Shown: positions 1 to 64,000 of the stretch, one piece after another
Numbering within the stretch: the first letter of the stretch is position 1
How the letters are laid out: each line of letters begins with the position of its first letter
DNA from: Hymenoscyphus infarciens
Taxonomy: Eukaryota; Ascomycota; Leotiomycetes; Helotiales; Helotiaceae
DNA length: 64,000 nt
Reading direction: 5' to 3'
Assembly (NCBI GenBank): GCA_001414345.1
Contig: LLCB01000123.1
Coordinates: 97,803-161,802 of the forward strand
Position numbers and translations under genes: made by a program
The notes under the pieces: generated by a model
The model's input: only the letters and a program-made list of their open reading frames with translations
Told to the model about the DNA's origin: nothing
The model's database searches: none

Positions 1-1514
1 GAAGACATATTCTCAAGAGTTCCGACACCTTCAAAAAGAGACAAAACAAGGGTGCCAGTCGCAAACACCAGACGAGAAAAACCATCAGTCCATTTACCGG
101 TAGGAAAGGTAAAAAACATTGGTTACCAATTTGGAAGAATCCCGTTTGATTGCCCTTCCAAAAGCGACATTTTACGATCACTCTATAGGGAATTTCTGCG
201 AGTGGCGATGGAAGAAATTCGCCGATTTTGTGGGGAAAGATCTGCTGTAAGCGAGGTATAGAAGATTCCGTTTGATCACCATTTCTCGACAAGCGACAAC
301 TTGGGAGTACTCTATAGGGAATTTCTGCGAGCGGGTATTTTTGCACGAGTGACGATCGCCAAGTGAGACTGTGAAAAGCACTGTTGTAAGTCAATTCCCG
401 CACTGCTCAATACTTTTACTTTTCATTCTCCGACCATTTTTCTAACGGTTTTTAAGTAGTTGAACCGTTCATAAGTAATCCTCGCCTGGCCTCGATATGA
501 TCAATACGAGAAGAAACTGGGGTTTCCCTCATACACTTGGTCTCTATTTCAGTATCAATTCAGGCTCGGAAATTGTTCAACACAGGTGAATTAAGTGAAC
601 CCTCAAAATTGCTCACTTGCAACTGCAGAAAACCACGACCAATCTCTTTGTTTGCTGTATCGAGACACCGACCATATAATTCATTCGCTTAACTACAAGG
701 CAACGGACGGACTTAACCACAGACGAGTTCATTCAATTTTAGGGCTGCCGGAAATGCCTGTCGCGCTTTGATGAAGCTATTTCGGGATGGTTACTTGCAA
801 AAGTGCCGCACTCGGGATGAACACATTATCATGGGCTTTCACGACGATCAAATCCAGAGTCGCAGAAATATCAACAAGTGGCTTTTGATAATTAGGAATT
901 AGGGCAGTTCATAATGACTTGAGGAGAGGAGAGTGAGACGATGTTTTTCCCCCTTGTCAAGTACTATTAGAGTAATTTCTTGCTTGCACTTAATTGCAGA
1001 GTGAGTAAAGCCGTCAATATGCGGGCAACAGCTCAATTTAGGCATACAAGCGACAGCTTACAAACTTCAGTATGACTCAAGTGATTCAGCAAGATTTTGG
1101 AGTGACCATATCGCTTAAATTGTTCTATAAAGCCGGAAAACTCAAGCCTTCTACTGCCCTTTTGATTGTGGCAGGTGCAATGGTGTTGGTTATTGTAGCA
1201 CTGCAGCCACTGCAACCAAACCAATCAAAATGATGTGGCGAACAACAAACGTGACCTCGTACCATATTCCCCGTCACCTTTCATCAAAGCCTCAACAGTA
1301 ATTTACATTGCTATCTTGCAATCTCTATATTCTCATACTTCTTTCAGCTTTAGTTAAATTCCACCACCGCGTTGCTCATTGGAGCAAAATGCGAGGTCAC
1401 GTGTACCAGCCAATTTCGCATTGCCCCGCAATTTCATGACACCCATCATGGTCGAGACATGTCAACAATCACGAACTTTCAAGCAACTGCAACTTTCTTA
1501 TAAATAACTTCAAC
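1..1514. other. Gene-free left flank with a degenerate tandem repeat
   Basis: I see no convincing gene here; the short open frames lack family resemblance or coding character. Positions 135-210 and 262-336 are two diverged copies of one segment, about 127 bp apart, sharing GTTTGAT near the start and CTCTATAGGGAATTTCTGCG near the end. The rest (340-1514) is ordinary intergenic DNA. It ends with a TTATAAATAA box about 15 bp before the F-box gene ATG, which may be a TATA-like element or part of a short leader. Confidence 0.6.
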
Positions 1515-2507
1515 ATGCGCACCTCAAAGGAAGAACCAGCCGATGAGGTTACTGAACCCCTAATCGACACCACAGCAGCTCTCTCTCTCCACTCCAAGCG
1601 CACAGAAAGAATCCAAAAGAAACGCCACCTCAAGTCAGAAAAGGCCTCCAAACCACAAGCAACCTTGATGGATCTCCCCTCAGAAATCTTCCTCGATATC
1701 CTAAGCCTCCTCCGTCCAAGCGATATCTTCAAGCTATCAAGAGTCAACAAGGATCTCAGTGGCTACATCCTGCAAGACAAATCCCGGATCGCCACCAAAC
1801 TCGTCGAATACCGCTATCCCGTCCTCACACAATGTTTTCCCCTCCCTGTTCTCCTCGAACATGTTGATGAAAGTTTTCATCCTGCTCTGCTCGATAGCGA
1901 GAGACAAGCAGCACACCTGCACATCCACAAGCAACCATATCAACACATCAACTCCCCGGATCCTAATGTCATCTGCACGTGCTTGACCTGTATCTTGGCT
2001 TGGAACAATTTATGTCTCCTAGTTGATTTCGGACACTGGCAAAAGAATCTCGATCAAGGAGAACCAATCCCCATGCTCCGTCGCGGAGAACTTCCGAAAT
2101 GGAACCAGGATCTCATCTTAGCCAACGCAGAAGTGGTTTGCAAGGCGCTGGACAATCCGTTATGGTACGCACGTATTCTTGAAGAACATCTCAAATCAAC
2201 CATTGGTTCAATACTACGCCATGGAAATAATGCAGGCAACAAGCGACGACGATTTCGGATGACGCCTGAGAATGCTGCTGCTGAGACTGATGATTTCCTC
2301 AAACGAAGTGGACCACCCTCATTGGATTTCCCATTTCATCGAGATAATTATTATATGTTGGAGGCTTATTTGCCCAACCGGGGCTGGAACTCTGAGGCTG
2401 CGGAGTGGAGATATATGCCAGCGACTCAGCATGACCGAGATGTCAAATTTGTCAAGGCGTGGGTACTGCGTAGACAGAAGGCTACCAACGGCCCAAGCAA
2501 GGAATGA
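1515..2507 (+). CDS. F-box domain protein
   Basis: An uninterrupted 330-residue protein. Residues about 52-86 form an F-box (MDLPSEIFLDILSLLRPSD, then a helix ending in LSGYI), preceded by a polar, lysine-rich N-terminus. By family knowledge the F-box binds Skp1 and places the protein in an SCF ubiquitin ligase, with the remainder recognising the substrate. The C-terminal about 230 residues contain a Cys-x-Cys-x-x-Cys cluster near residue 153 and Trp/Tyr-rich stretches, as in the large expanded fungal F-box families, but no leucine-rich or WD repeats. The first ATG follows a short TATA-like stretch and no earlier in-frame ATG is evident. No intron is needed. The substrate cannot be inferred and the neighbours give no clue. 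Confidence 0.85.
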   Translation: MRTSKEEPADEVTEPLIDTTAALSLHSKRTERIQKKRHLKSEKASKPQATLMDLPSEIFLDILSLLRPSDIFKLSRVNKDLSGYILQDKSRIATKLVEYRYPVLTQCFPLPVLLEHVDESFHPALLDSERQAAHLHIHKQPYQHINSPDPNVICTCLTCILAWNNLCLLVDFGHWQKNLDQGEPIPMLRRGELPKWNQDLILANAEVVCKALDNPLWYARILEEHLKSTIGSILRHGNNAGNKRRRFRMTPENAAAETDDFLKRSGPPSLDFPFHRDNYYMLEAYLPNRGWNSEAAEWRYMPATQHDRDVKFVKAWVLRRQKATNGPSKE

Positions 2508-2935
2508 TCGGATGGTTCGCTAAGTCAAGGGTGTGGTGTCGGGTGGGAGCATTCCAAACGCGATCCCCAGAGATACTGGGATAATTGAGGATAATTAATT
2601 TTTAATTTCCTCAAGTTGTTGGAGCTATTTATGTACTATTCATAATTCAAGGAGCATGAATAGAGGAGTAAAATGCATATTAATTTCTATTTGTTCTGCT
2701 TTTTACTACCTCCAATGTCTCTAGAAGTCTAGTTTGGTCCAAGTTAGGTCCCGGTGTCCTTATACCCGCAGTACTCCCTTCAATTTTCAAACGTTACTAC
2801 TGTCAAAACTAAACTAGACTAGAACCATTTAAAGGTCTCAAAGACACCTAAGCTATACACTAATACCCATTAAAATCCATCCATACAATCCCCCATATCA
2901 CCAACACATAGCATACGTTTTCGATCGATCGATCA
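2508..2935. other. Intergenic, 3' flank of the F-box gene
   Basis: No gene is visible. The stretch is AT-leaning with a few short A/T runs and would include the F-box transcript's 3' end. GATCGATCGATC near 2922-2934 is a small tandem tetranucleotide. Confidence 0.5.
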
Positions 2936-3600
2936 CAACTTCCAATTGTCCAATCCCTCCTCAGACCGGTCAAGAAATTCCACGTCCGTCTTAACATAAC
3001 CCTTCCCCAGACTATCATCCGAAGCTTTCCCATTCAATTTCTTTCCTTCGACAAATCCTCGCTCACCACTCAGCGTTTTATATCCACGAATTCCAGTGTA
3101 GCAAACAACTTCAGATATCACAGCACATATAGTCTTAATCGCCTCCGCAGAGGCATGTTTCAATACGAATGTCTCAGAGAGATTGATGCAAAGAGGGGCG
3201 AGAAGAGAGGCGTTACGTTAGTCGATTCTGGAAGATAGTTTCGCCTCTGGTTTACCTATTATCAACAAGAAACAAGACAAGGAGGAGGTTCACTTACACA
3301 GCCACACCAACGCTCTGCCCTGCCGCACGGAAGAGTGTGAATAACCTTGCAGCTATCGCTATATCCCTCCCCTGAACACTATCTTGGATACTCGAACTCA
3401 TACCTGGGAAGAGTAATCCTATTCCAATGTTCGGAATCAAAAGCAAGAATACTCAAAAATCCTGGATTTCTATTCCACGAAGAGAATGTAAGATGGAAGG
3501 CAACGTTACGGCGAGGATTGTCGCGTCTAGGGCGCAGGCAACGTTCACGACTGCGAGGGAGGTGAAAGCGCAATTATCGCTTGGGAAATGTGATGTATGA
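2936..3600 (-). pseudogene. Remnant of an MFS drug-type transporter
   Basis: Read on the minus strand, 3595-3500 encodes a typical first transmembrane helix of a drug:H+ antiporter MFS protein (SLAVVNVACALDATILAVTLP). After a frame break the sequence passes directly to a late segment at about 3440-3300 (PNIGIGLLFPGMSSSIQDS, then AARLFTLFRAAGQSVGVAVG). An apparent intron (about 3252-3296) follows, then ETIFQNRL. A C-terminal tail lies at 3163-2936 (EAIKTICAVISEV). Intact members have 12-14 helices and about 550 residues, so most of the middle is gone, and stops separate the pieces. The order of the surviving parts matches the family, so this is a decayed gene with a large internal deletion rather than a chance match. 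Confidence 0.75.
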
Positions 3601-4769
3601 ACAAAGAGAATTGGGGGGGGGGCTTGTTTATTCTCTGGATTGAGGGATATGGTGAGGGGGTCGATTAAGGGTTATGAAGACCCTATCATGAGGGGGTCCT
3701 TGCACCCCCTCAACTCCTCCGTATGGAGCATGGGATTTAAACGAAGTATTTACTCCGCTTCTTGAGAGGAATAGAGCGCTCTCTCTTGTTATCTTATTGG
3801 GCATGGGTTCATTACTTTCAATTTCGGTTCTTCGTCGTCTGCTGGTAGGTTGCACCTACTCTCTACTCAGCTTAGCTCAGCTCGACTCCGAATCCGATCA
3901 TCCTTTGGTATAAAAGACGAAGAAGAACATAGTATCTCATTTGCAACCTGCAACAAGAATACAGACAACCTAGGCTGTGTCGAGGTTGTACTGAGACTTA
4001 ATGCCAAGGTGGTAGCTCTTTCTACTTCATGTATGAGTGGTCCTTGGAGCTGGGTTCACTTTGTGGATTTGATTTCTCACAAATTCGTTGGAATAACAAG
4101 ACAGCTAGCTAGTCGTTGATCTCGGTCACTTGAATACGGTGGGAGCTGGTCCAGCATAATGAAAACCTTTCATCTGAGAAGGTTTAGAAGAATTGGCTCA
4201 GCTTCTTTATTATCGTGATTTTTTTTAATTATCAGCTGTAATTTTTTGAGAATATCTCGTATAGAAAGATAACGGGCAGCAGGGAGCAATAGTTACAAGT
4301 AGGATATCAGAGGGAAGATTTTGAAAGGGAGAGGGGGGTTTGAACCCTATATATGGCATGGACTTCATTTGATGTTACTCCGGTGATATTACTCCGGTCG
4401 CATACCTCCGGTGTTCAAAGGGGGCCTGGAAGAGCTGGGGTAACGTCGTGTCAGAAGCAAAGATTTCGAGAAAAGCGGTGGAACTGAGTGCGCCAAAAAA
4501 AGGGGTTTAGTTGAATATGAAAATGTAACATTTCTAGGTATGCACAAGCGGTAAATGATGTAAAGAGCGTGTCAACGTCGAAGCTCGAATTTCAAGGCCA
4601 TTCCTTCCCCAACTGACTGACCATTGACAACGGTCAGAGAGAGGAGCGTCGTTCATTGTCTCACACCGCTATCAATCACGTTGTGCTATTAGAAAAGGTC
4701 TCGGAGATAGATCTACGATGTACCTATACTCTCGGAAATATACTCTCGGAACTTTATTTACATTCAGAG
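3601..4769. other. Intergenic with a G/C hairpin
   Basis: No gene is recognised. Positions about 3690-3711 form a perfect stem of GAGGGGGT with ACCCCCTC around a 6-nt loop, close to a G-homopolymer at 3613-3621. Short open frames at 3850-4119 and 4656-4898 show no family resemblance. The last part (4650-4769) already shows the CTCGGAAATA motif repeats that lead into the MITE. Confidence 0.5.
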
Positions 4770-5388
4770 ATATATTTTTTCCTCGGAAATATCTTATTCC
4801 GAAATACAGTGAGTTGCGAGTTAAGCTTGAATCTGCTCACTTTTTTTATAATCCGAGCTTTTTTTTATTTCCTCCTTTCTTTAAAAGACAGAAAATAAAA
4901 GTACTCTAAAAGAGACGAGGCCTAGCTAGAAAGAAGCGCTATATCTAATTATCTCTCTTCTATATTACTTATTAATTTAAAGTAAGTATAATAAAAGTAA
5001 ACTAAAGGATAAATAATTCTTAAAATTACCTCTTTTCTTTAAATTTTTTTTCTACTACCTCTACGTGCCTTATAAGGCTATAAGGTTAATAATAGGCTAT
5101 GCTAAGACCCTATAAAAATTAAGATAGATATAAAATTACCTGTTTTTATCTTATAAAGTTTATAGAGTATAAGAGGAGATATAAGCCTTTTCTTTCCTAT
5201 TCTTATAAACAGTATATTATACGTTGTTATTAAGTAAAAGGTAAAAGAGTACCTAAAAAGGGGGGATATCAAAGAATTTTCTCAAAAAGCTCGGATTACA
5301 AAAAAAGTGGGCAAATTCAAGCTTAACTCGCAACTCACTGATGTCTCGGGATATTTCGAATCAGTATTTCCGAGACTAAAATATATAT
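4770..5388. mobile_element. Long-TIR non-autonomous DNA transposon (MITE)
   Basis: The two ends are inverted copies of about 100 bp. The core arm begins at 4807 (CAGTGAGTTGCGAGTTAAGC, continuing to TAATCCGAGCTTTTTT). It reappears inverted, ending at 5340, with only a few mismatches. The similarity extends outward through CTCGGAAATA and GAAATA blocks to about 4770 and 5388. The right arm holds an extra about 11-bp segment relative to the left. The interior (4920-5270) is AT-rich and has no transposase. I could not define a clean target duplication. A decayed relative of the arm sits at about 24572-24620. Confidence 0.75.
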
Positions 5389-6084
5389 CCGAAGATATAC
5401 CCGATGTGCATGAGCTGAAGACGGGTTAATGAAGGGCGAACAGTGATCTTCCACAGTCCCTTGAATAAAGATTTTGCTTCCAGCCAAGTTCCTACTTCAC
5501 AAGCAGATCTCCACATGACAACTTATTCTAGGGCCCTCGCTCGGTCGCTGAGTTCGTATCGTGGTTTCGAACCCCTCTCGAGTAGTATTCTTATCCTTGT
5601 AAAGCTGACAGATGGGTAAAGATAGGGTATCAGATCAAAGCAAGCCTTGCCTTCTATGGTGACCACCATGACCGAAACTGGATCAATGGTTCCTTGGAAA
5701 AACAGTGTGAGCTTGTAGTCCTGGGATCTCGACCTTCTCTAGGTAATCGCATAGCAACAGTTTTTTCTAATGAAGTTGCGCAAAATCGAGTTCGTCGATT
5801 CCCACCTTTTAGTCCAAGAGTTCTCCAGCGTCAAATTCAAAGCTGGCTAATTATTTATGAGAGCTTTCCACAAAAGTCCGAACACAGATTTTCCGTTTCT
5901 TAGTAAGAAACTGTTTCTAGGACTCCCGCAACAGGTCCCTCCTCAAAGTACGCATAAATTGCTTTCTGAGCTTTCCAAGAGACCTGCACTTTTGTATATG
6001 ATTCCATAGCTTCGCACGCCCCTATTTCCTTCGAGAGGTCACAAGAAAGTTGGCTTTGCTAGTCTCGCCGCTCGGCGCAGAAGT
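5389..6084. other. Intergenic
   Basis: No gene supported. The open frame at 5694-5903 has no recognisable domain. Confidence 0.4.
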
Positions 6085-6720
6085 AATATCAATCAATCAT
6101 TCAATCCAGCCCTCCTCGGTGTTAGACACAACTAGAGACAATGGTGTCTGACCAGCTTTGTTGACAGCACTCATATTACAACCAGCCGACGTTAGAAAAC
6201 TTATCACTCTCGCTTCTTCTGAGTCTTCCTACCAGTTGTTCGTAACGAGAATACGACTTAATGGTGTGTTGCCGTGGGCCTCTTGGATTGACAAACTGCC
6301 CCATGTTCGACTAAAAGTGGTACAAGAGGCCATTTCTTCAGGATAAATGCTTGATGTAATGGCGAATTTGCTGGAACATTTGAAAGATCCCCTCTGTCAA
6401 CATCCGCCCCATACCGCAGCAGGCAGTCCACGATAGATTCATTGCTGATATAGACAGCTGCAACGAGTGGGGTATTATCCTGTGCATCAAAAATCTCAAG
6501 AGGGGAATCAGAGTCTTTTATTGCGAGTCAAAGTTACTTTCCCATATGGCGTTGAGAATGTCCACTGCTGGTGGAATCTGCAACCCGCCAACATACGCAG
6601 TAGAGACTTCTGCTGAGGCCAAATCGAAGCTAGGGTCATGCCCAGATGAAATGAAAAGGCTTAGTACTTGGGCGTACTCTGCTCTCCATACATCCGGCCA
6701 GGCTGAGCATTCATCGTAGT
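6085..6720 (-). pseudogene. Ankyrin-repeat protein remnant
   Basis: On the minus strand three successive frames give ankyrin-like units. They are 6720-6529 (AQVLSLFISSGHDPSFDLAS and following), then 6515-6310 (DAQDNTPLVAAVYISNESI, LLRYGADVDRGD, NSPLHQAFILKKWPLVPLLVEHGA), then 6305-6090 (HGNTPLSRILVTNN, FLTSAGCNMSAVNKAGQTPL). The characteristic TPL, LL..GADV and GNTPL signatures are clear. At least two frameshifts and one stop (NNW followed by TAG) break it, so it is a pseudogene. An upstream open frame at 6756-6941 rich in Arg/Lys might be the former N-terminal exon, but I cannot connect it. Confidence 0.75.
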
Positions 6721-6941
6721 AGCTGGATTATTGTGGGGCAATCGGCTGTGTTAAGTTAGATGGAGAGATATCTGAATCTCCCGGGCTCATCGTACATGGA
6801 ACCTTCAAGTTTTCGAGCATGTTTTCCTCTCCTTTTACTCCTCTGGGTTGGTTCCGTGCTAAGTTGGACAGTATTGTTCTTTTGAGCACGCCACTCCTCA
6901 AGCTTCATTCTAGATGAGCGGACGCTGGCTTTGGTTAACAT

Positions 6942-7191
6942 GTAGGTCAGTCTAGGATAGCGAATGTCAGATCACGTCAGTTTGCGGCAAGCATTGTGTG
7001 TGAGATCCATTTTCATTCCCTCTGAGCAACTGCCCAAGCGGCAGTGCTATGCAGTAACATCGAGATTATCAAGCAAAACCCATCTCGAGACACAGAAAAG
7101 ACCGAACTTTCTGGGGGTATGATTGGATCATCGTGAAAACCAGTTTACAAGAAAAGTATTCGACCTGCTCTGCGTGGCCGCCGTCGTAAAC
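6942..7191. other. Short intergenic region
   Basis: Nothing recognised. It contains the 3' end of the minus-strand gene that stops at 7192. Confidence 0.4.
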
Positions 7192-7860
7192 TTAGCAGGC
7201 AGCGATGAGGACGCCGCCGACCGGGTTTGATGCCGGTTGTTGGCCATCCTGCTCGTCGTCCGAATCGTCCTCCAAGTGGTGGTCGACGTCCATCTCGTCG
7301 CCTCCCTCCTCCTCTCCCTCTTCTTCCTCTTCCTCGTTCTCCTCTTCATGTGCATCGGATGCCTCCATTCCTGCTGCCTTGGCTGCAGCCTCCTGTGCCA
7401 AACCCAACTTGCCCTTATAGACGCTAGAAACCCACTCGGTCAGATGGTGCTTTTGATGATAGGGGAACATTGAGGCCACCTACTAGTTCTTCTCAAGCTC
7501 CGCAAGCTTCTTCTCCATCATCGCGGCCTTCTTCGCGGCGGGAAGACGCTGGTACTCTGGATCGGCTCTTACCTCCTTTCGCTTGAGTTTCTTCTGGGTC
7601 TGGAGGCCAGCTTTGCGATGGTCTCGGTTGCCTTGGCGGCTAGGAGATGTTAGAAATAAGGTGCGTTCGAAAGGAGTTCTGGTTGCTTACCGGGCTCTCT
7701 TCTCCTCGCGCTTCGCGAAAAACTCCTCCTTCTCCGCCTTCTTGAAGGTCCAGACCCTCATACCATATTTCTCCATATTCCGCTCCATCATCTTATCGAT
7801 ATAATGGTTCCAGGCAGCCGCGTCATCGCGCTCCTTCTTGAGTTCTTTCTTTGAGGGCAT
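7192..7860 (-). pseudogene. Conserved-looking coiled-coil/acidic-tail protein with two in-frame TAG codons
   Basis: Exon 1 is 7860-7691 (starts MPSKKELKKERDDAAAWNHY), intron 7690-7640 is a normal 51-bp GT-AG intron, and exon 2 is 7639-7192. Reading straight through gives a Lys/Glu-rich helical protein, a segment MFPYHQKHHLTEWVSSVYKG, and a Glu/Asp-rich tail, 205 codons in all. The frame contains TAG TAG at 7485-7480, after KKLAELEKN. Both could derive from CAG by C-to-T changes. Coding character continues undisturbed after the stops. Alternatively, GTAAGA at 7572 and the TAGTAG itself could act as donor and acceptor of a 93-bp, frame-neutral intron, giving an intact 174-residue protein. I do not recognise the family; the composition suggests a nuclear or nucleolar protein, which is inference. 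Confidence 0.6.
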
Positions 7861-8429
7861 TGTGATCGATGGAGGCTATGAGGGGGTGGTGGGCTATGAC
7901 AGAGCAGCTTCTCGATCGGATATGCGATGTATGGGTTGTGCAAGGTGCGCGAAATTGATTGTGGATTTGAAATGTCGATCGATGTAAGCTTGAAGAAAAA
8001 GAAACAGAGCGCTCTGAGGTTCGCGTTATAGAGGTTGTAAGTGCGCTAAAGCAGTACGGACCGATCGGCAAGGGAAAATCGGCAGCCTTGCGATAAATAA
8101 CCGAGAGCCCCTTCTTTCCACAACCAACTTGTTATGACAACGTTTTCTGCTAATACATATATATACAATTGTGAAGAGAATTTGTACTCGCAGTAGAGTT
8201 AACTACGAATTAAGGAATAGTACAGCTCTGATATTAGTATTTTGGTTAGTGAAGTGGCTATGTCGGAGTTGGAAGAAAGGGTAGACTTGAGGCACGCACC
8301 GGCACGTCTAAACACCGATATTCAAAATCAAATTAGATCCTGTCCAATTCGCACCAAACACCACTCAATTCCATTGCCTCTTGACTCTTTCTACCCACAA
8401 CTAACCAATCAACCAATCACTTACGAATC
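7861..8429. other. Divergent intergenic region
   Basis: Separates the minus-strand gene starting at 7860 from the plus-strand gene starting at 8430, so it is likely a shared divergent promoter. ATATATATAC at 8157-8166 is a possible TATA-like run. Confidence 0.4.
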
Positions 8430-8749
8430 ATGGCCGGCAGCATGCTTCGTGGCTCTCGGTAAGCTATTTTCTTTGCGACAAAGCCAAGGAGGAAAGCTAA
8501 CAAGCAATAGCCCATTTGCAAAGCTCTGGGGCAAGTATGGGATCCATCGAGTGAGAGTAGACCGGTACGTTTATGCCTCCTTCATGCGTCTTTGCCTGTC
8601 TAATTCTCTTCAGTCCTGCAACTCGCAGACCGCAGAGGGCACCAAAAGTTCGCGCTGCCCCAGCAGGCCCCCTTCGCCGAAGCGAGCGGCTTCGAGGGTT
8701 AGATCCCGCCCCCCTCCACCTCCGCCGAAGTCAGAGACTTAGATCTTGA
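8430..8749 (+). CDS. Small three-exon Arg-rich protein of unknown function
   Basis: Exons 8430-8458, 8511-8564 and 8614-8749 splice to a 72-residue protein beginning MAGSMLRGSRPFAKLWGKYG. Both introns (52 and 49 bp) have good ends (GTAAGC...TAG, GTACGT...CAG). Both interrupt an arginine codon in the same place (CG|gt, phase 2). Conserved phase and the continuous frame support a real gene, although the first two exons are only 29 and 54 nt. The C-terminal half contains two similar blocks, LRRSERLRG and LRRSQRLRS. The basic, Trp-containing N-terminus could be a mitochondrial presequence or part of a nucleic-acid-binding protein; neither can be shown. I do not recognise the family. Confidence 0.6.
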
Positions 8750-9164
8750 GCATTCCGCGATCCAATCCACGATTCAGTCAAACGGTCTCCGAACGATTCC
8801 TCCTCAAACTCAACAACCGACTTGCGAGGATAGAAATACTGGGAAAGGACATAATGGACGGGAGTTGGAGGAGATATAAAGGGAAGGAGACGTTGGGATC
8901 AAGAATTCCTCTACCCTCGACACTCATGGCTTCTGACCGGAAACATTCAGGATGGAAGCGCTCTAGCGGAAGACTGTTTGTTGTCTGCGATGGGCCATGG
9001 TGACAGAGTGGATATCTTGTATCCTGACGGGGTCTCGAAGAACTATATTGGATCAGGAAAATGAAGTTTTGAGCATCCCCCAGTTGATTTTGGATACACT
9101 CCATATGACAGTAAATACATATCAGTAAGTGGGATTCTCCATTATTCAATATATATATATCCTC
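8750..9164. other. Intergenic, 3' flank of the small gene
   Basis: No gene supported. ATATATATAT occurs at 9150-9160 just before the satellite array begins. Confidence 0.4.
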
Positions 9165-10965
9165 AAAAGATCTTATGCTAGAAGGGTAGGATAATAGACC
9201 AAATAATATGAACGAGCTTGAGGTGTTGAGATATGCAGGAAGTCTGCTATTCTCGACGTCCTAATAACTTCGTATGATTATTTCAGTTGTTCTTGCCCTT
9301 CTAGCGTAATGAAGAACATAAGATTTATTTTACACTAGTACCAAAACTATGTCAAGGCATGCCAGGTTTGATCAGCATGTCTTAAAATATGTTTACTAGA
9401 AAGGTACGAATAATTGAATAAACCATAAAACAATTCTAGGGGCTTATCGATGCTCGATTTTCGAGATATCTTGCTCTCTTAGTTTGTTCTTAAGGTTTAT
9501 TTAATTTCTTTGCTCTTGTAGCATAATAAGAACTTGAAATCTCTCCTTACTACAACATATTCTCAGACAGAGGACTTCCCGTGTTCGATAAGTAGTTGCT
9601 CAGAGTCATTATACGAGAGGACGGGGATAATTTGATAAATCATAGAGCAATACTAGGTGATTGACAATACTTTGATTTTAAAAGACCTCGCTATTCCAGT
9701 ATGTTCGTATGCTTGAACCAAGTACCCTACTCTTCTTATATATTCAGAACGCTTTATCTCTTCTCACAACAAGCTAGAACCAGGGAGTGGACTTCCCGTG
9801 TTCAACAAACTATCACTTAATGATTTTACACTAGAAGAGAAGTGTAATTGAGTAAATCATACGAAAATACTATAAGCTTGAGGATAATCTACTTTCCTTA
9901 TCCGAAACTTCTTCATATAATCAACTCAATTATTATAATCTTTCAGCATAATAAAGTTATTCGATCTCTTTTTACTGTAAACATTCGTACAAACGGCTAG
10001 CTATAGAATTACTCAACAGCTTTACGCTAAAAAAGAAGGATAATTGAATAAAATACACGGCTATACCAGAAGCTTCAGAAAATCAACGCTCGTTTAACCA
10101 AACATCTTCATATGCCCAACTCGATTGACCTTCTCGTCGAGCTTAATAACGTTATTCAACCTCTGTTTACTGGAAGTTTATTCCAGCGAGAGCATCAGCT
10201 ATGGTTCCATGTACAAGTGCTCGAAGATATTATACTAAAATATAATGGCAAAGAGATGAATCAAATGTTGATCGGTTTGCCATTCCAGTTTGTATATATA
10301 CGTAAACTCATACTCTGTCAATCTAGCATAACGTGTCTGGGCGGATAAAAAGAGTTTTGAGAATCTCAACGTAATTATCTAGAGTGCACTCACTGTGGCG
10401 GTATTATGCTAGAGGCCAAGGACAGCTCAAAGAATCATACAGCAATACTGGAAGCCTGGCAATAATCGAGTTTGATATTAGCTCAAGTTTCCAGGTTTCT
10501 TCTCATGAATGATTCAATTATGCTATGATCCCAGCATAATACTATTAAGTAGAAGTACGAGTACTTGCGAATACTCAGATTAATACGTCTGACGCAGCGC
10601 GTTTCCAGAGTTCTGTATTTAAAACACTTAGGGAATTAGATAACAAAACTAAAACCTTAACCATAATCGATAATTCGACAAGGTTTTGTTCCCAGTTTGT
10701 TCTCATAAGAAACTTAATTGCCCGAAACTTCTAGCATAACATCTTTCAGTTGACGTCAGCCTCTCTGCGAGTCCTTAGAGTATTCTGCCAAACGGAAGGG
10801 TTCTTGAACAATATTATACTAGAATATTTTAATTGCTCATATAACACAACTAGATACTTGGAAGATAATCGAGTTTTCAGTTGACTCTTATCGTGGTTTG
10901 TTCTTACAAATAATGCAGTTACTCCCCACTCCTCAAAAAACACTTCGAGGTGACAGCCACTTGTG
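9165..10965. repeat. Degenerate tandem satellite, about nine units of about 200 bp
   Basis: One module recurs in order at spacings of roughly 180-220 bp. It is a TTATNCTAGA-like box followed by GATAATTGAATAAA and an ACAATACTAG-like segment. Boxes lie near 9169, 9389, 9611, 9824, 10022, 10230, 10405 and 10815. In every unit a second module follows: a TTTGTTCTTA-like stretch, then TCTAGCATAATAAGAAC, then a CTCTTTTTACT-like stretch. These lie near 9290, 9500, 9715, 9930, 10130, 10310, 10510, 10720 and 10920. Units have drifted by many substitutions and indels, so the array is old. No open frame is shared between units. A further stray unit lies at about 14590-14690. Confidence 0.75.
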
Positions 10966-12920
10966 AATGCCAGTTTTTATCTACCCTGCCTAGCCTCTTG
11001 GGGTAGTCTTCCCGTTCTTATCTCAGCTAACCAGATTGCTCAGATAGTCTAGCCTCTCCCAGCCTAGGAGTAGGTCGTCGCTTTTCTTATCCTTGCGTGG
11101 GGTAGACTAGACAAGCAATTTGGGTAGAGAATCGAGGACTGGAATAGGGATTTCAGAGTCTGGAACGAGGGTTCTCTAAATTGAGCGAATTGCTATCTGA
11201 AATATAACATAAATAACTCCACTGCAACGCCCCCAGTGAGTTGAAAGTCCAAAACTGGGGATCGCCTTTCCTGTCTGGAGTTGTAGCTCTCTAGTTGGGA
11301 AGTGCGATGTGCAACAACAACACGAGATACAACGTCCAATTGAAGATATTAAATTCAATGAGATTAGAGCGTTTATTGGAAAGCAAATAACCAAGAGAAT
11401 AGACAAAATTCAAGAGCAACTTAAATATTCCAAGGAAAGCTTGAGGTTTACAAAAGGTCCAAGTTTCAACAAAAGATTGAAAATTAAAAATGATCCAAAT
11501 GAGTGTTTTTGATTTGAACGAATTTTAACATCCGATAGAAGAAAACTTGACTAGGCCTTTTGGAGTTCTCTTTAGCAGTCGGAAGAAGACAAGCGATATG
11601 AGTTCTAACGAAAGTTGAGCATTCGTTAAGAGATTGGAAATTCCAGAGGAAAGTCAAAGTCGAACGAGAGCTTCTACGATCAAGTCAAGTTTTAGCCTTC
11701 AAGAGAAACGATCGCCTCTGGAAGAAACTGTTGACACTCAAGAAGAGATTCCAGGCTCAAGAGGAGATGGATAATGCAAGTAGATCTTCGACATCCAAAG
11801 GAGGCTTTGAAGTTCAAGAGCAAGAAATCTTTCCAAGGATGAGGAATCCCGCCTATGAATGGACCTGGGATTCAACCAATACTCTTCTTTGATCTCATTA
11901 CCAAAAAAGCTCCGTGATATGCAACTCCCCTTACATATGATCTGTAAATGCATGCTCAAATGTTTGCAAATTCTCAGCATACACCTCTGAGCTAGAATGT
12001 ATGCAAGGCAGTTATCCAAACACAGAGCTTCCAACATGCATATGCTGAAATTATTCATGCCAGGATTGGAGACATGTAAAATGTAACCACTTTTTGTTAC
12101 CAAGATCCCAACTCCAACCATGTTCTTTGTTTTTCTTTCTTTTCGTCCAGATACAATATGAAGAAAGTTTCTTGGAATATTTCTCATTAATCTCGCAAGG
12201 GGTTGTGAGACCCGAGATATGTCCGAAATCAACGGCAAAAGCCGGTTGAAGCCGCCCTGTGGCGTCACCCGTAATTTTATCTTGATGACAGAGTCGCGAA
12301 CCGCCAAAACATTCAACCAACAACTTGACGCGACCATTTCAAAGGAAGAATAGAAGGCACAGAAAGGAGATGAGTATAGAGCGAAGCGGTGCGAAGAAAG
12401 GGGCACAGCGCTAACCAGGTCTTGTTCTTTCCAGGCAAGAGCACCAGGGATGGCAGTGCAACCTCTGCGACCGACGACCGACGACGACCGACGACGACGA
12501 CGACGACCGACGCTCAGCGATCAAAGGATACTCCCAGAGTGCAGTTCTCTGGGAGTAGCCTTTGGTCGGATTGCCCTTGTAGTTCCTTTCAAAGCCGAAT
12601 AGCCAAAACACAGACAACATCTCTTGAGGAGTGTTGTTTGTGCGATGGTTGTTCACCATGGAGGATGAAAGAGTTGAAAAGAGACAAGAGCCTCAAGAAA
12701 GGGAATTTGAAAAGATTTGTGGGTCATGCCAAACTACGTGGTGAAACTACGTCAGGAAATTCGGTTACTTGCGGCAAGAATCGGTGTTGAAAACGGCCCC
12801 ACCAGGGCTCACCATCTCAACAAAAAACACCATTTTAACAAGACTGTAGGGAAAGTTCCCTCTTTCACAGTTAAATATCCAAGATAAAGTCCCCAATTTG
12901 ATCAAACATGCTCTCATCCT
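10966..12920. other. Gene-free stretch with a CGA microsatellite
   Basis: No gene is convincing. A 222-codon minus-strand frame (12406-11738) has no domain, no intron context and poor coding character. Positions about 12470-12517 are an imperfect (CGA)n/(CCGACGA)n microsatellite. It extends several overlapping frames artificially. Local CTAGCCT/AGACTAG repeats at 10990-11120 are small. Confidence 0.5.
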
Positions 12921-13775
12921 TTCCGCCCTTTCAATCCCAAGTGGGCTCAACTTAACTCCCAGGTTTGTGTCGAGTTCTATTTCTTCAGTGGAATGGGATC
13001 CGATGCCAGAGAGATCTTCACCCCACAAAGTCATTCCCACAACTAGCCATGGATCTGGTGCCAGCTTCGTTGGATTTCGTTGGATTTCGTTGGATTTTTG
13101 CATTTTCCAATCTCCTGTGCCTTGTCTTAAATTACCTTGGTGGGGTATGAATACTTAGCGCTTCATCTTTGTCATTGAGTTTGGCTATGGACTGATAGAG
13201 GTGAGGAACGTTGCTGAGCCAGTCGTTCTATTGAGCTTCGGGTTGAACCAAGGTCTCTGAGGCATACACGGGCATGTCTTCAAGACCTTGGCGATGAGTT
13301 TTTTCCGCGTTTGTTGCTTTTGTATATTGTAGGAACTAGGATGGGATATTGCAGCTTTGGAAAGGGAAGAACACAAAACGACATCCATTAGCAGTTTCCC
13401 TTTTCGCAATACAAAGATCCCCTCGACCTCCCCCCCCACATTTCCCCTCCAGGCTCGTTCAAAGAATGTCCTCCATCAGTTCCACGTCTTCAATCCCAAG
13501 AGGGCTCAGCTTAACAGTCGGCTTCAGAGGACGGTTTCCCAAGCCTGCTGATGGGTTGACTTTCATTCCATGCTTGTTTAAATGGGATCCGATACCCGAG
13601 AGTTGCTCTCCCGTGAAGTCGTTTCCCCAGCCGACCGTAGACCTGGAGAGCCAGGTTGATTGCGGTTCCAGAGGCGTATGCAAGGCCTCCATACTTCGAG
13701 GCCTCCATACTTTGTCCATTCATAAATTTCTTGTGTCATACCTAAAGGTACCTCAGTGGGGTATGAATGCGCAGT
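12921..13775 (-). pseudogene. Two diverged copies of an unknown gene fragment
   Basis: Segments 12921-13165 and 13487-13770 are related over their length. Shared landmarks on the plus strand are TTCAATCCCAAG, GGGCTCA.CTTAAC, ATGGGATCCGAT and GGTGGGGTATGAAT (second copy AGTGGGGTATGAAT). The minus-strand frames are parallel. The right copy has VGWGNDFTGEQLSGIGSHL and VKLSPLGIEDVELMEDIL; the left has VVGMTLWGEDLSGIGSHS and VKLSPLGIERAERMRACL. Conservation of this frame suggests a coding ancestor. Both copies have stops and frame changes upstream and neither looks complete. I do not recognise the family. Confidence 0.5.
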
Positions 13776-14780
13776 TTGCGGTGTTTAAATGGAGCGATAA
13801 ATGGACGTATTTCTGTTCAGCCAGACATCCGATTACGTTTCAGACTAGATAGAGGCCTTGAGGATGAGTATATGATTTATGAGTCCAAGGCCCGAGGTAT
13901 GAAGCTTCTCCTTCTCGGCTGATGCGTGTGTTGCATTTTGATCTCCTTGTAAATAATCACCGACGACTGAGTGTGATCCTTGGGATAGGATGCCTTTTCG
14001 GTCCCTATCTCCTCTTTTATTTCGATCTTGGCTCGCGTCTGAAAGTTTGCTGTTGTCTTTTTTCGTTACTTTGGAAAGACTTGCGCCGCTGTTGGGGGAG
14101 GGGATAATTTTTTCGACGGGCGGTGATGTCCTGAGCAACAGCATGTCGTCAGAAAGCCGAGTTTCTGCTGGTGCGCATAGTCCGAGTTGACAACATGCCT
14201 ACATACTCAACCGCCTTCCCGAGGAATTGTCTTTCCAAGCCACCCTGCTGGCTTTTGATACATTGTTATTACAAGGCAGGGCCGCTCTCTTACAATGGAT
14301 TTGGTTATTGTTCAAAGCTTGCACTTATTTCTATTCGTTGTTTCGTTGTAGCTAGCACCTGGCAAGCGTCTCCTCATTTGTGTACGTTGTCTGAGCTGGA
14401 TGCTTGCGGTGATTATGTGGTGTTTAGCAGACAAAATGGAACTTGACCTTGATATCGGTGTATTAAGGTGGTGAGTTTTGCACGTTCTTGATATAATCAT
14501 CTTCTACTTCTATTCTACTATTGTTGGGAACGTTCTTTCCTATAACAGCTTTGAAGCAATTAAATCAAACCTGAGAACAAACTGAAATGGCAAGATATAT
14601 TAAAGTTAGACTATTATCAAGCTCCTAGTAGTATTACATCATTTATTTAATTGTTCCAGCCCTTCTAGTATGATATCGCTGAGTACATTTATATTGAATG
14701 ATGGGGAAGTCTTCTCACTGGGATATATCCACTGTCACGGGGAATGATGCGTGCAAATTGGACCGGGCGATGTTGAAAAA
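13776..14780. other. Intergenic with one stray satellite unit
   Basis: No gene supported. Positions about 14590-14690 (ATTGTTCCAGCCCTTCTAGT, preceded by a run of TAGTAGTATTACATCATTTA) resemble the second module of the 9.2-10.9 kb satellite, so that repeat is dispersed as well as tandem. Confidence 0.5.
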
Positions 14781-16050
14781 CTCATTTTTTTATGAATAAA
14801 AACCAGGTCAATATCTCCCACTCAATGCTTCCCCAATTCCAATTTCTCTTCTCGTTGTAAAACAAAAAGCGCCCTATTAGTATACAATAATTCAACCTTG
14901 TCTCTTCCGTATTCTGGTTCCATTCCATGTATTCCGGATCATCAGTAACCTCATTGAACCAGACCATAACCTTCTTATAACCAATTAGAAGCACAATCTC
15001 GTTATAGTATGGTTCATTGAGACTGAAGTGTGGATATCCGTGTGCGGGAATCCCCTTCGTTCCCGCGGCCATCATAGCCATGGCGACGAAGGTGAAGAGA
15101 TACTCGATCCAACGAATGTACATCCTGTCCATCTCTCGTCCATTATGTCCTCCCCCAGTATTTAAATCGATTGGTGTCGAATGTATTGTGGAAGCAGGGA
15201 GAATAGAGGTTGCCGTCGTAAGGAGGGGTTTTCTGCTGGTTCCAATCGGCTGGGAAAAGGCGCTCTTGATCCAGCGTATCGGTGAACGCCACTGGGCCGT
15301 CGAAGTCGCTGATGCCAGAACCTGATCGTTCCATCCGCAAGGGTCAAAGCTGCCTCTGGTGTCGCACCCTTGGCCTTGAGTTGCTCTTTCCAAGCGAAGT
15401 GGAAGTCGTAGATATGGCTTACTCCCATTCGGAATTGAATTGAGATCCTGCGCCAAGGGCGCGCCACATAAATGCCTTAAGGCCTGACAACGCAGCCAGA
15501 CAGCTTGGATGGGCTTAGCGACTTTTGACAGGGGAGGTGAAAGGGTTGGTGATATGGTTGAGTGCACCTCGGTGACTTGCTCTCGATTCCATATTGGCAA
15601 GCTGCTTCATCAATGCTTGGTTGGTATTGCGCAAGGTCTGCTCGTGGTTGCACGCCTCTTGCGCTTGTTGTCTTTTTCGGGTTTGGAGGCGTTCGATGCG
15701 TTGGAGGGTGCTGGAGAGGGAATGGATGTAGGCTTTGGGTGTTTGCCGTTACTGATGCCACCCGCAGCTGCGGTGACATCGCTCTTGAAGAGCTTTGTCT
15801 GCTTACTCCTAAGCACCAGATAGCTTAGATGGGCTTAGCGACTTTTGACCTGGGAGGTGAGGGGGTTGGTGACGTTCGAAGATGGTTATCATTGTCGCTC
15901 CTTGTATCCGGTAAAGGTACGTGTGGCCGCCCAAAGGTTGGTCGAGATTGGGTATGTGAGGAGGAGTTGTTCGGAGATCAGGGCTTTTGAATCGTGGACT
16001 GGGTCGTGGACTGGATCGTAGTGCGGTCCCCACGATGGAGAGTCGAGCTC
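14781..16050 (-). pseudogene. Broken gene region of unknown family, with a coiled-coil remnant and a direct repeat
   Basis: Several minus-strand frames have protein-like composition but do not join. A coiled coil lies at about 15725-15560 (LQRIERLQTRKRQQAQEACN, then NQALMKQLANMESRAS). Next come about 15440-15330 (SHIYDFHFAWKEQLKAKGAT) and about 15340-15160 (ISDFDGPVAFTDTLDQERLF). The last is about 15155-14900 (MYIRWIEYLFTFVAMAMM, YKKVMVWFNEVTDDPEYMEW). Frame changes fall between each. Plus-strand positions 15500-15552 and 15828-15878 are direct repeats about 327 bp apart sharing GATGGGCTTAGCGACTTTTG. I cannot name the family; a wrong intron model is an alternative to pseudogenisation. Confidence 0.45.
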
Positions 16051-17600
16051 GTGTTCACCACCAGGTTTTCATACGAAGGGTTGGGGAATAGCCGATCGCG
16101 ATGACTGAATGGCTCCGGCGAAGATGAGTAGAGGAGAGGATGGAAAGGGAGGAGAGAGGTGAGAACGAGGAAGCAAATTGATATGCGAGCGAGGGTAGAA
16201 GAAGAGCTGGTTTCGGCCTCAGACCATGCAAAGGGGGCTATTGCTTATCAGTTCTATTCGACGCCTTTGTCGCAAAGGGCGAAGAGCGTACCGAGAACAT
16301 CGCAAGACGTTTCCATATTGTTTTTGTGTAGTTTGTTGGAGTTGGATGTTGTAAAAGACTGCAAGTGTGCTGTGTTTAGCGGGGGGAAAAGCCGGGGTTG
16401 AATTTAATATTATATATTAGTGTATCGCGGTGGGTTAAGCACGTGCTTTGCTCGAGGCTACAGTACCCCTAGGGTACCACGGAATGAAGGGCTTCTCGGC
16501 TATTCATCGCAAAGCCACCGATTATTGCTTGCCCATCCTGTCCGTATTGCTGTACAGATGAATTCTTAGCTTTCATCTTTTTCTGACGTCTCTCAGTCAT
16601 CATTCTAGGTGCAGCCCTTGCGTAGCATTTCATTCCAAAACGTCGCAAAAAACCCGTGCTCCTTTGAGGAAAAGGGAATTATGACCTCTTTTATTTCAAC
16701 ACTACCCATGAGGAGGGTTCTTTGATGCCCCCTTTCTCATCTACACAGTTCTGTGAGTATCGTTCTTCCCTGCCCAAATCGACCATCGCTATTCAGAGGC
16801 CGATGACCTCAAAGACACAAACAAGAGAAGCGACGGAATGGGAGGTTGGAGCTGCTGAGGCATCGTAAGGCTGTAGATACATCGTGGCCGAACTCGAGTC
16901 CGCATTCGATCGTGAAACGAAACCACGTTAATCTATCCTATTCCTACCCAAACCCCAAACCGCGGCTGCATTACCCCTTGTTGGTCCTCTGCCAAGAGAT
17001 TAACGCTATGCCTGCCACCCTTCACGACACCCTCCCTTCTACCTCGGACATCGACTCCAAGCTCGTATAGAAGCATGCGTCTTTTGGACAAGACTTACAA
17101 ACACATATTTACGGGACACAATCTCTGGGCCTGGGTTCTCTTGTCTGGTTGGCAGATATTCGAAAAAACATCGAGCCCTCTTGCATATACGTTCGTACCC
17201 TTCCCGTTTCGACCTCTCAAAGTCTTTAGGAACTCGACAATTACGATTGCCTCCCTCCCGTATGCTCTGTTTTGGTTGGCATTCGGCCTCGGATGGCGAA
17301 TATAATACATCACCGACCTCTTTTCCTTGACTAGCAAACGAATCGCAAACAATTCTACCCCTGCTCTCGAAATCTGTAGCATAAGGGACAGATCACAGAT
17401 CAGGAGCTTATGGCTGGGCCCGGTGAAATACGTGAAAGTAATCTCTTATGTGGTGTGGTAATAAACGTCTAAAGAGAGAAGAGGAGAGTGCGAAGCACTC
17501 GGAATATATACAGGTCCACTAGTGTGGTCACGTGTCCTTCCCGCAACAAAATCCCATGCTGGAAAACAACCACTACGACTTCCTCTTATACCCCCTTTTT
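16051..17600. other. Intergenic up to the AT-rich island
   Basis: No supported gene. A short plus-strand frame at 16846-17070 ends in MPATLHDTLPSTSDIDSKLV, which could be the first exon of an unmodelled gene (a GT follows immediately). No convincing continuation is seen before composition changes near 17600. Confidence 0.4.
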
Positions 17601-18820
17601 AGTTTGCAGTCAGCGTCCGATAGTTAGGGGATCAAGATAGGTACTCTAAAAATACACAAGAAACTCAAAAATAACTCCATAGTCCCTCTTTCTTTACTAG
17701 CTAGCTAGCTAGGATTCTTATTCAAATTTCAACGTATTCCTACCTAGAGATGCTTATTATTACGTTTCGTAAAGTAACACGAAACGCTTATTTAGCGTAA
17801 AGCGTAATATAGCTATTAGCGTTATTATAGAATAAATTTTAGGTATAAAAGTATATAAATATAGTACTGAAATATAGCCTTTTAATATAAAAAGTAATGA
17901 TTTATATTATAATTATATAGAATAATTAAAGCTATTCCTAGAATCGTTATCGCTCTTATTATTATTACTCTCGTTATCTTCGTCTTCGTCTTTGTCTTCG
18001 TCTTCGTCCTCTCTATTTAGTAATATATCCTCTCTATTCTACTTCTATACTACTTTATCCTAATCGGCTTATATAACTAACATTTTGCTATATTACTTTA
18101 TTACTTTATCGACACTTTTAACGTTCTTTATCTTAATAAGTTAGGCTTTTACTTTAAGACTAAGGTTATAAGCTCTTTGGTTTAATATTATAGAAGTACT
18201 TTAAGCTAGTTATAGTATTATAGAAAAATATTATTTTAGAAAAGAAGTTCTAAAAGATGAAAATTTTCGAGTAAGCGAAGTAAGCGCTAGTACGTAATAG
18301 GAAATAGAGGCTTTCTATTAGCTAATAAAACTCTTAGTAATATAATAAAGTATATAGCTTATTTAGCCTTACTTTATACTTTATTCGTATTATACCTTAG
18401 CTTTTCGTAAAGGTAATATCTCTATTTCTATCTCTTTTACGAAACTCTCTTCTTCTATTCTCTTCTATTCTCTTCTATTCTTAGAACTATAATCCCTTCT
18501 AATATATTATATCTAATATTAATCCTTTCCTCGTAGATATTCTATATCTAATAGTCGGTAGATCTTTAAAGTACTTCTATATACCTATAAAAAATCAGTA
18601 CTATATAACTTATACTAAATAACTCTATTCTTGTTTTCTCGACTAGTAAAACGATAGCACTTATAGACGTTTCTACTCTTTTCTCGTTTCCTCTATTCTT
18701 CGAATTTGAAGCTCTATAGTTATAGTTAGTTATAAGTTAAGCTTCTCTAGTTTTAAAGAGCCGAGAAAAGCTAAAAAAAAAAAAAGTTTTAAAAAGTCCG
18801 TATCTTAAAAAAAGCCTTTC

Positions 18821-18855
<35 letters not shown>

Positions 18856-18889
18856 TCTAGATTAAGAACTCTCTATATTCTTCTTCTCT
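17601..18889. other. Left end of the AT-rich, RIP-like island
   Basis: Composition shifts abruptly to A/T with abundant TpA. Near 17764-17788 an ACGTTTCG...CGAAACG inverted repeat sits at the edge and could be a transposon end. A GTCTTC-rich stretch (about 17968-18010) would encode Glu/Asp on the minus strand. A (CT)n microsatellite occupies 18823-18852. No intact frame exists. The region does not match the Gypsy family that starts at about 18890, so it is a different decayed element. Confidence 0.55.
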
Positions 18890-20704
18890 ATATACCTTCT
18901 ATAGTCTAAAAACATTCTAGCCTAGTAGTAGTATTATACTAATAACTAGTATATCTTTTTTATACTTAGATAAGTACTAGATACTTAGTTATAGACTTCT
19001 TAGATTAGTTTTATATAGAGTTTAGTATTCTTTTAAACGTAAAGTCGATTCTTAAAGAGTAGTAAATTATCTAATAAGAGATAGTATCTATCTAGAAGTT
19101 TATAACGTTCTTTCTAAAAAAAAGCTTAGATTATCTTCTTTTAACTTCTAAATTATATTTAAACTTATTCCTAGAATAATATCTAACTAAATTATATTAA
19201 GAGATATAAACTATTCTTATAAAAAGGTCTAAATAATTAGGTACTAAAAGAGTATATAAGCAGCTATCTACTTTAGCTTAATTATAGATTTTTAGGTTTT
19301 ATTTATATTAGATTAATATATCTACTTTTTAATTACTCTTCTTAGACGTAAATTAGATCTAAAAGTTAAAATCTAATAAAAACTCTATTTATTAGACTTA
19401 CTTAGCTATAAGTAGCTTAGTTATTATAAAGTATTCTAATAATTTATAATCTAAATATATATTAATATACTTCTAATATAATATAAGTTTAAGACGCTAT
19501 TTCTTAAAAGCTTCTATAATAGTAGATAGCTCTTTATTATAGATCTTCTAGTTCGATTTATAACTAACTAGGACGTATAAGTAGAACCTAATAGAGTACT
19601 AAAGATTATTATACTATTATAAGAATATATCTACTATTACTTCTTCTAAGAAGTCTATTTCTAGCTTTATATTATAATTAAAGTTAAAGTAGTATAAGGT
19701 TTAAATTATAAGTAGCCTAGTCCTTAGTACTTTAAAGGCTTCTTTATATTTAGATATTTATAGAAACGGCTTTATAAAGCGTATTATTATAGTTAGAGGT
19801 TTAGCGATTTTAGTATAACCTTTAATAAATTATTTATAGAATTCTATAAACTCTAAATAAGACTTTATATCTATTATAGTATTAGATTAGACCTAGTTTT
19901 ATAAAAGCTCTACTTTTTTAAGATTAACTTCGAGTTCTTTTATAGTTAAGATAAATCCTAAGTATTTAACTCTAGTAATACTAAATTCGCTTTTCTTAAT
20001 ATCTATCTAAAGTCCTACTTCTTAGAGCTAATTTAAAACCTTTTTAACTTATTCCTTATATTCTTTAATAGTATTTAAATAAATTAAAATATTATCTAAG
20101 TAGATAATATAGAAGTTATTTAGATAGTTAATTAAGACGTTATTTATATAATATTAATAAATAGTAGAGCTATTATAGAGTCTAAAAGAGAAGACCTTAT
20201 ATTTATATATACTATACCTAGTTCTAAACATAGTTATCTCTTTTAAGTTAGAGTCTATTTAGATATAATAGAAAGCTTATCTAATATCTAATTTAATAAA
20301 GATTTTAGCTATTCTTATCTTAGAAAGAAGCTTATTAATATAAGGGATTAAGTAGAGATTATTTTAAGTTAAAGTATTTAGCTTCTTATAATTAATATAG
20401 AACTATAACTTATTACTATTAGCCTTTTTAATAAAGAGTACTAGAGAGGCGAAAAGGCTATTACTATTAATAATAAACCTCTTATCTAGGTTCTTTATAA
20501 TATACTTCTTTATAGCTTTAAGCTCTATAGTTAACTATTAATATAGAGGCGAAAAGGAGTTAAGAAGTAGCTTATTTAAAGTAATCTTATAGTTATATTT
20601 CTAATAAGAAGAGAGCTTATTAGAAGCTATTTTTAAGAATACGTCTTTATAAAATAAGTAATATTTTAGAAGTTAAGCTTATATTAGAGCTCTTATATTA
20701 TTTG

Positions 20705-20811
20705 TTATAGAAAAGAGAGTCTTACGTGACCTCTTTTCCTTATATATATAGTAGAGTTTTCACCTTCTAAATTCAAGCTCCTTAGAGCGTTTTCAACTCA
20801 AAAATACGTTA
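20705..20811 (-). mobile_element. 107-bp insertion, copy A
   Basis: This sequence is absent from the corresponding place in the full Gypsy element. It is nearly identical, in reverse orientation, to 22089-22195. In the copy B orientation it begins TAACGTATTTTTGAGTTG and ends TCTCTTTTCTATAA. It carries CpG-containing motifs (CACGTAAG, AACGCTC) that have survived where the surrounding DNA has lost them, so it looks younger than its host. Confidence 0.65.
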
Positions 20812-22088
20812 TATTATTATTATCTTAAAGAGGAGCTAATCTTTTATTAATAATCTAATCTAGCTTATAGATACTAGTTATATAAAATTCTAAATTAGGT
20901 TATTTTATATTAAAATATATAGTATTTATACTTATTTTACTAATAAAAGAGTATAGAGTCTAGTCTTTTAAGAATATACTAGTAGTTTATAAAGGCTTTA
21001 GATTAGAGTTAGATATTAAAATTTTAGAAGGTATTATTATAGATAAAAGTAATAACTTAACTATATTTATAAGTCTACTCTTTTTATATCTTTCTTATTA
21101 ATAGATTATATATTCCCTTTAATTTATATCTAACTAGTAGTTTAAAATAGGTTTCTAGTTCTAGCTAGAAAGTAAAAGTAAAATTTCTTTACTATAGTAG
21201 AGAGTTAGAGAGTAGTTAGCTAGCTAAGTAATCTAGTTCTTTAAGAGATTAAGAAAAACTTTAAAATAGTTTAACTACTTATTACTAATAATTAGGTCTT
21301 ACTATCTAAGGTCTAGGATAATAAAAGAGTAGTTATAAATATAACGTTTATCTATATTTAAATATAGTTATATAAACTAAGTTATCTAGCTTTTAAAACT
21401 ATTATTATATCTATAAATAGATATTAAATAAGATAGTTTCTAGATTTATAAACCTATTACTTTTAATAATTATAGAGCTAGAAGTTAATTTAGAAATAGG
21501 TACTTATTTACTTTTATATCTACTAAAGCTTATATTTTAATATTATATCTCTATATATTAAGAGTAGTATTTATAAGAAACTATTTTCCTCTTATAAGCT
21601 TAGAAAGGTTAAGTCTAGCTAGATTATATTTATATAAGCCTAGGAAAGTATTTTTATCTAAGCCTCTTTATTTTCTTTCTAACTTAGGTTAGAGTTAGAG
21701 TACTCTTTAGATAGTTATTCTTTCTTAAGTTAATTATCTATTTTATTAATACTAAGTAGATTAGAATAGTTAGGCTTAATATACTTAAGTTTTCTATAAT
21801 TAAAATACTTTATACTAGTAGAGAATTAGTCTATAGATAAAGTCTTTAATCTTTTATTAGTAGAAAGAGGCCTAGAAGTTTAAGAAGTCTTTTAAGAAGT
21901 AGAATAAAGTCTATATAAGAGTAGTAAGGGTTTTATAGCTAAACTAAATAAGAAATAGTTAGTATTAGGCTTTTAGTATAAAGAGCTTATTACTACTAGT
22001 TTTTCTATACTTATTATACTAGTTATATATAACTTAGTATTTTAGTACTATTTCTTATCTATAAATAAAAGGTCTCTTACTATCTTTG

Positions 22089-22195
22089 TAACGTATTTTT
22101 GAGTTGAAAACGCTCTAAGGAGCTTGAATTTAGAAGGTGAAAACTCTGCTATATATATAAAGAAAAGAGGTCACGTAAGACTCTCTTTTCTATAA
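22089..22195 (+). mobile_element. 107-bp insertion, copy B (inverted relative to copy A)
   Basis: Same length as 20705-20811 and differs at only a few positions. The two copies lie 1277 bp apart and inverted inside the truncated Gypsy copy. The DNA between them is ordinary Gypsy sequence, so this is not one element with 107-bp terminal repeats but two independent insertions or an insertion followed by duplication. No open frame; too short for a MITE of known type that I can name. Confidence 0.65.
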
Positions 22196-23981
22196 TAATC
22201 TTATTAAAATTAGTATTCTAGTATCTCTTACTATTAACTAATTAGTTTCTAAGCTAAGGTATAAGCTTCTCTTATATATAGTAGAATTTATCTTATTCTA
22301 ATACCTCTCTAAGTATTACTATACTTAAAAAGCGACTTTTAAATTTTATAAAACTTTCTCTTATATAACTCTTCTATTCTATCTAAAGAGACTAAAAGGC
22401 GTTCTAAGTATCCTCCTTCTTATAACTAGTTAGATAGTAAGTATTAAGAAGTTTAATTATTTCTTTATAATCTTTAAATATCGTCTTACTTATATTAGAC
22501 TTATATTAAGACTCTAAGTAGTTCTAGACAAGTTTTGTTATCGTCTTCTAAATAAGAGCTTTCTAAGTTAAAAGCGTCTAATAATAGTTAAGGTTTATAT
22601 AAAGTTAATTATATATTAATATTCTCTATTACTTATATATAGGTAAAATATTATTATCTAAAAGTTTAATTTTTTCTATAATCTTACTTTTAATAGATTA
22701 AAAGGCTTTTAAAGTGCTTTTAAGTTATAGACGTAGAGTAGGTTATTATAAGAAAGAAATATTAGAGATAGAGTTTCGCCTCTAATAATAGTTTAAAAGA
22801 ATAGAAGAAGATGTTTATATTAGTTAGATAGAACTTAGACTTTAGTTATTATTTAGTAGTTATTAACTAATTTACTAAACTAAGTCTAATAATTAGGCGA
22901 TCTAGTTATCTTACTCTAAAATTCTCTCTTCTTTTTCTTAATTCTTAGCCTCTATAGCTTAGATTATACTCTATATCTTATCTATATTAGAGAAGTCTTA
23001 TTAATCTCTCTAGCTTCTAAGTACTAGGCCTTTATCTTTATTATTCTTAGGCTTCTTAGTATTCTTAGAAGTATAGTATTAAGTTAGAGACCTTTCTATA
23101 AAAGCTTAACTTTATTCTCTAAAAAGAGGCTCTATACTTAAAAGCAGAGCTTAGAAGAGACCTAGAGTTGCTCTAGATTCTAATATATTAAATATTAATT
23201 TAGAAAAGAGAGAGAGTAAGATTAAATTTAAAAGCTTTCTAGATAACTATAATAAGTTAACTTATTTATTAAACCTAGGGTTATTAGGACTCTTAGAAAT
23301 ACTTAGCGTATTCTAATCTCTTAACGTGTCTATAATACGATTTTTACTAGCTATTTATATAGATACTAAACTCTAGTATTACTAGCTATTTAGACAGTCT
23401 CTAATTACTTAGCTATATAAGAATACCGTTGTAATATTCTAAATCGAGGCTAAATCGACTTCTAAATAAAGAGCAACGATAAGCTTAAAGGAGTTATTAT
23501 TAAGGCTATTACTAGTGAAGAAGAGTTATTATTTTTATATAATAGTATAAAATATATATAACTATAGTAGAGGTATATAGAAGTATATATAGTAGAATAA
23601 TATATATAGATACTAGGTACTAATATAGAAGAAAACAATAACTATCTCTCTTTTATACTAAATATAAACGTCTATATATAAGAGGTTAGAAGCTACTAAG
23701 TTCTAATAATAATAATAACTAAGCTCTATCTAATATAGCTAATACTAAATAATAAGAGCTAAAAAGCTAAATATATAACCTCTAAACCTTAATCCCTTCT
23801 ATATATAAATATTAGACATTAATACCTTTAATACTTTACTTATATAAGTATTAGTTATTCGTAATCTCGGCCTAGAGGTATTAGAGATATTAGTAGTACT
23901 TAGAGGTATCGGCAGTTTCACGAATATTAATAATTCAGAATAGTACTATTATATAATAATCTAGGATAGCGTGCTATTATA

Positions 23982-24731
23982 CTTTTTATATATCCTTTAT
24001 ATCTCTTATACTTAAAACTTCCTCTTCTTAATCTACTTCTTCTTCTCTCTTCTCTTCTTCTCTACCTCTCTTCTTCTCTTCTTTACTTCTCTTCTTATCT
24101 TTATCTCTCTTTTCTTATTCTTCTCTTCCTCTCTTTACTACTCTATCTTCTCTACTCTCTCTCTTCTCCTCTTCTTCTCCTCTTCTCCTCCTCCTCCTCC
24201 TCCTCCTTCTTCTATATCTCTTATCTATCTTATTATTCTTAAGAGTAGATAACATTTCAACATCTACTAAACTCTTAATATAAGAGACTAAAACTAGTAA
24301 GATATTTATTAAAAAAAAGTTAGATATATACTCTTAACTTTAATTAAAACTTTATTTACAATTTCTTAGAAGTTAAAACTAATATTACTCTTAGAATAGT
24401 CTTAAGAATAAAGGTTCTTTTTTTATATTAAGAAAGTTAGAAAGCTATTATTATAATATCATAATATTATAATCTTTAGAGAAGAGATTTTAAGATATAG
24501 ACTTTATAAAACTCTTTTTATTTAAGCTTTTCTCTTCTCTACTTTTTAAAACTAAAGAAGTTTAATATATAGTTAGTTACGAATTAAGCTTGAATTTTTT
24601 ATAATCTAAGCGTTTTTGAAAAAAGCTCTCTCTCTACTATCTTATTTTACTCTTTATTTAATAATAACATATATTAGTATACTCTAGATAATAGAATACG
24701 AGAGCTCTATATATTCTCTATTACTTTATTA
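23982..24731. repeat. Pyrimidine-rich tract and AT-rich filler
   Basis: Positions about 24005-24215 are almost pure C/T on the plus strand (CTTCTCT units ending in a CCT run). The rest is AT-rich. About 24572-24620 (AGTTACGAATTAAGCTTGAA and following) is a decayed copy of the 4.8-kb MITE arm. Confidence 0.6.
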
Positions 24732-25093
24732 TGACGGCATGCCGTCCTATATAGCCGATATTACGTGGCATATGCTGTATATATTAGCTTTCGGTAGTTG
24801 TTGTTTTATATTATCTAATTTAGGAAGGTTACGTACGTCAGTACGTCCGTCCGGACTTTCGGACGTACTTCGTAGGGTTCGGGCTTTTGTATTAGCCGAC
24901 GTATGTCGTTGTTCGGTTTCGTACCCCTTTTATATCGTCCGAAACCTCTTGTATATAGCAGCCTACTCCTAGAGTCAGAAAAGGCCAGTTTAGCCTTTTC
25001 TTCCGTATCAGAGCCTAGTATTTACATACGTCATTCTGCTATACGCACTCCTATATGCCTCTACTATAGTTGTATATATTTCGTGCCGTTATA
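24732..25093 (+). mobile_element. Solo LTR of mixed type
   Basis: Starts TGACGGCATGCCGTC. Its first about 230 bp match the LTR beginning at 63439 (shared TAGGAAGGTTAC, TATTAGCCGACGTAT, GGTTTCGTACC). Its last about 85 bp match the end of the 477-bp Gypsy LTR (CATTCTGCTATACGCACTCC, ending CGTGCCGTTATA). It keeps many CpG dinucleotides, including a CGTCCG...CGGACG palindrome, unlike the neighbouring DNA, so it appears recent or RIP-escaped. No internal region or partner LTR is adjacent. I could not confirm a target duplication. Confidence 0.65.
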
Positions 25094-25322
25094 TTTATAA
25101 ACTTTTTATATATAAAATAGAAGTTTATATTTATATTCTACTTTTTAGAAGGCTTTATTAAGATAGTAATAAGACTTTATAAGAGTAGTGAAATTTTTTT
25201 TTAAAAAAGAGGTTTTTTTTAAGAATTATTAATTTTTTAGTTTACTTTTATAGTAATTAACACGAATACTATCTTTTTAATTATTAAAAACAGAAATACT
25301 ATCTAATTAATTTATTTCTAAT

Positions 25323-28300
25323 AGAAATGCCTCTTCTATACTATTTACTTATTTTATACGCTCTTAGTACGTTTTTTAGTATATTTGTTATTTATTTAAT
25401 ATAAGTAAAATAGTAGTATTTATATTAGAAATAAAATAGTAGTATTTATATTAGTAAAATAGTAGTATATCGCTTAAAAATAGTAAATAGTAACTAAGTA
25501 TATATAGAATTAAAGACCTTTTCTAAGTGTTAGTATGACTTATAGTTATAAAAGCGATATAAAAAGAGTTGTATTATCGTTCGTATATACCGAGTAAAGC
25601 TAGCTACGATACCTACTTAAGTAGCTCTTAAGCGAGAAGGTTACGTGTTTCAATATATACTATCCTAAGTAGTTACTTACTCTTAAGTTATACTAACACT
25701 AGCACTTCTCTAAAAAGGTCGAAGTTACTTAAAATTATTAAAAAATATATATTCGATCTAACTAATTAGAGCTCTCTATCTCTATTCTTAACTAATAAGA
25801 AGGCTCTATTTTAGTTCTCTATTATCTCTTATTTCGTTCTACCTATTTTATAAGGTTAATATCTAGCTTATTAGTATTAATTAACTTTTATAGAGTATTA
25901 TAATAACCCTTTTTAGTTATAGTATTTATAGAATTACTCTTATTATTAATCTATTTAATCTTATTAATCTCTCTTAATTTATATACTTCTTATAAGTATA
26001 TAATATTAATTATTAGTCGCTTCTCTTTAGTTATATCTAATTTAGCTATATATTTATAAATAGACTTTAAATTAGTATATACTATAAGTAGTATCTTAAA
26101 TCTTAAAATGCTTTTAAAAGTTAATTTTATTAAAGCCGCGGCGTTAAATCTAGAGCTTATTATATATAATTCTAATACTAAAACACTATAGGTAACTCTC
26201 TTATACTTAGTAGAAGACTAATATAAGATATTAGTATTATTATTCTTATTTATAAGAGTAATAACATAACCGATTTATAATAACAAGTCCTTATTATTAG
26301 TAAATAATCTATTAGTAAAAGTATATAACTTTAGAGAGGTTTTATCTAATTTAACGAATTTAAGCTCTCTTATAGCATTCTTAATTTACTATTAAATTCG
26401 CTTATTAAGAAGTAAAATATCGTTATCTTAAGAATCGATAGTTTAAGTAGTATATAATAAGTCGAAAGTAGCCTTAGGTTAAGATACTATAGCTAAGTAT
26501 ATATCTCTAGTACGTTATATAATATATTAATCTTTAGTATCTACTATATATAATATCTCTTTTATATTAGATATCTTAGTTAAAGCTTTTCGTACTAAAT
26601 CTAAGTATTTTATATAATCTTAAGTAAGAGATATAGAGCTGTCTTAATACTTAGTAATTAATCCTCTATTAAATTTAATTAGATAGTTAATAATAAGCTC
26701 TTCTCTCTTCTTAGATATAAATCTAGCCTTGTTAATAATAACCTCCTCTTTATTAGTAAAGGCGTTATTAATAAGTATAAGAGTATTATTAGTTTAAAGG
26801 CCTACTATACTAAAAGGGGTATCTAACTTTACTTACTCGTTATATTAGTATAACTTAGTATATAAAAGATAGGAGTTGAATATTAACTGTTCTATTATAA
26901 GCCTTAGAATGTAGTATTTATAGTACGTTATAAACTAATAATTACTAGCTTCTAGAATACTATATAATAGTCTAATTACTTTAAAGAATATATCTTCCTA
27001 TTAAGAATAATCTTTAGAAGGATATATAAAGAATTTTTAATTTAAGTTAGTTAATAATTAAGTATATACTTATATAATATTCTAAATAAATACTTATAAG
27101 CTTAGAAGTATTATAATAAGTATAAGAATTATTCTCTAGCTAACTCTTTAAATAGTAGACTCCTAGGTAAGTACTAGAGACTTTCTAGTATTATTATAAG
27201 CTTAGATAACTAATCTTAACTTTATAAAAGTAAGTATTATACTCTTAAATTTAATATTATCTATAAAGCGTAATCTAAATATTTTAGTATTAGAAGGTAA
27301 CTCTTTCTAGGTAATAATCTTAAAAACACTTTAATTAGTTAATCTATTAATCTCCTTTTATTATAATTTAATATATACTATACTATTATTAGCTATAAAT
27401 ACTTTAATATTATAAAGTTTACTTAAATTAGTAAGAAAAGTTTTAATATCTTTAAGAGTAATATAGTCGATATTATTAATAAAAGTGTCTAACTATTAGA
27501 ATAATACTTTAAAAGACCTATTTAAAGGCCTTAGATACTTTTAGAGCTATCTATATTCGTACTTCTAGAGAGGTTCTAGTAAGAGTTCTAGAATATTAGT
27601 GTTTTAATAGATTTATAACTAACAAAGCTAGTATTAGAGAGAAGGTGAATATTATCTAATATCTTAGTTACCCTAGTCTACTTCTTATCTACTCTATTAC
27701 TTAAAAGTTCTCTCTTTTTTATAGAGTTATAGTATTGTTTTAGATAATATTATACTAGAAACTTCCTTAGTTATTAATACTATTCTAGAAGTTTTAGGAG
27801 TTTCTATAAAGTATAGCTTTATAACTATAGATTAAAACTTTATAAGACTACTTAGTAGTACTATAATATAGTTCTTATTCTTAATTCTTTAAAGGATAAA
27901 GGTTCTATTTAAGATTTTATATATTCTCTTTATACTAAAACGTTTAAATTTAAGAGTAAGTTCTTAACTTAGTTAATTAGTCTATTTTATATATTAAGAG
28001 CTTCTTTAACTTAATAGGATATAATCTACTTTTATACCTCTTAAGTAGTCTTTTTATAAGTCTTAGACCTTATAGAAATCAGTTACGAAGGTACGTTAGT
28101 TACGGTTATTCGAGTATATGCTCTATATACTAATAGAGTAGAGACTAGTCTATTTAGGCTTATTATATCGTTAATTACTTTAAAGGCTATTTAAAGTACT
28201 AAACTTTATAAGAGATAAGGCTCTTATTTACGTACGATATCGTATACCCGTCGAATCGGTCTATAGTAACGTTCTACTATACTAATTAAATTATATGCCT

Positions 28301-31300
28301 TAACTAGTATAGTTTTTACTATAATACTTATTCTAGTAGCGGAGTATATAAAGTCCTTTCTAATAAAGTTTATCTTAGTATTTATAATAATATAATTAGA
28401 GAGTCTAAGATATATATTAATCTAATATCTTTAGAAGACCTTTTATATAGTCGTCGCTTTTATATCTAGTAAAAAGTTATTTACTTAATACCTTATTACT
28501 TTATCTATATAGTATAAGACTGCCTACTTATTAAGAAAGAAAGTATTAATTAAAATACTATAATTAAATTTAAGGTTATTATAAAGAGTGAACTTAAATC
28601 GGCTAGACGAACTTCTATACTTTTAATAGTATTTATAAAATTTAGTAAGATATTAAAGAATACCTTAGTTAATACGATACCTAGCTCTTTCTAGTATACG
28701 TTATAATCTAGATACTAATAGATAGCTAAATTACTTATAAAGTCGTTGAATATTAATACTTATAAGAAATATTAGATACTTCTATATAAAGTTATATATA
28801 GCTTTATTCTAGAATAGAAAAGGGTATTTAAATTATTATATAATAAAGAACCTTTTAACTTCTATCTCTTTCTTATTCTCTTAGATAAATATGTTTTAAA
28901 GATTATTTAGAGTAATATTTAAGTTATTTATATTATTAATATAAAGAATAAAAGAGGTATTAGATTATACTATATAGAATTTAGCTTTTCTAATTAGTAT
29001 ATCGATTATTATCAATTCTAAAGATAGAGTATATCTCTTACTAAATTAGGTATTAAATTAACTCTTTATACCTTTATTAATTAAGACACTTTTAATAAGT
29101 CTAATATATATAAGATATTAGTTATATCTTATACTTAACTTTCGAGCTACTCTAGTATCGATTATTATGCTAAAAAAGTTCTCTTTTATATATCTTTTAG
29201 CTATTATTATAAATACCTTCTTTATAAATTTATATATAATATTAGAAGTGTTATTTAGATTATTTAGGTTTTATAGAATATATCTATTAATAGTGTATTT
29301 TTATACTAAACTTATTAAATTTATAGTAAGATGTTTAGTATTTAAGTTATTAATAAATCCTATAAAAGTAATATTATAATAGATAACTTTATTATCTAAG
29401 CTAGTATCTAATAAGTAACTATCTTCTTTTAATAAAGTAATAATATAAAGTATCTCTAATATCTCTTCCTCTTATATACTCTAAGTATATATTATATTTA
29501 TATTATATATCTTTCTAGTATATCTATCTTACTTACTCTTAAAGTATCTAGAATTCTTATTAGTCTATTTAGTAAAGTAATAGTTCTACTCTTCTTAACT
29601 ATGATCTTAAGATAAATAGTCGTCTTTTCTATATATATAATATATTCTCTTCTTCTTATATTAATCTATATTACTAAAATTGTTTATATTATATTATTTG
29701 CTTTTATAGAAGTGTCTTTTAGTTATTATAGTTTCGTTTATAACTATCTCTAAGTAGACTTTTATATAGGATTAGATTAAACTTTATAAGAGAGTAATAG
29801 TATTAGAAATCGAAGAGTCTTAGAGTAAGGTTAATATTATTCTACTTAGATAATTAGCCTCTTTTATAAAGTTTATCTTTAAAGTATTATTATATAGATA
29901 TAGATAAAACTTTAAAAGATTAATCGTTATATTTATTAAAAAGTATAGTATAAAAGTAATTTAAAGTATTACTTTTTAGTATAGTAAAGAAGGTAAGAGA
30001 GTAAAACGTTAGTAATACTCTACTTCTCTTATATATATCTTTAAATATTATAACGTTAATTATAAAGTTATCTTCTTTTCTACTATACTTTTAATTATTT
30101 TTATATACTTTTATAAGAGTATCTAATATATAAGAGTAGTCTTAACTCTTTTAAGAATTTTATAAAGTTAACTCTAGTTTAAAATATACTATATTTATTT
30201 ATACTAGTAGTCTTCTACTAAGATTATTCTATTACTAATTATATTCTAGATATTTAAAGGTATTATTAAAATCGTTACTACTAGTATCTTTACTAAATTA
30301 ATAGAATATAAAGAAGAAGGTCTAGTTCTCTTTTAGTAGACTTAAAGGTTAGATTAAAGGTTATATTAGATTACTTAGATCTTTCCTTTTAGTTAGTAGG
30401 ATTAAAGTCGTTAAAGGTATTAGTTATTATATTAGTTGTTATTATTATTATTATATAGTAGATACTTATAAAGCTTTGTTTCTAGCCTTTATCTTAGATT
30501 AGGTGTTTTAAGTAATATTTTTAGCTAGAGGTTATTATTATTAAGGTTATTATTATTATAGCTTTTATTATCTTTTAGTATATTCTATTATATATTTATA
30601 ATAAGATCTAAAGACTCTACTACTAGTTTCTCCTTCTAATACTATAGCTTTTAATTCTTTATCTAACTACTTAGTTTAGTTAACCTCAATAGTAGTATTA
30701 TATAATACCTAAGATATAAGTATTTTATATCTATCTATCTTAACTTATATACCTCTTCTATAAAGCGTCTATTATAACTTAGTATTTATAGATTAGTAGA
30801 TCTTAGTAAATTTATCTTAATCTTATTCTTTAAAGTCTACTTAAAATTCGTTCTAAAGAAGAAGGTCTTTGTTTTCTTCTTTAGTATACTCTTCTTCTTA
30901 TTTAATAATAAAAATCGTCTCTTCTATTTATATTAACTTTAGCTTTAGTACTAGCTTTAGAGCTTATTTTAGTACTAAAGTTAAAGCTTCTAAAGTTATT
31001 AGAATCAGTGTTAGTATATTTGTTATATTATAGATATTATAGATATTATAGATATTATAGATAAATTTAAATATTATTAAAAGTCTATTTGTACTTTACT
31101 TAGTAGATAAAAGAGATATCAGGTTTTAGGTAAATAGATATCTTAGAGAGTATAAATTATCTTAAGAGATAATAGAAGGTTAGTATTAGTAATTAGTACT
31201 TCTTATATTAAAAAGCGTTTATTATTTATTAAAAATTTAAATAGTAGAAGGAACTACGATCTATAAAGAGGAGTCTATTAGTAATATTAAGTTTACTTTT

Positions 31301-31753
31301 ATATAAGTATACTTATAGTAGAAATATACAAAGTAACTAAGTATCTAATCTAATCTATATATCTACTAATTAGTATTAGTATAACTTGTAGTTATAAAAG
31401 CGTTATAAAAAGAGTTATATTATCGTTCGTATATACTAAGTAAAGCTAGCTACGATGCCTACTTAAGTAGCTCTTAAGCGAGAAGGTCACGTGTTCCCAC
31501 GTGTGCTATCCCGAGCAGTTACTTACTCTTAAGTTATACTAATACTAAGTAAAGGTATTTCTAAAAATAATACTAAAATAAGTATATTATTACTCTTAAA
31601 GTAGATATAATATACTACTAAAAACTAACGCTTCGCGCTTTATACTAATAGAAATACTATTTATTTTAGATATAAATACTACTACTTCTATTTTATTTTA
31701 GTACTAAAATTATTATTAAATAAATAAATAGTATCTCTTTAGTTATTCTTACA
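25323..31753. mobile_element. MITE interrupted by a Copia element
   Basis: The left part (25323-25527) and right part (31545-31753) together match the uninterrupted MITE at 42779-43138. The join point is exactly at CTAAG, which is single in the uninterrupted copy and duplicated here around the Copia insertion. The end sequences are AGAAATGCCTCTTC on the left and a degraded inverted counterpart on the right. Confidence 0.75.
25528..31544 (-). mobile_element. Complete but RIP-degraded Copia LTR retrotransposon
   Basis: Two 171-bp direct repeats, 25528-25698 and 31374-31544, begin TGTTAGTAT / TATTAGTAT and end TACTAACA / TACTAATA. The 5-bp target duplication CTAAG lies on both sides (25523-25527 and 31545-31549). 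The internal 5.7 kb is read on the minus strand. At about 27500-27240 it gives NNIDYITLKDIKTFLTNL, then LYNIKVFIANNS and LRFIDNIKF, which corresponds to the integrase/reverse-transcriptase linker and RT start of fungal Copia polyproteins. TAG/TAA codons break every frame, so the element cannot encode a working polyprotein. Confidence 0.85.
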
Positions 31754-34692
31754 CTCTACGTGATTTAGTAGAACGCGGTTCTAATCTCATATTTCTAGCT
31801 CTAATATAACTAAATATTTAAATTATTATCTTATTCTTTAAACTCTACTAAAGTATATAATAATATAGAAATTAAACAATAATTTACCTATAATCTTATA
31901 TTTAAAAAGCTATACTAAAAAAATCGTTATTTCAGTATAAGTTAGCTTATAATATAAGTATATAAGCTAAGTTTCCTCTACCTACTCCTACTACTTCTAC
32001 TACCTCTTTTATACTCTTTTATCCTTCTTTTTAATTAATATGCCTTCTCTAAGATAGTATAAGGCTAATACTACTCCTAGTATAAAAAAGTCTACTAAAA
32101 GAGCTCTAAAAGCTACTAAAAAAGTCTTTAAAAAGAAGGCTTCTTAAGTATACCCTATAGACGTGTTTCTTAATAATAAGTACGATCTTAAGCTTCTTAA
32201 GAAGGATATCGACTTTGTATATATAAATAATACTAATAGTAATAATAGCGAAGAGATAGAGGATATTATAAAGAATAATTTAATATTATTATCTATACTA
32301 AACATCGCGTATATAAGAGAGCTCTTTAGAAGTATACTATATATACTAACTTCTATATATATATAAGTATATAAAGAACTGCTTATAAACGAGGTAGATT
32401 AATTATATAAGAATATACTAGTAGTAGTGAATATTCTTAAGTTTACGCTATTATATTAAGATACTTCTCTATATCTATCTTTCTTACTTTTACCTTTAAA
32501 TTATATAAAACCGATTAAGTTTTTTAGTCTCTTTTTTACTACTAGGATCCTTTATATAATATACGATAATATAAATATATATACGGTAGTATCTATACTA
32601 AATTACTCTAGAGCGTGCCTCTAGAGAAATATATTAGTTTTAGAGCTTAAAGTCTTCCTTATAATTATAATATACTTTAGTATAAGGAATATATAGAGAG
32701 GGCTAGAACTTTAGAGAGGAGAGAGTAAGAGCTCTTATCTACTACTTTAATTTATATAAAAGTATAGATATAAAGAGCTTAAGTCTTGTCTTTATATATC
32801 TTATTCTTTTACTAATATTCTAAAGGAGAATTAGTATATAAAGCTATTACTACTTTTTAAGTACTTATACGTTATATTTAAGAGATATATCTGTTTACTA
32901 CAAAACGTATCTATTAATAAGATAATTATAGAGTTTAAAGAAAGATCTAAGTATATATTAAAATATAAGTATAAACCGATCCTAGAGAGGTATAAAAACT
33001 AGGCTTTATATTTTATAGAATATATGTATAACTTCTTCTTTTATTCTTATACTTATAAAACTATAGAATTAGTCTAAAAGAATAGTCTTATACCTACTAG
33101 TAATATATAAAATTTTCTAACTTTACTTCTTCTAGTTCAACTTATTTCTATATAACCCTAGTTTAACTTATTTTAATATAACCCTAGCTAACATTCCTAT
33201 CTATAGGTTCAATAGTATATTAACTTACGAAGTTACTTCTTTACTTATCTTACTAATTTATAATATATATAGATAATTACTTCTTATTACTAGAATTATT
33301 TAATAAGCTCTTTAAGCTTAGTATTAGCGTAGTAGGTACTTATCGTACCTATATTACTAAACTGCTCTTTCTATACCTAATTAAGATCTAAAAGAAGAAG
33401 GTCGACAATACTCTCTTATAATCCTAGAGTATATAATCCTAGGAGTTATAAGAGGAGGTTATTACCGCGGCTTCTAGTATATAATAGAGTGATTTTGTAA
33501 GTAAAATCGTTCTAGTATATTCTTGAATTTTAGCCTTTATATAATAAGATAATATGCTAGTATTAATACTTTCTATAATATATACTAGTAAGGAGTATAA
33601 CTAACGAGAGCGACGATACCTATACTAATCTAGTACTATAGTAAATAAGATCGCCTATAAGCCTTTTATCTACTAATTATCGCCTTCGCTACCACTGTTC
33701 TCAAGAGTCTAAAAGGCACGTAAACTAAGACTTTAATATACTATAAACTTCTACTAAAATCTACTAATCCTATAATTTATTAACGATTATAATAAGTAGA
33801 TAAGAGGAGTAGATATTATAGATTAATTACATAGGAACTATAAAACCTAGTAAATCTAGTAAAAGACATAGTAGCCTTTATTTTATTAGCTTATAAATGT
33901 TATTATAGTAAACTCTTATTTACTTTAGCTTTAGAATAAGTGTAAGTATATCTAATTAGATAAGAGATATATACTAATATTCAATATAGATTCTACTTTA
34001 TAATCCTTATATAAAACCTTCTAATTATCTCTCGTATACTCTCTACTTAAAGACTCCTAGCTTATATACTAATTTATTTATCTTAATAAAGGAGATAATA
34101 TTATAAAAGCTTAAAAGTAATACTCTATCTATCTCTATACTTAGTATATAGCTTCTACTAAAAGATTATATTATTAGTATAAGATATAAAGAGATAAACT
34201 TTTAAGTAAATTGCTTTTAAAAGGAGTACGTCTATCTTATCTACGTTAGACTAAGAGCTAGTATAAGTAGTATAATATACCTATTTATAGTAGTAATTAG
34301 CTATACTAGAAAGAATTCTATAAGATAGAAGTTATTAAGAATATAAGAGAGTAAGAGAGATTAAATAAAGAGGTAGAAAGAGGCGTATCTCTACTATATA
34401 TAGAGTAAGTGTAAATAGCTTTAATTTAGATTTTAATATCTTAGTACTCTTAAACTAGCTTAGTAGTATTATAGTTTAAAGCTACCTAGATTTTAGTCTA
34501 AAACTACTCTAAATAAGAGTAGTTTTAAACTAGACTACTAAACGCGTCTATACGTAAGGTATAAGAATAACTGAAGAGATAAGAGTAGTATTTCTATTAG
34601 AAATAAATTAATTAAGTAGTATTTCTATTTTTAATAATTAAAAAGGTAGTATTTATATTAATTACTATTATAATATTAGTAATAAATATAAA
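31754..34692 (+). mobile_element. Decayed piggyBac-type transposon
   Basis: Plus-strand frames separated by stops show piggyBac DDE transposase features. An acidic-Asn N-terminal segment is at 32163-32366. At about 32920-33010 there is SINKIIIEFKERSKY and KYKPILERYKNQAL, the region around the first catalytic acidic residue. At about 33785-33830 there is a DYNK..RGVDIID.L.RNYKT block, followed at about 33880-33930 by LINVIIVNSYLL. Family members have about 500-600 residues. This one is riddled with stops and probably inactive. I could not define TTAA-flanked ends. The right part (34570-34690) contains fragments of the AGAAATACTAC-type MITE. Confidence 0.65.
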
Positions 34693-35169
34693 TATAATAG
34701 CATACTATCCTGGATTATTATATAATAGCACTATTCTAAATTATCGGCATTTATGAAACTGCTAATACCTCTGAGCAGTGCCGATACCTCTAATACCCCT
34801 AGGGCCGAGATTACGAATAACTAATACTTATACGAGCGAAGTGCCGAAGGTATTAATATCTGACATTTATATATAGAAGGGATTAAGGTTTAGATATTAT
34901 ATGTTTAGCTTTCTAAAGAATCAGAGGTTATATATTTAGCTTTTTAGCTCTTATTATTTAGTATTAGCTATATTAGATAGAGCTTAGTTATTATTATTAT
35001 TAGAACTTAGAAGCTTCTAACCTTCTTATATATAGACGTTTATGTTCGGTATAGTAGAGAGACAGTTATTATTTTCTTTTATATTAGTACTTAGTATTTA
35101 TATACGTTATTCTACTATACGTACTCTTATATACTTCTACTATAGTTATATATATTTCGTACTATTACA
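34693..35169 (+). repeat. 5' LTR of the Gypsy element
   Basis: Direct repeat of 42273-42749 with the same length. It begins TATAATAGCATACTATCC (TG expected, here TA) and ends CTATTACA. It retains more CpG than the 3' copy. Confidence 0.9.
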
Positions 35170-38100
35170 TAAAAATAATAACTCTTCTTCGCTAGTAATA
35201 GCCTTTATAATATCTCTTTTAAGCTTATTATCGCTTTTTTTGTTTTAATTTCGATTTAGCCTCTAATTAGACTATAATAATATATTCTTAAATAGCTAGG
35301 ATTCTAGAGATCTCCTAGATAGCTAGTAATACTAAGGTTTAGTATCTATATAGATAGCTAGTAAAAATCGTGTTTTATATATTAAGGGATTAGAATACGC
35401 TAAGTATTCCTAAGAATCTTAATAACCTTCTTTATATAAGGATTGCTATATACGATTTAGATAGTTAATAATATAAACAGTTATCTAGAAAACTCTTAAA
35501 TCACCTCTTTTACTCTCTTTCTAATTTAATATTTAATATATTAGAATCTAGAGTAACTCTAGGTCCCTTCTAAGCTCTACTCCTAAGTATAAAGCCCCTC
35601 TTTAAGTAATAAAGTCAAGCCTCTACTAAAACGTCTCTAACTTAGTACTATAGCTCTAAGAATACTAAGAAGCCTAAGAATAATAAAGGTAAAGGCTTTA
35701 TACTTAGAAGCTAGAGAGATTAATAGGACTTCTCTAATATAGACGAGATATAGAGTATAATCTAAGCTATAGAGGCTAAGAATTAAGAAAAAGAATAGAA
35801 AATTTTAGAGTAAGATAATTAGATTACTTAATTATTAGACCTAGTATAGTAAATTAGTTAATAGCTACTAAATAATAACTATAGTCTAAGTCCTCTCTAA
35901 TCTATATAAACACCTTCTTCTATCTTTTTAAACTATTATTATAAGTAAGACTCTACTTTTAATATTCCTTCTTTATAATAACCTTCTCTATACCTATAAC
36001 TTAAAAGTATCTTAAAAGCCTTTTAACCTATTAAAAGTAAGATTATAAAGAAAATTAAACCTTTAGATAATAGTACTTTAGTTACTTATAAGTAATAGAA
36101 GATATCTATATATAATAGACTCTAAGTAAACGCTAACTATTACTATATACTTAAAACTTATAAAGCTCTTATCTAAAGAATAACTACGAAACTTACTAAG
36201 AACTACTTAGAGCTTTAATATAAGTCTAATTTAAGTAATATAGCTTTTAAAGATTAATAAGATATAATTAAACTTCTTAATTCCTACTTCTTAACTAGTT
36301 ATAAGAAGGAGGATACTTAGAATAAATTTTAAGCCTTATAAATAAGTAGAAAGGGTTATATAAGAGAAACTTTTTTAGATTTTAAAGTATACTTCTTAAG
36401 TATAGTTATACTTAAAGGAATACTAGAGTTAGAAAGATTCTACTTAATATAAGATAAGATTATACTATAGCTCTAAAATAGCTCTACTTTAGTTAAAAGA
36501 GATTAGAATCATAATTTTAATAAGATAGTAGTATATCTTTTTTAGCCTTAAGTAAAAAGAAACGCTAAAATATAGAGTTATTTATAACTAGTACTATAGC
36601 TAAACTAATTAGTATAACCTTATTATTTAAAAAGATAAGTACTTTTTAATCCTTATCTAGCTCTACTCTAAAAACCTCCTTACTCTTATATAGACTTAAT
36701 CTTATATCTTAGAAGATTTTATAAACTCTTAGACTATTTTCTACTAGTAAAAAATCAAAGACTACGTTAATAAACCAAGTCCTCGCTAGTACGAATTATT
36801 ACTATTATAATAAGCTTAGGCATTTTAAACCTAATTACTCTAATCTTTTTACTATTAATAAGATAGATAATTAACTTAAAGAAGAATAACCTTCTAAAAA
36901 GTACTCTAACTCTAAGCTAAGCTAGAAGGAAAATAAAGAGACCTAGGTAAAAATTCCTTCTTAAGCTTATATAAATATAATCTAGCTAGACTTAATCTTT
37001 CTAAGCTTATAAGAGGAAAACAATTCCTTATAAATACTACTCTTAGTATATAAGGATATAGTATTAAAATATAAGCTTTAGTAGATATAAGAGTAAACAA
37101 GTACCTATTTCTAAATTAGCCTCTAGCTCTATACTTATTAAAGTTAATAGGTTTAAAGATTTAGAGATTACTATATATAGTATCTATTTATAAATATAAT
37201 AATAGTACTAAAAGCTAGATAAATTAGTTTATATAACTATATTTAAATATTAATAAACGTTATATTCTTAACTACCTCTTTATTATCTTAGACCTTAGAT
37301 AATAAGACCTAATTATTAGTAATAAATAGTTAAACTACTTTAAAGTCCTCCTTAACCTCTTAAAGAGCTAGATTATTTAACTAGCTAATTACTCTCTAAC
37401 TCCTTACTATAGTAAGGAAATTTTACTTTCTCTTTCTAGCTAGAACTAGAAACCCTTTTTAAATTACTAGTTAGATATGAATTAAAGAGAATATACTATT
37501 TAGTAATAAGAAAGACGTAAAAAAGGTAAACTTATAAATATCGCTAAGTTATTATTTCTATTTATAATAATACCTCTTAAAATTTTAATATCTAACTTTA
37601 GTCTAAAGCTTCTACGAACTACTAGTATAGCCTTAAAAGGCTAGACCTTATACTCCTTTATCTATAAAATAAGTATAAACGTAATATATTATAATATAAA
37701 ATAGCCTAATTTAGAATTTTATATAATAAGCCTCTATAAGCTAGATTAGGTTATTAATAAGAGATTAGCCCCTTTCTAAAAAGACGATAAGATAAGGGCT
37801 CTAATATAGGCCTAACTCTTAAAGTATTACTTATCCTATAAAGACGTGTTCTTAAAAGTAGCTTTTAATAAGCTCTCTCTTTATTAAGAATATAACTATA
37901 AGATTACTTTAAATAAGCCACTTCTTAACTCCTTTTCGCCTCTATATTAATAGTTAACTATAGAGCTTAAAGCTATAAAGGAGTATCTTATAAAGAATCT
38001 AGATAAGAGGTTTATTATTAATAGTAATAGCCTTTTCGCCTCTCTAGTACTCTTTATTAAAAAGGCTAATAGTAATAAGTTATAGTTCTATATTAACTAT

Positions 38101-41100
38101 AAGAAGCTAAACGCTCTAACCTAAAACAATCTCTACTTAATCCCTTATATTAACGAGCTCCTTTTTAGGATAAGAATAGCTAAAATCTTTACTAAATTAG
38201 ATATTAGATAAGCTTTCTATTATATTTAAATAGACCTTAAATTAGAAGAGATAACTATGTTTAGAACTAGGTATAATATATATAAATATAAGGTCTTTCC
38301 TTTTAGACTTTATAATAGCTCTACTATCTATTAACGTTATATAAACAACGTCTTAATTAACTATTTAGATAACTTCTATATTACTTACTTAGATAATATT
38401 TTAATTTATTTAGATATTATTAAAGAATATAAGAAATAGGTTAGGAAGGTTCTAAATTAGCTCTAAGAAGTAGGACTTTAGATAGATATTAAGAAAAGCA
38501 AATTTAGTATTACTAGAGTTAAATACTTAGGATTTATCTTAACTATAAAAGGACTTAAAGTTAACTTTAAAAAAGTAGAGCCTTTATAAAACTAGGTCTA
38601 ACCTAATACTATAATAAGTATAAAGTCTTATCTAGGGTTTATAAGATTCTATAAATAATTTATTAAAAGTTATACTAAAATCGCTAAACTCCTAACTACG
38701 ATAATATACTCTATAAAGCTGTTTCTATAGACATCTAAATATAATAAAGCCTTTAAAGTACTAAGAACTAGGCTACTTATTATATAAACCTTATACTACT
38801 TCGACTTTAATTATAATATAAAGGTAGAAATAGACTCCTTAGAAGGAGTAATAGCTAGTATATTCTTATAATAATATAATAGCCTTTAATACTTTATTAG
38901 ATTCTACTTATACGTTCTAGTTAGCTATAAATCGAATTAGAAGATCTATAATAAAGAACTATCTACTATTATAAAAGCTTTTAAGAAATAGCGCCTTAAA
39001 CTTATATTATATTAGAAGTATATTAATATATATTTAAACTATAGATTATTAGAATACTTTATAATAACTAAGCTAATTATAGCTAAGTAAGTCTAATAGA
39101 TAGAGTTTTTATTAGACTTTAACTTTTAGATCTAATTTACGTCTAAGAAGAGTAATTAAAAAGTAGATATATTAACTTAATATAAATAAGACCTAAAAAC
39201 CTATAATTAAGCTAAATTAGATAGCCGCTCTTATACTCTCTTAGGACCTAATTAGTTAGACCTCTAAATTAATACTAAACTTACTTAGATCTTTTTATAA
39301 GAATAGTCTATATCTCTTAATATAATAGATATTATTCTAGAGTTAAGTTTAGATATAATTTAAAAGTTAAAAGAAGATAACCTATACTTCTTTTAGAAAG
39401 AACATTATAAACTTTTAAATAGATACTCTATCTTACTAAATAATTTACTCCTCTTTAAGAATTAACTTTATATTTAAAGGAACACTAAACTCTATATAAA
39501 GCTAATTAAAGAAGTTTATAACTAAGTATCTAATACTTACCTAAGTATAAAAAAGATATACTAGTTATTAGTATAATACTACTACTAGGCTAGAATGTTT
39601 TTAAACTATAAGAGGTACGTAAGGAATTATTAAGCCTATAAATACTCTTATTCTTAATAAACTAAGTAATAAAGCTTTCTTTACCCTTTACCTATACTTA
39701 ACTATCTTATATAATATTTATATATAAACTTTAAATCATTTCTAAAAGATAAACACAGATTTAATACTATATTAGTATTTATTAACTAACTTAGAAAAGA
39801 TTTAGTATTTATACTCTACTACTTAACTATAGACGCTAAAAGCTTAGCTAAACTCTTTATTTAATAGATTTACTATTTCAGTTACTACTCTAAATTAATT
39901 ATATTTAATTAAAGACCTTAATTTATATTATTATTTTAGACTAAATTTTATTAAATAATTAATATTAAGCTTAAGCTTAGTATTACCTACTATAAATAAA
40001 TAAATAGATAGACAAAGATAATAAACTAATATATTAATTAGAGACTAAGGCTCTTTATAACCTACTATTAAGATAACTAGAGTAAATTAATCCCTCTAAT
40101 AGATAGAGTATAAATAACACTTCTATACTTATCTATTAGTATAACCTCTTATTAGCTTAAGTTTAGACTTAACCTAAGGACTTTATAAGACTAGAATATA
40201 CTAAAGACGTCTATTCTCTAAGAACGTCTTAACTATAATAAGGTAGTAAAAGTGGCTTAACGTATATACTCTACTTAGAGAATAGCTAAAGATAATATAG
40301 ATAAGGCCTAGAAAAGAATAAAGGATAATATAAATTAATACTAAAGAGCTATTAACTAAGACGTTAGAGATAAAGTCTACTTATCTACTAAGAATCTTAA
40401 GATAAATCGTCTTAGCTAAAAGCTTACTAAATAGTAGATAGGACCTTTTAAAATACTAGATTATATAAGATACTTCTATAAGCTAAAACTTCTAGAAGGA
40501 TTATTAATTTATAATGTTTTCGCCTCTAATATACTTTTAAAAAACCTAAATACCCTCTTACTAGGATAAGAGGCTTTAAAGCTCCTATTAAATATTATTA
40601 AAAGTATATAAGAATAAGAAGTATAAGAAATACTTAGTAGTAGACTTTTTAGAAGATAGCTATAATATTAAGTAAAATAGGTTAGATATAATTTAGATCC
40701 TACTTAGTATCTTATAAATAATTTTTAAGGTTTACTATATTATTTAAGAGACTTTTATACTAAATATCTAGAAGAGCTAAGACTACTCTAATACCTTTCT
40801 AAATAGCTTAATATATAGGAATTAGATAAGAATTAAGTAAAAGAGTTAATTTATAAAACTCTATTAATACCTTCTAATTCTAGTTACCTTTAATAAAGAA
40901 CTTATAATAAAAACCTAAGATAAAACACTAACTAGTAAGAATATTTAAAGTTAATAAAGTAAAGAACTAAGACTAAGTTACTACTAAAACAGAGCCTACT
41001 AACCCTTTCTAGGCTATAGCCTCTCTTTCCTCTAACTTATTATCCTCCTCTCTACTCTCTTAAGCGTAAAAAGCCTAAATCAGCTCTTCCTTTACTACCT

Positions 41101-42272
41101 CCTTCTTATAAAGACGCTTCTTACTTTAACGACCTCTTATAACTAGCTTTAAAAGAGACGCTTGTAAACTCTTTAGATAGGCCTTAAAGAGGACTTAAAC
41201 CTAGGTTTAGATAGAGGTCCTACTCTCTATAATATAGTATAAGAACTATTAAATATTAGTAACTAAAACCCCTCTAATAAGTAAGAGATACTTATAATAA
41301 CCTTAGTATAAAGTGTTTAAGTCTCTTCTAAAAGAGTAAACTATACCTCTAAACTATTCTTTAGTACCTTTATACTAGTAATAACTAATACCTTATCTAA
41401 AGCCTTAGTAGCTTTCTTAACCTCCCCCTTCTCCTCCTTACCTATAAGCTTACTAAACTCCTTCCTAATAAACTATAGTAACTACCTAAGTTAGAATAGA
41501 TTTAATATATATTTAAGATTAAACTTACTAAGATATACATAGTATTTTACTTTATATAGTACCTATACTTCTTTAACTTTAGCTTCTTAAAAGCGTATAT
41601 ATAATCTCTATTCTAAGATTTTACCTAAAGGTACTAAACGTAGTAGACTTAGTAGATAGCTAGAAGCGTACTAGGAGGATATAGAAGAGGTATTTTACTA
41701 TATTAGATTAGTCTTAAATCAGGTCTAATTAAGAAGGGAAGAACTTACTTTTATATATATATATATATAGTATATATATTCTAAGAGATAAGTTAGTATA
41801 TAAGGATATACCTAATCAGAAGGTATTCTTACTATTTATTATTATTTAGATAAAAAGAAAAGAAGAAGAGAAGTTAGAATCAAGGAAAAGTCGCCTACTA
41901 ATATACTACTTATAACAATAGCTATTGCTTTATAATTATTATTTATTACTTAATAATTACTATTATAATATATAATAATAGTAAGAATATAATAACTTTA
42001 TAGCAGCGTACTGCTTTCTACCCACCAGCTAATTATTAGCTTCTCTTCTATTCGCATTCTATTATTATATAGCATATAGTAGTAAACAAAGAGTAATTAG
42101 CCCTTAAATAATAATACTACTAGATACCGACTCTACCTTAACCACTAGACACTATAATAGTAAGATAAGTTATATTCTTTATAATAAAAAGATAAATAAT
42201 ACTCTAATCAACCTAATACTATGTCGATCGCTAACTAAAGACTTAAGATAAGTCTTTTTAAAAGAGAGGAGA

Positions 42273-42749
42273 TATAATAGTATACTATCCTAGATTATTA
42301 TATAACAGTACTATCTTAAATTGTCGATATTCGTAAAACTGTCAATACCTCTAAGTAGTACTAATACCTCTAATACCTTTAGAGCCGAGATTACGAATAA
42401 CCGATACTTATATAAGCGAAGTGCTAAAGGTATTAATATCTAACATTTATATATAAAAGGGATTAAGGTTTAGATATTATATGTTTAGCTTTTCAAAGGA
42501 TTAGAGGTTATATATTTAGCTTTTCAGCTCTTATTATTTAGTATTAGCTATATTAGACAGAGCTCGGTTATTATTATTATTAGAACTTAGAAGCTTCTGA
42601 TCTTCTTATATATAGACGTTTATATTCGGTATAGTAGAGAGACAGTTATTATTTTCTTCTATATTAGTGCCTAGCATCTATATACGTCATTCTACTATAC
42701 GCACTCCTATATACCTCTACTATAGTTGTATATATTTCGTGCTATTATA
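42273..42749 (+). repeat. 3' LTR of the Gypsy element
   Basis: Matches the 5' LTR over its full 477 bp with scattered transitions; ends CTATTATA where the 5' LTR has CTATTACA, a C-to-T change. Confidence 0.9.
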
Positions 42750-42778
42750 ATAAATACTATCTTTTTAATTATTAAAGA

Positions 42779-43138
42779 TAGAAATACTACTCTTATACTA
42801 TTTATTTATTTTATACACTCTTAGTACGTTTTTTAGTATATTTGTTATTTATTTAATATAAGTAAAATAGTAGTATATCGCTTAAAAATAGTAAATAGTA
42901 ACTAAGTATATATAGAATTAAAGACCTTTTCTAAGTAAAGACGTTTCTAAAAATAATACTAAAATAAGTGTATTATTACTCTTAAAGTATATATAATAGA
43001 CTACTAAAAACTAATACCTCGTGTCTTATACTAATAGAAATACTATCTATTTCAGATATAAATACTACTACTTCTATTTTATTATTTTAGTACTAAAATT
43101 ACTACTAAATGAATAAATAGTATAAGAGTAGTATTTCT
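42779..43138. mobile_element. 360-bp MITE, uninterrupted copy
   Basis: Starts AGAAATACTACTCTTATACT and ends with the exact inverse, AGTATAAGAGTAGTATTTCT, giving terminal inverted repeats of at least 27 bp. It encodes nothing. It is the pre-insertion (empty) form of the MITE that hosts the Copia element. Confidence 0.8.
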
Positions 43139-44155
43139 ATTAGAACTAGAATAGGAGTAGCTAGGAAAGTTCTAAAAATAGAATAGAAGTAGCTAGGTAG
43201 ATAAAAAAAAGAAGGCTAGGCTAGAGTAGGATTAGAAAAGCAACTTCTAATTAGAACCTAGACTTTCTTTTCTACCTACTTTCTAGATATTAAGTAAAGT
43301 TAGAGCCGCCTTCTAAGCTTAAAGTAAGATTAACTAGTCTAACTCTTCCTATTCTAGCCTCTCTATTTAGTAAGAAAAGGTAAGTAAGTACTATAGAATA
43401 GAAGTAGCTAGGAAAGCTAGAATTTAAGAATAGAAGAAGACGGGATAGCTTTAAAATAGAGGTAGAAGAGAAAAGAAGTATTAAGGTAGAATAGGATAAT
43501 AGATTAGATAGGGAAACTTAAAACACTACTAAGTATAGAGAGTAAGAGAGAGGAGAAGAAGAGAGAGAGAGAATTTAAATTAGAAATTATTCTCTTTTAT
43601 ACTTATAGAAAGTAATATTTTACGATTTACGATTTGCGATTTCCTATTTACGATTTAGTTAATCCGACTTTTTAGTATATTTAAGATACTCTAATACTCT
43701 AACACTCTAATACTCTAACTAATACTCTAACACTCTAACTAATCCTTCTATACTCTAACACTCTAATACTCTAACTAACACTCTAACTAATCCTCCTATA
43801 CTCTAATCTACTAACACTCTAACACTCCAAAGAAAAATCAAGACTAAGCAAGGTAATAAGAAGGACTCTAAATTCTAATTTACAGAGTACTAGTAGTTAG
43901 TCTATCTACTCTACTAAAACCTAGTATCTACTAAAACTTAATATTCTACTAAAACTTAGTATTCTACTAAAACTTAGTATTCTACTAAAACTTACTATTC
44001 TATCTTCACGTTAGATTAATCTTTACTCGTAAAGATATTATTATAAGATATTATAAGATATTATAAGATATTATAGTATAATTCCTATTCTGTAGTTTCT
44101 ATACTATACTGTTAATAGTATTTTATATATAAATATTTAATTTAATAGTGTTTAT
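43139..44155. repeat. AT-rich island end with minisatellites
   Basis: A minisatellite of ACTCTAATACTCTAAC-type units runs at 43686-43822. An 18-bp repeat (TATTCTACTAAAACTTAG) runs at about 43915-44000, and an ATTATAAGAT repeat at about 44036-44075. The purine-rich stretch 43140-43560 has AGTAGCTAGG repeats. There is no coding content. Confidence 0.65.
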
Positions 44156-44176
44156 GCTTCTAAGGGGATTGAAATA

Positions 44177-44250
44177 GTTACTCGGAGCTTACTTGGGGCG
44201 TACTTGTGACCAAGTTACTCGGAGCTTACTTGCGGCGTACTTGTGACCAA
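44177..44250. repeat. 37-bp tandem duplication at the island edge
   Basis: 44177-44213 and 44214-44250 are adjacent copies starting GTTACTCGGAGCTTACTTG, differing at one base. They mark the switch from AT-rich to balanced composition. Confidence 0.85.
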
Positions 44251-44469
44251 ACTAGTTAGCATTCTGGCGGCAGACGTCTCCCAACCTCATACTGCGATTT
44301 GGCCATGTTTACAAACGAAGTAGCCGTCGAAGTTTATCATCGAGGACAAGTCAATTAAAGGATCAAGGTAATTATTCATTTCTACCTATTTATTCTGTTT
44401 GTTCATTATCCCCCATAAGACATCGCTCGCTAACAAGACACAACACAACCATAGTGTTAATACACCCTC

Positions 44470-45946
44470 CTAAGCAAGTGGTGCGCAAGAAAATGGGCTA
44501 CGAACAGTCCCCTTCGCGTAGCCCTGTCTAATACCAACAACAGCCGCGTATGTCCCCGCGACCAAGACGACCATTCCAATGATGAAGACAATTCCATTGA
44601 CGATACTCAGGAACAAGTTATCCTTGGCGTACCATTTACCCTTCTTGATGAGCATGAACCACATCATGGCCGGGAAGTAAAAGGTAAATCCCGAGATGAA
44701 CAGGGCGGACATGATCGACAAGAGATCAGAGAAGAATGGAATGGCCTCGGCGATGAGCCATGCGACGAGAGTGATGACAACGAGTAAGCAGATCCATGAA
44801 ATCCAGCCCTGTCTGGTTTGAGTAACAAATCGGTGCACGGAAGCCTTGTAATAACGTCCGTGGATGTATCGCGCCACGACGGTTCCATTGATGGAGCCGG
44901 AAATGAAGATGACGGGAAGAGCGACTCCAAAGGCGACCCTTGCCATCAAGGGTCCTGCGGAAAGGAGAGCCGGGGATTTGACACCTTGGCCAACAAAGGC
45001 GTAGATCAAGGATCCCGTCAGCGTATAGATGAAGATTTCAAGCAAACCCAACGCCCAGATGGACTTGACAAAATCCTTTGGTTCTGCACAAAGTTAGCTC
45101 AATTCGTAATTGCTTGTTTGAGGTGAACTTACTGTGCATCTCATCCATAAAGGAAAACTGGCAGACGGCAAAAGAGTAGGCGAAAACGATGTTGGTGACG
45201 GAGTTGAAGGCGTCTGAGAAAGTGATATTCTCCTTGGGCCAAGCTGACCAATTGACCGCTGACAGTCCACCAGGAGCCTTGCCAGCCACAACTGCGGTGG
45301 AAATGATGGTGATGCCGATTGCCAGCATGACGGATACGAAATCGATGTATCCCAAGATAGCCACCTCAGAGAACGAGGGAGGGATTGCGACGAGAAAGAG
45401 TATGATGGCGGAGATGAAGGCAAAAGCAAGCGAGCAGATAGCATTGTGGCTCAAGTTCCCAAAAGCGATCGCTCCCGTCAAGCAATGGGATCCGACCAGG
45501 AAAATCAGTTGCAGAGCAAACATTGCACCAATCAACTCGTATCCAAATCTTCCCATCATCAGTCTGCCGGCGTCGGCATAATGAGCGACTTCAGGAAACT
45601 TCAATTTGACTTGTCCGACCACATAACTGGTATAGATGGCGACCAAACCGAGTCCAACGGTGAGGATGACACCTGCCACCATGCCAAGGGTCGCATAGGC
45701 ACCGGGGATGGAGAGGGCACCGAGAGCAATCGCTTCGACCAGCAACACCACCGTCAGTCGCTTCCAGCCCAGACGCTTGAAGTGCTGCTGTCCCTGGGCC
45801 TCCAGCAATTCGGCCTCCCCCACGATTTCATCCTTGGCGTTTTGCGAGTTGTAGTCACGCGTCGAGGTTTTGCCGTCCAGTGAGGACTTTGGATCTTTGT
45901 CAGCCGGTGGAGCAGCCGTGATGCCCTTTTCTGAGAAGTCTGACAT
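44470..45946 (-). CDS. Neutral/aromatic amino-acid permease, AAAP family (Mtr-like)
   Basis: Exon 1 is 45946-45133, intron 45132-45084 (49 bp, GTAAGT...GCAG), exon 2 45083-44470. The product is 475 residues, the usual size for fungal amino-acid/auxin permeases. A polar N-terminus of about 80 residues (from MSDFSEKGITAAP) is followed by about 11 transmembrane helices. These start with LTVVLLVEAIALGALSIPGA, the conserved first helix with the Gly-Ala-Leu-Ser-x-Pro motif. The family imports amino acids with protons at the plasma membrane. An upstream in-frame ATG at 46099 would add 51 residues encoded by GC-rich leader sequence. I prefer 45946 because the hydrophilic tail then has the normal length. 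The frame is intact. Confidence 0.9.
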
Positions 45947-47224
45947 TTGGCGCGGAGTCTGAGGACTCAGGAGGGAGAATCCGGGATACCTTTGGGGAGG
46001 GGGACCGGGTGGAGGAAGCTCGAGAGTCGAAAGTTGATTGGAGCTTTGCGGGGGGTCGGATGTTGAGCAGGTCTGAAGGGGGAAGGGTGCGTGCTGCAAG
46101 ACAACAATGCGGTGCAGTGCGGTGCAGTACGGTGCAGTGCGGTGCGGTGCTTGAGGGAGGAGGAGGAAGGATGAGGGGGGTGAGCAGAGATTTTAACTTG
46201 TTATGAAAGTAGTACCGTACCTAGTACCTAATAGAGCCGAGAATGATACGAAGGATGCATTACTGTCCAGTCTGTGTAAGGCAATCAATCAATCAATTGC
46301 ATTTGGGTGGAGGAGCTGGGCTGGGAGCCGTCCAAAGTGTGGACTGTCGACGATTCGGAGATTCGGGAAGAAGGGAGCGCTTTCCTTGCTTTGGTTCTTG
46401 GGAAGGGAAGGAGCACCCCATGTTTTCCCTTGAAGCTTTGCTTTGCTTCGCTTTGCTTTGCTTTACCTTTACTTCGCTTTACCTTTACTTCATGTGAGAG
46501 ATCTTCAGCCGCGAAGATGAGGCGGTCACTTGGTGGAGCTTGTTGGTTCATGACGTTGTCTCGAGTTGGTCGCTCCTGCTACTTCTACACGTGCGTTTCT
46601 GGCCACCAACTCCAACTCCAACTCCAACTCCAACCCAGTTCAACCAACTTAGAAGTCGCACTTTGCATCAGGAACTGGCAAAGTCGTGACCTGCTTCGCT
46701 GAATCTCGAAAATGGCAGGATTCCTGGATTCCTAGGAAAATGTGGTGGGTTGCGACTCGCGAGAGTCAGTACTATGGGTCTCTGACGCGCTACCTTGTTT
46801 CTTTTACCTCATCTCACCGATTATTGTGGCTCTAACAGCCATACCATCGAGTCAGGATTTTCTGTCCATGCGAACATGGCCTGCCTAGGCGCGAGGCGAA
46901 GACACATAAATACCAACGCGGGGGCGACGCGAGAAATGATGATGGAAAGTTGTGTCCAGATTCCAACGCAAGTTGACCAAAGAACTCGAGGTCGTCGAGG
47001 AAGCTGGTGAGGTGTCGTCGGGATCAAAGTCAAAATCGGCATCGCACCCCTGACCCATGCACCAGCCATGCCCTGAGGCTCTTTCACGGGGCTGCAGCAT
47101 CCCGCAAAGTGCCGGACTTGGCGACGGGATCTCCACAATATTAAGCATTTTTCCAGCCACCTACATTTCAGCCCTTGCCGAGTATGATAAGTAAACGTAT
47201 GCACCAGATACATTGATAACGATG
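45947..47224. other. Promoter/intergenic region of the permease, with simple repeats
   Basis: Minus-strand promoter side of the permease. GCGGTGCAGT-type repeats lie at about 46107-46160. CTTTGCTTTGCTTTACC-type repeats lie at about 46434-46495, and a (CCAACT)n run at about 46605-46635. Several overlapping frames at 46200-47210 exist on both strands, but none shows a domain and they owe their length to the simple repeats. TATA-type spacing is not evident. Confidence 0.5.
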
Positions 47225-48031
47225 TTCAATATACGCGCGAACCCATTTTGGAATCTTTTAGCAGAGGTTGTCATGTTTTCGAAAATAGAGCATTATCTGA
47301 TGAGTTTGGTTTACTTTGTCCTTGAAACTGTTTAACAGAAGAATAAACTTCTAGTTAAACGTAGAAGATACGTCTGAAATTCCTTATTAGGTATTTAAAA
47401 CTCCTTTAAAGTCTCCGTATAACTTAATAATTACCCGGGAGCTATAACTTCTAAGCCTATGACGTGAGAAGGCTTAGAAGAGATAAGATTAGATAACTAA
47501 TAACGGAATTAGCTTAGACTAACTAAGAATACTTTACTTATAATCAATTTTATATAACTAAGTTCCAGGTTCTATAATCTTAAAAGAAGCTATATAACAT
47601 ATATAATTTTATTCAAGGCTTAGACTAGAGTATATACTCGCTTAAACAGTAGAATCTACTATAATATAGAACGTATTTATAATACTATTTAAATATTTCC
47701 CAACTATTTATCTTCGTTCTAATTTAGCTCTTCTACCGCTCGTCGGTGTCTATAGATTAGATGGAAATAAACTAACTAGATATAGATAGTTATGAACCTT
47801 ATAAACTACTACGAGTAAAATACTAAAATAAACGACGATACTTTCTCAAAAATAGAAATAACTTAACTTAATAACTGAAGTCTTTAATAAAACAATAGTA
47901 GAATTTAATAGAAGGCAAAGAATATATTTATTCAAAGATACTAGGTAATTAAACGCTATATAGCGCACTTAAATAATCTCTCAAACCCCGCTTGAATCTA
48001 CTCTCTGTGCTCCTTTAGCACAAAAGATGTC
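47225..48031. other. AT-rich, RIP-like patch
   Basis: A decayed element with no frame left. An 11-bp inverted repeat CTTCTAAGCCT...AGGCTTAGAAG (47448-47458 and 47470-47480) could form a hairpin. Confidence 0.5.
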
Positions 48032-48150
48032 ACATACGACCATAGACTAAGGAGAATTGGGCATCCCGTCCGCTCTGCCATACACAAGCCTTAGATCGGC
48101 AGATTAGTAGTTGGGTGGGTGACCACCAGCGAATACCTGCTGTTGTATGT
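48032..48150 (+). rRNA. 5S ribosomal RNA
   Basis: 119 nt beginning ACATACGACCATAG and ending CTGTTGTATGT, with the near-invariant core TAGTAGTTGGGTGGGTGACC followed by ACCAGCGAAT. The 5' and 3' ends pair (ACATACGAC with GTTGTATGT). Helix II pairs CTAAGG (about 48046) with CCTTAG (about 48087), and GCAG pairs with CTGC in helix IV. The folding is therefore preserved although these arms differ from the usual fungal sequence. Fungal 5S genes are often dispersed singly and transcribed by RNA polymerase III from internal elements, as fits this lone copy. It lies between two AT-rich patches. Confidence 0.9.
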
Positions 48151-48154
48151 TTTT
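48150..48154 (+). terminator. Pol III T-run after the 5S gene
   Basis: A run of T directly after the mature 3' end (TGTTTTTGTC), the usual RNA polymerase III stop signal. Confidence 0.6.
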
Positions 48155-49824
48155 GTCTAATCCATTTTTGTCCTTTTTCGTTTTTGCTAGTTTAAGAGTC
48201 ATTATCACCGAATACGACATAGCTAGGTACAATGTACAACCCAACCCCATTTTATGAAAGAGGACTGTGTTTTGCGTTTTGAAAAAATCTAGAAGTCGAA
48301 ATTTTCATTTTCATAATACTACTTATAGAGTAGGAAGTCTAGATAAGATGTTATATTATATCTTATCTTCCTCTTTTAAACGTTAGATATGCCGTGCGTT
48401 TAAGAGATAGATAAGAGAAAGAGCGACTTTGAGTTTTTTCTTATATAGAGGTTAAGACTTATTCAAGACTAGAACCACTTCTACTCGTAGAAGTAGTCTA
48501 GCTAGCGATTTTTCTTAAGATAGAGATAGAGATAGAATCTATAAGATATAAGACTTAGATATAGCGTAGGCTATAGTAGAGTAGAGTTTAAATTAGTCCT
48601 ACGTAAGATAGAGTTTATAGAGAAGTAAGTAAACTCTTATTCTTTACTTACTTATTAGCTTACTATTTTAATAGATAGGAATTCTAATAAAATCGAGATA
48701 TTTCTATAAATAAAAAAAAGAAAGGAAAAGAAAAGAAAAGAAAAGAAAGGAAAAGAAAAGAAAAGAAAAGAAAAGAAAGGAAAAAGGCTATAAATATATA
48801 CTATTAGTAGATAGTCTATTAGAATAGAGAAAGCGATATATATATATACTTTCTTTAGATCTATTTAGTACGTATATAATTTGATTTATATATATACGAG
48901 TTATATACGAGCGTAGAGTCGAAAGATACTCGTATATATCTCTTTATTTTATAAGTTTAGCCTTGAATATATTCTATATTATTTAGCTCGTATATATATT
49001 TTAGTATATCTTTCGTTAACTCTAGTAGTTATAGTAGTAATAGTAGTATAGAAGAAAAGATATATATATAAGTTAAAGATTAAGAGATTAAAAGAGTATA
49101 TTATTTAATTTTAGTAGAGTATAAAGAATATATAAGCAAAAGTATATACTATAATATCTGCTAGCTAAACGTTAGTATATATTATAATATATATATATTA
49201 TATATCTATGTATATTATTCTTAGTAGTATATATATTAAAAAAGGACTAATATATACGAGCTAAACAGGCTCTTAGATCTACCTATTATTAGTTAGTTAT
49301 ACAGAGGAGCAATGGTCAGTTGCGTGACAATAATCGCGGGGTTTTTTTACTCTCTTAAGTTAGATACTATTACTTTAAGAAGTTCGCTTCATTCTTAGAA
49401 TAAACTTATCGCAGTTTTAAATTGCACGAAAATGACAGCAATTGAACTTTATATGAACATTCAGTCAGTGAATTGGCTTTCTCCGCCTCTTAGTACTATC
49501 TGGATATTTTCCTTCCGCTTAGGTGAACTCCGTGTTTTTCTACTTATAAGTATATAATAAGCAACGCTAGTTATAAATGACTTATTTATTAAATAAAAGA
49601 GGGATAAGTACTACTAGAACACGGTCTATGATTCATTTTAGTGTTTTATTTACTAAATATTTATTAATTTGTTAACAAGGGTTTACTTAGCCTATCCTAG
49701 CCTAACTTCCAGGCTAGGCTAGGATGGGAAACCAAAAACACTACATTCAGTTCTCTTTTTTAGGAGGACATTAGACTCATGTCTCGGTTTTCTGCAAAGA
49801 CCACCTCGTTTGATATCCTTTGGC
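48155..49824. other. AT-rich patch with an AAAAG microsatellite
   Basis: No gene. An (AAAAG)n run occupies about 48712-48785. AT-rich DNA with many TATATA runs continues to about 49300. At about 49689-49720, CCTAGCCTAACTTCCAGGCT(AGG) forms an inverted repeat built on AGCCTAGCCT that could mark a transposon end. The right part (49720-49824) is the 3' flank of the SET gene. Confidence 0.5.
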
Positions 49825-51578
49825 TCATATACGAGATCGCTTCATATCAGCCAGCACTTCCACAAGTATCTCTTCCTGCCCGTTTCTGTATGCCTTCGCT
49901 ACTCTCTGCCTTTGGTTCGTAGGGATCTCGAGTATCCGATTTCCCAGCATCAAGTCGTCTAACATCTTCTGCATATGCTCTGTCAAGAACTCAATAACAG
50001 CAAGCCCATTCCTCTCGGAAGGCACAATGAAAGGTTCTATTCTCAAAGCAGCTCGCTCCACCAATGTTGCGATATGGAATGACACCATAGACACGAATGT
50101 GGGATGGAAGTGTCTGAGAGCCTCCACGGGATGCTGAGGATTCATCACTCCCCGTCGATCATGGGAAGGAGACCGAACGGTGACAAAGGCAAGATGTGTC
50201 TCGTATGCGAAAGCGTAAGGCTCGTCGATGGTGGCTGGGGTGCTGAAGACAGAGTGGCTAGGATGCATGGGCTTGGTTACATCGAATGGGAACCGGAGCG
50301 TGAGCTCAGAAGCCTGATTGTCGGGGAGGATGAATCCAAACTCCTTTAATACTGCAGGCGGAAGGTCAGTTACCAATTCGTACTGGTCATAGAAAGATGT
50401 GGATACTGACGAAAAGTGTTGTTGAATCTCTGCGTGTCCTTGTCGTATGGGATATGAACGCTATGCCCGGGTTCCATGTCCGTCACTTTGGCTAAGCCAA
50501 GGCAGCCCTCAACGAAGTCATATTCTAGCGGCTCGATTTGCTCATGGCTGCGCATGATCTCGGAGTTAGTGTTGTCATTTCTAGAAGTATGTTTGGGAAA
50601 AGCAGGAGGAAACAGTGTTGTAAGAGGAGGAAATAAGGAGTAAACCATGTCTTAGTCCTCCTGAAACCTGAAAGAGGGGGGGGGGGGGAAACTCGGAGAA
50701 TACCCACTTCAAAGAGTCCAAGACTGGAATTAGGATTTTGGCGGTGTCATCGAGACTCACACCGCACTTTGCCAGCACCTGATACTCGGGCTTGATATTG
50801 TCTATGTCTCCTTCAAATGCGATCGACCAAAAGGATCGTGACAGGAAGATGTAGTGCGCCCACATACCCAATTCTCTATATCGAAACCATTAGTCGAGTG
50901 TGTGAAAATCTGTTTCAACACGAAGATACAAACAGTGTGTATGCAGAAGTGTCCCAGCCAGAAGCCTCCAAAGCTGCCGTTGCCTCTCGCCAACGGGATC
51001 TCAAATCTGCTTTCTGCTCTGGAACCATGTCTTCCAAGTGCGTTCCTCGAAGCCACTTTAGATCTTCTTCCCCCCAGAGTATCGGTATTGCGCTATTTTT
51101 CTCATCGTTGGGCTGAGGTAGTATTTGAATGTACCTGTGGTTTGTCTTAGTGTTAGCAACCTTGCTAATACATCATCGACAGACTCGCGTACGGGTACCA
51201 AAAGCTAGCCTCACCCAAGAGATATTGCTGCACAAGAAATATCGCATTGATGGTGTCATGGTCCACACTTTTGCTGAGGTACTCCTTCGGCAAGGATTTT
51301 GAGCGAGGATGATAACCAGACCCTGGAATGCCCGCAGAAATGGCATTGAAATACGAAAGTGTCAGATTGTATGAAACGCGCAGGAACGGTTCATTAGATT
51401 TGACAGCTGTTCCTTCGGGGTCGATGATTGCTTCGACCCCCCGATCTGCAGTTTCAATGTACTTTAAGGATGGGTGGATGTATGTTCCATTATCTTGCGC
51501 CCATTGGAGTAATCTTCGATATTTCGTTTCAATGGCAGTGTGATTGGTTGAAGCAATTTGTCCTGTGACTCCGTTCAT
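49825..51578 (-). CDS. SET-domain protein lysine methyltransferase (RuBisCO-LSMT/SETD type)
   Basis: Five exons: 51578-51193, 51134-50934, 50875-50708, 50580-50411 and 50351-49825. Four introns of 58, 58, 127 and 59 bp keep the frame, giving 483 residues. The start MNGVTGQIASTNHTAIETKY leads into LLQWAQDNGTYIHPSLKYIE and RGVEAIIDPEGTAV, the N-terminal SET strand region. The middle has SFWYPYIQILPQPNDEKNSA and WGEEDLKWLRGTHLEDMV. The insert is followed by MWAHYIFLSRSFW and a degenerate Asn-His box (LIPVLDSLKND). NNTFLLKEFGFILPDN (about 304-320) is the ELLLxYGF motif, followed by a helical substrate-binding domain. Family members methylate lysines of proteins such as ribosomal subunits. It shares a divergent promoter with the ATP-grasp/methyltransferase gene, so a cluster role is possible but unproven. 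The long third intron contains a C/G homopolymer (about 50678-50690). The Asn-His catalytic box looks altered (Lys-Asn), so activity is uncertain. Confidence 0.75.
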
Positions 51579-52287
51579 TTTACTGTATGTTTAAAAGATG
51601 AGGATGAAGGGTGAGGATTTTTACCCTTTTTAAATGAGGGTTGATGTAAATGGCAGGGACGGGTTTCACTCAGACGACACTATTATCTGATCGGTTGTAA
51701 AGGAATTGTTTTCCTCAGGCGTCCCATTAGTTTGGCAAGATCCAAAGTGGAAGCTTATTGTCCCAAAGGATCTAGCTCAATAACTCAAATTGTTCCACAA
51801 GTTTTCTAGTTATAATGAGTGTTACTAGACCCCGCAGCTTCCGAGTCCCACGGTAAGTATTTATTTAGGCCCGACAGAGGAGGACAAAAGAGAAACCATG
51901 TACCAAGCCCCTTTGGAATAGCAATGAGCGGTATGAGCACTTTCTCAGGTCAAGCAAATTCTTTCCCGACCAATTAATTGGGTCGCACAACTTCGTACCG
52001 GATTTTTGTTGTGCTAGCTACACTGCATCATCTATACCCAGCCGGTGTACCACTCCGGCACGGCAGGAAACCTCCGTGCCACCAGATGATCAACTATCAG
52101 GCTGGTATTGTTACCCAGGCGGGTCACCTTTTCTGCGCTACATTGAAAAGACCAAATTCAAGCACTGCTTGGCATGGAGAGAACAAAGAGCTCGGGATGT
52201 TCTCGCTTTCCACGTTCTCGTATTTTTCATTGAGTTCACTGATTGCTCTTCATTCGGTTTCCAGTTACTGAAGAGAATTCGCAAACG
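51579..52287. promoter_or_regulatory. Divergent promoter between the SET and ATP-grasp/methyltransferase genes
   Basis: 709 bp separate the two starts. It contains the inverted repeat at 52057-52080 and no convincing coding frame of its own. Confidence 0.55.
52057..52080. promoter_or_regulatory. Candidate Zn(II)2Cys6 regulator site
   Basis: GGCACGG (52057-52063) and CCGTGCC (52074-52080) are a perfect 7-bp inverted repeat with a 10-bp spacer. This includes CGG-N10-CCG, the geometry bound by dimeric fungal zinc-cluster activators. It lies 208 bp before the ATP-grasp/methyltransferase ATG. Binding is inference. Confidence 0.4.
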
Positions 52288-53883
52288 ATGAAAATTGCAG
52301 TTCTAGAAATATCCCACAATGGACCAGAGGAATTTGTGAGTTGACCAATACTATTAGCAATTATTAAAACACTATAGACATAATGGCAGCCTGAAGTCGC
52401 ATCAGTTCATCTAACTTTGTAACTCAATAGCAAAAGGGGCACTGGTGTGATCCGACCCCATACATTGAAGCTGGAAAACACGAAATCCACCACAAAAAGA
52501 TCAATTTGGAAGAAATCAAGCAAGACCTACCCAAAATGAAAGATGAGGGGTTCGCTATTTACGTCCTTTCAATGGTATGCTGACGTCAAATTTCGAAAGT
52601 CTCATCGCGAAATTGCTAACGTCTCCTGCCAGTGGCCAGAGGAGAAAACTAAAGACACTGCTTGTGAGGTGACGAAGTTACTTGAGTCTCGCGATGAGAC
52701 GGTTCTCAATTTCGCTCACGAATCCACATATAAGAGGAACATCACTTCACAAGCCGGACCGCAAGATTCTCTTGGTCTCGAATTGACTCCGGGTACTGAG
52801 TATTCCGTGCTGGTTCTCGAAGCGGGCACAGAGATCTTGCTGTTCGATTCAGTTGAATGTCATCAGGAGAAAATCCGCTCGACGGTTGTTGACGCACAAC
52901 TGGCGACCAGATTACTCGACGCCACTCGGGCAGTATTACCTCCTGTACAAGTTGGAGATGGATGCAGTCTCGTTCGCGTGGACCTCATACATAGTAACAA
53001 CATTGGAAAGCCTGAGGCCATAAGGATTTGTCGCAACCCCCGAATCTTCTCTGGCAGTTTGAGTTCAGCCACCGATGCGTTGGTGGAGAAAACCGTACCG
53101 TAAGTTGATTTTGCACTTAGTTTCACTCTTCCGCAGAAATTCCTTCTACACGAAACTTCCCCGGGACAGACCACAGCTGACCCAATGTTACCTAGAGGAG
53201 GCCATACAGCATTACTTGATCTTTTGATCGCCGTCAAGAGGTTGGGCCGCAACGCAACATTGGACAACCAAAAGATTGTCGACACCTATGTTGAGTACTC
53301 ATCAATATATGACAAGGAAGTGATGGAATTTCCCTACTATCAAATTCTCCAGAAACTCGTAGCTGACTACAACTGGATTGGTACCGTGATGGATGTGGCC
53401 TGTGGCACGGGGCTTTTTGGTAAACTCATCAAGGAAAAAGGGTTCTCCTCTACTATTGTCGGCATCGATCTCTCACCCCACATGACCTCAAGTCCTGCCA
53501 TTCGTGAGTGCTACCTGTCGCCGGTAACAATCGGGACGATGCAAGCTGCGATGATGAAGCCAGTTCAATTCGATCATGTCGTGTGCTTTGGTGCTTTGGT
53601 ATATCTTGATGACGTGGATTTTGTTGCAGTCTTGTCTCGAATGTTCATTGTCGCACAAAAGTCGATAACTTTCGATATCGAGGACTCCTCGGAGGAGTAT
53701 ATGAAGAAGTGCGTCGAGGATGAGAGTCTGATTCCCAGTTATAACCACACGAAAGCATGGAAGAGCTTTAAAATCCCTGCACGGTGGAAGGTTACGTATG
53801 AGAAATACGGACTTCTCTATCACGATGATCATTTCACGCATTGCGATATCTTTGATACTATGGTTAGGTTGGAGAAGTGTTAG
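52288..53883 (+). CDS. Fusion of a degenerate ATP-grasp-like domain with a SAM-dependent methyltransferase
   Basis: Proposed exons: 52288-52335, 52431-52574, 52633-53094 and 53137-53883, 466 residues. Residues 1-85 (MKIAVLEISHNGPEEF, then GHWCDPTPYIEAGKHEIHHK, FAIYVLSMWPEE) resemble the N-terminal lobe of D-Ala-D-Ala-ligase-like ATP-grasp proteins. TPGTEYSVLVLEAGTEILL and FLLHETSPGQTTADP (about 219-233) match the late ATP-grasp strands. The ATP-binding lysine/glycine-loop region between them is short or missing, so ligase activity is doubtful. Residues about 265-466 are a class I methyltransferase with motif I VMDVACGTGLFG (302-313) and IVGIDLSPHM after it. The first three exon joins are in phase. 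The last intron is only 42 bp with a weak GTACCG donor (GTAAGT 5 bp on would break the frame), so a frameshift here is possible. Likely acts on a cluster intermediate; inferred only from position. Confidence 0.6.
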
Positions 53884-54268
53884 TACTCAGCTTGGTGACT
53901 GATTTAATTTGCTTTATTATAAGTTTGGAGACCTTCCTGATCAAATCTGGTTTCCGCCCTCGCAAGGGCAAGAACTCGTCTAATTTTTGTATGCCTGTGG
54001 TGCACCACCCCAGCCTGCTTTCCTCTCCTCCTCCACTTCTCATTGATATCAGATCGATAGTGACAGTGACAGAGGTGGAGTGGAGATTAAGGGGTGCTAG
54101 AGGGAGGCGACGGTGCGGGGTCTGCGAACTCTGTGTTTAAAAAAAGTCTTTTGAAATTTGAATCTTGGTCTGAACTCCATTCCGTGGCTTGATTAAATTA
54201 CTATTCTGATTCTAACAGCAAGGAATACAGCATCTAGATAGCACACTTCTACAATCCTCCATCAATAT
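53884..54268. other. Convergent 3' spacer
   Basis: Between two convergent genes; no coding content. Probably holds both polyadenylation regions. Confidence 0.5.
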
Positions 54269-55465
54269 TCACTCCCAGCAGAACCATACCCTGAGTTTCT
54301 TTCCTCTTTTCTTTCCCCTTCGAAGCTCTTGGCTTCCTTCGGATGAGTCTGCAGTAGTAAGACTTTCTTTGGAAGATTTTGGTGTTTTTAGATCACACCT
54401 CAAATTTCCTTCAATTGAAAGGGGCGTAGGTCCCCATTCTCTAACAGCAAAACCCCCCACGCCCACAGCTTTCTCATAGTATTGCCGAAATCTGTCTCCG
54501 TAAGGGGATTTGCTTGCCAGCTCATAGACCTCGATCATCCGAAACCTCTCATCACAGAAGTGCCAAGTAACGTATCCATGGATGAATGCATGAATTGCTT
54601 CTGTGATCTCTGATGTTTTTCCATCGTCGAAGATCTGCTTCAGACGCTCCACGCAATTGATCGTCTCCTTGGTAAGTCGTTGAAACGCCTCTTCCAAAGT
54701 GATTCCGTCAACCTTGCAATAATTCATAACCAGGCTGACCTGGTCCCGTGGATTTTCGAACTCCTTGAAGAATGATACCATATCATTGACCAAAGCAATC
54801 ATGGGCTCAATTTGAGCAATGACTGTTGTAATCTCCAAGAAATGTGCCTTTTCATCGAATTGTTCCGCAGGGAAGAGACTTGCTCCGCAAATCCCACCAA
54901 GTCCGACCATCCGTCGAAGAAACCCGGGATAGTAGTCTGAACCCGGAAATCCTTGAAAGTTGTGCTGCTCAATCCAGCACCCCTGAAAGTAATCCAAAGT
55001 ACTGCGGAAAATGGCGAGCCCGCAAAAACCTCCATAATGTTTGAGAAACTTAGGCAGGTACGAATTCATCAACAACCAGAATGTGTGTTTTTGTTGGTTG
55101 CCATCGATAAGGTTTTCCGAGAAACGTTCCATGTCCTTATGAGGGTCATCGTTATCATCATCTAGCAAGACAATGTGCACGAAATAGATGCTGATAGCAA
55201 CCATGACTTCTCGAGGAATTTTCACCCAGCAGTACACGACAAGTTGTACGCTGGTGCGCATGACGATTCCGAGTTTCCTTGGATCCACTTTGAATAAATG
55301 TTGCTGATTTAGTCGCGCGAAGTGTTTTGCCGTTTCGGAGTAGACATATTGAAGGGTCTCCAGCCTCTTGGTATTGCTGAAGTTGTCGTCGTGATATTCG
55401 ATAGCGTCTAGGAATTTCACCAAGGAGTCCAAGTAGAGGTCGAGTGGGAAATCTTCTTTGGTCAT
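54269..55465 (-). CDS. Trichodiene-synthase-family sesquiterpene cyclase
   Basis: A single 398-codon frame beginning MTKEDFPLDLYLDSLVKFLD. The first metal-binding motif is LLDDDNDD (Asp102-Asp107). The second, NSE, is NDMVSFFKE (Asn227-Glu235). The basic DERFR motif (305-309) is in the right place. CWIEQHNFQGFPGSDYYP (163-180) and RRMVGLGGICGASLFP are further family signatures. The enzyme class ionises farnesyl diphosphate with Mg2+ in the cytosol and cyclises it to a sesquiterpene. The product cannot be predicted. The C-terminus after about residue 355 is an unusual Lys/Ser-rich tail. Family genes often carry a small intron; none is needed here. All catalytic motifs look intact. It shares a 759-bp divergent promoter with the P450. 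No other trichothecene-pathway gene is visible, so this is not evidence of trichothecene production. Confidence 0.9.
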   Translation of the reverse strand: MTKEDFPLDLYLDSLVKFLDAIEYHDDNFSNTKRLETLQYVYSETAKHFARLNQQHLFKVDPRKLGIVMRTSVQLVVYCWVKIPREVMVAISIYFVHIVLLDDDNDDPHKDMERFSENLIDGNQQKHTFWLLMNSYLPKFLKHYGGFCGLAIFRSTLDYFQGCWIEQHNFQGFPGSDYYPGFLRRMVGLGGICGASLFPAEQFDEKAHFLEITTVIAQIEPMIALVNDMVSFFKEFENPRDQVSLVMNYCKVDGITLEEAFQRLTKETINCVERLKQIFDDGKTSEITEAIHAFIHGYVTWHFCDERFRMIEVYELASKSPYGDRFRQYYEKAVGVGGFAVREWGPTPLSIEGNLRCDLKTPKSSKESLTTADSSEGSQELRRGKKRGKKLRVWFCWE

Positions 55466-56224
55466 TTTGGTGAGCTCTTCTGGGTGCGGAGGGATGCAGC
55501 TGATTGAGTGTATAATTCTTGTCAGCCAGCTGGCAATTGAGCTTTTACCCTCCTGGCAATCAGTGTGGAAAGTGTACGAAAGTTAATTTTAGGAAGATCT
55601 GCGCCATGAAACCTCTTGCCGCATATGTTGTTCCTCGAAAGATTGTAGTAGTTCAGCCAGCCACGATAAATGAAATGGGAGAATCGAGGCAACGCCAAAA
55701 AGTAGATGTCACCTTCTTTGATCGGATTAGCCCATCGTTACTCAAGGGCCTCGTTTTAATTTACCACTTTGGTTCCATGGACTGATTCGCTCTTGCTTGC
55801 TAGAGCTATACCCACAAAGTACAACGACATTTCGTCCGTGGTGGCGTAGTTTCTACGCTGTATATGAAGCTTAGTGTGAGTTTCACATCTTCTAGTCGTA
55901 TGTGACGGGCGCTCAACCAATTCTGTGCATTGAAGGTTGACCTGGGCGATCAGCAAAATCACAAAATACTTATCCACATTGGATTATTCATATTGGCGAA
56001 CAAGTTCATGTCCGGTGCTGGGATTGAAATTTTAAGTGATAATGGGGAGTAGCTTTTCATCCACCATCTCTTATTCTTAGAGCATAAAGATTAGTAGGAC
56101 ATACAGCCCTTGAGAATTGTAGAGGGTGATTTTGGTTTGTGGAACACTTCCCTACTTGAAGACAGATTATCTCACTGATTTCCGATCTTTCCGAGGTATC
56201 AAACTTCAACTCCAGCATCAAGTT
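55466..56224. promoter_or_regulatory. Divergent promoter of the sesquiterpene cyclase and P450
   Basis: 759 bp between the two starts, with no supported gene. Opposite orientation of a cyclase and a P450 from one promoter is a usual biosynthetic-cluster layout and suggests co-regulation. An alternative P450 start at 56126 (33 extra residues) lies inside it. I saw no second copy of the 52057 inverted repeat. Confidence 0.5.
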
Positions 56225-57979
56225 ATGTTTGAGAATATTCTCACAGTGGGGAATCCAACTAAATTTGTGTGGACAATCTTGGGTAGCATTATCCCATACT
56301 ACTGTCTAACATGGATCTACAACATCTATTTTCATCCGCTCAGCCGGTTTCCTGGACCAAAGCGAGCAGCAATGGGGTTTCTCTGGGAGTTTTATTGGGA
56401 TGTTCTCAAAGACGGCACGTATCTCTTTGAGATTGAAAGAATGCATCGAAAGTACGGTAAGAAAACCTCAAGCCAATGCCTCCTGATGAGGTGAACAGAG
56501 ACTTACAAAATTCAAAAGGGCCCATTGTTCGAATCAACCCTAGAGAACTACATATCTATGACCCCTACTTCTACAGTAGTATCTATGCTGGTGGTGGTCG
56601 AAGAATCGACAAAGATCTCGATGCCGTTGCAGCATTCGCGGTCCCCCAAGCAAGTCTCGCAACGGTTGGACACGATCTTCATCGACTCCGACGGGAAATT
56701 CTTAGCAAGTACTTTTCAAAACGATCCATAGTCAACATGGAGCCAGTCATGAATGAGCGGATTGATCGGCTGATCGCGAGACTCGAAGAAGAAATGCATC
56801 GTGGGGTAGTGGTTGATTTTGACAGCGCCTTTGCATGCCTGACGGCGGATGTGATCACTCAATACTTTTATGGTTCAAACTTTGATCATCTAGGATCCAC
56901 AAATTTCAAATTTGAAGTTAAGGAAGCTATATTGGGTCTCATTGACTTTTACCATTGGACTCGGTTTTTTCCCTCCTTCACACGTTTCATGAAGATGCTA
57001 CCCATTCCTATCATTCGAATCATACAACCTGGCACCGCAACAATGCTATCTTCATTCAATATGCTACGGGAAGAGATTCTGAGTGCTCAGCAAGATAAAC
57101 AAGCGGGCCACACTAACTCGGTTATCTTGGAGGCGCTCAACGATGAAAGCATACCGCCCCAAGAACGGCATATCGACCGCTTGCAGGATGAAGCTTCGAC
57201 GATAGTCTTTGCCGGTACTGAGACAACAGCAAGATCCCTGAGTGTTATGCTTTTTCATCTGCTTCATGATAAATCGAAATTGACGAAACTCCGTACCGAA
57301 TTGAATACTTTGTCGCCTGCGAAAAACAACATACATCCCTGGACTACACTCGAGCAACTACCTTACCTTGTAAGACCAACATCAATTTATGGGTAAAACA
57401 ATCTGACAAAAAATAGACTGGGGTTGTGAATGAGGGCATTCGACTTGCACACGGCCCCCTCATCCGACTTCCGCGCGTAGCAACCGAGGAGCCATTACAG
57501 TACAATGATTTTGTGATTCCACCCGGTGTAAGTACTCCAGGCGCTCATCATACTACAGATTTAGCTAACAGTGAAGTGCACGTAGACACCGGTCAGCCAA
57601 TCAACTTATTTCGTTCACATGAATCCAGAAGTTTTCCCAAATCCATCAGAGTTTGATCCGGAGCGTTGGGTCAAAGCCGCAGAAGAAGGTGTACAGCTCA
57701 ACAAATTCATTGCGTCATTTACAAAGGGCAGTAGACAGTGTCTCGGTATCAAGTAAGGAGAATCTTTTCAGATTCTACCTACTCTATTACTAATACGTTA
57801 ACTATAGCATGGCATATGCGGAGTTGTACTTGACGATATCAAGAGTTGTTCACGTATTTGACATGGATGTTCGAGGTACGGTACCGGAAGACCTATTTAT
57901 TCGTCATATTCGTCTTACTGGGTATCCCGAGAAGGGTCTGGGTGAGGTGAAGGCGATTATCACTGGAAAGGCTGCATGA
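56225..57979 (+). CDS. Microsomal cytochrome P450
   Basis: Five exons: 56225-56456, 56519-57369, 57417-57527, 57586-57752 and 57808-57979. These give 510 residues with all phases consistent. An N-terminal membrane anchor ([19 protein letters not shown], about 13-31) is followed by the Pro-rich hinge [10 protein letters not shown]. The I-helix is AGTETT (309-314), the K-helix ExxR is Glu367-Arg370, and the PERW motif is FDPERW. The heme loop is [10 protein letters not shown], with the axial ligand Cys450. All P450 hallmarks are intact. It oxidises a substrate on the ER membrane with NADPH reductase. Its pairing with the sesquiterpene cyclase makes a terpene a likely substrate (inference). The start at 56225 places the anchor at the N-terminus; 56126 is possible but would precede it with a polar leader. 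Confidence 0.9.
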
Positions 57980-59095
57980 GGAAAGGAAGCATGCAGGCAG
58001 GTTACTAGACATAGAATGATGAACCAGAGAGTTGCTGTTTTTGGAAGACAGATCTGAACACTACAGGATAGCTGGAGAAGCTTGGGAGGTGTGTAGATCT
58101 TTCTTTGAAGGGTAGTACCTTATGGCCCCACTTGCTTTTGCTAATAGGGATTACCACCGACTCCGAGTTTGGGCTTTTGAATTGCGAGGGTAATATTCAA
58201 AGAATACGTTGACAATGTTACAGTGGCGTATTGTTTTCCCGTTATCGTAGTTTGTGCCTGTGAAGGAGTAACCTGTATTGCTTTTGCTCTGGTCGGGTTT
58301 GACATATGCCAACCAGAGAGGTACTTACCGGAGACATTGTAACTGCATTCCACGCCATTGTTGAACAAGGGTCCCTGATCCCTGAACATTAGGCATTGAC
58401 TACTTCCACAAGCACATGGCGGGTGCTTCCGAAGACGTAACACTGATCAGAGCTATTTAGCTACCATCTTTTCATGGTACCGTTACACTTTGTACTTAGT
58501 ACTTGGCTTCGTACTACTGTGACATGCCACAGTTATACTGCATACGTCCACTTCTGGTTTGGAGCTGAATTTGATCCATTTAAACTGAGCACAGCACAAA
58601 AAGCCATAGTCACCATAACTACCACCTCTCGGACGGATGAAGCTCTTTCGTCGAATCGTTACACTGAGTCACAATACTTTGACAACAATAAAAACGAGAA
58701 TTGCATCATAAAAGATGCTCATTGACCACAGTCCTACCACAGCCAGAATATTCAACTGAATACGGAGTAACTTAGATTAAGCGAAGAAACAATACCCACG
58801 CACAAATCAATTGAGCCCCCTATTGTTCAAGTATTTCTGGGGTAATGTACCATGCTCTATGTTGTGGAAACCAATAATGAATTCTGGGATTACAAAGTAG
58901 GGGAGGAGGCCATTTGACAGATTTGGAAAGTGATAAGCAGTCCCCATCGTCTCTGAACTCGAAATCCTGCCTCGAAGGAAAAAGAAAAGACCCACCTATA
59001 TCCTTCGAGAGAGAGAGACTCCAACAACGAAAAACATCAAAGTGTCAATCTTATTTCTCCAAAGCTCTTCAAAGGTCCGGTTTCACCAAGCAGTC
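57980..59095. other. Intergenic between P450 and the second terpene synthase
   Basis: A minus-strand frame at 58443-58141 (100 codons; starts MLRLRKHPPCACGSSQ, contains N-glycosylation sequons NVS and NIT) is protein-like and might be the last exon of a secreted protein. I could not build upstream exons or see a signal peptide, so I do not call it a gene. The remaining stretch, about 650 bp before 59096, is the likely promoter of the terpene synthase gene. Confidence 0.4.
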
Positions 59096-60295
59096 ATGTC
59101 CTACTCGGCGTTTTCCAATAGAGAACACTCCGTCGAAACCGACAAGGAGCATTGGGCTTTCAATTCACCTACTTATTTCTTTGCAACGATTCCTCCAAGA
59201 ACAAGCAAGTATGCATTAAGTTGCGACGATGCTTGTCTTCAAGCACAAATTGATGTCTTTGGCAAAGACCATGTGGGAACTATCGCCGGCTCCCATGCCT
59301 ACACTGGGAACTTCGCCGCATTAGTGTATGCAGAAAGCTTGCCAGAAAGAGCTCCCGTATTGGCTTATTTGAATGAAATCCTTGCCTTATATGAAGCTTT
59401 TGAGGTCGAAACTGCGGAGCTGGTAAATTCCCCGTTGTCTCGTACGTCTAGTTTCGTGGTCCTGTGCTAATTATGAAAGCACAGATGGGAGCGGCTTTGG
59501 ATGCGACAGTTTACAAAGATCCTAAATATGATAACCCAATTTGGCAAGCAAACTACAAAGCGGTTCTTCCAAGTATAGTAACCAGACTGGCTAATGCCGA
59601 TACCGTGCTTGGTGCGAAGTGTGTCAAGACTTTGAAAGAGCTGGTAGAGACTCCAAATCTCGAGGAGCGCATGGATACCTATACGAACATGGATGATTAT
59701 CTTATTGATCGCATTGAAGATATTGCATGGCCGTAAGCCCCCTTGTCGAAAAACCCATACCCAAAAAACATACCCAAGGGTCATGCTCATTGTATATATT
59801 AGATCTGCGACAGCATGTGCCCAATTCGGCGCCAACATCCGGCTAACAGATGAAGAAATCGCAGCGCACGATAATATCTTCTGGCCCCTCTGGGCGCACT
59901 CGGCATACAATTTCGACTACTTCACCTTGGAGAAGGAAACTGCTACCGCCCAAAAACGAGGCGGTAACGCCAAGATCATAAGTTCTATCCCCTTGCTCCA
60001 ACGACTCTATGGTCACTCGCTGGAACAAGCAAAAGCATGGGTTCGTGGCAAATGCTTGGAACTTGAGAAAGAGTATCTAAAGAGGAAAGAAGAGTTTTTC
60101 AACACGACACCAAGGGAGAAATGTCCGGAGGATTTGTTGAAGTGGTTTGACGCTCAGGAGGCGATTGCTACTGGCTTTGCCCTTTGGAATCCAAGTACCT
60201 TCCGGCAGAACCCACCACACGAGGAAGGCGTCAGGGAGTTCTATAAGAAGAGGTTAGCTGAGGGTATGACTTTCCCAGATAGCTCTATTTGTTAG
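59096..60295 (+). CDS. Atypical class I terpene synthase (fungal cyclase-domain type)
   Basis: Exons 59096-59422, 59485-59732 and 59803-60295 give 355 residues with consistent phases (first donor is GTAAAT; second GTAAGC). Residues 60-105 contain SHAYTGNFAALVYAESLPER followed by YLNEILALYEAFEVE, matching the GN...PE..PER...L.Y..E layout of the cyclase domain of fusicoccadiene/ophiobolin-type synthases. Where those have an Asp-rich motif, this protein has YEAFEVE (99-105). The NMDDYLIDR region (178-186) fits the conserved Arg of the effector triad. The NSE position reads NFDYFTLEKE (228-237), where Phe replaces Asn. There is no prenyltransferase half, so it would depend on supplied prenyl diphosphate. 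The fold is clear; whether it still ionises a diphosphate, or does something else, is open. It lies downstream of, and in line with, the P450. Confidence 0.7.
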
Positions 60296-61382
60296 CTTTG
60301 GACCTAATTTCCCTGCGACATGCAACAAATGTTTGTTTTTAAGAAATGCCACGGCCCAATGGGTGGCGGGGTGACTTGGATTTAATCCTGAGTATAGCTG
60401 GGCAGAAAATTCCAATAAAATCTGAACATTTCAAATGCCCCATAGCCTATTAGTAGGCAGCCTACTACGATGGAGAAAGCGATATGCAACAAATTATGCG
60501 CCCCATCTCTTTTAATGTGCCGGGGTAATCATAATCAATCAGTGGTCAAAACCCTACCATTTTCTTTTCCATGAGTTACTTAGCAATCTCAAAAAGGAAG
60601 AGGCATTGCTCAACTGAGTTTGCCTCATGAACAGGTAGCAGCCGAATTGGCAACTTGGGCTAGGCCACGTGTAACGGATTTTCACTTGCTGATGAGCTTA
60701 GCATACTACTTTTGATGACAGAGAGAGGCCTTAACTTTTGATAATTCAGCTCTTTAAGAAACTTTTATTCATGTCTTAGAGTCATTCGTTGACCAACCAT
60801 TCTTTTTTTACTCAGCAATAGTCCATCCAGAAGACACTTCGGATAATAGGGCGACTTTTTATAGAAAACGAGACAATCCAAGCACTAAAAGGCATTCCTT
60901 GGCAAACCGTTAAATGGTTAATACCGCAACAGGTTACACTCCATATGCCAGGAGCGAGGGCTGTCTTGGACATTGAGACGGTTACTTATGGAGGTGTAGA
61001 TTTACTAATGCGAAAGCCCAATTCGCTGCAAAAAAGCAAAGGAGTCAAACCAAAAGGTCTCTCACTCACTGGTATGGCATTATAAGATGATGTTGCGTCT
61101 AACCGAAATTTTGGCAGTCACGAGTATGAATCACAATAAAACGCTGTTTGGGATGAACGAAAATCAATTCGCTTCAATGTAAAGCTTCTAAATCCAGCTT
61201 TTTACATCCCCCAACCAGGAAATACAACCAGAAAATAACGGCCACAAGCAGCATCCCAGTCCAGTCCCATGCCACACCAATGCTTCGCTCCCAAGTAATG
61301 CAAATGCAAGTATAATAAAACGAAGAAAAATTAAGAATCGAAAGCCTCCTTTCACTTTGTCCCGATATGTATTCACAGCCTT
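60296..61382. other. Intergenic
   Basis: No supported gene. The minus-strand frame 61401-61174 overlaps the 3' end of the secreted-protein gene and shows no family. Confidence 0.5.
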
Positions 61383-61897
61383 CTAGCCCACAATGGACCA
61401 AGTCAAAGATTTGATAACACTTCCATCAAAATCCTTTTGTCCGAACTTGATCCAGACATCGGAGGTCATATCGATGGAGTTATCACCACTGAGGTTTCTA
61501 TCTGCGATGATGGCTTTCTGGGTGACGCCCTTATAGGACATAGTGATGACCTTTCCGCAGAGTTTGTTGTTTTGAGAAGCGCCGAACTTGTCAAAGACAG
61601 TGCTGGTGATGGCAACGAGGGGCAGTGCTTTGCTGGAAGAGTGTTAGTATAAAAGTCCGAGTTATGAAGGAATGGACAGGATACGTACTTGGTCTTGGGG
61701 AAATAAGTGCTCAATCCACAAGCCCCGGAAGTCCAGAGGATCTGCTTAGCAGCAGCAGCATCGCCGAACATGAAGATAGAGCCTTGGTTCACTCCACTGG
61801 TGATGACAGCTCGGGTATCAAGAGGAGCAACAGCTGGAGCAGCCGAGACATAAGAAGCCAAAACGGCAACCGCGGAGAGAATATTGACGGTCAACAT
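61383..61897 (-). CDS. Small secreted double-psi beta-barrel (RlpA/expansin-like) protein
   Basis: Exon 1 is 61897-61689, intron 61688-61633 (56 bp, GTACGT...CCAG), exon 2 61632-61383; 152 residues. A signal peptide (MLTVNILSAVAVLASYVSA, cut before or near APAVAP) is followed by TSGACGLSTYF, then LVAITSTVFDKFG, LCGKVITMSYKG, KAIIADRNLSGDNSIDMTSD and VWIKFG. This order (Cys-Gly, strand, Cys-Gly-Lys, then an Asp-containing IDMT.D loop) is that of RlpA-like barrel proteins, which bind cell-wall polysaccharide or act as small secreted effectors. Only two cysteines occur in the mature protein, so a single disulfide is possible. Both splice ends and the frame are good. Confidence 0.85.
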
Positions 61898-63438
61898 CTT
61901 GAGGTTTTTGTCAGAAGTGATTTAAAGGAGTGACTAAGGATAATTGTAGGATCCAGAAACCTGTTGTTGAGAAGAAGCAAAGATGAAGTGTGTGAGAGTG
62001 ATTTGATGCTGCTAAAACCAGCGGAAACATCCAGTACTTGAATCATTTTTTGAGGCTGCGATTAGGTAATACTGATATTCTTATGCTACCTTGCAATCCT
62101 ATCAAATCCATCGAGTTTCAATTGATAAAAATCTATTTTGGTAGCCTTGAGAGGAGGATTCGAATGCTCGCTGCCCACGATTTATCCAGGTACTCAAGTG
62201 CGCTTGGGGAAATCCATTCGGCGCCCACCATACTCGCGCATCCAAATAGTTTGTGTACAGCTCGGAAACAATTCGATAGGATTGGATAAAGTAATACGAG
62301 AAGATGATAGGATCGAGTTTTGCTGGGGGTAAATCCCGAAGGATTAAGCTTACTTACGTAACCCAATTTCCAAAATGTTACGACCACGCCGAAAACGCAC
62401 CGAAAACATGTCTCTAAGTGCAGCGATGGAGGGGCAGATTTTAGTACTTGAGATACAGTCGCAAAACTCTGATAAAAACATAACCACAGCCTGAAAACCT
62501 ATTAATTAGCAGTTGCTAGATATTCTCGAAATTTCAATTTATTTTTGCGATTTTCTGTTGGAGCTTAAGAAGCTGTGAGGTAGTAGGCGTGAGGCGGTAC
62601 TAAAATCCGCCGCTCTATGGGGAAGGTGCTTCCAGGGTTAAACTCAATCGGGGGGAACACCACGTGATCGTGAGGTAGAGTTCCCAAGATTGAACTCTCT
62701 TTATGTCTGAAACAACCCTTCAGCAGCAAAAATAAAGCGCTAAAACTCCCCAGTATAACTACCCCACTTGAGCTAACCCGGGAAACCCTTTACCAAATAC
62801 GGGCAATCACTACCCCATCTGGCGAAAGGGATTCATCTAGCCCGAAAGCGTAATCTGCCCGTGGCGCGTAACCTTTAACCTCTCAGGGACAGGCACCTAT
62901 TTCGGGATATCACGTCACCTGATGAGCCGGGGTACGCCTCATCCTCACTCCTTAAGATCCTACCGTCCCGAACCAAGATGAAGTTTACATCTTTCTCGGA
63001 TTTACTATCTGTATGTGTAGTGGTAGTCTGAAGCAGGAACAGAATATTCCATTTCATGTACAGGTACAAAGTATTTCAAAGTAAAACGTGACGTTGGACG
63101 GATTGGGACTGGAAGGGAAACGCTATTCTGTCCCAACGCTAGCATGGGTACTATGCTAGCGTATAAAATTAGCGAAATTTCAATATATTCACTCTTGCTA
63201 GAAAACAATCGCCACTACCTTCCTAAAAAGGACTAGTCCTACCTAAAAAAGTAGTATAAATAGAGTAAATAAAGCTTGTAATAATAATAAATCAATAAAC
63301 TATATACGATTGAATAAAGCGCCTAAAAAGTTGATTTAAAGCTTAAAAAGCTTAAATCCCTTTCTTATAAGTAGTATACTCTCTTGCCACTTTTCGTAAA
63401 AGGTTATACTAAAGTCTCTAGTAATCTGCTTATCAATG
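61898..63438. other. Intergenic with a strong hairpin
   Basis: No supported gene. CGCTAGCAT (63137-63145) and ATGCTAGCG (63153-63161) are a perfect 9-bp inverted repeat around a 7-nt loop. Composition turns AT-rich from about 63180. Short frames at 62038-62387 and 62875-63208 show no family. Confidence 0.5.
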
Positions 63439-63695
63439 TGACGGCATGCCGTCATCCTAGATAGCTGGGAGTACCTGCCACATATAAGGTTTCAGCAGTT
63501 ATTATCTTACATTATCTGTTTTAGGAAGGTTACATAGGTTCAGGCTTTTATATTAGCCGACGTATAACGTTGGTCGGTTTCGTACCTCTTATATATTAGC
63601 ATCGTTCAGAGCTATCTTCGCTCTTTACCTTTAGTTTTCGCGTTAATAACCACGAATAGACTACTTTTCTACTCTACTCCTACCTTATTATTACA
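63439..63695 (+). repeat. LTR at the start of an LTR retrotransposon cut by the window edge
   Basis: Begins TGACGGCATGCCGTCATCC and plausibly ends CTTATTATTACA at 63695. Its first about 170 bp are related to the solo LTR at 24732. The second LTR is outside the window, so it could also be a solo LTR. Confidence 0.6.
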
Positions 63696-63784
63696 TTAAA
63701 CTAAAGGTCACTCTTCTTATTAGGCTTCTTGACCTCACTTCCATTCCGGCCTCTCTGCCGCCGACTCTGCGACCCCCTTTTTTT

Positions 63785-63876
63785 GAACGGCTCCTAGATA
63801 CCTACGTATACGCTCTGGGACTCCCTTTTCGAACGGCTCCTAGATAACTACGTATATGCTCTGCGACCCCACGGCT
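63785..63876 (+). repeat. 46-bp tandem repeat, two units
   Basis: Units at 63785 and 63831 share GAACGGCTCCTAGATA and CTACGTATA. They lie just after the presumed LTR, in the internal region of that element. Confidence 0.75.
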
Positions 63877-64000
63877 TCGGTCCTCTTTACAGCACCGAAC
63901 CCCTTCAAACGGCTTCCTAGACCCCTCGCCAGCGACCCCCGAATCGACACCTAGCTCAAGACCCCCCTCTGGCATCTTCGGATCCCCCCCCCTCTGGCGT

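Follow-up and report, generated by a model that had tools for sequence, protein, structure and literature searches.

A putative flavunoidine-type gene cluster in Hymenoscyphus infarciens with an FlvF-like protein, a SET-like protein and an ATP-grasp-like/methyltransferase fusion

The flavunoidine pathway and the five-gene block

In the flavunoidine (flv) pathway of Aspergillus flavus, FlvF takes part in C-N bond formation together with the cyclase FlvE and the P450 FlvD, and the amine requires the N-methyltransferase FlvH (PMC8902786). The pathway also includes the decarboxylase FlvG and the single-module NRPS FlvI, and two P450s, FlvC and FlvD, are named; neither a SET-like protein nor an ATP-grasp/methyltransferase fusion is named in the excerpts of that source describing flavunoidine (PMC8902786). 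FlvF has been called a cyclase-like protein (PMC12105684). The passages on flavunoidine in another source mention FlvI only (PMC10720950), a table elsewhere lists the A-T-C NRPS AFLA_135490 (PMC4073137), and the excerpts of PMC4073137 and PMC6288828 contain nothing on FlvH or its family. FlvH could be related to gene A or gene B described below. We take AFLA_135490, as a guess, to be FlvI. The FlvF structure reportedly has a terpene synthase fold, yet the protein is said not to be a terpene synthase.

We analyzed a window of 64,000 nucleotides from Hymenoscyphus infarciens contig LLCB01000123.1 and found five adjacent genes, A to E, at positions 49825-60295, all with reading frames that are open after ordinary splicing (Table 1). 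A preliminary description of this DNA stated that no unrelated gene lies between the five, which held up in a Pfam comparison of nine gap ORFs (82-140 aa, from four gaps): eight had no listing, and the sole listing, BBP2 at 13.2 bits (E 0.052), was under its cut-off. The same description had the genes paired by two divergent promoters. Such pairing applies to four of the five genes, since divergent stretches are present only between A and B and between C and D; E stands alone behind D at a distance of 1116 bp. Frameshifts had been suspected in A and B from conflicting frames, and were rejected because homologs P0001 and P0002 show the exon join of B and standard introns explain A; the gene models needed no altered base.

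In the 65.6-Mb genome we found one TRI5 match (gene C) and one FlvF-type gene (gene E), whose starts are 3.6 kb apart. The probability that a random start falls within 5 kb on either side is ~1.5e-4. With a single match of each kind in the genome, we concluded that the adjacency of the TRI5 and FlvF-type genes is not due to chance.

Table 1. Genes and divergent intergenic stretches of the block (window positions)
Feature	Position	Strand	Size	Basis
Gene A, divergent SET-like protein	51193-51578, 50934-51134, 50708-50875, 50411-50580, 49825-50351	-	483 aa, 5 exons	splice model
A/B divergent intergenic stretch	51579-52287	.	709 bp	
Gene B, half ATP-grasp-like + class I SAM methyltransferase	52288-52335, 52431-52574, 52633-53099, 53196-53883	+	448 aa, 4 exons	splice model
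Gene C, intact TRI5-family sesquiterpene cyclase	54269-55465	-	398 aa, intronless	PF06330
C/D divergent intergenic stretch	55466-56224	.	759 bp	
Gene D, intact cytochrome P450	56225-56456, 56519-57369, 57417-57527, 57586-57752, 57808-57979	+	510 aa, 5 exons	PF00067
Gene E, FlvF-family terpene-synthase-fold protein	59096-59422, 59485-59732, 59803-60295	+	355 aa, 3 exons	PDB 8d7f match

Cyclase, P450 and FlvF-type protein

The gene C protein matches PF06330 (TRI5) over its full length at 516.6 bits and trichodiene synthase in the PDB at 380 bits, and it carries both the Asp-rich motif (LLDDDNDD at residue 100) and the NSE motif (NDMVSFFKE at residue 227), as expected of the trichodiene synthase/TRI5 family. 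It differs from the Trichoderma trichodiene synthases in adjoining an FlvF-like gene and in its place in the tree, where a 98/93 split separates it from them; the branch of gene C is long and its exact place unsure. Among the relatives (93 homologs were found) is P0051, the TRI5 protein of Aspergillus caelatus, to which gene C is not joined in the tree. As C stands apart from P0051, it is at most a candidate ortholog of FlvE. Gene D gave 195 bits with PF00067 and contains the heme Cys motif ([20 protein letters not shown]), ExxR and the I-helix threonine. The cyclase-P450 core of a terpenoid cluster that had been proposed for this DNA is thus borne out by both genes.

Gene E was located in the genome by protein search. 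It was not among the four matches listed in an exon-wise genome scan with Terpene_syn_C_2, which are on contigs C1, C194, C28 (gene C; the cluster contig) and C56. The best PDB match of gene E is FlvF of A. flavus (8d7f; 355.5 bits, E 3.1e-105, residues 7-348), whereas the next match, which is the best ordinary terpene synthase, reached 65.8 bits; in Pfam, Terpene_syn_C_2 was matched at 29.8 bits. The similarity is therefore full-length and FlvF-specific, far above that to ordinary terpene synthases. Seven homologs are 45-58% identical to gene E in the alignment, including A. flavus P0008 at 50%. FlvF relatives also occur in Tolypocladium ophioglossoides, Fusarium oxysporum (FOBRF1_006741) and Penicillium canariense. 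In prokaryote contigs the FlvF-family pattern gave 98 matches, none of them a relative.

The class I metal-binding motifs have been lost throughout this family. D[DE]xx[DE] is absent near residues 86-115 in all eight members (E and its seven homologs), and a looser D-3to4-[DE] pattern in the same region has one match, in P0009. At the position of the first Asp of the class I Asp-rich motif all eight have Glu, and the Asn of the NSE motif is Phe or Tyr in each of the seven members that reach this region (P0010 ends short of it); the equivalence of the Asp and Asn positions was taken from alignments to FgGS and related synthases. E had been described as an atypical class I terpene synthase. The altered motifs were correctly recognized, but the protein is not an unexplained variant: it is of the FlvF kind.

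Since C is an intact TRI5 cyclase, D an intact P450 and E FlvF-like, the three genes parallel FlvE-FlvD-FlvF. Both the locus and the flv pathway of A. flavus bring together an FlvF-type protein (~50% identical) with a P450, a methyltransferase and a sesquiterpene cyclase. They differ in that the locus adds the SET-like gene and the ATP-grasp/methyltransferase fusion and has one P450 where FlvC and FlvD are described, and in that neither an NRPS nor a PLP decarboxylase turned up on the contig. The NRPS condensation domain PF00668 gave at least 14 matches on at least five contigs, none listed on C28; likewise, none of the decarboxylase matches (at least seven for PF00282 and at least one for PF02784) was listed on C28, and FlvG may belong to a family other than these. 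An NRPS gene could lie just past the contig end, which comes 3.7 kb after E. The preliminary description recognized no described pathway in this gene set. That statement needs to be narrowed, as the motif-altered cyclase is of the known FlvF kind (PMC8902786); the combination of all five genes was not found in the literature searched, as far as its excerpts go.

SET-like protein and ATP-grasp-like/methyltransferase fusion

Gene A had no match in Pfam. A comparison with the PDB gave a weak SET signal, to the Rubisco large-subunit methyltransferase 2h21 (E 0.023), and a paralog on contig C65, 34% identical over residues 19-265, has recognizable SET motifs (Pfam SET at 15.4 bits vs. a cut-off of 22.4). 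The layout of gene A and its paralog is that of the Rubisco large-subunit methyltransferase-type SET proteins. The Tyr and the NH motif residues have catalytic roles in SET enzymes. In gene A, in contrast to that type, the Tyr of ELxxDYGF is Phe and the NH of LDxxNH is KN, so that LLKEFGF and LDSLKN in gene A stand against LLVGYGF and LDIGNH in the C65 paralog, and its standard SET chemistry looks disabled. The earlier assignment of A as a SET methyltransferase is consistent with the weak PDB signal and the motif-bearing paralog, but Pfam does not confirm it.

The C-terminal half of gene B matches Methyltransf_25 at 40 bits and retains motif I (DVACGTG) and GIDLS. In a structure model of the whole protein (mean pLDDT 58), structure matches were mostly to residues 228-448, i.e., the methyltransferase half. 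The 50 structures listed for the model include N-methyltransferases of small amines, although the top three are of other kinds and the fold is a common one.

The N-terminal half was modeled separately, from one contiguous exon, and this low-confidence model matches ATP-grasp enzymes, so the label "ATP-grasp-like" holds for the predicted fold. By sequence, no ATP-grasp match was obtained: Pfam yielded only DUF4941 (E 0.12, in one of four members), and the PDB sequences nothing beyond two designed proteins, with E values of 0.45 and 0.65. The ligase-like/methyltransferase fusion noted earlier therefore stands for the methyltransferase half and for the modeled fold of the other half. The ligase-type ATP-grasp motif is ExNxxP. 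Its metal-binding Glu is replaced in gene B by Arg or Cys (RICRNPRIF at residue 195), the position having been aligned by eye in two ways, to the biotin-carboxylase-type EINPRI of L025 and to the ligase-type motif; in one of these alignments an acidic residue remains at this position in P0002 and P0003. The length of this half suggests that the ATP-binding lid is largely absent. Gene B thus departs from the D-Ala-D-Ala ligase-type ATP-grasp enzymes in the Pfam result, the Glu, the lid and the fused methyltransferase.

A search of about 5.8 billion proteins yielded only three homologs of gene B, P0001-P0003, none of them named A. flavus; their sequences agree with the third exon junction of gene B. 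The two-part layout is shared by P0001 and P0002 and for the most part by P0003. No second copy of gene B was found in the genome, and viral contigs gave three weak methyltransferase matches. Several of the protein matches are metagenome proteins.

Candidate route and competing readings

The five genes probably constitute a flavunoidine-type biosynthetic cluster, and the best reading of the product is an N-methylated alkaloidal sesquiterpenoid whose amine tailoring differs from that of flavunoidine. In favor are the FlvF-specific match of E and its lost motifs, the retained motifs of C and D, the adjacency of TRI5 and FlvF-type genes each found once, the methyltransferase half of B and the absence of a RIP signature from the block; the NRPS and decarboxylase domains not found on the contig, the tree position of C and the small number of B homologs speak against it. 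We infer the substrates and the order of the steps, along with the product and what A and B do, as follows. The cyclase would convert farnesyl diphosphate to a sesquiterpene hydrocarbon, and the P450 would oxidize it to a skeleton convertible to a carbocation. Gene E, which has lost the motifs for the metal cluster that ionizes a diphosphate, may hold the electrophile and the amine and steer C-N bond formation between them. Methylation, of either the product or the amine partner, would fall to gene B, whose ATP-grasp half is more likely a leftover or a binding domain than a working ligase. Gene A, too, probably acts on the amine side, by binding or modification.

We put forward more tentatively, as a possibility short of an even chance, that alkaloidal sesquiterpenoids are reached here by a second route whose chemistry is distinct, in which an FlvF-type protein joins a TRI5-derived, P450-oxidized sesquiterpene to an amine. 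The amine would be prepared by a methyltransferase whose ATP-grasp half is disabled and by a SET protein that is likewise disabled, and not by an NRPS-linked set. If so, three of the five proteins contain folds without their standard catalytic residues that have been reused. A protein about 50% identical to FlvF next to different tailoring genes would amount to a second natural experiment, in which the residues common to all eight E-family relatives indicate the site for amine and cation. The new partner genes could provide amines other than dimethylcadaverine, and the size of the cluster suits five-gene expression in an Aspergillus host.

It is also conceivable, but unlikely, that only C, D and E make up a flavunoidine-like module and that A and B are adjacent bystanders. 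The gap between B and C is convergent (385 bp), and convergent gaps are a common boundary between unrelated genes. A and B also have no standard secondary-metabolism Pfam domain except the methyltransferase, and the paralog of A is located elsewhere, on C65. However, both A and B look altered and divergent and not like housekeeping genes, gene B was found only once in the genome and has just the three homologs from the protein search, and AT-rich sequence between 47.5 and 49.6 kb (GC 0.286) parts A and B from the next genes leftward.

A trichothecene-like or plain sesquiterpenoid cluster, with C as a trichodiene or related synthase, D oxidizing its product and E outside C-N chemistry, appears very improbable: the score of C against trichodiene synthase and its two conserved motifs would fit, but the tree split from the Trichoderma enzymes (with the uncertain long branch noted above) and the FlvF-like score of E argue against it. 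Hardly credible is a relic of old cluster parts that makes no product now and in which gene A and B's ligase half have decayed; the missing catalytic residues in both would agree with decay, whereas five reading frames are open with introns placed, the two-part layout of B recurs in its homologs, and the block has normal RIP indices, without the RIP signature seen in blocks to its left.

Returning to the five genes as one cluster, we compared the stretches upstream of A/B, C/D and E (for E, the last 796 bp before its start) with 200 first-order resamples. The comparison gives little, and we do not argue for a common regulator. The three stretches have no word of 9 or more bases in common, their two common 8-mers are within the resampled range (maximum 4), and so are two 10-mers common to A/B and C/D. 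Common 7-mers were above the range, at 20 observed vs. a resample mean of 8.3 and maximum of 17.

Five adjacent genes near the contig end

The preliminary description had claimed five adjacent genes at 49825-60295, and the gene models bear this out, with open frames and ordinary introns (see table). Two pairs are divergently oriented, A/B with 709 bp between them and C/D with 759 bp; B and C converge across 385 bp, and E lies 1116 bp downstream of D. None of the nine ORFs in the gaps between the genes matched a Pfam family above the cut-off. The window extends to the end of its contig, C28, in a genome searched as 65.6 Mb in 742 contigs, whose gene content is fungal.

The base composition of the five-gene block is normal and no RIP signal was seen there by dinucleotide indices (TpA/ApT 0.69). 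A strong RIP-like bias marks the 26 kb at 18-44 kb (TpA/ApT 1.66; CpA+TpG over ApC+GpT 0.13). A second AT-rich block divides gene A from its left neighbour. The closest recognised gene on that side of the cluster is an amino-acid transporter. An F-box gene lies at the window's left end. A tandem repeat lies close to the contig end, and no telomere repeat was seen in the final 3.7 kb of the contig.

Features of the locus and related sites (positions in the window unless a contig is named)
Feature	Position	Strand	Length	Remarks
A, SET-like	49825-51578	-	483 aa	open frame, ordinary introns
B, half ATP-grasp-like/methyltransferase fusion	52288-53883	+	448 aa	open frame, ordinary introns
C, TRI5 cyclase	54269-55465	-	398 aa	open frame
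D, P450	56225-57979	+	510 aa	open frame, ordinary introns
E, FlvF-family protein	59096-60295	+	355 aa	open frame, ordinary introns
F-box protein	1443-2504	+		PF12937, 27.5 bits
AT-rich block	18000-44000			GC 0.24; RIP-type dinucleotide bias very strong
Amino-acid transporter	44473-46192	-		PF01490; two overlapping frames, 122 and 79 bits
Second AT-rich block	47500-49600			RIP-type bias weaker
Tandem repeat	63765-63867			46 bp
Paralog of gene A (L006)	C65:94477-95211			SET NH and Tyr motifs intact
Terpene_syn_C_2 and Pyridoxal_deC matches	C1:462839-474499			46 bits; 35.5 and 24.3 bits (two pieces)

The FlvF-family protein and its neighbors

Among solved structures in the PDB, E matched FlvF of the Aspergillus flavus flavunoidine (flv) pathway best (8d7f, 355.5 bits, E 3e-105), and the runner-up, labelled terpene synthase, scored 65.8 bits. 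E had been described as an atypical, motif-altered class I terpene synthase; the alignment confirmed the altered motifs, and the closest structure is FlvF, not an ordinary synthase. Among some 5.8 billion proteins, a collection also queried with C (93 homologs) and B (three homologs), E had seven relatives, from Tolypocladium ophioglossoides, Fusarium oxysporum, Penicillium canariense and A. flavus (P0008) plus three proteins without a name. Six showed 46-56% identity over 95-98% of the query, and the seventh is partial (49% over 51%). Over the part of the chain that was compared, P0008 differs from 8d7f at one position. In the alignment, all eight family members have Glu for the leading Asp of the Asp-rich motif, and the NDxxS site reads FDxxT in E, YDxxT in three, YDxxH in two and YDxxR in one of the seven members reaching this region. 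Tararina et al. in 2022 are said to have found FlvF inactive with FPP and without metal-binding motifs. E was the only FlvF-type gene found in the genome by protein search.

Gene C is a full TRI5-family member (Pfam, 516.6 bits; 380 bits to trichodiene synthase among PDB sequences) with both the Asp-rich and NSE motifs, and no second TRI5 match turned up in the genome. A tree was built from C and 86 of 93 homologs (≥330 aa; seven shorter ones left out). C was placed in a group of 37 rows, mostly proteins without a name (the named rows are Peltula, Sticta, Thermoascus and two Penicillium proteins). The Trichoderma enzymes and A. caelatus P0051 lie outside this group. The fork of C (support 86/91) joins it with homolog P0023 and three long-branched rows; because this join may be false, the exact place of C is unsure. 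A Penicillium angulare TRI5 protein (P0084, 408 aa) is named 'nonribosomal peptide synthase' in the database; the name is probably wrong or reflects an adjacent NRPS. The P450 encoded by D has the heme, ExxR and I-helix motifs; its top PDB match, CYP3A4 (112 bits), is little informative.

Gene A had no Pfam match, and its similarity to Rubisco large-subunit methyltransferase is weak (E 0.023). It shares 34% identity over residues 19-265 with its paralog on C65. The SET motifs hold a catalytic Tyr and an NH pair in contact with SAM. The paralog carries LDIGNH and LLVGYGF, and A has LDSLKN and LLKEFGF at the same sites. Since A is without the SET Tyr and NH, standard lysine methylation looks unlikely from its sequence; a rearranged activity is possible.

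Relation to the flavunoidine pathway

A review (PMC8902786) describes cyclisation of FPP to acoradiene by FlvE, its oxidation by the P450 FlvD, and nucleophilic addition of dimethylcadaverine mediated by the terpene cyclase-like FlvF. Dimethylcadaverine is made there by FlvH (N-methyltransferase) and FlvG (decarboxylase), the P450 FlvC performs a hydroxylation, and the NRPS FlvI attaches dimethylpipecolate supplied by FlvA and FlvB (PMC8902786). The five-gene finding is real and is best read as a variant of the flavunoidine kind. The earlier statement that no described pathway was recognised does not hold for the core module, which is of a known kind. It stands for the five-gene combination, which was not found in the literature searched; this is weak evidence of novelty because most subscription journals fall outside that scope. 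The second cyclase, E, is already accounted for in print, which is not so of its partners A and B.

If the locus works like the flv pathway, C would form a sesquiterpene hydrocarbon, D would oxidize it, E would guide C-N bond formation with an amine, and B would contribute a methylation. This is the most likely mode of action, with the sequence of steps modelled on flv; the families, structures and adjacency are observed. The flv cluster includes the NRPS FlvI, whereas an NRPS was looked for on C28 and not found, and we therefore did not assign the locus to the flv cluster. The genome profile search gave at least 14 PF00668 matches, all on five other contigs, and no PLP decarboxylase was found on C28 among the matches listed for the two families searched. 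Either the missing genes are located past the contig end or at another site, or the product has no pipecolate ester and its amine comes from ordinary metabolism. On contig C1, a Terpene_syn_C_2 match lies ∼10 kb from a Pyridoxal_deC match, possibly marking another terpene-amine cluster.
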